Source: Filobasidium wieringae (Eukaryota > Basidiomycota > Tremellomycetes > Filobasidiales > Filobasidiaceae). From it: DNA of 64,000 nucleotides. This document shows, one piece after another, positions 1 to 64,000 of this stretch. A program made the position numbers and the translations under genes. The stretch spans positions 811,162-875,161 of the forward strand of contig BCIV01000003.1 of NCBI GenBank assembly GCA_001600055.1, given 5' to 3'. Within the stretch, counting starts at the first letter, position 1. Each line of letters starts with the position of its first letter. The notes under the pieces were generated by a model. It did no database searches. It was given only the letters and a program-made list of their open reading frames with translations, and was not told the DNA's origin.

Positions 1-1076
1 AAAGCAGACATCTTGAGGCTGTCTATCCTACTGTAGTGTCTGTGTGGATGTGCCGCTGGTGTGGATGAGAACAGGAAAAAGCGATGTGGCGATGTGGTTT
101 CGAGTCTGAATTTCCATTTGAGAGTTTGCTGATTCGTTCAATGGGCGCCGCCGCCGTCATCGAGACCGACGATCGATGTCAAGAAGCAGGATCACGTGAT
201 CCGTACTGTAAACATCTAATCAATCGCAGGACGACGTTTCATGTCGCATTCTCGAAGAACTCCGATTATCGTGCATGTCGCTGTCGTATTATGAGGAGTT
301 CTCTTTAATTGACTGTTGAGTTGTCAGCACCAGTCATAGCCGGTAGCAAGTCGAGGTTCGCGAGGTATCGTGAACATCGAGTCCTTCAAGTGAACCCCTA
401 TTCAAGGTTGTGTCCCTTTGCCATGTTACAGTAATCCTCGTAGATACACATTCATAAGAGTGATATGGAGAAGCAGTCTAGTAGGATAAGATCTTGTAGC
501 TCCCTCAGCTCTTCTCTCTGTCAGCGACCTTCATTGATGTGCAACTCCCGTCTTCTCGCCGACATCTGAATGAGGATGACTCGAGTGAAGAAACAGTTAC
601 AAATTAACGAGGGAAAGATAGTCAGAGATTGATCTTGATAAAGGTTATGTAGTTAAAGTTTTAGGGCGGATAAGGTTCGATGGATTGCCGTGGCTTACAA
701 CCAAGATCGCTCGAGAACGCTGTTGGCAAGATATCGCTCTGCGATACCATGGATCTATCACAGATACGCCGGCCGTCGTCCCTCACGATAACAGATGAAA
801 TGATAAGAGGAGTTCCATACATCTCTTTCTTGACACGATACTGCCAAGCTAATCTACCTTGGGCGATACTCAAGTCAAATGAGCTTTGCCTCAACCTGCT
901 TGTCAGCTTGTCACAGGTGCGTGTTTCATCTTTCCGTTTTGATAACGAATATGTAATTACGATTGCGAGCATCGGCAAAAGTCGGTAGCGGCAGTTCACC
1001 TCGAATCTCAAAACATATCGAATCCCTGAAATTCCCATCTGCTCTGAAGATCAAACACATCCTCCTCGTCTTCGCC
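1..1076. other. Intergenic region upstream of COQ5
   Basis: No gene could be supported here. Short open frames exist on both strands, the longest at 661-1038 on the minus strand, but they open at non-ATG codons, overlap each other and resemble no family I know. The stretch just before 1077 is pyrimidine-rich and fits a COQ5 5' leader. Confidence 0.5.
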
Positions 1077-2294
1077 ATGTCTGCTACTTTCTCGTCTTCC
1101 AGATCGGTCGCTGGTCGGATAGCAGCTCGATCTCGATCTAGAACCATCCTCTCGCCTCTCTGCGCCCGATGCAACTCTACCTCGTCCAACCCTAATCCTC
1201 TCTCTCCTCCTTCATCTTCCACCCCACCTACCGGTCCTACCACTCACTTCGGATTCAAAACCATCCCCGAGTCCGCCAAAGAGTCCTTGGTGGGACAAGT
1301 CTTCACTGCCGTCTCTTCCAAGTATGACTTGATGAACGATTCCATGTCCCTCGGGATCCATCGATTATGGAAAGATTCTTTCGTCAACGCCATGGTTCCC
1401 CGATTTTCCCCCTCTGTCCACAATAACGCTCAATCCTGGGAAAACTGGCAGCCTGCGTTGAAGTGTTTGGACGTCGCAGGTGGAACGGGGGATATCGCGC
1501 TCAAGATATTGGACAAGGCTAGGGAAAAGTACGGGAACAGGGATGTAGAGGTTGAGATTGTCGATCTGAACGAGGGGATGTTATTCGAAGGAACGAAACG
1601 AGTCGCCAAGACCGTTTATTATAATAGTAAGCTTTGCGTCTCCTGTCCACTCCTGATCGATAAACGAATGAACACCCTTTTCTTGAAACCCACAGCTCCT
1701 CAAATCAAATTCACTCATGGAAACGCCCAATCCCTCCCAACTCATATTCAGGACAACTCTATCGATATTTACACCATCGCTTTCGGGATTCGTAATTGTA
1801 CCTCCCTCCCTGCCGTCCTCAAAGAAGCTCACAGGGTCTTGAAGCCCGGTGGAAGATTGGGGGTGTTGGAATTCGGCAAAGTCCAAAACCCTCTGTTCAA
1901 GCAGTACGTGAAGCTCTCCTCGCATTCGTGTTTAGCGTACGATCGCTCATCTTGCAATATACGAAACCGCATCGTAGGGTCTACAAGCAGTATTCCTTCA
2001 ACATGATCCCCCTCATGGGTCAGCTCTTGGCGGGAGATAGGGATAGCTACCAGTACCTCATCGAATCCATTGAGAAATTCCCAACTCAGCCAGAGTTTGC
2101 AAAATTGTAAGCTAAGCTCATTTAGCCTGTCGTCCGTTACGAAGCACAAGTCCTGACCGAGTGGGTGTCCGTTCGTTATGGATAGGGTACAAGAAGCAGG
2201 GTTCCAGACTGGGGAGATGAGGGAGGGCAAAGGTGGAGCATGGACGGATTACACCAATGGAATCTGTACTTTCTGGCGAGGTGTCAAGTTGTAA
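1077..2294 (+). CDS. COQ5: 2-methoxy-6-polyprenyl-1,4-benzoquinol methylase, mitochondrial (COQ5)
   Basis: SAM-dependent C-methyltransferase of the UbiE/COQ5 family, acting in ubiquinone biosynthesis in the mitochondrial matrix. Four exons join in frame: 1077-1626, 1696-1903, 1978-2106 and 2186-2294. The Ser/Arg-rich N-terminus (about 50 residues) looks like a mitochondrial presequence. The first UbiE signature (YDLMNDSMSLGIHRLWKD) is followed by the SAM-binding LDVAGGTGDIAL motif, the second signature around HRVLKPGG, and the family C-terminus with YSFNMIP and SYQYLIESIEKFP. The start is the first ATG; the frame extends upstream only through non-ATG codons. Expected length, no lesions. It lies tail to tail with RPN10, 172 bp away. 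Confidence 0.95.
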
Positions 2295-2466
2295 TATCAT
2301 CGTGAACGTTGTTCATCATCACATTGTCATTCAAACCCAATTGCATGCTTTCCAACCGACGTCTAGATCATCGACCGGGAACAGCAGGCACGCAAGCCTC
2401 GACTATATACACGATAGAGATGCTAAATCCATCTAACTCTTATGCACAAGTACAAGTCGAAACGCT

Positions 2467-3912
2467 CTACTCCTTCTTCTCTTCGTTCCCACCCTGCCCC
2501 TCCATACTCATCGCAATGGCCTTCAACATGGCCTCCTCCTCGTCCTCCTCCATATCATCATCCCCTAGAACCCCTTGAGTGGGGACGTCTTCCATGTGCA
2601 CGTCTTCTACGATAGGAGGTACTTGTCCTGGAGTAGAGATCGGGCCGGATGTAGAAGAAGGAAGACCGGTGTCTGGGTGGGGAGGTGCTTGGGTTTGTTC
2701 GCCTGGAGCAGGTACGGGAGCAGGGGTGGACGTCGAGGGAGTTGGTTCGGAAGTAGGAGCAGTCGGTTCGGTGCCGGATGGGGCAGATGCACCGGCTTCT
2801 CTTCGTTGACGCTCTTCCTCTTCTTGCAAGGACATTCGAATGGCCTGCAAGTTGGTAAGTAGAAAGATGAGTTTCGTTTACAAACATATTCAGTCTTCAG
2901 TATGACTCACCATAGCCAACTCAGGATCCATATTAGGATCGATACCGTCTCCTCCAGCACCACCACCTGCAGCACCACCAAAGTCACCATCTGTATCCGT
3001 TCCTTGTGGGACACCGGATTCTCCACCTAATATCGGCGAAGTCGCCAAGATGTCGGATAACAGGTGTGGACCGGGAGGGATCGTGACGATATTGCTATCA
3101 TTACGGATATGATATGAGCCTTCGACCATTTGAAGGCAAATATGAAGACTCACCAATTCTCACTGTTCTGAGCCGCCTCCACGAATTTACCCATCAATGC
3201 CTCATTCTCCATGCCCTCGTCCCCAAATAAGACCACGTCCACCGCCACGTTGTTCTTCTTCAACTTTTTCCCCAATTTGATGAACGCTTCTTCCGAAACG
3301 TCTTTGTTGGAGGATGAGGAGGAGGAAGCGAATGGATCGGAGAGGGGGGAACCGAGGAAGACGACGATCCTTTGACGTTGGTTTTTGTTCTCTCGATGTT
3401 TGAGAGCGAGTTGGGCTACGTTGAGGGCAGTGGGGAGATCGACGGAACCGCCGATATGGTTCTTCTGAAGAGCGGAGAGGACTTTTCCGAGATCTTGAGT
3501 GAGGGTGGACAAAACTTGAGGACTGTTGGATTAAGTATAGGAACAGCAAAATATAAGTTCAGATCATGACGTCTTCCGGTCAAAAGTAAGTGACAATTAC
3601 CTTTGACCAGCCATGCTCATGACTCCACAGGTATTTTCTGGGTTGCTACCAGTCTTCGAGTTGAATACCAACGATACGGCATCATGCTGAGCTTGAAATC
3701 GGTTTGGAGCATAATCTCCGTTTCTAAGTTTGATGCACATGATGATTAGTCCATAGAATTTACTAGGGCATGTTGTTTTATGCTCATGCTCACCTCATGT
3801 ACTCCGAGTTGTCAATGCTGTATCACGGATCATCAAAACGGTTAGTTTCGTCGACACGCTTGAGTTCGACATAAGCTCGAACCTACACAATCATGCATGC
3901 TTCGAGAGGCAT
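2467..3912 (-). CDS. RPN10: 26S proteasome regulatory subunit RPN10 (ubiquitin receptor)
   Basis: Ubiquitin-binding subunit of the 19S proteasome lid/base interface. The N-terminal VWA domain is assembled from several exons: MPLEACMIV at 3912-3887, IDNSEYMR at 3817-3794, then NGDYAPNRFQAQHD, TGSNPENTCGVMSM and the QVLSTLTQDLGK block. The C-terminal half carries a canonical UIM (DPELAMAIRMSLQEE), a Pro/Thr-rich linker and a second UIM-like segment (EEAMLKAIAMSM) before an acidic/Lys tail. The first two coding exons are only 26 and 24 nt. The ATG at 3912 gives the usual family N-terminus. Its promoter region faces that of ACT1 across about 950 bp. Confidence 0.94.
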
Positions 3913-4867
3913 CTTGTAACGATCTCTCTTGTTCGATTCGGATTGGCTGACTAGAAGACTATCGTCTGAGTTGTATCAAGTTTGCTGAATTTTGTACAAA
4001 GCACAAGGTGATTCCAAAATCTTAGTCGAGCAGCTTCCTGCAAACGCTTATGCAGCTCGATCAACTGAGGAGGACCACACGTCATATAATTGTGCTTGTT
4101 ACACGTCATACCTATCGAACAGTTGTGCATCCTTATCATTCCCTCGTTATCATCACGGCATCGCGGAAGAATCGTTCCCACGCGTTGCCCTTGCCAGCGA
4201 ATCGAACGGCGCGTCATCCCTGATCGGTCAGCGATCAGTCCAAGCTCTAGCGCGGTGACCTGCCACCTGCGTTGCCCGTTGCCAGCGAGTGCGCAGCGTA
4301 CGTTGCATATCCGACCTCATCATACAACTCGAACGACCACGACTACCTCCTTTCACTTGCATTGGATCGTTCCTCGTTCATTCTCATAGACTCTCAGCGA
4401 AAAGGTAAGTCTTGCATCGCGACAAGCCCAGCTTGATTTGACGCTAATCGGTCGCTTTCACCTGCTCTTCCGTCATCGACGTAACATAGCCATTTCGCAC
4501 CCCTTACACCTCACCAAAACCTAACAGTAAGTCCCATACACCATCCAGGCTTCTCTCAAACATCGGTCTGCAAATCCCTGGGACCTCTTGGTAGTGGCAG
4601 CGAGAAACTTGCATTGCACGAGCTCGGTTCTTCCCGTCGGGAGCGGGACTGTGCGATCTTAGACCGACGATCTGAACACGATCGCAGTCAAGCTTTGAAA
4701 GCTATGCTCGACCGAGTTCTTCTTTGGCATATAAAACCCACTCCTCATTCCTTCCCTCCAATCCGCCACTCGATATCCTCCTTCAAAACGCGTATCGCGG
4801 AATCTCGAACTGACTCTTCCGTTTCTTTTGTTCCTCTACCGACTCAGCTCTAGAAAACTCTTTCAAA
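3913..4867. promoter_or_regulatory. Divergent intergenic region between RPN10 and ACT1
   Basis: About 950 bp with no convincing ORF. The half nearest ACT1 holds a strong donor (AAAAG|GTAAGT near 4404) with possible acceptors near 4490 and 4530. This hints at a spliced untranslated leader or a separate non-coding transcript. A TATA box and a pyrimidine-rich initiator-like stretch lie at 4730-4860. Confidence 0.4.
4730..4736 (+). promoter_or_regulatory. TATA box of ACT1
   Basis: TATAAAA lies about 130 bp upstream of the actin ATG, followed by a CT-rich tract typical of highly expressed fungal genes. Assigned by motif and position only. Confidence 0.5.
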
Positions 4868-6395
<1,528 letters not shown>

Positions 6396-6841
6396 ACGCG
6401 TCATTGTGAATGTCTTTAATGTCGTGTCGTTGTTCTTCTGTGCTTTGAATCTTAAATAAACCCATTTGTTGCCCCGGAGACGTCTTTCCACGTCGTGTGC
6501 TTGGGATCTTGTAAATGCGACCGAGTGGGGAAATGACATTCGATGATCCATATGAAACTTGCTTTTCGTGGCATAGGTGGTCATTCATGTATGTCTCAAG
6601 GCATGACAACTCGCTCAGTGAACCAGACCTAGCTCTCCTTTCGCCTTCAGCAAATAAGCCACTCGAAAACGAACTGCCGACACTGTTCCCGACTCATTCC
6701 AATTTTCAAACGATCGGGTATGATTATAAAATCGCCCAAACTGCGATCATCCTCCATCTTTGCCTTGTCTCCCTTAAGTTCCACGTTCTTCCTGCGATCT
6801 TCACCACGACGATCCTGTCCCTCTTGATTTTTTCCTCGATC
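6396..6841. other. Convergent 3' region between ACT1 and PIS1
   Basis: About 450 bp holding the two 3' untranslated regions. AATAAA-like signals occur shortly after the actin stop (around 6455). No additional gene recognised. Confidence 0.5.
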
Positions 6842-8315
6842 TTACTGCTTCTTGGCCGAACGAGCGACAGCCCTCTCATGCAGATCAACGCCGACAAGCT
6901 AATGGTAGATTGGGAATCAGTGACATCCTACATGAGCGGACACTCCTCTGGCTACTCACGATCTTGCTAGCCTTCCAGAATTGCACCACGTTGATGATGT
7001 TCTTCAAGAAACATATCGGTCCAGTCACCCCGGCAGCGATTTGGGGCCAGGTGACGGTCCTCAATAGGCTGATAAGGCCCTCGGTGAATTTAGGGAAAAG
7101 ATGAGCGACTCGCCAAGCCGTCTCTGGATGAGCGGCCGAGGTTCCCCCGATGGCTTGAATCAACCAGTCGATGGATGAGGCAGGAAGGAGAGGAGTGGTA
7201 TAGAATGCGGCGAGGTAGAGACAGACGTAGAAGAGCTCGTTGCAGAAGCAAACGAAAAAGAGCGTTCGCTGTTAATCAAACGACCGTTCAATCCCTCGCC
7301 GTTCTGAAGAGACTATATCGTGCTTACGCTGTCATTGTAGTAGTACCACAAGATCCTGCTGACATCACTAGTAACGGTCTTGTGACTTGTCGAACCGGTT
7401 GCAAGCGATCTGGTTGATCAGATCGGATCAGTAAAGGATCACCACGTTTTCTGGACGGAAGGCAGTACCCACGAGTACATGTGCATGTAATGACTAGCGA
7501 AATCTAGGGAGATGAGTCCTTGGAAAAGCAGGGCCCAGTTGGGGTACTGGTTGGCAAGGAAACAGAGTAGACAGGAAGTGGTACACCTGGAAAGATGATG
7601 CTCAGTCATCTGATCGGCGCTTCCTACAGCTAAAGGTAGACGCTTACCTGTCAGTGACCATATCCAAAACCGCACCGAATTTACTCGTCTGTCCCAAAGC
7701 ACGAGCAGCCATCCCATCCACCGCGTCGAGGAGACATGAAACACCGTACAGCAAAGTACAAGCCTTGGGATGTTTGGGCATGTAGTACAATGCGAATGCG
7801 GCTAGGATGACTCGAGAATATCCGATCAGGTTGGGGACCTATGAAACTCTGTGGTCAGCTTTTGTAAGATGGAATTCATAAAAGAAGGGACGTACGAAGA
7901 GGAAGACGCTCTCGTCTGTTGTTACGGTACTGCGCATTGCGGAATCTGGTCGTCAGCACGGGTGTTGGAGAAGATATCGTTTTGCAGGGATCCAGACGTA
8001 CGCCAAGTCAACCGCACTGTATGAATCGATGCGATTATGTTGTTTCAGAGAATAGTCGGGTTCAGTCAAGCAATGTAGAGGAACAGTGATCAGTCCAACG
8101 CCGTACGTCATCTCCAGTCCCGCAAGCACTGACTATTTCGCATCCACGTCGTCTCTCGTCCTACTCCCTGTCCTTTTCACAGACCCTTCCAAGCTCGTAT
8201 TACTCTGATCCACCTTCAAGGGGGTTTGGGCGTTCATGGTCGATCTCTTGATAGGAGTGCTAGGAGCGGATTCTGCTGGGGGAGTCGCTTCAGTTCCAGC
8301 TCGAGTGGTGACCAT
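6842..8315 (-). CDS. PIS1: CDP-diacylglycerol--inositol 3-phosphatidyltransferase (phosphatidylinositol synthase)
   Basis: Makes phosphatidylinositol from CDP-diacylglycerol and myo-inositol in the ER membrane. The polar N-terminus of about 60 residues is followed by VPNLIGYSRVILA. The complete CDP-alcohol phosphotransferase signature DG-x2-AR-x8-G-x3-D-x3-D is visible in DAVDGMAARALGQTSKFG / AVLDMVTDR. Hydrophobic segments follow, then YMHMYSHKTV, WYYYNDS and a C-terminal GPICFLKNIINV segment. The last exon ends in a basic Lys-Lys-Gln tail with its stop at 6842-6844. Seven or so short introns were resolved and all join in frame. The roughly 290 bp upstream of the ATG (8316-8609) holds the promoter and the 3' end of the next gene. 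Confidence 0.93.
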
Positions 8316-8609
8316 AGGGGAAGTGATGTTGGTGAAAGTTTCTTGATATTAACAAACAGCACGACTAGAGGATCAAGTCAGGCGAGTTCTAGATTGTCCG
8401 TTGTGCAGCTCGGGAAGTGAGAGAAAAAGGAGAGCGATGTAGGAAATGATTAGTCAAGGCCGAGTGAATGGCTGAATCAGAGCGACGCAGCCAGATCCCT
8501 CGCGCCGGCCGCCGTTCACGATATGCTCGACCTCGCACCGCAAGCAATTCAAGCGATCTACGTATTTCGATAATGTTATCACTCGATCATGGGCTATCAG
8601 TGATACAGA

Positions 8610-9764
8610 TCATGACTGGGCATTCACGCTCTGCTGAGCTTCGACGGGCACGGGTTGTTCCTCCGCTTTTCCCTCCACCACCTTCTGCTCTGCTTCCACT
8701 TGCACCCGCTTGGCCTTGGTCGTCTTAGTCCTCGACCTTCCCTCCAGAGTCTTCCACTTCATCACATAGTTCAACCCATCGGAATAGGGCATAGGCGCTC
8801 CCTGGGAATCCAAATCCTCCATCCGAGCCTTTCCGAACGAGGTAGCAGCCTCGGATAGTTCAGGGGACCATGTTCTTCGTTTAGGCAGGTTGGGACCGAA
8901 CAAGAATCGAGCGGGGAGGGCGTTGGAGGATGCGTTGTTTCCTGCTGATGAGGGGGAGGAAGACTCGGGGTAGTTGGTCCTGAATGCGCGAGTCTCCAGT
9001 TCAAAGAATCGGTCCTATTACAGGGTTGAAGAGAAGGATCATTAGCCACTACAACTTCTCTTCGATCTCGATCTCGTACGATCGTTTGACTTACAGCAGC
9101 TTGTCTGGAAGAACCGTCCCTCGAGATATCTTCCCCGTAAGCGATAGCTTCCTCCTCCGCAGCAAAGTTGGCGATTTCACCAATAGCTCGGAGCTTGATG
9201 AATTGTCTAGTCGCCGTTTGGTACGCCTGGGAAAGGGTTAGGTTTTGATGCGCCTGGAGGTTGATCACAAATGCGATCGTACTGGAACCGAGGGAATGAG
9301 TATAAAACCGAACAACCGGGTTGTGTGGACCGCACTCACTCTTCGACCGTAGGGGTGTCACCTCGTTGTTCCAACAGTTCCCATTCAGCTCCATCGACCA
9401 GACCCGATCTTCCTTCTCCAATCGTATTCCCTTCGACCATACTGACAGGTCTGAGCGCCTCGAATGGGAAATCCATAAAGAATCTCCTCCTGATCTCGTC
9501 TTCCTGAAACTTGAGCTCGGGGATCTTGAGCTTGGGAGTCTTGGCTCGTTTCGCTCGATGAGTGTGATCTCGCTTCAGGTTCAATTCCTCCGATTGAGTC
9601 TTGTTGGAGAATTGGGAGAGATCGATGGGTGCTAGTCTTCGGGGCGGGAGCGGATGAGGAGGGTGTTCGAGGTAGGCTTGGTACCATACGGGAGGAGAGA
9701 TGGTTTGGGCTTGTAACAGTCGAGTGACCGCTTGGGGGACTTGGGTAGCGATTTTCCGGACCAT
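8610..9764 (-). CDS. RSM25: Mitochondrial small ribosomal subunit protein mS23 (RSM25 family)
   Basis: Component of the mitoribosomal small subunit. Three exons join in frame. The N-terminus (MVRKIATQVPQAVTRLLQA, then PPVWYQAYLEHPP) matches the mS23/Rsm25 family start, followed by a basic middle with KIPELKFQEDEIRRRFFMD. Exon 2 continues with TIAFVINLQAHQNLTLSQAY and exon 3 with DRFFELETRAFR. The end is Lys-rich with a Glu/Gln tail. I chose the ATG at 9764 because it gives the family N-terminus; the frame also extends further upstream. It diverges from MAK11 with 244 bp between starts, so a cytosolic and a mitochondrial ribosome factor may share a promoter. Confidence 0.85.
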
Positions 9765-10008
9765 TTCAGCTGTGTGTTGCCTATAATTTGATGGTTCTTG
9801 ACTTGTTTTTGAGTTGTGAAATGACGATTCTGATGAGAAGAATCGAGGTTGAACTGTGAGCTCTGCCGACTTGTTTCGTACCAATTCGTCGATCACGTGA
9901 CTGGGAATCTACTCGAGCGACCGTAATTGTTGAAACTCGTTTCGAAACATTCAACAATCTTTCCCAATCGTTCACCTAGATTCTTCATCTGAACCATACC
10001 CTAACGAT

Positions 10009-11816
10009 ATGCCAAAAACGAAACCATCAGTCAAATCCTCCGTCCGGCCTCATCCCTTGTCGAAGAAGGCCAAAAAACCGCAAGTCCAGGTGACCTATGA
10101 AGATGGGTCTTCCAAGCCTGTACCTATCCCTCAAGTCAACAAGGATGTGAAAGGCAAGGGCAAAGCCAAGCAGGACAAGGAGTTGAAGGAACAAATCGAA
10201 ATCCCAGAACCGATCGAAGAGGATGGCGATGAAGAAGATATCAAGCCTATCATCAAGGAGGAAGATGGGGTCTTTCAACATGCCATCGAACAATCCGTCT
10301 CCGCGTCCTCTTCAGGTCCATCTACCGCTAGTTTCGTCATCATCGCAGGTTCATACGAGAAGAACCTGTACGGGATCGAAGGGACGTTCGTCACCTCGGT
10401 GGAAGAGGATGAAGAACCGGAATTGAAATTGGCACCTAGTTTCATCTTCCCCGCTCATCTGTCTTGTATCAAATCCCTCTCCGTATCTCAGGGGGCAAAG
10501 TGGTTGGTCACCGGGAGTGACGACGAGTACATCAAAGTCTGGGATTTGAGAAAGAGGAAAGAAGTCGGAGCGCTGAGTCAACATGTCGGTCAGTCACGGA
10601 TCACCCGTGTTTGAATGGCTGCAAGCTGATACTCAAACCATCTTGTATAGGTACCATCACTTCCCTCACCTTTCCCTCCCCCTCCCATCTCCTCAGTACC
10701 TCGGAAGATTCCACCATCACAGTCTTCCGAACCCGAGACTGGGTACCTCTCCGAACCCTCAAGGGTCACTCGGGCAAGGTAAACTGCGTAGACGTTCATC
10801 CCAGTGGGAAGGTCGCCCTGAGTGTAGGGAAGGATCAGACCTTGAGGATGTGGGATTTGATGAGAGGAAGAGGAGCGAGTAGTCTGCCACTCGGATTCGG
10901 TGAGCGGTCGTCTCGGCGGTGGTAATGGAGGAGTCAAACTGAATACGTCTTTTGTGGATAGAGGCGGAATTGGTACGGTTCTCGAAATCAGGAAAGTTGT
11001 TCGCTATCCTCGGGTACAAAGGTATCGAGGTTTATACTACCGTAAGAGACACAAACTCGTCAATTTCCTCGGTACTGCGATGTTGATATCAGTGAATACA
11101 GGGCATGCGAAAAGTCGCCGACCTCGTTCACCCAAAGAAGAAACGTCTACACGATATCAGGTTCGGAACGGCCCACTCGCCATCGGGGGAGGAAGTCGAA
11201 TTGCTCCTGAGTGGAACGGAGGATGGTAAAGTCTACGCTTGGGAGGTACAAGAGGATGTCGCGCTCGAAGAGGATAACGAGGATGAGGACGTCTGTGTGT
11301 TACGAGGGATCTTTGGGGGTCATACGAATCGGTCAGTAACGTTCGAGATCGATGGGTCCGCAGATAGAGGCTGAACGACGTTCTCTTTCACGCCGTAGAG
11401 TGAAATCGGTCGATTTCCTCCTGGCCAAACGACCAAACCCTTACTCGGCCGTTCCTATCGTCGTCACCGTCTCGTCTGACGGGAAGATGAACGTCTATAA
11501 CGCGCTCTCCATCTTCACCTCTTCTGTCGAAGAGGAAATCGCACCGATAGCGAGCTACGATACGCAAGGTAGTCGATTGGTCTGCGTTCGGGTGGCAGAG
11601 GTCACGAGAAAGGTACCTCAAGCCAAGCAAGAGATCTTGGGTGTCAAAGTCGAGAGTGTCAAGAAAGAGGAAGAAGGGAACGGGTTGAGGTTCAAGGGAG
11701 ATGACGATGATGACGACGACGAAGAGAGTGGAGTTGATGAAGGGGATGCAGCGCATGATCAAGAAGAAGAGGAGGAGGAGGAGGATGAAGAGGAGTACGA
11801 AATGGAAGAGGATTAG
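10009..11816 (+). CDS. MAK11: 60S ribosome biogenesis WD-repeat protein MAK11 / PAK1IP1 family
   Basis: WD40 beta-propeller protein of the Mak11/PAK1IP1 type, needed for 60S maturation in the nucleolus. The first exon has a Lys-rich N-terminal extension with an acidic patch, then the repeat-1 sequence FVIIAGSYEKNLYGIEG and LVTGSDDEYIKVWDLRK. Further exons give LLSTSEDSTITVFRTRDW, LKGHSGKVNCVDVHP, VGKDQTLRMWDL, a frame-corrected segment ELVRFSKSGKLFAILGYKG, LLSGTEDGKVYAWEV and a final VTVSSDGKMNVYN repeat. The last 50 residues are a nearly pure Asp/Glu tail. At least five exons; the frames only agree after the introns near 10590, 10900, 11035 and 11330 are removed. Confidence 0.9.
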
Positions 11817-11991
11817 ATGAGCGGGATACCTCCATGTTGTACCTAATCCCATCCGAGCGATCATCCCAATGCTCCCTCATCTGTCAGCTACCGCAATATT
11901 CGCCCTCAAGCCACCAACATTTCAACTGAGCGGTCAAGATGGCATAGAGGCATGCTGTACAACGGATGGCGGCCTCCTTTCTTACTTGATT

Positions 11992-14900
11992 TGTGCCGTT
12001 ACGAGCTCCAAAATCTCCTTGACCGGCTTGCCGATATTGCTCATGTCTTTCGCTATTATGGGCCAGAGTTGGCCGTGCTTGGGTTCCGCAGCTATACATT
12101 GATTGATTACTTCCTCTTGACGTTCCTAAAGTGATGCAGCCTTTCAATACATGAAGCGATCGACGTTGCTGACCAAGCCCTTACCTTTTCTCCGTGCTGT
12201 CTCTCGAACTTCAACCACCAGGCCCAAAGATCGCCGTTGTCTTTATCGGCGGTAACAGCACGTCCGAGCCACAGCCTGGCCTTCTCAATTTTCCTCTCAG
12301 CCCAAAACAGTCGTCCGACCGCACACACGACCACAGGATGCTCGCTGGACTTTCTGATCGCATCGACCGACTTTCCTTTCCGCCCAGAACCGGACTCCAT
12401 CCAGATGGCCATATTCCACAGGAGACCGGAGGCTGGGCAGTCTTGCTGTGCTCGTGCTAGCATAGTCTTGGCTTGTCCGGCACTTCCAGCTCGTTCTTCC
12501 ACCTTGATTGCTTCAGTCCACAAATCCTCGTTCTTTGGGTTCTGCATACGAGCCTTCTCCAACAGGGCACGAGCTTTGATGGTGATTCCCGCCTTCTCTT
12601 CCAGTCTCGACGACAGGATCCATAGGGGTATAGATTTGGGACAAGCTTTGACTCCTTTAGCATAAGCTTCCCGTGCTCCTGGTACATTCTCCTTCTCCTC
12701 ATTGATCTGACCCTTCATCATATATAGCTTATCAAAGTTAGGGAACTTGGTGATGGCTTCATCGAGTGTTGCGATCGCCTCTTCTAACTTCGATAGCTGA
12801 CGCAGGAGATGAGCCGACTTCATCCAGATCTGAAAGCGAAGATCGAATCAGTACGTATATCTGGGTGCAAAGGCGATGAAGACTTGCCCTGTCAGTATCA
12901 GCCTCTTTCCTCGCCTTCTCCAAGACCTGCATGGCAGCCTCCATTTGCCCGGTCTCAGCGGCAAGCTTAGCAGCAGCCAACCAAATGGACTCGCTGTCAG
13001 GATTCTGCTCAAAGGCGCGAGTAAGGATATCTTTCGCTCCTCCAATATCGCCAGAGAGCCATTTTTCTTTGGCTGCCATAAGCCATAGTACCTCCGCTCT
13101 TGGGCAGTACTCCACAGCTTTGGCTAGAAGCTCTTGTAAAGCTTCCCTGTTTTGACAAGAAAAGACCGCTGAGTGGAGCTACTCAAAACGGAATGTTAGC
13201 CTTGACTTACGGTGTGCCGTGTTCCTTCTCGAAATCCGCTGCGGCTCTCCATACTGCCTTCTTGGTCGGGAACACCTGAATAGTGTAGGCATAGATTCCA
13301 CGTGCAGACTCGATGAATCCTCTACTCGTAGCACTCTCCGCGTCATCGAGCCACACTGCTTGTCTGTCCTCTTCCTCGACATCCAGATGCAAAGTCGCCT
13401 TGAGAATCGCTTGTGCCGTAGCAGGACTGTTTTCACTCTCGCATTTCTCTGCCTCCTTCATCCACTGCTCTCTGGTCATGATCACATTGTGCTTAGTCAG
13501 ACTCTTGACGGCTAGAGATATCAATTTGTCCACCGTTTCCTTGCTGCCGTCTTGTTCTCGCAGACGACCTCCCGCTATCCAAATCTCGTGACTGGTAGGG
13601 ATCATTTTATGTGCTCTGTTGAGGACTTTCTGGGCATTTTCAGGAGTTTCCAAACGAGCCAAAGTCAACCAAAGCTCGACGGATTGTGGGATGACTTCGA
13701 CAGCTCGACCGAGCAATATTCTAGCATCTTCGGGATCGTCCTCCAGGTTCACGACTTCTTTCCAGAGCTTGACCGAATTGGGTATATACTCGAGCGCTGA
13801 TAGTGCCTCGCTCGGTCAGATCCACTTTGTCGACTAGAAGAGAGGATAGGCTTACCTTTTCGTAGCACCCTTTTTTTGGCCTTGACGTCTGTTTCTAGCT
13901 CGGCAGCCTTCAGCCAGATCTTGACTGATTGGGGTATATGTTGCACCGCTTTTGCTAATATGACTTTGGCGTTTTCTGGTGTCTGATACATACAGAGAGA
14001 TTTGTGGTAAGAGAACTTGCTTCTATCACACGCCATGCAAGGCGTGCGTTCAGCCTTGCATAAAGCGCACAGGTGACAAAAAAGCTTACGTTCAGTTCAG
14101 CAGCATGAAACCAGACATCCTCATTTTTAGGACACTGTTCGCATCCCTGAGCGATGATTCTCCTTGCAGCAACCATTTTCTTCGCATGCACTGCACAGAC
14201 CGGTCAGTCAGTTTGGTTATATCTCAATCAGGCTGCAGTGCAGACAGATCCACCTACCTTCCAATGACGCAGCTGCGATCCAACCGGGGGCATGCTTTGG
14301 ATTACTTTTAATGACGGAATCAAGTAGCTGTCTTGCTCGTTTGATATCGCTAATGAAGACCATCTGGTATCAGTAAATCTGATCAACTTCAGCTCCGATT
14401 TCACCTACCCTATCTGAGCGTCGCTCTGCAGTACCTGACTGTTCAAGGCGGTCATATATCCCCTTGGATCTATAGTCGAAGACAGCCCACTAGCCGCGGC
14501 GTCTTTCGAAGCCTGGTCCAGTTGAAGTGATAACACCCTGTCCCTTGCCTGACCGATTCCAACAAGATCCGTCTCCGTGCCTTGCATTGCAGGCGTCTCG
14601 AATCCGGCACCTGACATTTGTGAGTCATCCAGCTCGTTGACGGTCTGGTTCTGAGCAACAGCGCCCGCCAGGATGGTATCAGAAACATTGTATGATTTCC
14701 CGTTGCCATTCTCTTGCATTCGCAAATTCGCTTTCCTCTTTCTCCTGGTCAGATCTCCGACCTCTGGTAGATTTTCCCACTCGTTATCGGTCACATCACT
14801 CAGCCCTCTCTTCAGATCCGCAAATTTCGCATCCAACTTTTGGTTCGACGCTCGATCCTTGGCTATTTCTGCAGCTTCGACGGCTTCTCTTCTTGCTCGC

Positions 14901-15399
14901 CGGCGTCCTTCCATGTGAGACTCCACCGACTCCCAGATTGCATCTGCCTCGGCATCGTCCGCTTCGTACACGGTTCCTGCGAATAAATTGCTCTCGTCGT
15001 CAGGGTCTCCGAACTGCTCCTCGTCATCTTCTCCTCGCTTTGCTTTAGCCTCGCTGATCAAGACCGTACATCAGATAGCAATTCTTATGGAGAGCGTCTG
15101 TAGATTGACTCACGCGATCGCCTCTGCACTTGGACCTTCTCTTGCAGGACCGATATCTGATCGAGTCGTGAAACCAGATGCTCTATCATCAGGAAACAAC
15201 AATGAAAATCAGATTTCGTCTTCAATCCTACAAGGGGCGCCGGTCTTACCCTCGCCCTAGACCAGCCACATAGCTCGCAGGAGCGGCCATCTATACAAGA
15301 GGTACGTAAGATGAGGGTAACGTTATCGGAATCGATCGTACTGACCTGTAAGAAGGAGTACTTGTCCTTATCTTGGTTTAGACCTGCTCGCAACGACAT
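11992..15399 (-). CDS. PRP6: Pre-mRNA splicing factor PRP6 (PRPF6/prp1)
   Basis: HAT-repeat scaffold of the U4/U6.U5 tri-snRNP, bridging U5 and U4/U6 in the nucleus. The N-terminal 18 residues from the ATG at 15399 (ending KYSFLQ) splice to [14 protein letters not shown], the diagnostic PRP1 N-terminal motif, followed by [14 protein letters not shown] sequence. The middle exon shows [17 protein letters not shown] and [21 protein letters not shown]. The rest is a long run of HAT/TPR-like units ([79 protein letters not shown]). The last exon, reached through an intron near 12140-12190, ends in [20 protein letters not shown]. Close to 930 residues, as in the family. Translation could also begin at the second ATG (15290). 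Confidence 0.93.
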
Positions 15400-16147
15400 C
15401 TTGAAAGTCTGGAACACGGCAAGAGCGGTAACGGAACGAGAGTAGGGGAGACTTCTGTCTAATAGCTCTACCAGAGTTCAACCAGCGATAGCGTATTGAA
15501 TAGCAACGAGAGTGCTAGTCGGAATTGGTCTTGAGTGGTATCTCGAGCTGGAGAGAAAACGACTTAGGTCACGGAATCCGTAACAGAATGCTCATCAGCT
15601 CAACTACTATATCTAGCCCGGACCATCGAACGGACATAAAGCTGTCAGCTATGTCCGCATGATGTCACGCCCGGGCCTAGGTACCTATCGTTGAGTCGAC
15701 CTACATCCTTCTCGCAGGGAATTGGGTGGATCATTTCTGTTAGAACATTGTCGAAGTGATTTACGCTTCATAAGTGCTACCGGTTGATTATAGTTGCAGT
15801 GAACGATAGCAGAGTGTCGCTATTGTCGTCATTATTCAATCGGGCTGTCACGGTGCGCGTCGCCTGCTGGTCCATGCCCTCGGCTCAACCTGTAAGTCTA
15901 TAATCCTTATTTGGCACCATTCTCTGTATGCGACACATCTGATCAGCTCATTCCGACATTCACCCTAGTAGAAACTCATAGCATAATCAACAGCTAGGGT
16001 AACCTCTCAGAAGCATCTGTATAGCTTGATTGAAGGGCCAGCTAGCCGAACCGGTCACAAGCCCTCCATCTCCATACCTGCGAGTAGAGGTCGAAGTGTT
16101 GGAACGTAACCTGCACCAAGGTGGTCCTTCTACGGCCATAATCGTAT
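15400..16147. other. Divergent intergenic region between PRP6 and the SAP-like/kinase gene
   Basis: About 750 bp. Its right half contains a short ATG frame at about 15874 that ends exactly at a strong GTAAGT donor, and an open frame over 16030-16218 that overlaps the kinase gene start out of frame. These could be part of a spliced leader with upstream ORFs. No protein gene could be supported. Confidence 0.35.
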
Positions 16148-19100
16148 ATGCCTGCTCGACTTCGCAGAACCCGATCATCTGCCTTTCGAGCAAACGCTAC
16201 ATTTGCTTCCCCTTCTAAAGGCTCGACAGCCCGTCCACACAAGAAGCTCAAGCTAGATCGTGGATCTCGATCTGTCAGTCTCGTCGAGGAAGAGGGGGAT
16301 GATGAATTTCAGAGTGAGGATGAAGAGGGAGGGACCGTTGGCAGCGATGACTCGGACGATCAGGGAAATCTAGATCCTGCTCCTTCAGTGTCCGCTACCA
16401 ATCGTAGTCATAGAGTGTCCAGAAAGGGCAGAGGGATAACTCGAAACCAATCTAGAACAGCTAGATCGAACAGGCAGGCTAAAAGAGGGAGCTTGAATCT
16501 CGCAAGTAACAGCCCTAGAAAGAGAAAGAGAGATGACCCTGAATACAGCGACGATGATGAGGAAATGGAGGAAGGGACTGTGGATGATGCTGACGACTAC
16601 ACTGATGAAGATATCGACGACGCAGACGAAATGACTGGCAACAAGAGCGTTGAATACATATCTGGGGCACCTGTTGAGATAGGAGACGATGCAATAAACG
16701 AGACAGATAACGACTCGGGCGAACCAGAATATATTGGTGAAAGTAAGTGCACGAGCATTATTTTGTTTACTTTGTGTCGGTTCGGCATTCCGCGACTTAC
16801 GACGATCATTGAATGGTAGATGATCACTATTTGCTTCGAGAAGCTCCACTTCGGACCTTGCAACGCTTGAAGAAAGCTGAGCTGAAGAGGCTCTGGTCTG
16901 TCGCTGGGTTATGGCCCGGCGGAGAAGATTCGGATGATGCAGTAGATATAGAAGCCGAGGAAGGCCTGACGAAGGACACTCTGGTGGAGGGAATCATTTC
17001 CGCTGTGAGTCGTACTTTACGTCACGAACCGTCTGACACAGCGACCTGACGACTCTATATGCAGCGACCCCCTTCTTCTGCTTCTACTGCATCGTCGGCG
17101 ACCCGGAAAATTGCAAAGCTGCCGCTGGCACGCCAATCATCAATAACGAGCCATGACTTGAAGTCCCCTGCGACAGATTCTTCTTTCTCGGACGAAGATA
17201 TATCAGAATCCCATCCGATCCATGCACCTAACAGGAGTAGAACTGCTGCCAAGAAAGTCGTCAAGACTAGAGACGACAAGGAGATTAGCTTGAGTCAAGA
17301 TAAACGAGCGCATTTCGAGGGTCACTTGCAAAGCCCCGTACAAAAATATCGCCGACGCCGGGGATCCCATGGGTCTTCCGTAGCCTCATCAGTAAGCGCT
17401 GGTTCACCGCGAAAGAACCCCAAGACTTCCTCCAGAAAGGGACGGAAGTCTGGGGCAGATCCTGATGGCAGCGAATTGGCCTCTGATGAGCACGAGGACG
17501 ACAGTAACGAAAGACAGACGGCGATTCGGAGGAGGCATGGCAACCACAGAGGTAGTAACAGTATGATGCTCGATGCAGGGCTGTCAGCCAGCGAGATAGC
17601 CATCGCGAGGCAGACGCCTGCTAGGCGTGCTGCGCGGAAGGCGACGCAGGCTATGCACACTCAACTGGATACAGACGACGAAGATCAGATCGATCTAACG
17701 GATGCTGATGACGATGATGATGGGGATGATCCTACCCCTCGGCCTATCAATGGGAAGATCGCTGCTAGAAATAGGGGTGCTGTGGCCCAGAGCTCAGATT
17801 CTTCACCGACAGGCCGGAGAATGCGTCGGGTCTCGAATGCCACCCTCTTGGCTTCTCCAGATACGGATTCTAGCAACCGGAGCAGCATCATCAGTATCGG
17901 TTCATCCGACGAGGAGATGACTTCTTCACAGCAGTCTGTTCGCCGGCAATCTCGTGGCAAGAAAGGGCCGCGGAGACGTGATAGTGGTGGATACAACCTG
18001 AGACGGAACGACAGCAGCGGCTTTGATCTAGACGCGCGATTAGAAGGTATCGACTTAACAGACGAGGATAGCGGGATGCATGATGGACCAGCGGAGACAC
18101 CGGAAGAAGCGACCGATGTGGAGATGACTGATCAAGCCTCGGAAGGCAGCACCTCAGTACCTGCAGAGGAAGAGGAAGACAACAGCGACGATGTGTCGGG
18201 TGCGTCATCGAGCGGTACACAGCGACATGATACTAATTGTTGTACATTGATAGACGAGATGCTGACTCACGCGACGCAAGGCACACTTCGCAAGCTTAGA
18301 AAGGCGGTTCTTGTCAGGATGTGCGAAGCTAGGGAGTTAGATACGGAGGGTACCAAAGAGCAATTGTCTCAATGGTTGATCGAATGGGTCAGTCGATAGT
18401 GGCTCAATCGAGTCTCGGATAAGAGCTCATGGCATGAGACTGTAGCGCGACTCGAAGCCTGAGTCTGGATCATCCGTCTCGACCGCTCGGCCAGAATCCA
18501 AGTCAGGCTCGTCGAACGATGAGGACGTAAAGGTCTCTAAAATGGAAAAGAAGATATCTGTGCCGAAATTATTGCAGAATCACAGCGAAGTAGCCGATCC
18601 AAATACTCCTGCTCATTCTCATGGCGATACCAAGGACGACCTAGAAGCGGATGGAGCATTGGATCTTGAGGAACTTGGATTGATCGATCGAGAGATTCCC
18701 GTGGATCAGATCCAAAAAGGGGAGAAGATCGGAAGTGGTGGCTTCAAGGAGTAAGCTGGATGCCGGTAGGGTAAATTTGGTTTACTGACTGCAATCTCGA
18801 TACAAAGCGTTTATATCGGGAAGCTACGAGGCAGGGTCAAGGTAGCAGTATATGAATTCCGCGATGAGCTCAGTGAAAGTGAGTTTCGTTGCCGAAACCC
18901 TACAAATCGTTTCTAAGTTGTATCAACCTTTTACAGTGGATATACGCGAGCTCAAGCTTCTAGCGGAGTTCAGCCATCCCAACATCGTCAGACTCGTAAG
19001 GCATTCCATCTACTCAAATCGCTTCGTGTCTAATAGATCCTACAGTTGGGCATAGCTATACCAGAACGCTCGTTGCACGTTCCCTGCATGGTCGTGACAG

Positions 19101-20000
19101 AGTTATGCGATAAAGGCGATCTCTTTGACTATATTGTAAGACGGGGTTGGCTAGGGCTATCGAGACTGCGTATGCTGAATGTAGTTTCCAGCGAAACGTA
19201 CCTATGCCTACTGTGAACAAGGTCGTAAGTTGGCTTGGGTTACAACATCGGGAGTTCTCTGCTAATTCTGCCGTCGCATCAGCTGAAGATGATGCTCGAT
19301 ATCGCCCACGGAATCAGGTATCTGCATGATCGGCAGCCACGAGTGATCCACCGAGACGTGAGTCAACGTCGAAGGCTTCGTCTATGCCTGTCTAGGCTTA
19401 TGGATCCTAACATTCTGGTCTTGTAGTGTAAATCCTCTAACATCTTGATCAACAATCGGGGCGTTTGCAAGGTTGGTGACTTTGGTCTCGCTCGAGTCAA
19501 AAACACAACACGAAGTGTGATCCGATCGCTCGTCGGTACTGTCAATTGGCAAGCCCCTGAGCTGTGGAGCCCAAAACCAAGATACGATTACAAGGTCGAT
19601 GTGTTTAGTTGTGCGATGGTTTTTTGGGAGATGATGGCCGGGTGGACAAGTAAAAAGGTACGGTCTGAGATTGGCGCCACTGATCATGGAACTAATAATG
19701 GAGCGTGACTCTGAGAAGATTGAATATCCATGGGAAGGACAGAACGAACACTGGATATACCTGAATGTCGGACAACACAAAGTCAGGTGAGCAGACCTTT
19801 CAGCAGAGTCCCAAAGAGCATTCGTCCTCAATGATTTGCGTTGTAGACCGGAAACGAAACGCTTGGAAGACCCCTGGGGAACAGACCTAGTCAGCCTCAT
19901 CGAACGTATGTGGCATCACGATCCGATAGAACGTCCCACAATGAACGACGTGGTCGATGACCTTGTCGCCATCATCGAAATGAAGAAGAAGCATCGCTGA
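16148..20000 (+). CDS. Large nuclear-type protein with two SAP-like motifs and a C-terminal TKL-like protein kinase
   Basis: About 1,070 residues from ten or more exons. The N-terminal 200 residues are basic/acidic and disordered (RKRKRDDPEYSDDDEE). A first SAP-like segment follows (LRTLQRLKKAELKRLW ... LTKDTLVEGI), then about 380 disordered Ser/Asp-rich residues and a second, clearer one (LRKLRKAVLVRMCEARELDT / GTKEQLSQWLIEW). A 58-nt intron (18388-18445) joins this in frame to a linker and a kinase domain: IGSGGFKDVYIG, RELKLLAEFSHPNIVRL, VIHRDCKSSNILI, VGDFGLAR, GTVNWQAPELW, YKVDVFSCAMVFWEM and a C-lobe ending IERPTMNDVV. The beta-3 lysine is replaced by Tyr (VAVYEF) and the glycine loop holds a Lys. 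SAP motifs bind DNA in known proteins; a chromatin-associated kinase is my inference. Two adjacent genes remain possible, since the upstream frame stops at 18399 and an ATG occurs at 18542. Confidence 0.75.
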
Positions 20001-20330
20001 GACTGTCACGACACATTCAAACTGCATCCATCACAGCAACACATTAGCATATGCGACTATCAGTAACGCGCCGAACCTGTCACGTCATGAAATAAAGTAC
20101 AATACACACTGTAGCTCGTATCGATATGCATACAGAAAGATGATTGCGACAAAGGCTCCATGCGCGAATGGTGGAGCTAGGATTGACTGAACCCTTGGCG
20201 GGATCGCACCAGTACATCAGTCCACTATCCGCTGTGACAGCGATATCCTGCTTAGTGAGATGGATCGGACGTATGTCGGCAATCGATCGCTCGGTTGGCT
20301 GCTGGTTTTACGTCTGAGAACATCAAGGGT
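20001..20330. other. Spacer downstream of the kinase gene
   Basis: Non-coding by inspection; includes the kinase 3' untranslated region with an AATAAA-type signal near 20090. Nothing else recognised. Confidence 0.4.
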
Positions 20331-20552
20331 GAGGCTACTATAACGGTATAGATGATTACATCCAGATGTAGCCTTATTTCAGCCGGTCGTTCTGTCATAT
20401 TGCAATGCGTAATCAGGGGTATCAGTTTCTATAATTGTCGACAAATTTAGGTTATATATATCTGCACTCTCTGCAGTCATCAAGCCTTCTGCGTAGCACA
20501 GTGGTAGTTGCGATGAGCTGTTAATTAACCAATTTTCTGGCACTCATAGGTA
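20331..20552 (+). repeat. Imperfect tandem repeat, copy A (with truncated tRNA)
   Basis: Begins GAGGCTACTATA and contains GATGATTACATCCAG, as copy B does at 20563. Similarity continues patchily through GTCAT and the AATCAG block, and becomes near perfect over AAGCCTTCTGCGTAGCACAG and the next 10 bases. The offset between copies is 232 bp at the left end and 241 bp at the tRNA. The left end can form a stem (GGCTAC / GTAGCC). Confidence 0.65.
20487..20547 (+). pseudogene. Truncated tRNA-Asn-like copy lacking the T arm
   Basis: Identical to the intact tRNA at 20728 over the acceptor 5' strand (TTCTGCG), D arm and the start of the anticodon loop (CTGTTA). The anticodon stem differs (ATGAG) but is matched by CTCAT 25 nt later, so it still pairs. 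Downstream there is no TTCGAAA loop and no acceptor 3' strand; the second repeat copy starts almost at once. Confidence 0.6.
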
Positions 20553-20562
20553 TCATGAACAT

Positions 20563-20760
20563 GAGGCTACTATAGTAGTATGGATGATTACATCCAGGTA
20601 TTCCAGGTGTAGCGTTGTTCCGGTCAGTCATTTTGTCATGTTTCGCTGGGGAATCAGCAAGATCGATCGCCAGTGTTGCACATTTTTGATGATAGAATGT
20701 TCAGTTTGACGGTTTGCCCAACAAGCCTTCTGCGTAGCACAGTGGTAGTTGCACCGAGCT
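20563..20760 (+). repeat. Imperfect tandem repeat, copy B (leads into the intact tRNA)
   Basis: Second copy of the roughly 235-bp unit. It has GAGGCTACTATA, then GGATGATTACATCC (a perfect small hairpin in this copy), a 9-10 bp insertion relative to copy A, and ends inside the tRNA gene. Divergence in the middle suggests an old duplication. Confidence 0.65.
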
Positions 20761-20814
20761 GTTATTAGACAAGATGCAACTCGGGGGTCCGAGGTTCGAA
20801 ACCTCGCGTGGAAG
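20728..20814 (+). tRNA. tRNA-Asn (GTT) with a 14-nt intron
   Basis: Folds as a 73-nt mature tRNA. The acceptor stem TTCTGCG/CGTGGAA includes two G-T wobbles. The D arm is GCA..TGC with AGTGGTAG in the loop. The anticodon stem CCGAG/CTCGG has a mature loop CTGTTAA (anticodon GTT) once 14 nt are removed at position 37/38. The variable loop is 5 nt, the T arm CGAGG-TTCGAAA-CCTCG, and the discriminator G. A T-rich tract (TTCTTTTT) after the 3' end fits Pol III termination. The two wobbles leave some doubt about function. Confidence 0.75.
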
Positions 20815-21112
20815 ATTCTTTTTGCCCGGCTTTTTTGGATTCGAAATAAGGCGGTCGCCGTAAGTAGCGTTTATAACACTCGAGCGATGATCGTACTGAA
20901 GTCAAGATGAGGCGATCTCGTGTGATGTGTATGAGGGACAAGCTTGGTAGGTGTTCCGTTGCGCAGTGACATTGCGCGGCTGGTTGGCGGGCATTAGATT
21001 CCACTCGTACAGAACAACGAAACGACATATACAGTTAGATACTTGAATGGAAAATACGTTGCTGGATGGCGACATTTATTCCGCATATCACGCCTCTTGA
21101 CGATCGCGCTAT

Positions 21113-21771
21113 TCAGCAAACGCCAGCTACAGCCAGGCCCAGGTCATCAATGTCGCCACTGAAGACCCGTCGAACCGATTGCGGCAACTTACTCAAGGCG
21201 GATCCCAACAACAAAGTGACCAAGTTTACAGAGGAAGCGAGCAGTACACAGACTGGCGCACCGATCTGCGCAAGTACGCCCTTCATAACGGTACCAGCGG
21301 TCAATAGGAGGTTGGCCAAGCCTGAGTTGATACCGCTTGCCGCGGCAATGGGTAGAGCCAGCGATATAGGCTGTGAGCGCGTCCTTATTCGAGGAACTAA
21401 ACTTACGACTTGAGTATTTCCGGAACCGAGACACGATTCGATAGCTCCTTGGACTTGAGCGAGGACAGCCGCAAGTTCATTAGCTACCGATGACACGGTC
21501 GAGCTGAACCCATGGTCCAGTAAGTATCCAATCCTCCCCACGATAACAAACGCAAATTACTCACCCCGTAGTGCAGGCTTGAGAAGGGCGAGCTTGTTCG
21601 TAGCGCTCTGAGCAGCGGAGAGGATCCACCTGTGAATTTGTTCCAACCCAGGAGGCCATCGAGAAGTCCCCTCTCCGTGAGCATGTCCCCAGCTACAGGA
21701 GATGAAGCGGCTTGGGCTCCGATGGTAATGATGAAAGAATGGCAAAGAGCGTAGAGAATTATTGTCGGTAT
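21113..21771 (-). CDS. Possible hydrophobic, perhaps secreted or membrane protein (model uncertain)
   Basis: Not recognised. The 3' frame (stop at 21113-21115) reads STVSSVANELAAVLAQVQG, then Ala/Gly/Leu-rich segments such as ISLALPIAAASGINSGLAN and GAPVCVLLASSVNLVTLLLG, and a polar end. A 36-nt stretch flanked by GTAAGT and CAG near 21385-21420 could be retained in frame. Upstream, one frame near 21760-21690 looks like a signal peptide (IILYALCHSFIITIGAQA), but I could not join it in frame to the 3' part with normal introns. An ATG near 21660 gives a different, joinable frame. A damaged gene is also possible. Confidence 0.35.
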
Positions 21772-22708
21772 ATTGAGAGATAAGGAAGGCTGGTGAGAGT
21801 TACAAACGGTGACAGCTAACCAAATGGTCCTATCAAAGCAGACACATGATCAAACCTTATATATTTCTCGTAAGAGGATCTCCATTGCGCGTGCACGAGG
21901 TGGTATAACCATATGATTGATCTTCTGCGAGGTCTCATACTTACAGCCTTGATTGATCAATCGGGAAATGAGTAGCCGCGACGTCTGGGACCTGCAACAA
22001 AGCTGTTTCGTCTGCATATGTGCAGAAGCTGAAGTCCACATGACATTGAGGAGTCTCGGTCGACAACCTTCGACTTCGAGTGGAAGTGTTGTCACATGTC
22101 TCAAGTACGTTCGACTCGCGCGAGTTTATCCTGAGCCGGTCTGTAATCCTTGAAACTTTGATTTTCCAGCGGGTGTTTCTCATATGAACGTAGTCTTATG
22201 AGACCGTTGACCAAACGACGCAAAAGTCATCGTTCAGAGCATCAAGCCAGGCCAGCTCTTACTTTGGCACTTGCTCGCTGATATGGATCAGTTGCTGTTT
22301 AGTCAATAACGATGAGACCCTCGACTCCTAGGTCATCACCATGTTGTGAACTTACGTAGGCTTGACCATATGCCAATTAGTCTCATGTACGAGAATGGAA
22401 GCAGTACACTGTCAGGCAACGGTACATCGACGTATACAGGCGAAGGTGACGAGCGCTTAGTGTGCAACACCTCCCTCCTAACTTTATATTTGCATTCATT
22501 CGATTCGATGGTATCACATCACAAATACATTCCAATGTCCAAGTATACGAGTCGATCGGAACAAACGATGCGTAAAAAGGGGAGAGAGAACGAGAAAAGT
22601 AGACTTGGCAAAACAATCAGACGTAATCAAACAAAAGGAAAGCCTATCCTGACCATCCTTTCGCGCAGCTCTTCCTTCTACTCTAGTAGACGAGAACATG
22701 GAACTCTC
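21772..22708. other. Intergenic region between the hydrophobic locus and KES1
   Basis: About 940 bp. Possible minus-strand splice sites exist (a GTAAGT donor near 21940) and could be 5' exons of the locus at 21113-21771, but no in-frame model was found. The right part is the KES1 3' flank. No RNA gene recognised. Confidence 0.35.
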
Positions 22709-24751
22709 TTAAGACCTGACAACAATGTAAGCCTCCTCGTCGGATGCGGCTCCCTTGACCGACTTGGCGAGGGCGTGGTATACGGGATCACGCTCCACGT
22801 ATTGGAAGTACTTGAGCGGCCAAGTAGTTCCAGCAGCAGCCTCGTCCTTCCTTCGTTGCCTCTGGTCGTTCTGAAGGGTCGGGCGAAAGCAATTAGCACA
22901 CGACGCAATCGCAAGTTGCCGGAATGACTCACCTCGATTCTGCTCTTGTCTCGGGAAGCGGCGTCGTAATCCCCAGTTCGGATTCCGTTGGCGACCTTGC
23001 TCCACAATCGCCTAGACTCCCACTCGCCTTGCTCCTCGATAGGCTTGACGGAGACCTCGGTCTTGGGTACGGTAGAGTCAGTGAAGACCTCCTCGGACTT
23101 GGCGACCTTGCCGACACCGGTCCAGGTTCCTTCGTAGTGCTTGACAGTCTTTCCGTTGTGGGCCAAAGTGGCCTTGTAAGAGTGAGCCTTACCGGAGACC
23201 CATCCTAGATGGTAGTAAAGATCGATCAACTTTGTAATCCCGGCAAAATATCCAGACACGCCCCTGATGACCTACCTTTACCCTTGTAGTCAATGGTAGC
23301 GACATATCCGGTATCACTGACGATCGAGGTCGAGTCGGCCAATTCGATGTAAGGGGATCCCCAGATTAATCCCTGAATCTGCAATTTAGCTACGGGATGC
23401 ACCGCAAAGTCAGTTCAACGAAGTGAGATACTAATGGGGGCAGGGAATAACATACGGAGAGTGATCAGGTAATTCTCGTGCTTGCCTGAAGGCAGAGTGA
23501 CGGTCAAAGTAGCGTGACCGTTCTGCTTGACTACAACAACCCAAGCAATCAGTCCCGTCAGTTTTTCGAGTACTCGGTTCTACGGCTAGGTCAGAACGTA
23601 GCGTACCGTTGATAGAACCACTGCTGAAGCTGGTCTTCTGACCCGAGTGTCCGTTAAGAGAAACACCGGCCTGCTTGTTCTCCAAGTGGTAAGCGGTCTA
23701 ACGAAGTGAAAAGTCAGCGGCACGTCACTTATGTTCTAAGATGATTGGACTCACGATGGGAGGGTGGTGAGAGACCTGCTCGACAATGAGGTTGGTCTCT
23801 CCTCGAGTCCCGTCAGCGGGCCAAACACCGAAGAACAACCTGATAAAAGTTGAACATTTAGGATGAGAAACAGTTCAAGAAAACCAGGAAGAGGGAATAA
23901 ACTCACTCTCCGAGGACAGGGTTAAGGGGCTTCTTCTCAGATCCCATCTTCTCGTTTCGGGTCTATTCATCTTTCGTCAGTTTCTCTTCCTCTAGTGGTT
24001 ATTCAGTTGTAAAGTATTCGAGACTCACGGTGTACTGTCCCTTGAGGGTACAGATGAACCACTTCAAGACCCTCTCAGCCCGGTCAGCCTCATCCCGCCC
24101 CTGGCTGATCTCTGCAAAGAGCTCAGGCCTTTCTCCCCAGTAAGCAGGGAACTCGGTAAGGGAGGTGGGGGAGAGGATGAAGGGGGGTGCGGTCATGCTG
24201 GAGAGATCTCCGGTCATGCTGGCAAGAGACTGTGTGTAGCGTGAACCATTCAGAAAGGCTCCTGTGATTGCTAGAAAGAGGCATGCATACCTTGATGAAA
24301 GAACTCCATCCGGCCTTCTGGCCCTCAGGAACGACGTTGGTACCTGTTCACACGATAGCAAGATCGTCAATTCGCTGTACTTTTATAGACGGATCATCAA
24401 ATGCGTTGAGGGAATTGTGGTAGTTTCGGAAAGGGTTCCGGATGTCCAGGCGTTTATTGACTAGACAAAGTGATTGATGATTCGGAAGACGTGGTCTTTC
24501 ATCACTGATGAAGAATATGCCCCGAGGAAGCCGGTTGCTTTTGAGCATCCGTTCGTCCCATCTTCTCGTTGTCCCGGATGAATAGGAACAGCAGAATCAT
24601 AATCGCTGCTCCCTGAGACACATCTTCCTCTCATCTCTTCTTTCTACTTTATCAGACGAGCACCCGCTCTAGTCCAGCTTGGTCTGATCGAGAGATAACG
24701 ATTCCCCCGAAAGGCAGTTAGAGACCGAGAAAACTTGCCTTCTTCAGACAT
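22709..24751 (-). CDS. KES1: Oxysterol-binding protein, KES1/OSH4 family
   Basis: Soluble ORD-type lipid transfer protein that exchanges sterol and PI4P between ER and Golgi membranes. Exons give [49 protein letters not shown], the family signature [13 protein letters not shown], then [29 protein letters not shown] and a C-terminus with [18 protein letters not shown]. No PH or ankyrin domains, as for short OSH proteins. The first coding exon is 13 nt (MSEE plus one base, 24751-24739) and is followed by a 395-nt intron beginning GCAAGT, a GC-AG intron. Only this splice keeps the frame with TNVVPEG. Six or more short introns follow. Confidence 0.93.
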
Positions 24752-25118
24752 GATTCCTTATTGATATGGTTTGCTTTGAAGTGGTGTATGTAGTGTGATC
24801 TGTAGGTTTGGATGTTAACTGGATTGGTTCTGAATCTGGTGGATGGATGGTTTGTGCGATGTAAGCGTTTGGACTTGGCTGGGGCGTAGCTTCCCTCCTG
24901 TCCGTTAGCCTCGCGTCATCGACCAGTTGTAGAGCGTAGACTTGCAGTAGCTATCGAGGTCTGGACGCGGACATGCTCACAGTAAGGCGGAATAGGTTCG
25001 GACATCAGTACACCTCATACTAATCTACCCCTCTAGCGACCATTGTATGATCAGTAAATCGGTAAGGATTGACACTGAGTCTATTGGATGAGCAGGGCCA
25101 ACAGCTAGGCAAAAAGGC
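24752..25118. promoter_or_regulatory. Divergent promoter region between KES1 and cactin
   Basis: About 370 bp between two divergent ATGs. No ORF; no motif named with confidence. Confidence 0.4.
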
Positions 25119-27762
25119 ATGTCTTCCCGCTACGAAGATCGATACAGGTCCGATGGCCGCACGCGGGAAAGGGACCGAGATGACGATAGAGGAGATTACA
25201 GCAGACGAGACCGAAGTAAAGACAGGTCTAGACGGGATGATCGGGATAGGGATAGGGACAGGGACGGAAGAAGGGAAAGGAGTCGGAGCCTGGAGAGAAG
25301 TAGTAAGAAGAAGCGAGATAGGAGCGGAAGTAGAGAGAAAGATAGGAAGAAGAAACATCGGTAAGTAACTCTGCTAATTGTAATGTAGAACTTATACCGA
25401 CTTTCAACCTACATCTCTGCCAGATCACGTTCCCCCTCTCCTCATTCCATCCGCAAGGCCGAGAAAAAAGCAGCAAAAGCTGCCAAAAGGAAGGAGGAAG
25501 AGCTCGCTGCGGCTCGTCAAGTAGCAGAGATCAGCATGTATACTGCAGAAGACAACCCGTTCCATGATGCGAACCTAGGTCAACAGTTCAAATGGCATAA
25601 AAAGAGGGAGCAAGAGAAGAAGGCGGGGATCACGGATGAAGAAGCTGGTAGGAGGGATCAGGTTAGGAGGCTGGAAGCCAAGGTGAGCCATCAGGTCGAA
25701 GCTTGAAATGCTTTTAGGATTCGTGAAGACTCGGACGACTAATCTGACCCATCCATTTGCCACTTTCAGGAAGAATTAGAACGCCTGAATAAACGACGAG
25801 CGGAACGTGAAGTCGAGATGCAACTCCGAGAAGAAGAAGAAGCTCGTCTAGCTCGACTCGCCGAATCCGCTCAGATGGCCGAATGGGTCGCCAAGGAGGA
25901 CGATTTCCAGCTGGAGCAATCTCGTCGACGAGCAGGAATCAGAATGAGAGAGAACAGAGCGAAAGCGATCGATTTCCTGGCGATCAACTTGAGGTTCGCT
26001 GACCCTGCTGGTGGAGCGAGGAGCAGTCTGACCGGACCTGGGGAAGAGGATGTTTGGGGTTGGGAGGACGCAGGGCTGGAGTGGGATATCGACGAACCAT
26101 GGTTGATCTTCGATAATTTGACCCTGGACGATATGGAGGAGTTGATGAGTGATATCAAGATGTATCTGTCCTTAGAGAAGTCGCCAGTGAACATCGAGTT
26201 TTGGGAAGTGAGTATCCGCTCTTCATCATTCATTCCCTTCTATTGAGATACTGACCCTTCATCTCACACCACCTCACAGTGCATGCAAAAGATCTGCGAA
26301 GACAACATCCGAAAGCAACATCTTCAACGGGACCCTTCCCTCAGAAACGCTCAATCCGGATCGGCGAACTCTGCAGTAGAATCGGATATCGCCCGATTAC
26401 TGGAGGGAAAGACGCACGAGCAGTTGCTCGCCCTTGAGCAGAACGTCCGAATGAAGCTGGCACGAGCAAACAGAGAGCCGATCGATGTGGACTACTGGGA
26501 GGGGTTGCTCAGTAGCATGGAGGTCTGGAAGGCCAAGGTGAGTTGTTGGAATTTGGTCTCTTGAAATCGCTCGGCACTGAACTGAGGTCCTTGTTTCCAG
26601 TCCAAACTCCATCAAATCCATTTGGTCGTCATGCAAAACCGTCTGGAACAACTTCGACAGCGTCAACGTGAACAAGCGCTCAAAGTGCAAGAAGAACTGG
26701 GTGGGAAAATCGCTGACACTGGTGAGCAGGATGATGCTGCTCTGGCCCGACAGGCAGCGGAGGCTGCAGCGGAAGAGATGGATCTCGGTGATGAGGTCGA
26801 TATCGAGGAGGACGTCGAGCTCTATGAGAGGGAAATGAGCCCGGAGTTGGTCGACGGGAACAAGCTGCCTTACGAGGATAGGACGTTGCCGATTGTGGAC
26901 GAAGAAGAGGATCTTAGAGCATTAGTGAGTGTTGATTTCGCCAACCAGACTCATTGGAGCATCTGATAACGATCGATATCTATCTTTCCAGTATGATGCC
27001 CGTCACCTGGTCACGTCCAACACCTTCATACCCCGAACAACGAAAGCTACCAATGTCCCTGAAGCCGCCAATGCACCTTCGTACGCCGATCTTGCGGCAG
27101 AACGAATGTACAGGGAAGAGGCTGCCAAGAATTTGGACGAGGACGAGGAGTTCTTCAACCTGGAAGAAGGGCTTTTCAACCCCGGAACTTACAGTTGGGA
27201 AGACAAGTTCAGAGCGAGGAAGCCGAGGTTCTTCAACCGGGTTCATACTGGGTTCGAATGGAACAAGTACAACCAAACGCATTACGAGTAAGTGACTGCG
27301 CAGGATGCATTATCTGCCTAGAAACTGATGGGCGTTCAACTTCGGCAGTACCGACAACCCACCTCCCAAGGTTGTTCAGGGATACAAGTTCAACATCTTT
27401 TACCCAGATCTCATGTAAGTAATGCAACCTCTTGATCAGCAAGCCTGTTCGCTGAGAATGAATCGATATTGTACTGTAGCGACAAAACCCAGACGCCTTC
27501 ATACAACTTTATCAGGAACAAGAACGATCCCGATACTTGTCTGCTTGTCTTTTCTGCTGGCCCTCCATATGAGGATATTGCTTTCACCATTGTTGATAAG
27601 GAGTGGGAATACAGTCACAAGCGGTGAGTGCATCAGGTAAAAAAACAGGTCTTGGAAGGAGACGACTGACTCTTTGAACGAAATAGGGGTTTCCGTTCTT
27701 CCTTTGATCGAGGGGTACTTCAGTTGTACTTCAACTTCAAGCGACAATTCTACAGGAAATAA
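25119..27762 (+). CDS. CACTIN: Cactin, splicing-associated factor
   Basis: Spliceosome-associated protein conserved from fungi to animals (Cay1 in fission yeast). The N-terminal 80 residues are an RD/RS-rich arginine tract. The conserved body follows: FHDANLGQQFKWHKKREQE, the coiled EELERLNKRRAERE region, RENRAKAIDFLAINLRF, the DIDEPWLIFDNLTLDDMEEL block and YWEGLLSSMEVWKAK. The C-terminal cactin domain contains FNLEEGLFNPGTYSWEDKF, RKPRFFNRVHTGFEWNKYNQ, VVQGYKFNIFYPDLID and the terminal GVLQLYFNFKRQFYRK. Nine or so exons, all joined by short GT-AG introns; complete with stop at 27760-27762. Confidence 0.94.
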
Positions 27763-28304
27763 CGAAACTTGCGCATCCTTGTATCTATGTATCATTTTTT
27801 TGTATCGAATTCACCAAATCAATTTGATGTGACGTTCACAACGATGTGCTGAATGTGGCCACTGACAACTCGCTTGGATAGGTGGGAAGTAGGAGTAACG
27901 GGTAAGGGCAGTGGTTTGAATTGGAAGACCCAACAGAGATATTTCGCTGGCATAGGTTTAATGCCGGCTGAAATCAGAAGTAATGGTATACCCAAGATGC
28001 CTGATCGTCGCTTGATTGTTTGCGATTGTCTCATCATTTGATGGCGATCACGCGCTAAGTCCGAGCTGTTCCCCGTGATTGATCAGAGGTAGCAGTATAA
28101 AGAGCTTTCAGACCATCTGCTGACTACAGCCTCAAGATACTACTGACCGCTTATACCTCTCCTCTAGCCTCTTAAGATTACAGTCAAGCATCGATCATCT
28201 TAAACTTTAAGAAGACTTTTGCAACCTAACACAGTCTTACGCTTACCGCAACACATCAACCTACCCCTTATTGTGGATCATTCGCTTTCTAATCAGATCT
28301 CGAA
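27763..28304. other. Intergenic region between cactin and the unknown gene
   Basis: About 540 bp without a supported gene. The last 150 bp before 28305 is pyrimidine- and AC-rich, like an untranslated leader. Confidence 0.4.
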
Positions 28305-29493
28305 ATGGCGGATCTCATTCACTACGACCCAGACCGCTTACACAGAGCTATTGCCCTTGGAGAACTGTTTATCGGCATGCCACCGCTCTCCGTCGGAACG
28401 TCCTTCTTTCGTCGAGCCAAAGCCCCTTCCCCAATCGCTGCAATCGCCATGTGTCCGCAGGTAGAAAACGAAGACATCGAGATCAGCGGGATCGGTCCTG
28501 CATACATCCTTTCTCTACTTCAATTACAACGGGTCTTGGGAAGCGGGGCTTGTTTCCTATTTGATGGAGGAGTCACAAGAGGAGATATGGTCTCGATCTG
28601 GGAATACGTTAGGCGAGTAACGTTGGGGAGGTATGATGTTCTTCGATCTGCGAAGCTAGATTTCCCCGAAGGGACGTTCGGGCGAGAGTTGGAACCCGTA
28701 GAAGCTTGGGCAAACAGATCCCTTGAAGCGCTAGGTAAGAAGAGTCCGATATCTCCCTCCAGCTGCCGTACTTACACAAGCTTCTCGTATAGAGGAGCTG
28801 AGCGATTTATTTGCATGCATGAAACAAGCAGAAGATGAAGGCAATGTCCCTGAGGCGGAACATGTGAACCATGTATTGCACTGCTGGGAAAGTATCAGAG
28901 GAGGTTACAACTGGTGGAACGACAATAAAGAGGAAAAGGAGCTGTGGACTACTCGTTTTACGGAACACATCCCATCTAAGGAATTTGGAATGTCGGAGAA
29001 TGCCGCGCGATACGCCGGGTTTCTGCCTGAGAACTTGGTATTAACGGCTGCCTTAGAGAACGTAAGTAGTGTTATGGTATGACTTATGGCAAGGCGATGA
29101 ATTCTTGATTGACCTTGGCTCTTTTAGGAATCCAAGGTTCTCTACAGGCTCGTCAACCGACCCATCTGGATCAAAGACCGGTTTGGATGGCATTGCGAGC
29201 ACGATGGCAAGCGGACTCCTACATGCACTAGAAAGAGTATCAAACGTAATGGAATTACTGATAGTGAAGTACATGCTCCTCCTCGAAAGACCGCCTGGCG
29301 TAAAGCTCCGTTTGGGCATCGGTGGTACGAGGAAACCGAGCCGGTCATTCAACAGGTCGCAACCGTTAGGCCCTTACCTTCTGCCTTTCACGGACGATTG
29401 AAAGGGTATGAACGGAACGAAGAGTATTGGTACTTCTCCTATCCAATTGATCTTGAAGATCATATCTGCAGCAATACTCGGCAGGATGGATAG
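28305..29493 (+). CDS. Hypothetical protein, about 350 residues, family not recognised
   Basis: Three exons join cleanly in frame: 28305 to about 28735, then EELSDLFACMKQAEDEG onward, then ESKVLYRLVNRPIWIKDRFG to a TAG at 29491-29493. The second half is rich in Trp, Arg and His with paired cysteines (WHCEHDGK, TCTRKS), and includes KTAWRKAPFGHRWYEE and NEEYWYFSYPIDLED. No membrane segment, signal peptide or catalytic motif that I can name. The frame is open over 1 kb with conventional introns and coding-like composition, so I take it to be a real gene, perhaps lineage-restricted. Confidence 0.72.
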
Positions 29494-29902
29494 ACGACCA
29501 GGAGTAAAGCTAGAGGCTCGTTCAAATCTAGATATCATATCATTTGGGATCCGAATAGAACAGAACAGACCGGTAGCTCAGAAATTGATGCACATGTAAT
29601 ACGCAATGTCATGATCTTGATAGCGAGGACGATGCAAGCAGCAGCTGCTGGAGGTGGTTGCTATGTCGCTAGAACTACAAAAGCACGCCTCATGTGACTC
29701 TGAGCCTGGACTCTTCGCCCAGCGTGACCTTATCCGCGCCGCGGTTCCGCGATTCTCGCTCGACGGGAAGCACCTACCATTCCCCAAGCAAAACATCCTC
29801 AACAATTGATCATCTTCCATAATCTCGATCGCACCCTCCTGATCCTCCCCACTCTTCCCCTTAGGCAACGTACCATCTCCTACTCCTCAAACGTCTGCCA
29901 AA
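29494..29902. other. Intergenic region upstream of PDA1
   Basis: About 410 bp with the 3' flank of the unknown gene and the PDA1 promoter. No feature recognised. Confidence 0.4.
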
Positions 29903-31721
29903 ATGTCTTTCAGGGTTGCTTTGCGTCCAGCGGGTGTTCAGGGGCTTAAGGCTGTATGTCGATCTTGATATCAAAGTTTATCACAAGCCGAGGCTGATAA
30001 GCAAGTCTTTTTCTGCCTATTTCCAGTCCTCTCTCAGGGTTGCCGGTGTTCATGCTCGATTTTTGGAGACCTCTGCTGCTGCATCTCAGCTTGTTGGAGA
30101 GCTTCCCGAGAAGGGCGACGAGCCTGTAAGTTCTCGATTGTTCACTCTCGCTTGCTTTTGAAGTCCTCTCGATTGACCGGCCGTCTCTGGTTATATAGTT
30201 CACCGTCAAGCTCTCTTCCGAGACCTTCCACTCTTACCGATGTGATCCTCCTTCTCTCGAAGTCTCCACCACCAAGGACAAGATGATGGAGCTTTACTCG
30301 CAGATGGTGGGCAGAATGTTGTTTGCATCTTGCCTGAGCACCCGTCTAATCGTATCGTTTCTGTATTATAGACCCTCATGAGGCGTATGGAGCAGGCTTG
30401 TGATGCTTTGTACAAGGCCAAGTTGATCCGTGGATTCTGTCACTTGGCCATTGGTCAGGTAAGTGTTCCACGACCTTCTCCTACAATATTAGCTAAGATA
30501 CCAATCTTTTGGCACCTTACAGGAAGCCGTCGCCGTCGGTATGGAGTCTGCCATCAACCAGAACGACCGAGTGATCACCGCCTACCGATGCCACCCCTTC
30601 GCTGTTCTCCGAGGAGGAACCGTTAAGGGAGTCATCGCTGAGCTTTTGGGACGAGAGGCCGGTATGTCTCGAGGAAAGGGAGGATCGATGCACATCTTCA
30701 CTCCCTCCTTCTTTGGAGGAAACGGAATTGTCGGAGCTCAGGTTCCTGTCGGAGCCGGAATTGCCTTCGCCCAGAAGTACTTGGGCAACAGTACCGTTAC
30801 CTTCGCCATGTACGGAGACGGAGCTTCCAACCAGGGTCAGATCTTCGAGGCCTACAACATGGTCAGTACAATCGGAAGCGGGTTCCGAGTACTTTTATTG
30901 AACTATCCGTTTTGCAAATATAGGCCAAGCTCTGGAACTTGCCTTGTGTCTTCGTGTGTGAGAACAACAAGTACGGTATGGGTACCTCTGCCGAGAGGTC
31001 CTCCCAGAACACCAGCTTCTTCACCCGAGGAGACCAGATCCCTGGTATCCAGGCCAACGGAATGGACGTTCTCGCCGTTCACCAGGCTTGTAAGTTCGCT
31101 AAGGAGTGGACTACTTCTGGTAAGGGACCTCTGGTCCTCGAGTTGGTTACCTACCGTTACGGTGGTCACTCGTAAGTCGTTGTCATCCGTTATTCTGAAT
31201 ACGATATCTAACTCGGATACGTCTATTCAATAAATAGCATGTCCGACCCTGGTACCACTTACCGAACCCGTGAGGAGATCCAGAGGATGAGGTCTACCCA
31301 GGATGCTATCAACGGTATCAAGACCTACTTGAGCGAGTGGGGAGTTGCTGACGAGAAGACTTTGAAGGTCAGTTGATCGAGTTTGGTACATATATATTGC
31401 GTAACTGGGTCTAATACTATGTTATCAAACAGAACATCGACAAGTCTGCCAAGGCCGAGGTTGACCAGGCCGTCACTGAGGCCAAGGCCAGCCCGTGAGT
31501 TTGAAAGGTATCTAGCGTCTACGCGGTTTCACTAACCGATCATACACTGCTCAGTCAACCCGATGTCGATGAGTTCTGGAGGGATGTGTACTACAAGGGT
31601 GAGTTGATTTTCTGGCCGCAGCGTGGAGTCTCAGCCCGCTCATCTTCTATTCATCTATATAGGTACTGAGCCAGCATTCTTGCGAGGGAGGACCATGGAC
31701 GAGGTCAGGAACTTCAACTAG
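29903..31721 (+). CDS. PDA1: Pyruvate dehydrogenase E1 component subunit alpha, mitochondrial
   Basis: Thiamine-diphosphate-dependent E1 alpha of the mitochondrial pyruvate dehydrogenase complex. A basic presequence ([17 protein letters not shown] and the next exon) leads to [37 protein letters not shown] and [10 protein letters not shown]. The ThDP/Mg motif runs from [16 protein letters not shown] to [25 protein letters not shown] carries the conserved regulatory serine region used by PDH kinase in other organisms. The end is [17 protein letters not shown]. Nine or so exons; several introns fall within conserved blocks and all close the frame. Its neighbour ATP1 is also a mitochondrial energy gene, on the same strand 1.2 kb downstream. 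Confidence 0.96.
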
Positions 31722-32152
31722 AGGATTGTATTATCCAGAAGTTGTGGCTTGATGATCAGTTAGACGTTATTGGTTGGAACTCGGGTTGTGATGGGTTTAT
31801 GAATCTTCTTCTTCTCTTCCGATGTTGTGTTTTGGTTATGAAGTCATTCTGCAATCCTCATCGCGAGAAGTGTGGATTGGGAAAGAGATGCTACGGGATT
31901 GTGAAGGACGGTATTCGTGATGGCAGGTATGGAATTAGGTGTCATCAACTCATTCGTCAAATACCCTTGCATGTCCTCGGTGATACTGGCTTATTACACG
32001 TAAGATGGGTTTCTGTTTCTAGATGTCCTTTGGGATCTACTTGAAGGACGAAGGCTGAGTGGAATGCTCTAGTGAGCGTTTTACTACCTCAAGCAGGTGT
32101 TGTACCAAGATTTTTTGAAGGCAAGCCAAGATAACTGTATAAGATGAATAGT
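31722..32152. other. PDA1 3' flank
   Basis: About 430 bp; an open frame of 100 codons at 31742-32044 has no coding character (Cys- and Arg-rich, directly after the PDA1 stop). Treated as non-coding. Confidence 0.4.
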
Positions 32153-32383
32153 CTAAATGGGCTGTTCTCGTTCGAGCGAGTACTGAGGACTGGGACCTGG
32201 AGCGCCAGCCTTTTGCACATGAGAGTCAGGTGGCTGTTGGGCGAGGTCGCTACCGTAGTATGCTCGTTTAATTGAAGCTGTGATCTCATCCCAATGTAAC
32301 GTATTTCTTTCTGCACGATAATCTACAATGACGTCCTTCCAGTCGGCAACAAAGGCTCTTTGTGATCCGACAGTGCGGTTCAT
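32153..32383 (-). CDS. Possible small protein, 76 residues, unrecognised
   Basis: An ATG-initiated open frame with a soluble, coding-like composition (VADWKDVIVDYRAERN, then WDEITASIKRAYYG) and a Pro/Gln-rich end. A good acceptor (a pyrimidine tract ending TATAG) lies just before the ATG, so it may have a spliced leader. Extending the frame through that acceptor would hit a stop, so the ATG at 32383 would be the start. No family recognised; could be chance. Confidence 0.35.
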   Translation of the reverse strand: MNRTVGSQRAFVADWKDVIVDYRAERNTLHWDEITASIKRAYYGSDLAQQPPDSHVQKAGAPGPSPQYSLEREQPI

Positions 32384-32898
32384 CGAGCTTCACTATAGCA
32401 GGGGAATACAGACAATCGAAATAGGCGTTACAGTTTCGAACTTGTTGGTCTTGGCGGGTGCAGAAATACACATGGGCCTTCATCCAGCCTAAGACGAGGC
32501 ATACATACCCGGCATCAGGCTCAGATAGCACAAGCACTGTTGTACATATCCGCTGCTATACCGGTAACCAAGTGAAACACCAACGATTTGCCTCGCTAAC
32601 CAGGAATAAGGCGATGAGTGCACGCGTGAGAAAGCGCATGGACCCGGGTTTTCGGGGAGGTTGCCAGCGAATGAAGCGCGGCCATGGAACCAGCGCACTC
32701 TGCACCAAACCTCCTCGCCTGCTTCCTTCCCTCACACAATCTCTCCTCTCCTCGTCATTCCCCAATCTCCCCCTCCTCAACACACGCACACTCACCCTCT
32801 CCTTGCCCCTAGGACCTCTTTTCTGTGGACTAGACAGGAGTCATACTCACTTCTACACTCTCAAAAACACCACTCTTCTGTCCTAAAAAATAATCAAC
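32384..32898. promoter_or_regulatory. Region upstream of ATP1
   Basis: About 500 bp. The last 200 bp is strongly C/T-rich (CCTCCTCG, CTCTCC, CTTCC runs) up to the ATP1 ATG, as expected for the leader of a highly expressed gene. Confidence 0.4.
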
Positions 32899-35134
32899 AT
32901 GCACTCTGTCTTCCGAACTTCCCTCAAGACCGCCGTTCGTGGTGCCGCCGTTACCTCGGTACGTGGATAGCTCTTTATCACTTGGATGCTCAAGGGGGGG
33001 AAAGAGCCAGCAGCAAACACAATACAAGCTTCGAAAGAAACGATCGAATGCGCTGAAGACATGCTCGGGGCGGAACGCGTGCAGAAAACATTGGAATGAA
33101 GGAAATGCTGACATGGCTTTGGACTTTGTTTGTTTCTAATGTTCAGGCTCGTGCTACCGTCGCTCGTGGTGCCGCCGTTGCCGCCACTAGGACCTACGCT
33201 ACCGCCAAGCCCGGTTAGTTGATCTTGCCGTCTGCAATCCTCCGATCGATGCACGTGCTTACTACCAAATGAACCCACAGCCGCTTCTGAGGTCTCTTCT
33301 ATCCTCGAGGGACGAATCTCCGGTGCCACCACCGGTGGAGAGCTCGAGGAGACTGGTCGTGTCTTGAGTAGGTCTACCTTGTTGCTTGATGATCGATCGC
33401 GATGGATGTTAATCGAAATCACCATCTCCATAGCCATTGGAGATGGTATCGCCCGTGTCTACGGTTTGAGGAACGTTCAGGGTGAGTGATGGGCTGGTGC
33501 TCGTTGCGTCCTTCCCTAGTCCTGACCAAACAATCACAATAACAGCCGAGGAGATGGTTGAGTTCGCCTCTGGTGTCCAGGGAATGGCTTTGAACTTGGA
33601 GGCCGACAACGTCGGAGTCACCATTTTCGGTCCTGACAGGACTATCAGGGAGGGAGACTCTGTCAAGCGTACCGGTAACATTGTCGACGTACCCGTCGGT
33701 ATGGAGCTTCTGGGACGTGTCGTTGACGCTCTCGGTAACCCCATCGATGGAAAGGGTCCCCTCAACACCTCCGAGAGGCGACGAGCCCAGTCCAAGGCCC
33801 CTGGTATCTTGCCCCGACGATCCGTCCACGAGCCCATGTTGACTGGATTGAAGTCTGTCGACTCCATGGTTCCCATCGGTCGTGGTCAGCGTGAGTTGAT
33901 CATTGGTGATCGTCAAACCGGAAAGACCGCCGTCGCTTTGGACACCATCTTGAACCAGAAGCGATTCAACAACTCTTCCGACGAGTCCAAGAAGTTGTAC
34001 TGTGTCTACGTCGCCGTCGGACAGAAGAGGTCCACCGTCGCTCAGTTGGTCCAGACCTTGGAGGAGAACGACGCCTTGAAGTACTCTATCGTTGTCGCCG
34101 CTACCGCTTCCGACCCCGCTCCTTTGCAGTACTTGGCTCCTTTCGCCGGTGCCGCCATGGGAGAGTACTTCCGTGACAACGGAAAGCACGCTTTGATCAT
34201 CTTCGACGACTTGTCCAAGCAGGCCGTTGCTTACCGACAGATGTCCTTGTTGTTGCGTCGTCGTGAGTAGTTCATCGATTCCTGAACGAGTCCTAAGGGA
34301 CTAATTTGGCATCTATCCTCCAGCTCCCGGTCGTGAGGCTTACCCCGGTGATGTCTTCTACTTGCACTCTCGTTTGCTCGAGCGTGCCGCCAAGATGAAC
34401 GAGAAGCTCGGTGCTGGATCTTTGACCGCTCTTCCCATCATTGAGACCCAGGGAGGAGATGTATCCGCCTACATTCCCACCAACGTTATTTCCATCACTG
34501 ATGGACAGATCTTCTTGGAGTCCGAGTTGTTCTTCAGTACGTCAATTTATAACCTGGATTCACATTGACATATTCTAACCGCTCGTTCGCTTTGTGTAGA
34601 GGGTGTTCGTCCCGCCATTAACGTCGGTCTTTCCGTCTCCCGAGTCGGATCCGCTGCCCAGACCAAGATCATGAAGTCCGTTGCTGGATCCTTGAAGTTG
34701 TACTTGGCCCAGTACCGAGAGGTCGCCGCCTTCGCTTCCTTCGGTTCCGATTTGGACCAGGCTACCAGGTACTTGTTGGCTCGTGGTCAGCGATTGACTG
34801 AGCTCCTCAAGCAGAGGCAGTACTCTCCCATTGCCACCGAGGTACAGGTTCCCCTTGTTTACGCCGGTGTCAACGGTTTGTTGGACAAGATCCCCGTCGA
34901 GCGAATTGTCGAGTGGGACGAGAAGTTCCAGACCCACTTGCAGAGCAACGAGTCGGCTCTCCTTTCCGAGATCAGCAAGGGAGTTATGACCAAGGACCTT
35001 GAGGCTCAGAGTGAGTGCCCTTCGTCTTTTATCATGGGTTGCATGTTACATAGATGACTGATCGTACAATTTCTCTTTCACCCTTTACAGTCAAGTCCAC
35101 CATTGAGAACTTCAACTCTTCTTTCCTCGCTTAA
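32899..35134 (+). CDS. ATP1: ATP synthase F1 subunit alpha, mitochondrial
   Basis: Regulatory nucleotide-binding subunit of mitochondrial F1. Two short exons encode an Arg/Ala-rich presequence with repeated TVARGAA / TAVRGAA units, then [12 protein letters not shown]. Conserved blocks include [34 protein letters not shown], Walker [72 protein letters not shown] and the alpha/beta signature [17 protein letters not shown]. The end is [12 protein letters not shown]. Eight exons; the intron after LEETGRVL (near 33369-33433) is required to restore the frame. Length and motifs are normal. Confidence 0.97.
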
Positions 35135-35760
35135 AGTGGATGTTTTAGATAGTGGAAGAATGAAAGAAGGGATGCAGAAAATGTAGACAAAATGTTACGA
35201 TGCATCGATTGAAACTTAGCCCGTGTTCTCTGTCCATCGTTCCAGTCCATTTGTTTGCAGCGTTTCGTACATGTGATCTAATCTCTACGTTATTTGTTCC
35301 GCTTCGGTACGATCAGAGTGGACTAAGGAGGTAGAGGCAAATTGAGGCGCTTGAGGCGACTTGTGAGATGCAGACGATGCAGACGACAGTAGTGCGTCGA
35401 ATGACGAATTTGGGCATACAAGCGAAATTCGAAACGCATAGAAAACGCCGCCGTTCTCAGACATGTCGGCTCGATCACGTGATTCAGATGCTCAATTCGC
35501 CGATTGTCCAGAAGGCTGAAATTCATAAGTCCGCGTCTTCGAGCTGACGTCTTTATGCGTTTTCGCGTACTCGACTCGTCACGAGACGCGTCTTCGCGCT
35601 CTGGAAGTGTATATAGGCTCAACCTCATCAGCGTTCTACATCTCTCCTCCTTCCTTTCCCTTTCTCTCACACACAATCTCTTACAACCAAGCAATTGAGT
35701 ACTTACTCACCCACTACTCTCAACCCCTTCAACTCCCAACTCAACAACAACTCTTCAACA
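35135..35760. promoter_or_regulatory. Intergenic region between ATP1 and histone H4
   Basis: About 620 bp. It holds the ATP1 3' flank and the H4 promoter with a TATA box and a C/T-A rich leader. No second histone gene is present. Confidence 0.45.
35610..35615 (+). promoter_or_regulatory. TATA box of histone H4
   Basis: TATATA within GTATATAGG, about 150 bp before the ATG and followed by a pyrimidine-rich leader. Motif and position only. Confidence 0.5.
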
Positions 35761-37086
<1,326 letters not shown>

Positions 37087-39679
37087 TTAGAAAACCAGGT
37101 AAGCGATCGCTCTGATACGATTCAGTCGGGTTGGTAAGCGCAACGAAACGAGAGCACTGGCAAAGTGAACTGACAATAGGGGAAACCCGGACATCAACCC
37201 AAGCCAGAAAACAATATTCCCGACCGTTTTGTTCCGGCGGAAGATAGGCAGCTTGCCGACATAGATCATAGGCAGTTGTGCCATCTAGAACAGAAATAAC
37301 AAGAGCTTTAAAGGAGGCTCACCTACCCGTTCAGCTGGAAGCTCACCTGCATCACGAAGAGGTATGGTCTACGATACCGTGGAGAAATTGCAGTCGTCAG
37401 CCTTGATCGACACCCTATACCATTATGAACGTACCTGATCTTTTTGGAAACAACGGCCATGACAAGCTCATGGCACAAGGCAGACAGCAGAAAAGTCACG
37501 AATGTAGCCGATATTCTGGAGAGTCGGTATGTCGATATCGTAGATGCATAAACGTGCCTTAGCAAGAACGTCTATGAAGGTAGTGCGATCAGTCACGAGA
37601 AAACATTCGAGATAATCGAAACGCTTACGTGTACGGGCTTGTTCCATTTCCTGGCAAACTCGTCCCAAGTCGTGGAGTTCCACCAATCTTGGTAAAACTC
37701 TCGATCCGCAAAGCTAGTGATATAACTCGTCCGTCAATGGATTCATATCCCTGCTTAGTATCCGAAGTTGGACTCACTATGTCATCTCAGCAAAGGCGTT
37801 GCATACGCATTCGAAAATCTAAGAATAAGAGTATGAGAACCTGAGCTGCAATGAAATTCGGCCTTACAAGCCACTCACAATGCTGCGATTGAACAAGCCA
37901 GAACTCGGTCAGACGGAATTGAACATACTTCGCTGCATGGCATTACTCACTAGAAAATCCTGGTGAGAAGAAGCAAGAAATTCAGTCGTAGCGCTTGTCT
38001 ACCTTGCACTCTGGCGAGACCCACAAGAGATAATTTATGACCATCGGCAAAGCCAAATTTGCATAAGTCCTCAAGAGAGGATCGCCCGGTTTAGGGATAA
38101 AAGGCATGATGTAATGCTCGGTCAAGGTATAGATAAGAGAAAATACTCCGAACGTTGCAAAAACCTTTTCTACAATGTAGAACGGCCTCAGTCTGGTAGC
38201 GATGGTTTGTCAATCTACTTGCACCTCCTTGTTAGTGTGAAACGACTGACGTGGTTGTTCGAGGGTAACTGAGCTGGTAGACCAGCGTGGGATAGCACAT
38301 GAATAACCAGTATTCTTTCCATCCAACGTTCTCAGGCCAGACCACTGCCTTGCCATCGGCCTCTTCGATTCCCGCACTAGTCAGATCATCTGATCCTTGA
38401 GCGGTAAGCTCGGCGCGCATGAGGTCGATATTGGTGGCTAAAGTTTGAACGAGCTTATCGCTAGAATACGAGAGCGGATGAGGATCTCTTGTAGTACGCC
38501 TTGGCGCAGGAAGGCCAGGTATGACTGGTTGGGCGTGCGTATGATTTGGCTCGAGAGAGGTACCTAAGGGAATGGAAGTAGCCACGCTTCCCGCTCTTGA
38601 TCTGGTCCCCATCGTGACTCCCAGAGTGGATTGGACAGTGCCAGTGGTCTGTGCAACAGATGCAGATGATGACGTCCTTGATTTACCTCCTGCTCCTAAT
38701 CTTAGCCGAAGAAGGTCGGCCTGGTTCACGTATCCGGTACCTACGGCGGTCGAACCTAAGGGAATCGAAGGCGTTCCCATAGGGAACGGGGTGCTCGAAC
38801 CGCTTACGCCTCCTGTTCCTGCAGAGGCTGAACTGCTCTCGCTCAACCGACGTTCCTTTTCTTCGAGGGATAGCTTTTCTAATCGGCGATCTTCCGCTTC
38901 CTCTTTGATCGCGAAGCCTGAATCTGATTGACGAGCGAGCAGGTCGGAAAGACGTTTCTCTTCTTTACGCAGTGTTTGATGAATGTCAGACAGCATTCCG
39001 TTATGTGCACAATATGAATGCATCTTCATCATGGAAGATAAAGCGTCTATTCGCGTTAGGGATTGAGCTATCAGTCGGAAGCGTTAGAGAGAAATTCTTA
39101 CTCACGCAGAACTAGAAAACCTGACTGGACCCAATACCATTGTCGATGAAAGCCCCACCAGATCGCCATTCCCAAGAACAAGCATTGCCATGCGTGTTGT
39201 ATGGCAACGCCCACCCAATAATACCTATACCACCCGTTCACCAAACCTTTCACAAAGGGCACACAGACGAACATGGATGCTACCATGATAGCATCGCTTA
39301 AAGCTAATACGAGAGCATCTCCTGTGATGAGTTTCCCAAAGGTGGTGCTTAGTATCGTCCTATTTGTCTCCCAAGATTCGTAGCTGGTTCGAACAAAGAG
39401 CAAAGCAAGTCCAATCCAGAACAGCGAGTAGAAACCCCGGAATTCATCTGAAGCAGCTTTGATATTGCTTCTATCTAGTCCGGAGGCTCGAGGTGTAAAG
39501 GTGACCAGGGCTTTCAGTTTAGAGGTGCTACTGGAACGATATGGTCGAACAGAAACGGTACCTGACTCGATAGGTATAGTGGTTCCCTTCGGATTGAGCG
39601 GGGCGGTAAGGGAGATGGTTTGACCGGACAGATCTGGTGGTGAGCTCTGTCCCTGTACGTCTAGTGGTAAGGAAGTCAT
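37087..39679 (-). CDS. ARE2: Sterol O-acyltransferase (ARE1/ARE2 family, MBOAT)
   Basis: ER membrane acyltransferase that esterifies sterols for lipid droplets; DGAT1-type activity cannot be excluded. The first exon has a polar N-terminus, then membrane segments (GFYSLFWIGLALLFVRTSY; VASMFVCVPFV). A long Ser/Thr-rich insert follows MKMHSYCAHN. Conserved SOAT blocks follow: YPTLVYQLSYPRT, RPFYIVEKVFATFG, the FYQDWWN motif (preceded by FADRE), TWDEFARKWNKPVH and the active-site His in ALCHELVMAV. The end is PMIYVGKLPIFRRNKTVGN and a hydrophobic C-terminus. Ten or so exons over the second half. The ATG at 39679 is the first in the frame. Confidence 0.9.
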
Positions 39680-39872
39680 GGCAAGTGCCGATCCAAGAGT
39701 GTGGGGCTGTTGCTTGCTCGCTGAAACTGATCATTAATTGATGGAATGAATGGTTCGGACGTTTAGACTATTGTTCTTTGAAATTGCATGCGTCATTCAA
39801 TAATTTACTCATATCCGTACATGATTCGTCATTCGTTAGGTCCTTCGTCACAACAGGACTACTATACCTTTA

Positions 39873-41504
39873 TCAGAACATCGCAAGTAGGTCCTCAGCT
39901 GTCTCTCCGCCCTCCAATGCAGCGAGGAACATTGCACGATAAGCCCTTCGGTGCTCCTCTGTTATTGCATGCGGATTGCGAGTTCTTTCCACTTTCAGGC
40001 TTGTTAGGGTCTGACCGTTCTTTTCCGCTCGTTCGTGAATCATCTCGTGCATCATGTCCGTCTTCGAGACATCGGCGTCAGGGATGCGAAGCGGCTGAGC
40101 GCCCTTTCGTCTACTCCTTGGTGCCTCGCCGTTGTGGTCAGGGCTCTGTGAGGGACGGGGACGAAGGTACGGCAATCCGCGGTTACCTCTCAACGGATCG
40201 TCCACTCGGTCCTTGAACCTTGTAGAGGTTTGCCGGGATGAAAACCCAGCATTACCTCCCCGCTCAGGGTGCCTTCGCTTGTGATTCGTGCCTCTGCCAG
40301 GGACATCTCGATGCTCACCTTGATCTGCTTCATCGTTGTTCAGGTCATAGCGTTCTTTGGCCAAGGCGAACGTGAGTTCAGCGCACGCCTGAGCCATACT
40401 TTCGATCGTGACGTTCTCGACTCGAGCAACTCTGCCGCTGAGTTCCATCACAAGCTCCTTGCCCAGATGGACATCGATATACCACTGGCCGATCATCTTG
40501 AGATAAGATGTAAACGCTTTTCCAGCCCCTTCATGGATCGTGGAATCCTTAGTCAGATGGTAAAAGAGAGACCGAGGGTCATCGCGTCGGTATGTCAGCA
40601 AGGTGTGTATGTCCATGAGCTCGATCTGAGCCGTCTGATCTTCCGCCCATTGGCCATCTTCCTGAAGAATCGGTCCCAGGTCGATGAGAAGAACGTTTCC
40701 AGGCAGTAAAACTGATCTTCGGAACCAGGAGCCGTATGCTGAGAACCCAAACGGCGCCCCAAAAATCTCGTTTCCGAAAAGCGGATGTTTGATAGCTTGA
40801 CAAACTTGAGCTACGAAGAAGAGCCGATTGCGAAAAGGATCATCGAGAATAAGGTTGATAGGAGGCGTATTGTGTCTACAAGTTCCGGGTGCTGGATATT
40901 CAGTTTTCGGTATGAGCAACGGTTTGATCTCCCCTAGCATTAGAATAGTGTTTGAAGTTTCTTGTACGGCGATGTTGTAAAAGGCACCGCGTATGTCGAT
41001 GTCCCAAACCCGAGGTGAACGTATGACATGGTTTCGCAATCGCTGTGTATACAGCGATGTATCTCCTGGAAACCGGTGAGGTTCCGAGTAAACTTCCGTT
41101 TGAACCGCAGTCAGACCGTGAGCGTTGTAGACTCCAGTTCGAAGACCGCGAGTATCGTAGTGGCCAGTTCGAGCGTCTCGATAGCGGGTACGGACACTCG
41201 AGTATGGCTTAGCGTGGTCCCACACACTTGTGAGACGGTTTTCGTTATATGACTGTTCATTGGTTCTGCCCGTAACCATGCTATCAAAAGACAAAAAATG
41301 CCAGAAGATGTCCCGCCAGCCAATAAGGTAACCAGGATAATTTGATTGTTGAAATTCACAAGTGAAAAATCTCAGCTGATCAGGGAACTGATCTGCCGAG
41401 AGTTGGAAGGTAGTAGGGAACGGTCGACGTTCTCTTGGAGGATTCCCAGCTGGAAGTTCAGAGTCGAATGCTAGAACATCCGGACCGGGTCTCTGCAAGA
41501 CCAT
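39873..41504 (-). CDS. Hypothetical intronless protein, 543 residues, family not recognised
   Basis: A single uninterrupted frame from the ATG at 41504 to the stop at 39873; the frame runs further upstream only from a TTG codon. The N-terminal half includes CEFQQSNYPGYLIGWRDIFW and many Arg/Tyr-rich turns. The middle is more ordered (RVWDIDIRGAFYNIAVQETS; NLILDDPFRNRLFFVAQVCQ; GNVLLIDLGPILQEDGQW). Residues of about 400-490 are basic and Gly/Arg/Pro-rich. The C-terminus, TEEHRRAYRAMFLAALEGGE plus an acidic end, looks helical. No signal peptide or catalytic motif I know. Lack of introns in this intron-dense genome suggests a retroposed, transferred or young gene. Confidence 0.7.
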   Translation of the reverse strand: MVLQRPGPDVLAFDSELPAGNPPRERRPFPTTFQLSADQFPDQLRFFTCEFQQSNYPGYLIGWRDIFWHFLSFDSMVTGRTNEQSYNENRLTSVWDHAKPYSSVRTRYRDARTGHYDTRGLRTGVYNAHGLTAVQTEVYSEPHRFPGDTSLYTQRLRNHVIRSPRVWDIDIRGAFYNIAVQETSNTILMLGEIKPLLIPKTEYPAPGTCRHNTPPINLILDDPFRNRLFFVAQVCQAIKHPLFGNEIFGAPFGFSAYGSWFRRSVLLPGNVLLIDLGPILQEDGQWAEDQTAQIELMDIHTLLTYRRDDPRSLFYHLTKDSTIHEGAGKAFTSYLKMIGQWYIDVHLGKELVMELSGRVARVENVTIESMAQACAELTFALAKERYDLNNDEADQGEHRDVPGRGTNHKRRHPERGGNAGFSSRQTSTRFKDRVDDPLRGNRGLPYLRPRPSQSPDHNGEAPRSRRKGAQPLRIPDADVSKTDMMHEMIHERAEKNGQTLTSLKVERTRNPHAITEEHRRAYRAMFLAALEGGETAEDLLAMF

Positions 41505-42486
41505 TTTGCGCCAGTTTCTTGATAGACCGAATCTCTTGATGAGGCTGTGGTGTATAGACCAGACTGTCAAAGGAAGAAGCGGTAAAGAGTCTAGACGAAG
41601 AATTTAACCTGTGCAGCTCAATCTCACCTATTGCAATACATTCGTACTGCCAGAGGCAAGTGTCCGTTCTGGTTGCTCTATGGCATTACCAGATTAGGGT
41701 CGTTAGTATAAGCAGACTGGTGCGCCTGGTGCACATTTGGACGAAGTATGAGTCGATAGTTACGCACAGAATGTCTCACTCGATAAGCATAGATCAGCCG
41801 TCAATGCTTGACACCAGAAACTCGATCTGTGGCTGCGATCTGGGTTCAAGTTCGAGGCCCGAGCACAGGGCGGACAGTCGTGTAATCGTGCAGTTGTGGC
41901 CGTGCAACCACGTAATCAAGTAATCCAAGATGATGATGAGCCGGAATGATGAACGATGTACGATGTAGAATCTGAACGCGCTGGACGCGCTGGACGATGC
42001 GTTATTACACATTATCGCATATCTGACGCCAAGCGGGAAATGCGAAAGGCGTCGATCGCGGGCCAGCCAATGTACATGACCACTTGGCCACTCGATTCGA
42101 CGACCGCCCGATGAAAGCATGTTCATGTACTCGCATCAGCCTGAGGCCTTGGTCGGTGGCTTTATGGCCACCTACTGTAGCATGTATCACGCCCTACCTT
42201 GAAAGTCACAGCCATATCGTTCCAACTCATAGGCTGAGATTCCCGGTAATAATCTCAATGAGTCAGGATCCGGAAGCAAACGTTGACAACCAAACCGCGT
42301 GGCACTAGCGTACAGAAGCAGATCGGTCCTCTTGGTCGCAGCATCATCGTCCCATTTTTGTCACAGAACGACTCGTACATCCAAGATCTTGGTCCAAATA
42401 TTGACTACAGTACATCAGTACTACGATAATCCTCACATCCTGACCATCATCTTGTCGGAATTGGCAAAGAAGCAGCGCTCACCGCA
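41505..42486. other. Divergent intergenic region upstream of the intronless gene and YSC84
   Basis: About 980 bp. Contains a short CGCTGGACG tandem near 41979-41996. No gene or RNA recognised; both strands are closed by frequent stops. Confidence 0.4.
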
Positions 42487-45021
42487 ATGGGGATCAACTC
42501 ACCAGTTCCAGTATCGCTCCCACAGGAGTGTAAGAAAGCAGCCAGGATCTTCAGATCTTTCGTTGATAGCGGGAACAACGGTTTGGACAGGGTTATTCCC
42601 CGCTCAGTACTCGAGTCAGCTTCAGGTTTTGCCATCTTTACCGTAGTCAAAGCGTGAGTTTGTGTCAGTCGGGGCAGCGGTCGTCGAGCGTATGTCAGTA
42701 CTGACAGTTGCACTCGCATAACAATGTTCTTTTGCTCCGACTCTGCCATTCCAGAGGCTTCCTGTTCTCTGCAAGAGGTGGATCAGGTGTGGTTATTGCT
42801 CGACTACCCGATGGATCTTGGTCACCTCCAAGTGCAATTGGACTAGGAGGTTTCGGTTTCGGAGGTCAAATGGGTGCCGAGTAAGTCGTATAGTTCGTGA
42901 CTTGACTAGATGAATGAGAGCGTTAAGCGTCAAGTTTGCAGGGTGACCGATTTTCTGATCGTATTGAATGTGTGTGGAGAGAAGAGTTGCTATTGATCTC
43001 TTTGCAGTTGTATGCTGACGAGGCGGTCCTTTACTATCAGACGAGTACAGCCGTTAGAACATTCATGGCAGCAGGGTCCATGACCCTTGGTGGAAATCTC
43101 TCGGTACGTCTTCCCTTTCCACATCACACTCTGGATTATGCCTCTTACATTACTTCGCCCGCTCGAACAGGTAGCAGTCGGTCCCTTAGGACGTAACGCA
43201 GAGGGATCCGGAACCGTTTCTACTAAAGGTAAAACGGCAGCACTCTATTCGTATTCCAAGACCAAAGGACTTTTCGGCGGAATCTCCGTTGAGGGATCCA
43301 TCATCGTAGAAAGACAGGATGCCAACCGAATGGCCTATGCCCAGGATGTCAGTAGTAAGGAACTTCTCAGTGGCGCGCTGGACAGGCCTGAGTGGTCGGA
43401 TGAGCTCGTGGAAGCTTTGAAAAGATGCACAGGAATGCCAGGCGGTAGAGAATGGGTCGATGATTCCATGTGGGACCGCGAGGGTGATGCGAACGGGCTA
43501 GGAGAAGAGGGAGAAAACGACGATCATGACGAATACGGGATCCCGACGAAAACTTCTTCCTCCAGTCGAAAACGAGCGGGAACGCTTCCGAGATCTTCCT
43601 CGTATGGAGGTTACGCATTTGGGGAAGGAGGCGTGGGATCTTTCTCCAACGCAGCGGCTTCACCAGGAATCAAGGGAAATCGTTCCAGAAGCGGGTCAGG
43701 TTCTTTGAAAGGGATATTCAAGTCGGATGGTGTCGCTGGGGTGTCCAACGGCATCGGATTCCCGAGAAGGATTTCGGGATCGCCGATGAATTCTCCAGGG
43801 CTGAAGAAGGGAAGCAGTTTGAATCCCTTCAGTTCATCTAGGAATGGGGCAGCTTCTTCATCCGCCTCAGGTAGCAACCCGTTTGATGATGATGTCGCTG
43901 AGACACATGCGAACGAGGTCGATCCTTTTGATCAGTATGCTCAGGTCTTAGGAGGGAACCGTGCTCGATCAGGGTCTGGTATCTCCAAAGATATGGATCT
44001 CTCCGGTGAGGTTCTTTCCCCGTGGAACAACGATAAAGGTCTACCTTCCCCTAAACCTGCTTACGAAAACAAGAGCTTGCCGACGAGCGAAGAGATCTCT
44101 TCCGCTTTCAGTAGAAGTAGAAGCTCTTCCAACGCTGCAACGCCATTCGGAAATGACACTGGCTCTTCAGGAAGGTCGAGAGCTGGAAGCACTGCGGCAA
44201 AATTTCAGTCTCCGCTCAGAGACGATTTCTCTCCAGGCAACGAGTACCGGTCAAACGGTAATCACGACGATACTCGCGATCTGACTGCCAAGATGGGTAG
44301 GCTCAGAGCTTCGACCGTAAGCGGCAAGCTTTCTAAAAGGGACACGGACGGGTATTCCCGGGAGTATGGCGATGACGGAGAAGACGTTTATCATGGTTCA
44401 ACCCCTGGTAAAGAGAAGAAAGATTGGACTGTGGATGTTTCACTGCCCAAGTCAAGCAGTGGGTTCTTCAGTAAAGCCAAACGCAATCGAGCGAATACGG
44501 GGGGAAGCGACTTCCTCGTAGATCCTAACCAGTGGCGGCGCCAGGGAGAAATCAGCGAGTCTACCCCACCAGCGGGAGACCGGGACGCATACTTTTCAAC
44601 CGTCGACGACGACTTCATCTCCGATAAGCCAGGGCGACCGAAGATGGCTACCCGACCTACCTTCGCCATCAGAAAGGAACTGGTCGAAGCTGAGAAGGAT
44701 GGATTGCCCCGAGCAATTGCACTGTTCGACTATGATCCTGCCGAGTCGGGCGACTTAGGGTTCGATAAAGGCGAAATTCTTATTGTCACGAAACAGGGAC
44801 GCAGCAAGGAAGAATGGTGCGTACCAAGATCTGAATCCAACAGTGATAATCGCTCACACTGACATGAATTGTAGGTGGACGGGACGCAACCCTTCGACAG
44901 GAAAGGAAGGTATATTTCCGTGAGTATAAGCTTCTCCAAGTGTTTGTACCAGCTCAAAAACTAAGACCTTGCTGTTTGCAGGGCCAATTTCGTTGAGCTA
45001 GTGAACCCAAACAAGAAGTAA
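42487..45021 (+). CDS. YSC84: SYLF and SH3 domain actin-patch protein (YSC84/LSB3/LSB4 family)
   Basis: Lipid- and actin-binding endocytic adaptor. The N-terminal SYLF domain spans the first four or five exons: ECKKAARIFRSFVD, DRVIPRSVLESASGFAIFTV, FSARGGSGVVIARLPDGSW, PSAIGLGGFGFGGQMGAE, FMAAGSMTLGGNLSVAVGP and ALYSYSKTKGLFGGISVEGS. About 400 disordered Ser/Gly-rich residues follow, with NPF-like motifs (SNPFDDD). A C-terminal SH3 reads AIALFDYDPAESGDLGF, ILIVTKQG, WWTGRNPSTGKEGIFPANFV. The ATG at 42487 (MGINSPVPVSLPQ) gives the usual family start. Complete; converges with VPS9 across 227 bp. Confidence 0.92.
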
Positions 45022-45248
45022 GATAAAAAGACACTATCAGAAACTGTTTGATCCTGTAGCATCCTGCCCGTTGTAAATTTCCCTGCGCTTAAGATTATAC
45101 CATTGAAGTGATTCCAGGTCGTTATACATCACGTCCAGGGCTGTTTGTGCTTTCGAGGTAGCAAGAAGATTACGGTACATCTGGTAATGTGACTAACGAA
45201 AAACCAGCGAAAGGGTATCTGATAGGTGGTGTACATCCGAGTTCGATT

Positions 45249-47973
45249 TCAACCAGCAGCCATCTCCAACATGCTGCGGAAACTCAGATCAGCAGGTAAT
45301 CGTTTCTCTGAAAACTTCCCAACACTTACCGATCTATCGCTTGACCGAGATCGTTTTGACAGCTGTCCAGTATCACCCCCGCTATCTCTCTATCGATGTC
45401 CGGGAACATCTGATGCAGAGTGTCTATTCCTGCCTGACGAGCGGTAGTTGTGTTCCTGTCGATCTCAGCGGTCAAATCCTCGAAATTGAAGGTTGGATCG
45501 TCGGAAGGAGTCATGCTATAGAAACGAAAAGTTCAGATCAAGGTCCTAGAACTTTGGCGCAAACCGACTTACGGTCCTGGTGGGGGAGTCGAGAAATCAA
45601 CTTGATTTCTCGCGTACATTTCATTGACTTGAAGACGATCGTCAGGATGTGAAGGGACGCCATGGGGGACGTTACTTGTTCTGCGTCCGAAAAGTCCGCC
45701 AAGCGGACTTGCGTTGGCAGGGTGTGAGACTTCAGCGTTATTGGCTGGACTGCGGTATACAGGACGCGGGGCTCGTATTCGAGCCTGGTAGCTTGGAGTT
45801 CTTGGGGAGTCATCCGGGAATGCCGGCCGTCGTTGGGAGTTGCCAGGATATTCATCGCCACTACCTTCCTCGCTATCGCTTGCATTGCCGATACTGTCAA
45901 TAATTTTGCCTATTGCACTTAGAGGTCGAGAGACCGCCTCAGATGCAAACTCTCCAGTCCGCTGGAAAAATCGTTTTGTGTCCAAAGCGATGTTTATTGG
46001 CAACGATGTCAGATCTCTTGCTGGCTCTTCTCCCTCAGCGGTATTGGCTAGCGAGCTAGTTATCGGGGATTCTCCACCCTGTATTGGACCGTTGAATCGG
46101 CTCGCTCGCGATTCTCTTGCAGGAAGTTGCGCCACTGCCTGCTCCACATTCCTTTCAAAATCTTCTCGCGAGATGTTGCTCAATCCTGAAGCGTCCATAG
46201 TTTCGATGAAGGAAATAGCTCCGCCCTGTGTTCCACGTGTCATAAATTAGTTGGATGACATCATATAGCAAAATCGTTCAAGACTGTTTAAACCTACCAA
46301 GCTTGACAGATAATAGCCTGGTTCTCCTTGTAAGCTGGGGGCCGATCTGAACCGATTGATATACCTATCGCCAGCTGTCAAAATCGGTCGAATCTTGTTA
46401 CGCGAAAGTCTCGACGCTCACTCGATATTCGAGATCATATTGTCCGGGTTCGCTCGAAGCACCACAAAAATTAGGATGGGGAGGAACGCATCTGCCGATG
46501 TCTTGTCTGATCCAGCTTCATGCCTTATTAGACCTGGTTGATGTGAAATCACATGTCAACTGAGAATGTCAATTGAGAGAATACGAAAGTTGAGGAAAGT
46601 TGAGCTTACCAAAGATGACCTTGCAGCAGTTCAGGATACATATCATCTTGTCTCGGGGTGCTTTGTAATGGTTGATCTTCAAGAGCTCTGTAAAAAGAAC
46701 CGAGTAAGTAATGGATGCGCTTCAACCTATTGAAACGTACACTCACCTTGTTCTGCAAACGCCAAGAAGCCCTGACTAGCTTCACCCTCAGGAACATCCA
46801 AATGCTTCTCGCGTACCCAAGAGAATATTCTGATTCTTTCCGTCAAGACCGAGTCCCTTTCCAGGTCGTCCGTCGTGATCGGATGCAGTGACGGATCGAT
46901 CATAGGCGAAAAGGTGCTGTCAACCTCCCGTAAATCAGTACGATTGCCCGGAGTCATAGAAGAGGATTAAGAAGACTGACAAAGTGTATAGTCTATTCAT
47001 GACCAATTTCTCCATCGCTTCGATCGAGTTCGCAAATCTCGGTTCGTCCATAGACTTCCATGGCTCTGTTTTCTTCATCTTCTCCGAGATGAACTCCAAG
47101 AAATCATGGATCAATTTGATTTGTTCGTTCACGGTAAACGGTCGTTTGGCGAAGGATACTAAGAAACTGGTTCCTCCACATATAGACTATTAGCCAGCCT
47201 ATTAGCAGATATCGAAGGGTTGAATAAGACCCACCTTTTGAGGTATTTTTGAATGGGCTCGGCAGGCTTGGTACGTAACTGAACTAGAAATCCTTGGAAA
47301 TCGAATGTAGCTCCCTTATCCTTGGATCCATCTTGACTATTTGTGCTATCGCTTCTCGTCCGCCCTGAATTATCTGTGCCTTGTTTAGATGGACCTGAAA
47401 CAGGTGAGGAGGATCGATGTGACGATGAGGAGGCGAGGTTAGGTTGTGTTTGTGTAGGTTTCGAGAGGGTGTTATCTTCAGGCGAATTGTCGGTCTCCGT
47501 TTTAGGAGCTACTTCCTCCGCTACCATTCCATTTGGTTTCTCGTCCGTAGGATACAATCCAGATAGAACTAATCCTGGTGCAACCCCTTCCTCTACTTTT
47601 TCCTGAAGAGCCACGTTCACTTCATTTTCCAGATCGCTGGTAGTTGATCTGGAAGGCTTCCCTGCTGGCTCTGCACTAGCAAAAGGATCGAACTCGGCTA
47701 ATATCGACGGGTCGATATGTAGCAAGGGAGAAGCGGCGGAAGAAGTAGGACTGAGAGGGAGATTGGGTTTGGAAGGCGTCAGAAGCTGATTAGAGGTGAT
47801 ACTGGGTGCTATTGTGATCAACGCATTAGCTCAAAGCAGCGCTTGATCCAAGAGAACGACTTGCCTGCAGTCTGAAAATCGTTCCACGGATTACGCTCCC
47901 CTAACGCTTCACTCGACGTGACATCTAGATTGAATTCAGGCTGAGCTGGATGGCTACCAGATCCAGAACTCAT
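45249..47973 (-). CDS. VPS9: Rab5-family GTPase exchange factor VPS9 (VPS9 + CUE domains)
   Basis: Exchange factor for Vps21/Rab5 in endosome fusion and vacuolar sorting. The N-terminal 250 residues are Ser/Pro/Thr-rich. The helical bundle and VPS9 domain follow: [107 protein letters not shown] and [20 protein letters not shown]. The C-terminus has a CUE ubiquitin-binding segment ([20 protein letters not shown], then GQAIDR) whose last residues, MLEMAAG, come from a final short exon with the stop at 45249-45251. Architecture matches yeast Vps9. Confidence 0.93.
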
Positions 47974-48326
47974 GACAGAGAGTGATAGGCTGCTATAGCT
48001 ACGACGAACGAGCTACTCTTTCAAGCTAGCTACCCACCTGTAGGTACCAGCCGAGTAATAGTGTAGGAATAGCTTGAGAAGGGAGTTGCCAGTTCGTAGT
48101 TTGTAGGTTGTCTTTGTGTTACGTAAAATCTCATTGCTCATCATTCCGGCGGAGGCTGTGAAGCCAAGCATATGCTAGATGCTCAAATAGACAACGACTA
48201 TATCATCGGTTAGGTCTTGCTCGTAGCTCAATCATCCGCCTCAGTAGCTCCAGCGTAGTGTGAACAGTGTATCTGACCACCTCACGACCTTTCCAACTTC
48301 CAGCCAACTGTCAAAACAAACGACCT
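47974..48326. promoter_or_regulatory. Divergent region between VPS9 and the microexon gene
   Basis: About 350 bp, no ORF; presumed promoters for both flanking genes. Confidence 0.4.
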
Positions 48327-50476
48327 ATGGCCTCAATCCGCGATTCGAACCTATACACCCTTCTCTTACGTCCATCTTCCGACCCAAATGTCCTACAGCT
48401 TATAGACGCTTCTCGAGGTTCCGAAGTCCGATACCTTCGAGTCAGAGATACAGAATCAGTCAATTCCGATGGGAAGCCTAAGCTAGATTATGCTGCAGGA
48501 GGTTACGATGCGTCTTTATACGGTTAGTAGATCGAATACTAATATTCCGCTCCTAACGGATGCTCAATACCTCGACAAAATTCCAGATGCCTACAGTCAA
48601 GTCAAATTGGCCTCGGTCAGCGCATCGAGTGCCAAAGCCAAATCTAGAAAATTAGAACTGCATAACCCAGACCTCCCGCTTCTCTTCGAGTTTACTGGTA
48701 CTCTGTAAGCTTCTCGTTGCGTTAAGTACAGCTCCCGGTATACCAATACTGACCTATGCTTTGATAGATCATTTGTGAGCTCGGCCTTCAAAAGGTGGTG
48801 TCTTGATATCAAGGGCTAACCTCACATCCCCGATATGAAGGAGTGGACTTTCACGTTCGAAGGGTACGCCATGCCAACCTCTACCGTTCTTCAAGTCGCT
48901 TATGACTCCTTGTCTTGTGCAGTCATCAGTTCCGATGGACCCGACCTACATTCCATTCATCCGATTACATCTGTTCTATTGAAAGGAAACCCGATCCTAG
49001 TGTCCAGCTGTGCCTGTATGTGCCTTAAGCGTTTCCGACCATAAAAAGCAGGAATTCGAGTTTGACCGATTATGCGTATATGCAGAGGCAGAGAACCGGG
49101 CAAGGGGAAAGATGGAGTGGTTCAGCTTCTGCACTATAATCTTGAGCGGTTCGACTTTGAGGATCCTAAAGGTCAGTCAGTCAGATGAGATGATGCTGGT
49201 TTTCAAGCTCGAGCGCTGATCGGATTTGGCTTTAACATCTCTTCATGAATACAGGGATTGAGATAGCCATGTACATTTCGTAAGTATCCCAGGCCGTTCA
49301 AGAATACAACCGAGCGAGTGGCAGACTGAGCTTGCCGAGATAGGCTGTTATCAATCTTCGACGCCAATGAGGAACGTCTTTCTGGGCGGGATCGGAACAC
49401 GTCTGGCCAGGTGAAACCAGTGGCTTCCACAAACGGTGGATCAGCAGGGTCGCCATCGCAAGCGGTTCCGACCTTGAAGGCTGGTTCTAGTCACCAGCAG
49501 GAGGAGGAACAAGCCGTAAGTCACGGATTGCTGATGTAATCGAAGGGTGAGACCATGAATATCTTCCTTGACCTCATTAAGGATCCCAACGAGGTGATCG
49601 TCCGATCAAACGGATCTGCCGAAGCTTATGCGTCCGAAGTCGCGGCTTTGTTAGCGGTAAGCTGCGCTTTGTGAAGTCGCACGGGATCTGTCCTGAACCG
49701 CGACGTCTTCAGGACAAGAATATCCTCTTCGTGGTAATAAAGACTAGAGAAGCAGATTCTGCATCCATTGCTGTGCAAGTTGCAGAAGCCACAAAGAGGT
49801 TCGTACATCCGTTTTGATTGACAAAGGCTGACCAGCTAATCCGACGTATACAATCCTTAGAATCAGGCATAGAGCTGGGCTGGATCAAGACGGGAAAGGA
49901 TTGTTCCAGTACGTGCGCGAAGAGGAAATCAAAAGGACTGTCACGAATGCGGTCAACGGCAAGAATCAGCCGAGGGTCATTGACCTGAATGATGCACCTG
50001 CCACATCGTCCAGCAAAAAGGGGTAAGGTGCTTTTCTGGCTATATCTGCTAAATTCCACTGATTGAGAGGCGAGCGTAGCGAGGCAAAAGGCTGGAAACC
50101 GCCTTCGAATATATCCATATTCCTCTCAAAAATCGAGTTGCCTGAACTGCACCCTAGCAGAATAGCGGCAGCCAAGTCCCGGTCGTCTCCTCCAAAACCG
50201 CAAGTTCCAGTCCCGGTTCCCAGCGCGTCGTCCAGTAGCCGGCCGGACCTGCCGCCCAAGCATTCTTCAGGAGCTAATAGTGTACCGTCCCGTCCGACAC
50301 CCCGGCCCTCTCCTCAACAGCTGGGTTCAACCAACAGTACTATAAACGCAGGCCGATCTGATAGTACTGGCATCACTCCAAAGCCTCCGGTACAACCCTA
50401 TCTCCCTTCTGAACCGGAACCGTTCGGATTGGGTAGTGCGCGGTCTAAAATCGCTGCGAGGTTGTTTTCAAGGTGA
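48327..50476 (+). CDS. Hypothetical protein, about 500 residues, containing a 7-nt microexon
   Basis: Family not recognised. It starts MASIRDSNLYTLLLRPSSDP. A beta-rich N-terminal domain follows with LRVRDTES, YSQVKLASVSASSAKAKSRK and FEFTGTLSFEWTFTFEGHQF, then a RWTR segment, CSIERKPDPSVQLCL, VVQLLHYNLERFDFEDPK and IEIAMYIS. The pattern resembles a lipid- or membrane-binding beta domain, but I cannot name it. The middle is Ser/Gln-rich; a later helical part reads NILFVVIKTREADSASIAVQ. A Pro/Ser-rich tail ends FGLGSARSKIAARLFSR. Frames join only if the 7-nt exon at 48768-48774 is used, flanked by introns 48705-48767 and 48775-48840, both with good branch points. Ten or more exons. Confidence 0.78.
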
Positions 50477-50580
50477 TAGAATAGCTACATTCTATTGTCG
50501 TACACATATACCCTTATACCCTTATGATTGCAACAATGTAGATTGTACAGCCTCGTACAGCGTAGCTCTATTCCCGCGGC

Positions 50581-51079
50581 TTAATTGCTGTCCTTGGCCA
50601 AGATCTGCTCCACTCTTTCCTTCTTTCCCTTGTTGACTCCACCAGTCAATTTACCCTTGTCTACCCTTGTCCCAATTCGAATATCGCTCGAGATTCTAGG
50701 AGTTCCAAGCTTATGAACTGCAACATGACAGTCGTAGATAACCTTTGTGACCTTCGACCACTAAAGCCGGGCAAAGCATAGTCAAGGTATCAGATGCGGT
50801 GTGATGACTGTGCATATTTGCATACACTTACAGGTCCTTCGATGTTCGTGCCGTAACCGTGCATGGTGTATTCGACACCACTCTTGGCAAGCACTCGCTG
50901 GCACTACGAGTTGTAGAAGTGTACTGTAAGCTTTCCAGCCTCTAAAAAGAGTATGTCGTGGAATGGAGACACACCTCAGCGATCTGAGGACCAACGCTGG
51001 GATCAGCGAGACCCATTGGGATCAAGCACAGGTCGGCCACAGCCCAGAGCTCTTCGGAATCGTCGAAACTTTGGGACAT
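50581..51079 (-). CDS. ECM15: UPF0045 / thiamine-binding-like protein (ECM15 family)
   Basis: Small protein of the MTH1187/YBL001C family (Pfam Thiamine_BP, formerly DUF77), ferredoxin-like fold; some members bind thiamine. Three exons: MSQSFDDSEELWAVADLCL to IAE; CQRVLAKSGVEYTMHGYGTN / IEGP; then WSKVTKVIYDCHVAVHKLG, TPRISSDIRIGTRVDKGK and a Lys-rich end with the stop at 50581-50583. The MHGYGTNIEGPW and RISSDIRIGTR motifs are the family hallmarks. About 120 residues. Short intergenic distance (104 bp) to the converging gene. Confidence 0.87.
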
Positions 51080-51860
51080 ATTGTCGATCGGCGTAATTTC
51101 AAGGCCTTGATGTTGCTAGTTGCCGGATATGCGTGAGAGAATGAGTGATAGACTAGATTCATGATTCAAAATCAGTCGATAAGACCGATGAATCGTCATG
51201 TTCATCATCCACGGGCCCCGGTACGCCACGATAAACATGACGACTCGACTTTCACGTGTCACATCAAAGTTTACTATATAAACACAGATCAACCTCGCTC
51301 ACCAGCCTTTGCTATTCCCTTGTTCCTTTTCTCTTCATACCTATGGACAGACCTATCAGCATCTAAAAAGTTGCAAGCATCTTCCTTGAATCTCTACAGG
51401 AAGACACCGTTCTCGGTCGAGTTGTGGAACAAATCTGCTAGGGCCATATTAATCGCTTGCGCTCTAGACTCAAAAAGGTCGATGAAGGCGCGAGTTTCAT
51501 ATTGAGCCTACACTACCTTTTTCACTCGCTGTATATTCGATTTTATGTTATCAATGAATGCAATGAATGATTCCGCTTACTTCGTAGAGGTTGTGTATGC
51601 TGTGTATCAGAGGGTGAATTCGCAGATGATCGTCCGAAGAGATAGTGCGCTCGTTTCGCTTGACCCCGACATTCCTGCCACCATTATCATCTAGGAGATC
51701 CCTAGCGTTGATCCGGGACCAAAGGTTATGAGTAGGTCAATTCAAACAGCTGTGTCATCCCTGCAGGTCACTATACGGTGAGGCACGATTCAAACCAATC
51801 AAAGCTGGACAACAAATCGCATGGGTTCATTCAGGTCGTTACAGAGCTTCAACAAGATCG
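51080..51860. other. Intergenic region between RPN12 and ECM15
   Basis: About 780 bp. An open frame at 51161-51505 on the plus strand has low-complexity, non-coding character. Nothing supported. Confidence 0.4.
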
Positions 51861-53094
51861 TTACACAATCGCTTCCAATTCAACCGCATACTCCAAAGCC
51901 GTCTTGATGATCCTGTCTTTGGCAATAGGACCGTCTCCTGCCAAAGCTTTCTCCGATGAATTGTCCACGTTGTCGACAAACATTGCACTTGGGTTAGAGA
52001 GTACTCGAGCAAGACCAAACTCCCTAGTAGCAGGCGAGAAAGACCAGCCACGCTGTGTACATAACATCTCAGATCAGTATTACTTCATTATTTGTAATCA
52101 CAATCGACCACGACTTACTCCCTGACCAAAGGTGACTGTCTCCGACTCATCTTTGAAGAACAGCAACCTCGTCGCATCAGCCAAAGGTAGAATGGAGTAC
52201 GCCTTCTCGTGACATGATGCAATCTCATTTCTGTACAGCACAACAATGAATAGATAAGCCACTCTCTCATGATCATATGCAGATTCGGACAGCTTACCGG
52301 ATGGTTCCTACTAATCCCTCAAGCAGGACTCCGTACTCTTCACGCGGTACTCTCTCTCTTGCCCGCCACACTTTTGTGTAAGATCCCTCCATCAACCATC
52401 TCTCACTGAGGATCGTGAGATCATCAGTCAGACATTACTGAATATTTTTTATAAGCCCGATCACTGCAGGTCACTTACAGATCTATGGGCCAGCGTACGT
52501 AAACATCGTTCATCATCTTCTCATCAAGGGTTTCTAGTACTGTGTGGAATTCCGCTATCCTTGAGGAAGATAATAACGAGAGTAGGGAGAGACCGAGAAG
52601 AGGAGGTTCAGAAGTTGAGGGTGGCAGTATATCCCTAGAATAACCCTTAACTTTAGTTTCGAGCTGGAATAGAGTACAGAATCCGACGAGGGCTTACCTG
52701 AAATCACGGTAATATCCACCCAGCATCGCCTCATACCTTTCGAAAGCAGCAACATCCCTAACTTTCAAGGAATGGAAGGCTCCGACCTCTAGTATGGATC
52801 CTGATGAAAGAGCATGGCGAAATGAGACTAGAGATAATCAAGGTGTTGGCAGATTTATACCTACGAGCTGTTATCAAATCTTCCTTGTCATGCTGTCCGG
52901 TGGGATTCAACAGTCCAGCTCGTGCGAGTGCGATCTATCGCAAGTTTTCCATAAGACCAAAAAGCTGTACAATCGTCCGATCTAATTGCACTTACTTTGG
53001 CAGGGGTCAACTGCTTGCCTGCTGTTGTTACATCCCCGCTGTCGAACGCTTGCTGTAATCGAGTGAGACTTTCGCGAAGTTGTTGGTTGGGCAT
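51861..53094 (-). CDS. RPN12: 26S proteasome regulatory subunit RPN12 (PSMD8)
   Basis: 19S lid subunit with a PCI-type (CSN8/PSMD8/EIF3K) fold. Exon 1 gives MPNQQLRESLTRLQQAFDSG, then ARAGLLNPTGQHDKEDLITA, YLEVGAFHSLKVRDVAAFER and YEAMLGGYYRDFRD. Later exons give LLGLSLLSLLSSSRIAEFHT, VYVRWPIDLERWLMEGSYTK and VWRARERVPREEYGVLLEGL. The end has EIASCHEKAYSILPLADATR, LLFFKDESETVTFGQGRGW and AVELEAIV. All blocks align in order with PSMD8. Six or so exons. With RPN10 it is the second 19S subunit gene in the window. Confidence 0.93.
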
Positions 53095-53377
53095 TTCGAG
53101 ATTCGTCTTGGTAGGTCGAGGCTTGATGGGTTGACGACAGATGGGCAGCCGGCTTTCGAAGTGCTTGAGACGACTTGGCTATAAGTCGAACTGCTCTACG
53201 ACCTTACGGACGCTGGCGTAATCAGTCGGATAGTGGTCCGCGACGAGTCCATGGTTGGACGATCATCAGTTGGCCAAGCTAAGCGGTATTACATGGATTG
53301 ACTATGAATCTATAACTCTCCTTCTTCTCTCTCTTCGTTCGGACGGGGACGCTATATAAGACGAGAAGGGAAATAAG

Positions 53378-55927
53378 TCAATTTGCCTGATACACGGCGG
53401 AAAACCCTTTATGTACCTTGGAAACATGCTTGTCTTCCATGTCTTCGTCCGTAGCTTCACCTTCCTCCTTCTCTCTTCTTCGCCTATCTCCCGTCTTGTC
53501 GGCCTCGTGATGGTTTCGAGATCTGCCGTGTCGAGAACCTGTTGGGCTTACAGAACGCCGCTCCGTCCGGTCCCTGCGCTCTTTATGTCTTGGTGATCCT
53601 TCTTCAGATCTCCCTTGATCCCTTTCTCTCTCGCGCTCGCGCAGCTTGTCCTGCAATGCATAGCATGTCGAGTGAGCCATTCTGAGATAAGCATAGATAC
53701 GATCTTTGCCATCTACCTTCTGTTTCCGCACGAATCGATCAAACGTGTCCTTCCTAGCCTGATCATCTAAATCGGCAAACTCGCGGAACTGCTCCATAAT
53801 GGGGGCAGCCTGTTTTGCATCGAGGGCGTCAACCATGCATTGAGAGATACCAATCACCACTAAAGCCAGCTCACCTCCTCGAAAGTACCATCGAGATTGA
53901 TGGGTGGCTCTGCCTTTTTCATTGCGTACCGCAAGTCATCCATCAGGTGTCGCTTACGCCTCTCAGCTCGTTTACGTTCTTCACGTGCAGCCTTTTCCAA
54001 TTGCGTTTGCATCTGCGCGCCGAAGAGATAAGAAATCAGTTGGTTCGCATGCGTATCGGGCACGTTACTTACATATTCGTTTACAAGCTCGAGATGCCTC
54101 TCAGGTACCAGGTTACTGATTTTGAGTTCAAGCAAGAGCGCTTGCAGTTGCTCTGGCTTCCAACCGAGTTCGATATGCCTGCCAGCTTTCTCTACAGCGC
54201 TCTTGACCTTCTCTCCACTCGTAGAGATAGCTTCGGCGATATCGTCTACAACATCTTGGAACAATTCCAAGGGTCCAGACCCAGGCATACCGAGAATAGC
54301 ATTGTATTCATCCCTCTCTTCGATAAGGGGCAAGAACTCCTTCCACTTTGTGGTCGCTCCTATTTTGCCTTGTGACTCCATATCACTCAAAAGAGCTCTG
54401 AAACCATCTCTGGCCTTTCTTGCTCTTCTCATTGTCTCCAGCTTTGATTTACGCATCTGTTCTTCGTGCGTCCTCAAGATTTGCTGAGCGTATCCTTCGA
54501 AAATCCTAAGCATAGCCAATCGATCGACTTGTTGTAGATCTCTGTCGTTCTTGAATTGCTCTGAATCTTCGATCATTTCTCTTGCGGCTCTCCAACGCGT
54601 GCTGACGTTGATGGGAAGCTCCGCAACCAAAGCGGTCAATACTTTGATGTTTCGTTCATCGAGCTCTCGTTCAGCCGCCTGGGAAATAGAACAAGTCAGC
54701 CGATTGTCAAATATCACTGTTATACCTGTCGACCTACTCGCTCCTTCTTGTTCAGTTCCGACATGTATTCATTAAACAACTGTCTCCTCTCGTCTTCGTA
54801 CTCGAGATCTCTCCAGTACTTTTCGTTCTTGAACAGAATGTCAGCAGTTCCGAAGCTAGTGTAGGATTTAAGATTTCGACTGCGAGTAAGTAGCCGGTTG
54901 ATGTATGGCCTGAAACGATCCACCCGTTCCTTCCGGATCTGATCTCGGTTAGCTTGCAAATTGTTGATATACTGTTCAGACCGAATTGTCAGCCATGTTG
55001 TTCGCAATCAGCAGCGCGGAAGACCCACTTTCTGCCAGGCATTCTTCTTCTCGGCCGAGCTATTCAGAGCCTTGTACAGGGGCTCCATGATGAGAGTTCT
55101 CATAACTTTGTCCCAACTCCAAGACTCATCAACCTTGAACTTCTTGAGCAACCAAATGAAGGCGTCCTCAGCGTCTTTTATGGATTGGAACCCGTTTGGC
55201 GGCATGATAGGAGGTGGCCCGATTGCGAGATCATCTTGCTCTTCCAATTCTTCATCCTCCGCTTCTGAAGAAGAAGGAGAAGACGCTCTTGAACCAGCCC
55301 GATCCCGAAGTGCGATTGCTTTGTCCTTGTCCTCATCCTGTTCTCCTCCGGTCAGCAAGCGTCTGTTTCCGTCTCTAAATATGAAGTAGGCGTCAACAAT
55401 ATCCTCATCTGATTACTAGGGACACTGATCGACTGACTCGCCGGGTTCTACGTATTCTCCACGAGCCTTAGCCGCTTCTATATCCAGCTTTTTCTTCAAT
55501 TGCACCAATTCATCCGGAAGGTCCCACTTTGAAACGAGCATCACCATCAATTATGGTTCGCTGTTGACCGGTAGGTGATCCCGACTGACCTGAGTTTCTT
55601 TGGTAACACTGTTGACAAAGTAAGTCTTCCCCTTGCTAGTATATTGCTTCCACTTCGTATTAGTGATGGCTCGCTGTAGTGAAACGAGATTAAGGCATAT
55701 TTACCAAGCGGTCTGATCGGGACATCTTACCTCAAAAGGGCTCTTCAAAACGTCTGGCTTATCCCATGATGACTCTTTTGTTACGCTGTTTGCCCAATAA
55801 ATCCTACCATCCTTGCTCTTGTATTCTAGCTAGAAGGGATATTTATATCTTAGTAAAGATCTATTATCACACAACAATCTAAGGTTCTCACCCAGTCTCC
55901 CACTTCTGCTGCGGAAGTAGTAGACAT
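53378..55927 (-). CDS. PRP40: U1 snRNP-associated splicing factor PRP40
   Basis: Early spliceosome factor linking U1 snRNP to the branch-point side. Two WW domains come from the first four or five exons: WLEYKSKDGRIYWANSVTKE / SSWDKP and KWKQYTSKGKTYFVNSVTKE / TQWDLP. An acidic linker leads to several FF domains (FIWLLKKFKVDESWSWDKVM; YINRLLTRSRNLKSYTSFGT; INVSTRWRAAREMIEDSEQF; DGFRALLSDMESQGKIGATT; EDLRYAM-type segment). The C-terminus is Arg/Glu-rich and ends GFSAVYQAN. Start MSTTSAAEVGDW at 55927. Diverges from RED with 316 bp between ATGs. Confidence 0.94.
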
Positions 55928-56243
55928 TTTTCGCTATTTGTTCAAATGAAAGTCGGAGTTGGATCAATTGAGCATGTCGAGCAACTGCAATATATTGAGG
56001 AGGAATTCAACAACGGTTGCGGTTGTAAAGAAGCTAGCTAGGTCGTGAACTACGAAAACGCATATCTACTTTCTCAACTGGAAAGTGTGGAGGTTCTGAC
56101 TACTTGCCTACTTGTAGCGGCTTCAAGGTCATATCTGGTTACTATATATTATTACTATGCCCAGTAACGGGAAATATATTAGCCCTTACAATACGACAAA
56201 GTCAGATAGTCGGCATTGCTAAATTCTTATCACTATCTGAATC
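55928..56243. promoter_or_regulatory. Divergent promoter region between PRP40 and RED
   Basis: 316 bp between the ATGs of two splicing-factor genes, AT-rich in the middle. Coordinated expression is possible but not shown. Confidence 0.45.
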
Positions 56244-58103
56244 ATGGATCAGGTGAGCTTGAGACCAATAGCCAGAACTTGCCTGGAAATCGTTGTTCAT
56301 AATCATCGAGATTACTGCAGAGCGCTTTCCGGGATCTCTTAGCATCTGCCCCGAAGAGCAGACCACCCACAGGTAGACAAGCTGGTCTTTTGGGAGGTAA
56401 AGTATTAAAGCGAGGCCAAGGATCTTCCTACGGAAAACACCAAGACTTGTCAGTGTCAATCGCGATGACCAGCCATGATCTCCATTAGCTGACCTTCATC
56501 AAACCCGATAGCAAGGTAAAAGAAAAATCTGAAACTGAAGGACTGGGTAAGCCAGCATTTGCCCCGAGAAAGGTGAAGAAAGATGGAAAGTACAAAGATC
56601 GAGCGGAGATGCGGCGATTAGGTGCAGAGGACGAGTTCAAACCTGTTCGTCAGAGTTACTGAGAAGAGCGAAGTCATCGCAACTCATCAATCCATACTGT
56701 CCACCAGATCGAACGAATGGTCAATGAATTTGAAGAAAGAGCCAAGGCTGAGGGGCAAGACGAGGATGCTGTAAGTCGTACATCCCCCCTCCTTTTTGGA
56801 TCGAGCATTTGACTGAGGCGAATCTCGAGCTCGTCAGGTTGCAGAGAAAAGAGCTTACCTTGGAGGCGACGCCGAGCATTCCGCTCTCTTCAAGGGATTG
56901 GATTTTGGGCTGCTAGAGGCACGTAAAGCCGAGCTCGCAGTACAGGAAGGTCATAAATTCGATGACGAGCTGGATGCAGTGTTAGAAAAGAGCGAGCCTG
57001 ATCAATCCACTCCAGAGGCCGGCCCAGGTCCGAACACTACGGTTCAGGCTGCACAGAAGAGGAGCCGCGAGGACATCATGAATGCCTTAAAGGAAAGCCG
57101 AAAGCGGTTGACCGGCGCTGGACAGGATGAGCAGCGGGAAAGCAAAAGGGTCAAGGTCGAGCAGCCTGCACCAGGATTGGGTGGAAGATTCAAATCTATT
57201 GCGAAGGCCAAAGTAGAAGTTGAAGCAGCCGAAGAAGCTGCGAAGTTGAAGAAAAAGAAGAAGAAGAAGGTCAAGACCGTCACAGTCACTGCACCAGAAT
57301 CGGTGGAGGCGGTGCCTGAAGCCATATCTTTCGTACAAAAGCCCTTGAAAACAGAAATACCTACTATACAAAGTATAGCGAGGGCGGCTACTAAGGAAGA
57401 ATCAGTGGAACAGAAAACAGAAACACCTGTAGTACCGGTCGAGCCTGACCTCGCACCGGAACCGATCGCTATCCCTGCAGCGCGTTTACCTACCCCTCCG
57501 TTGCCCCAAGTCGAGAAACCTCCGGTTCCCGACTCAGACTCGGAAGACGATATATTCGGTGGTGTAGGCGACTATGAATTAGGTATTGGAAGTGACTCTT
57601 CATCAGAGGAAGACGATGAAGACAAGCCTAAGAAGCCTCTTAAGCGCGAGCGGGTACCTGAGACGAACCCCCTGACAACCAAAAAGGGTAAAGGCTGGTT
57701 CGGAGACGATGAAGAGGAGGACCCTAGCACCAGGTCTATGCTACCGGATATGCTCCGAGCAACGCGTCCTGCTGAATCTTCTGCTGTGGGTTCTCAGCGA
57801 GAGTCATCGAGATCACCATCACCAGACGATGGTACCCTTCGTCGACTTCAGCCTCTTTCATCCTCCCGATTACCCTCAGCGAAAGAATTATTGGAACTTG
57901 ACGCAGCTGCAACTGCGGACGAGAAGAAGCGAGAACGCAAGGCGAAATGGAGGGCCAAGCAGGGGTTACCCTCTCAGGGCGGCCAGGATGATGATGATGA
58001 AGGCACTCACAGGTCGGAGAAAGATAGAGAAGGAGATGAGAAGAGGAAGTTGACCAGGGAAACCCAGCAATTACAAGCCTATATGGCAAAACAGAAATCG
58101 TGA
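56244..58103 (+). CDS. RED: RED/IK-like splicing factor
   Basis: Homologue of the spliceosomal RED (IK) protein. The first coding exon is only 9 nt (MDQ, 56244-56252). A 69-nt intron leads to SAFRDLLASAPKSRPPTGRQ and AGLLGGK, then an exon with LTFIKPDSK, PAFAPRKVKKDG and the RED N-terminal motif KYKDRAEMRRLG. Next come IERMVNEFEERAKAEGQDED and VAEKRAYLGGDAEHSALFKG / LDFGLLEARKAEL, the most diagnostic RED signature. The remainder is charged and low complexity (a Lys8 run, Asp/Glu patches) with KGKGWFGDDEEEDPSTRSM and WRAKQGLP near the end. The typical RE/RD-repeat of animal RED is not seen. Confidence 0.85.
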
Positions 58104-58245
58104 GCTGTTGAAATTGACGAATCTATTGTATCGGATGTAAACTCGGAAGCAGTTTAGACGATGTAGTCATATACCGAATGCACAAATTCGTCCGAGCCGA
58201 TATGTGATCTTAGTCGAAGCCAAATACCGTATTCCTTTCATTCTC

Positions 58246-59465
58246 ATGCCTACGATATATGCTCCTCCTTTGAACAACTCTCGACCACCACCAGGGCCTC
58301 CACTCCACCCGTCTTCCCAAGTGGTCGATCATGACGGCGTCCCTGAAGACCCACCCCCAGCTTATACAGCAACGGCTACAACTCGTCCGGGAGGAGCAGA
58401 GCAGATGATCAGCCAAGGACCGCAGTTTATGGATTTCAGTGGTCCTCCTCCTGGTACTCCTGCTGGGTTTAATCGCCAGGAATCAAGCTGGGGCGCACGA
58501 CCGGGAGTATATCCGGGCGGGATACCAGGTCCCTCTCGACATATACCGCCAACGAGACCGGTTCCTTCTACCAACAACGGTGATGTTGCAGGGACCAGCG
58601 GTGCACCGTCATCTGTACCTACTCCAGGAAGAGCTTTAATTCGAGAGGGAGGGGTCTTAGTCTACCCAAAAGGCCATGTGTGCCAAAAGTGTGGGTCGGA
58701 ACCGGCATAGCTCTCAATCTCAAGCGTTAACGCTCTAAGATGCTTTAGGTCGTAATACAGGATACAAGAACAACGACCCAGATCATCCTTGCAAAAATGT
58801 AAGCGTTGCGGTTGTCTGGTACTCACGACGATATACCATCATTCACCTTTCTCTGACGGCCCCCTTTTATTGACCCAGTGCTGGAAGAAATACAGCAAGC
58901 CATACACTCAAGCTCTCGCTCATTCATGGCCGACCAACTCCAACGATCCGATAGACACCACTGCTGTATCCCAGAACCTCCAGCGGCCACTTCAACATTT
59001 ACCGGCTAGCAACGAACATCAATTTGGCAATGGTTCCGCGGGGCCTGTAATGAACAACAGCATGCTAAGACCAGGGATGATTGCTTCGGGGGGTCAAACC
59101 AATCGAACTCCAATGGGATACGGACATCCTCAGCAGCAAAACTATCACAATCCTCCAGTCCACCCTAACCATTGGGGTCCCCATCCACCAATGCATCATC
59201 AGCCGACCTCCATGGTAGTCAGCCGAGATGGAACGGGAAGAGGACAGTATATACCACCAGGAGCTTTGATCGTACGGCCGGGAGATCCGAGATTGGGAGG
59301 GATGTGAGTGCGATGCGCGATATCAGTTCTACAATAGCACATCTGATATTATTGCAAACAATCAGGCCATGTCTGAAGTGTTACTCCACTGGAGAGCGAG
59401 AGACCTTTCTCGGACTGGACTCGGAAACCTGTTATTATTGTCGAGGTGTTGGGCGGGTATATTAG
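58246..59465 (+). CDS. HUA1: HUA1-like proline-rich zinc-finger protein
   Basis: Cytoplasmic protein of the yeast Hua1 type, implicated there in endocytic/actin-patch assembly. A proline-rich N-terminus carries a PPxY-like motif (DPPPAYTA). GGVLVYPKGHVCQKCG then joins, after a short intron, to NTGYKNNDPDHPCKKCW, the first DnaJ-like zinc ribbon. A Gln/Pro/His-rich linker follows, then PPGALIVRPGDPRLGG and a final exon with RPCLKCYSTGERE and CYYCRGVGRVY, the second CxxC pair. The start at 58246 is the first ATG in the frame, just after a stop-rich stretch. Three or four exons; complete. Confidence 0.86.
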
Positions 59466-59684
59466 CCGTTCGATAAATATATACCCAAGTGTACGGTACA
59501 ATCTTGCGTTGTATTATTAATTGTTCTATCGAACGGATCATCGGATGCTTCCGACGATCATCGCTGATCCTTTTGTCGGTCAATATGACGATCACCTCAG
59601 TGGAACTAGCACATGTATATATATATGCTGTAGAACGGGGATGATTTCTTATACCTACGTTACTTTTGATCAGACAAGATTATC

Positions 59685-61098
59685 ATGAGTATACAGTGCC
59701 AATTGTGTTCAGACAAGTTGGTTGGGAAATACTCGGAGAAGCTCGAGCCTATGAGAATAGGAGCCTGGAAGGGATGCGGTAAGCTTCTTGATTTGAAAAA
59801 AAAAATGCATCGCCTGATATTACCATCTCCAGGACATACTGGCCATGTTGATTGCTTTCTGCGCTCCTTGAAGCATCAAAAGGGACTTCATTCTACTTGT
59901 CCCATCTGTCGGGTCGCCAGCTTCTCTTGCGAGTCCAAACTTCCCAAAGCGCGCAGATGTAAAGGCAACGGAGCTTGTGATCCCGTGCAGGAGCTCTTTC
60001 TAGAAATCGATGACCACATCGAGAACAGGTTGCTCATTGAAATACCTGTCGGAGCGGCCGCCAAGAGACTCTTGGACTTGGCTGATCTAGCGGAAAAGGT
60101 GGGGGAAGATCTTCAAGATGTTAAGGAACAGGCAAGTAACAAATGACCACGGTAGTAGGCTACCCACTGATGCCCGGCTCTTCTTGCGCTGCTCAGGTTG
60201 AAGCGGATATTGAGCTGTTCAGAGAGGAAATGAATGTCGGCGAGCGTTCTGTGGACGTCGATTTCCTTCGACCGATCGAAGATAGGTTGAAAAAGCTTAG
60301 CGCGCGTCTGCAAAAGACTGCAGCAATAAAATCAGTCGGAGTCAGTGATGTGATACAGCACATATCGTGCAAGTATTGACAAAGGCCTTGATATGACAGG
60401 AATCTACAGCAAAACTAGCCCGTGCGGTCGATGCGTTTCGTCTGTACCTCGTCAAGGAGAGCGAGACCGATGACAACGGTCTTCAATTGGCTGTAGAGGA
60501 ATCCCGTCACAATGAGACGAAGAAACTACTCCAAGAAAGTAAGAGCCGTGAAGCGAGGCTCCTCAAGCGGAACAAGGCAGTCGAGCTTGATCTCAAAAGA
60601 AAGACTTATGAGTTGGAGGAAGAAGCAAACGACCATGCTGAGACGAAAGAATGCGCTGAATCGAGAGTTGCCGAGCTTGTCCTCGCTAAGGAAAAACTTC
60701 GCCTCAGTGAGCAAATTAGAGGTATTCAGACAAGCATATCGAAACAACGAGATATCGTACAAGACGAACTCACAGCAAGGAAGGTGGAGCTCGAGAGAGC
60801 GACAGTCACTCAGAGGTCTTTGGTGCTGCGAATCCAAGACTTGAAGGCCAACCGTAATACCCTACAAGACGAACTTGCGGCAAAGGAAGAAGAGCTCGTA
60901 ATCGCTCGAAGGTCTTTTCGAAGCTCGTTGGTACTGCAACGCGATACCCTACAAGGCGAACTCGCAGCGGAGAGAGAGGAGCTCGAGAGAGTGCAAAGGG
61001 AGCTCAAGAGGGAGCAAGTGGGCCGAGCCGAAGATGTAGTTCGTCACAGGTCGAGAAAGCGGAAACGCTCCGAAAGCCCTACCCGTCTTGCATGGTAA
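59685..61098 (+). CDS. RING-H2 finger protein with long coiled coil
   Basis: About 410 residues, probably an E3 ubiquitin ligase, no specific orthologue recognised. The N-terminal RING is CQLCSDKL, then GC, GHTGHVDCFL after the first intron (59779 on), and CPICR, i.e. a C-x2-C ... C-x-H-x2-H-x2-C ... C-x2-C arrangement. After a Cys-containing linker the protein becomes almost wholly helical and charged. From about residue 230 it holds a coiled coil with a recurring LQDELAAKEEEL / LQGELAAEREEL / VQDELTARKVEL unit of roughly 30-35 residues. The C-terminus is a basic RSRKRKRSESP segment, possibly a nuclear signal. Four exons. Confidence 0.75.
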
Positions 61099-61276
61099 CA
61101 AGCCGTTCCGAACAGGCCATGATTAACGTATATCCACATTCCCTACAAATGACTTCTCAAACGTATGATTACGATGTTGTATGATACAAACGAAACGAGC
61201 AAAAAGCTAGGAAAGATATTTTATGATGACCGGTACCCTTATTAAACCTCGCCGCTTACGCTTACGCGCGGGAGGG

Positions 61277-62641
61277 TCACTCGTCCTCGTCCTCGTCATC
61301 GTCTAGTGTCTCCTGCGCCATCAGAGCCTAAAGATCCAGACCAAACGATCGAGGAATCAGTGTTATCGAGACGAAAATGAAAGAGACATGGACGGAAGAC
61401 ACTCACCTGAGCCAACTTCATCGCCTCTGCTTCACCTCCGTAATGTCCCGCTCTCCTCTTCTTGAACTCGCCTTCCTCCCTTCCCTGCCCATCCGCATCG
61501 CTATCATCATCTTCCTCCTGGACCTCTTCCCCCTGCCCATCCGATCCGCGGGAAGCCCCGGCCATCCTCCTCAATCGTCCTGAACCGGATTTCTCGTCGG
61601 GGAGGGAGAAGGAAGCGTTCCTACTGTTCCCACTCCCTGCGGAGTTCGCACCGGAAGAAGAAGGACGACGCATTGCGGATCTCATCGGAGAATCAGGAGC
61701 TTGAGCTTGGCCTTGTCCTTGAGGGGGAGAGAGAGGTCGATTGGCCTGATTAGCTGCCCCTTGAGGAGTAGGAGAGGAAGTCGGGATAGGTTCAGAGAAG
61801 GGGAAACCGGGCGTTTTCCTCTTGCCCGCGTTCAACTGGGTGTTCTGAGCTACTAGATCTTGTTCCGTTCGTCTACCGAGATAACGGGTTCTCATCAGTA
61901 ACTTTATCTCAATTCGATCGAAAAGATGGCGGGAAAGAGAAAGAGAGAGATCGAGAGAGATATACAAAGGGAGGAGAGAGGTGAAAAGGCTTACCTCTTA
62001 GCTCCAGGACTGGTTTGGGAACCGATACTAGCCCTGCGTTCGGAGACGGGCGAGCTCAATTCGAAATCGGGTACTTCTTCCTCGAACACTTGGTCGGACG
62101 TGACGAACGGGGTTTTCGGCTCGTCGATCTTCCTGCCAAAAGATATGATCGGGGGTGAATAACGAGGAAAGGAAGAAGACGGAAAGGAGGGGCTTACATC
62201 TTGGAATCTTTGTTGATCTCGTTCAAATTGATATTCTGTTCATCCCAAGTCAAACTAGATCTCGATGCTCAACTTTGGTCTTTCGCAAAAGAGTAAGAAA
62301 TGGGACTCACTGTTCAGCTCTCTCTTTCGCTAGAGCTGCAGCGGCAGCTTTTTCCTCGTTATTGGCGTCTATTTGAGCTTGAGTCGTTGTGAATGATGTG
62401 GCGTTCTTCAAGATTCCTCGAGCTGCGATGGGTGGGGGAAACGGGGAGAAGCACGGAAGGTAAATAATGGTTGAATCGACTTCTAAAAGAAGATGAGTTG
62501 TTACTGACGTTTGTAATCGGGATTAGCGATGGGAGTGTGCCTTCCTGGACCTGCATCAGAGGTATAGACAGGGATCCCGTTGACCATTTCGTGGTTCGCG
62601 GTAGGGATGTCGATGTGGGATGGATGGTTGGATGGAGGCAT
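61277..62641 (-). CDS. GLC8: Protein phosphatase 1 regulatory subunit, inhibitor-2 type (GLC8)
   Basis: Intrinsically disordered regulator of type 1 protein phosphatase. Start MPPSNHPSHIDIPTANHEMV; next exons give the RGILKNA block (the KGILK-type PP1 contact), LTWDEQNINLNEI and MKIDEPKTPF, which carries the Thr-Pro site that regulates inhibitor-2 in other organisms. After a Ser/Pro-rich stretch comes FKKRRAGHYGGEAEAMKLAQ, the HYNE-like helix that inserts at the PP1 active site, then an acidic end (LDDDEDEDE). All three PP1-contact motifs are present in order. Five exons. Confidence 0.9.
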
Positions 62642-62933
62642 AGTGTAGGATCTATGAGAATGTGTGATTGTGTAAGAATCAGGTGAAGATGCGTATCTGA
62701 GAAGAGGAAAGCGATTCTAAAGGAGACAAGAGAGAAGTAACAAGGAGGTGCAATCGTCATTCCAGCTTACGAGATTATTGCGTTACCCAGCTGATACGTA
62801 TCACGTGACGTGGGACTCGATTCACCAAGAAGTTCAAACGACTTGACGACCTCTCACTCTTCTTAATTCTCGACGTTATTGCTCCATTCACAATTCCCCT
62901 CGTCCTCTTCTTCTTTTCGAACAATGCAGGTGG
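62642..62933. promoter_or_regulatory. Divergent promoter region between GLC8 and the 3'-most gene
   Basis: 292 bp between divergent ATGs; the part nearest 62934 is C/T-rich. No specific motif assigned. Confidence 0.4.
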
Positions 62934-64000
62934 ACACAGAACCGTCTTCAGGGATCAAACGTAAACGCCTTACGTTCGCCGATAATGACCAAACCCTCAC
63001 CGACCCTGCACCAAGCACCACCCCAGCTCAGGGAGTGTACATGAACCCCGAACGTTTAGCCGCCCTCAAACGTGCTCCCTCCGCCTCTGATCCTTATGCA
63101 CCGTTAGAACCTAAGAAGAAAAAGGTCAAGAAGGAGAAGACGCCGGCTCAGCTGAGGTACGCCAAGAAGGAGAGGGATAAGAGGAAGAAGAGGGTCAAGG
63201 CTGGGAAGGCTGCGGCTCCTAAGAACAAGGGAGCTGTGGGGTTGAAAGAAGAGGAGGAGGAGGGGAGTGGGAGCGAGAGTGAGGAGGAAGAGGAAGATAT
63301 GGGGAAATCATCTACTACCACTGCTATCGCTACACCGGTAATTACCAAACCAATCCTCGCAACCTCCGCCTACCCTGCCGTTCCAAAACCGACCAAAAAG
63401 CCTTCCCTCCCTGTCCCTACCAATTCCATCACATCTACTCTCGCTAATCCATCCGATACCCATGCCGACCCTGTGGAAGACCCAGAAGAAACAACAGAAC
63501 AACGTAGAGAACGACGGAGATTGGAGAAGAAGGCTAAACGAGAGGTCCGACGGGCTGCGGAAGCGAGGGAAGCCGAGGAAGCTGAGGAGAGGGAGAGATT
63601 GAGGGTGGAGAAGGAGAAGGAGGTCAGAGAGGAGAAGGAGAGGAAGAAAGCTTTGAAGGGAGTGGCTGGGGAGGTCGAGATTGCCGAGGAGGAGGATGGG
63701 TCCGACTCTTCGTCTTCGTCTTCATCCTCAGAGTCGGAATCAGAATCAGAATCGGATAATGAATCCTCCTCCTCCTCCTCCTCTTCCGCCTCCTCAGTAT
63801 CCCCTCCCATGGATCCAGAAGGAATCCCGACTTTCCCCCTCCCCCAAGCCCCCGCTGCACCTTCCCCCTCCCTCTTAGCTCGTCAAGGACTACCCGCCGC
63901 ACTAAGAGACGCCGTGCTCGTACAGGAAGACAAACGAGTGAAGTTAGAGGACATGAAGGTACAGGGACGCGTGGGGGTGGAGAAGGATGGGTTGGGAGAG
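62934..64000 (+). CDS. N-terminal part of a charged, probably nucleolar protein (window-truncated)
   Basis: Open from the ATG at 62934 to the window end, 355 codons with no intron seen. It begins MQVDTEPSSGIKRKRLTFAD, then a Lys-rich patch (EPKKKKVKKEKTPAQLRYAK), acidic and Ser-rich runs and a long Arg/Glu helix (EEAEERERLRVEKEKEVREE). Near the end GIPTFPLPQAPAAP and ARQGLPAALRDAVLVQEDKR could be the lead-in to a helicase core. The layout resembles fungal DEAD-box RNA helicases with long charged N-terminal extensions, but no helicase motif lies inside the window, so the family is a guess. Confidence 0.65.

Follow-up and report, generated by a model that had tools for sequence, protein, structure and literature searches.

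The gene at positions 16148-20000 on the forward strand of the window, the 64,000-nucleotide stretch of Filobasidium wieringae DNA analysed here, is probably a member of an old fungal family of SAP-kinases in which the lysine that anchors ATP has moved from strand β3 to a loop position at β2. Judged from their conserved residues, the members of this family are most likely active kinases with a relocated lysine of the WNK type, and enzymes that a simple motif check calls dead are probably alive. A fuller account is favoured with moderate confidence. It holds that the move to β2 took place in a TKL kinase, independently of WNK and POMK, by the time of the common ancestor of Basidiomycota, Mucoromycota and Zoopagomycota or earlier, and that it has since been fixed in an active SAP-bearing chromatin kinase whose β3 site drifted to small residues and even to tyrosine.

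Re-splicing of the window resolves this region into a single gene of 13 exons and 12 introns, encoding a protein of 1044 residues with a C-terminal kinase domain (residues 773 to 1033, Pfam PF07714). All 12 introns run from GT to AG and measure 50-77 bases each, the 1044 codons hold no internal stop, and the spliced kinase part scores 154.8 bits against Pfam Pkinase. The gene is single-copy in the genome, as every match above 55 bits falls within it and the best match elsewhere reaches 54.5 bits. Its features in and around the active site are the following:

16148-20000, forward strand: whole gene of a TKL-ccin-type SAP-kinase, from the splice model; P0122 is among the homologues longer than 1000 residues
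18740-18750, forward strand: end of the glycine loop, ...GGFK(D), from the sequence and the splice model
18746-18748, forward strand: AAG, Lys784, the relocated lysine
18751-18807, forward strand: intron of 57 bases, GTAAGC...ACAAAG, phase 2, between FK(D) and VYIG
18851-18853, forward strand: TAT, Tyr800, the empty β3 lysine site
18948-18950, forward strand: Glu813 of helix αC, presumed to form a salt bridge with Lys784 (Glu in 347 of 348 aligned rows)
19349-19357, forward strand: HRD catalytic loop with Asp894 (Asp in 348 of 349 rows)
19478-19486, forward strand: DFG with Asp912 (Asp and Phe each in 352 of 353 rows; Leu, hence DLG, in the WNK1 and WNK3 references)
19553-19561, forward strand: APE motif (Glu939 in 346 of 347 rows)

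Lys784, within IGSGGFKDVYIG, stands in place of the third Gly of GxGxxG, in a glycine loop that here reads GSGGFKDVY, and Tyr800, in KVAVYEF (β3 motif VAVY), occupies the place of the VAxK lysine. Both codons had been picked out by a sequence-only reading of this DNA, and direct reading together with re-splicing confirms them. The same holds for the catalytic residues that it called intact, since αC Glu813 (RELKLL), HRD (892-894), DFG (912-914) and APE (937-939) are all retained in the spliced 1044-residue protein, and for the equation of the loop lysine with that of WNK1, as GRGSFKTVYK and GSGGFKDVYI align without a gap. Only the intron given there as 18751-18808 needed correction, its end being off by one base. 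That a different splice restores a lysine in place of the tyrosine, which had been considered as well, is very unlikely, because the Tyr codon lies in mid-exon (43 bases into exon 18808-18878) and relatives share the reading frame (VAVCEF in P0001). The TAT codon is read from one assembly, where a sequencing error is possible; the family-wide lack of a β3 lysine stands regardless.

Downstream of the kinase gene, positions 20728-20814 of the forward strand match an Rfam tRNA model (40.6 bits, gathering threshold 29). Some 15 extra bases follow the anticodon region, and the stretch is probably an intron-containing tRNA gene, perhaps for Asn by the anticodon GTT read by eye; ARAGORN in bacterial mode listed no tRNA in the window. 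The genome has five further stretches like it, with 81-97% identity. Two direct-repeat pairs are found in the same region, 20330-20365 with 20562-20597 (89% identity, spacing 232) and 20478-20523 with 20719-20764 (91% identity, spacing 241), the latter containing the 5' portion of the tRNA-like element, a layout suggestive of partial duplication of a unit that carried the tRNA. On the reverse strand, the open frames at 14405-15061 and 12107-12823, one with PRP1_N and the other with TPR/HAT repeats, look like parts of a splicing factor of the Prp1/Prp6 type.

The family was assembled from three protein searches (the best 120 matches each, of 461, 563 and 4770), using as queries the kinase part of the window protein against short and against long proteins, and a profile built from three members of early-diverging fungi. 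The matches listed comprise 355 distinct relatives, which with the window give an alignment of 356 rows. Counting the rows with a residue at the site concerned, the β3 site is Lys in none of 336 (Ala in 116, Gly in 116, Ser in 85, Cys in 17, Tyr in 1 and Gln in 1), so that the orthologues with a normal VAIK lysine allowed for in the sequence-only reading are not found in this set, whereas the loop site is Lys in 327 of 335. In the 329 rows spanning both sites, a loop Lys is present in 322 and a β3 Lys in none. The eight rows with another residue in the loop (P0072, P0078, P0084, P0106, P0109, P0110, P0112 and P0113) all lack the GxGxFK motif: the first residue of P0084 and of P0106 lies no more than two residues from DVY, and the other six carry unrelated sequence from about DVY, where the window has the intron between FK(D) and VY. 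These eight look like cut or misjoined gene models. Among the matches listed, the loop lysine is present in each aligned row of the family with the glycine-loop motif, and Lys784 is therefore not there by chance. Some members have GSGAFK (P0056, P0073, P0353 and others) or GSGSFK (P0085, P0087) in place of GSGGFK, with the lysine kept, and P0338 from Mucor atramentarius, with its Gln at β3, is the sole aligned member among the matches listed, other than the window, with a larger residue at that site.

A stricter set of 314 full rows, window included, covers both the N-lobe and the catalytic loop and falls into 34 clusters at 70% identity. Here the loop lysine is found in 312 rows and 32 clusters, the exceptions being P0072 and P0078, both without the glycine-loop motif. 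It is because of these two rows that the loop site is placed no higher than 55th among 263 columns by raw entropy (the β3 site is 134th). Lys784 is also the sole near-invariant lysine of the N-lobe, as Lys777 is conserved in 287 of the 314 rows and Lys796, which precedes VAxY, in 117. In principle, such conservation may serve a purpose other than ATP binding, and this is what a family of pseudokinases would imply, in which the β3 lysine was lost, ATP binding is weak or absent, the protein has a scaffold role and conservation of the loop lysine has some other cause. This explanation is judged quite improbable. Scaffolds usually let some catalytic residues drift, while in this family the HRD Asp, the catalytic Asn, the DFG Asp and the αC Glu show no variation over the 34 clusters, and the gained Lys, leaving aside the two rows that lack the motif, is equally fixed. 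In its favour, the passages found of PMC10211241 give loss of the VAIK lysine as a usual mark of pseudokinases, and none of the passages found reports activity for a member of the family.

The role of the lost lysine could also have been taken by another basic residue close by, either Lys796 before the motif or Arg803 after it. Arg803 (18860-18862) lies three residues past the vacant lysine position and is conserved in 309 of the 314 full rows, a level that would suit a substitute; on a β strand, however, a residue three places past 800 should face the opposite way, and Lys796 is Lys in too few of the rows, as given above. A substitution of this kind is accordingly rated very unlikely.

Regarding its age, the trait is spread widely in fungi. 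Member names were taken from the search listings, where they are partly cut and many rows are nameless; those that can be read belong to what we take to be Basidiomycota (mushrooms, Cryptococcus and its kin, rusts, smuts, Malassezia and Wallemia), Mucoromycota (Mucor, Rhizopus, Mortierella and Rhizophagus) and Zoopagomycota (Coemansia, Linderina, Dispira and Basidiobolus). The names seen among the matches listed include none from ascomycetes, chytrids, plants or animals, and given how many ascomycete genomes the databases contain, the ascomycetes have likely lost the family. The closest relative among the matches listed, P0001 from Filobasidium floriforme (85% identity), has Cys at β3 (VAVCEF), as does P0122 from Naganishia. 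The framing of the trait by the sequence-only reading, as a change in one Tremellomycete kinase, thus proves too narrow, because it is fixed in all matches listed and reaches at least three fungal phyla. A recent change limited to F. wieringae or its Tremellomycete relatives could claim that Tyr occurs in the window alone, in 1 of 336 rows among the matches listed; with no β3 Lys in any of those rows and with Cys in the near relatives P0001 and P0122, this idea is barely credible. A recent loss of the lysine is refuted among the relatives listed, and the narrow reading survives for the step from Cys to Tyr alone. On the aligned residues, loss of the lysine is a family-wide trait far older than the lineage of the window, and the Cys-to-Tyr replacement was probably one G-to-A change, a late step on an old site already without lysine. 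As Tyr800 is bulky where relatives carry Gly, Ala, Ser or Cys (and in one case Gln), the enzyme encoded in the window itself could be impaired.

Structural models of two relatives place the loop lysine more precisely. AlphaFold2 was run for P0001 (64 sequences, mean pLDDT 82.2) and for P0118 from Dispira (48 sequences, mean pLDDT 81.2), both models being free of ATP, and comparison with PDB chains confirmed an ordinary kinase fold. The relocated lysine is the first residue of β2 in both, as in WNK1: K143 in P0001 (strand 143-150, block pLDDT 93) and K113 in P0118 (strand 113-120, block pLDDT 90). Helix αC (167-178 and 137-152, respectively) contains the alignment-invariant Glu (E172 and E146), and the activation loop is of low confidence in both models. 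A mechanism can be proposed on this basis, in which the lysine would have shifted to the third-glycine position of the loop, that is, to the start of β2. By analogy with WNK1, we infer that Lys784 most likely reaches from β2 into the cleft and contacts the ATP phosphates, and it would pair with αC Glu813, the arrangement accepted for WNK1 Lys233; Asp894 of HRD and Asp912 of DFG would keep their usual roles. The β3 site, once vacated, would be free for a small residue. In the passages found of PMC10211241 and PMC4718504, the replacement of a β3 lysine by one at β2 is established for WNK1 and POMK; WNK1 is active with its β2 Lys233, and mutation of this residue abolishes activity.

The segments ahead of the kinase domain contribute the other half of the architecture:

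16820-17004, forward strand: exon 2, SAP-like stretch LRTLQRLKKAELKRLWSVAGLW, recognised by eye; no Pfam match at E 1, and a comparable stretch seen by eye in P0187 from Coprinopsis
18254-18387, forward strand: exon 4, SAP-like domain preceding the kinase; PF02037 at E 0.0038 and 17.3 bits when scanned as a piece, below the cut-off of 23.9

PF02037 is not listed in the scan of the full-length window protein, and at E 0.01 it is found in 28 of the 48 relatives scanned (of 355), with 28.7 bits in P0118. The part of P0001 that matches exon 4 is modelled as helices at 7-11, 15-24 and 33-50 (block pLDDT 87-98). SAP domains serve DNA binding in chromatin, and the SAP-like segments suggest that the kinase may act there. 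A Laccaria protein with a Coprinopsis TKL-ccin kinase as its top BLAST match is listed in a table of PMC5604158 among 'unconventional activators with nuclear localization'; the authors caution on false positives in the screen behind it, and the entry, whose accession is not linked to P0187, is only a hint at a nuclear role.

Whether the family arrived at its lysine position separately from the WNKs was approached by sequence comparison and by phylogeny. The likeness to WNK in lysine position is well founded, as all 13 aligned canonical kinases have Gly in the loop column, where the 22 aligned family rows share Lys with WNK1 and WNK3. A single relocation before the split of the family from the WNKs, which are salt-balance kinases of animals, would explain the shared position as well as the Cys that some members have at β3, like WNK1 and WNK3, and it is regarded as unlikely. 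In a single-sequence search of the PDB, the top ranks went to an EGFR chain (with two matching stretches), followed by CTR1, a Src/Abl ancestor, DLK and TNNI3K, and WNK1 ranked 51 and 53 of 2611 chains matched. A family profile of 333 rows with both trait columns masked, scored against 11 kinases, gave 196.3 bits for CTR1, 178.9 for DLK, 167.5 for Src/Abl, 159.5 for BRAF, 154.0 for WNK1, 149.5 for TAK1, 147.7 for WNK3, 108.9 for EGFR, 100.5 for PAK1, 76.5 for PKA and 70.3 for MEK1. Within TKL, CTR1 and DLK are thus clearly higher than WNK1, which argues against a common relocation, whereas BRAF is only slightly higher and TAK1 slightly lower, which argues for it. A set of 20 columns was taken as diagnostic because one residue is common to 6 or more of the 9 TKL/TK references and a different one to both WNKs; the family matches TKL/TK in 10 of these columns, WNK in 3 and neither group in 7. 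The marks KSxN, GTxxW, WE and W..RP, which were picked from the references, occur in 22 of 22 aligned family rows, but are incomplete among the 9 TKL/TK references (BRAF, IRAK4 and ALK5 miss some). The description of the rest of the domain as TKL-like rather than WNK-like is upheld by such residues.

The family rows form a clade in the tree of 22 of them with 11 references (support 100/98), inside which P0187, the Coprinopsis member that bears the name TKL-ccin, is placed, and they are monophyletic in a second tree too (100/100). The best tree sets the family, TKL and TK against WNK, STE and PKA, with support of only 66/88. Constraining the family to group with WNK costs 3.4 log units (AU p 0.34), so that a common clade is not rejected, and constraining it to group with TKL costs 0.26 (AU p 0.28). 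Of the earlier claim of an independent move, the move stands, and its independence of WNK is likely, but the AU test leaves the alternative clade standing. Against the latter, the family has DFG in place of DLG, and its Trp961 and Trp1016, unvarying over the 34 clusters, are Leu and Ile in WNK1 and WNK3. Counting the family as WNK proper fails on its DFG, where WNKs have the DLG that takes part in the chloride site, and also because the C-terminal domains are missing. WNKs carry OSR1-type/CCT domains at the C-terminus; the kinase domain is the last domain of the window protein, and Pfam matched no C-terminal domain of the WNK or OSR1 type in the 48 of 355 relatives scanned (E 0.01) or in the window protein (E 1).

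The VAIK lysine is a standard test for telling active from dead kinases. A widely conserved fungal family fails this test while keeping the other catalytic residues and a WNK-type replacement, and by that test it would therefore be filed as pseudokinases. If its members are active, as predicted, they indicate that kinase active sites are open to rewiring, and mutation of the VAxK site would be invalid as a dead control in the TKL-ccin-type family. Should the move have occurred independently of WNK, the β2 position would be a repeatable alternative solution, and the reason why lysines move would become testable by comparing unrelated families; for WNK1, the part of PMC4718504 consulted proposes that the odd position makes room for a halide ion. 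The literature search returned no report of a missing lysine in the TKL-ccin-type family: in the parts found of papers that use the name, it stands in tables or lists of expression, phosphosite or screening results, with nothing there on the lysine, and a Cryptococcus kinase study counts 3 TKL kinases in a main text where a term search met neither 'lysine' nor 'WNK'.

Compared with known systems, the family shares with WNK the Lys at the third-glycine, β2 position (Lys233 in WNK1), the missing VAxK Lys, the αC Glu, HRD and the Asp of DxG. It differs from WNK1 and WNK3 in having DFG rather than DLG, KSxN rather than KCDN, and Trp935, Trp961 and Trp1016 where these have Phe, Leu and Ile, and from WNK in the SAP-like domain ahead of the kinase. 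In POMK (SGK196), according to the passages found of PMC10211241, the absent VAIK lysine is likewise replaced from β2; this enzyme, whose substrate is a sugar, has neither the HRD nor the DFG aspartate, whereas the family keeps both motifs. The TKL kinases CTR1, DLK (MAP3K12) and TNNI3K are among the best PDB sequence matches, and the first two, which lead the 11 profile matches and share the KSxN, GTxxW, WE and RP marks, differ from the family in having VAVK and a Gly where it has the loop Lys. Finally, of the TKL-ccin kinases of Coprinopsis and other mushrooms, P0187 lies inside the family clade itself.
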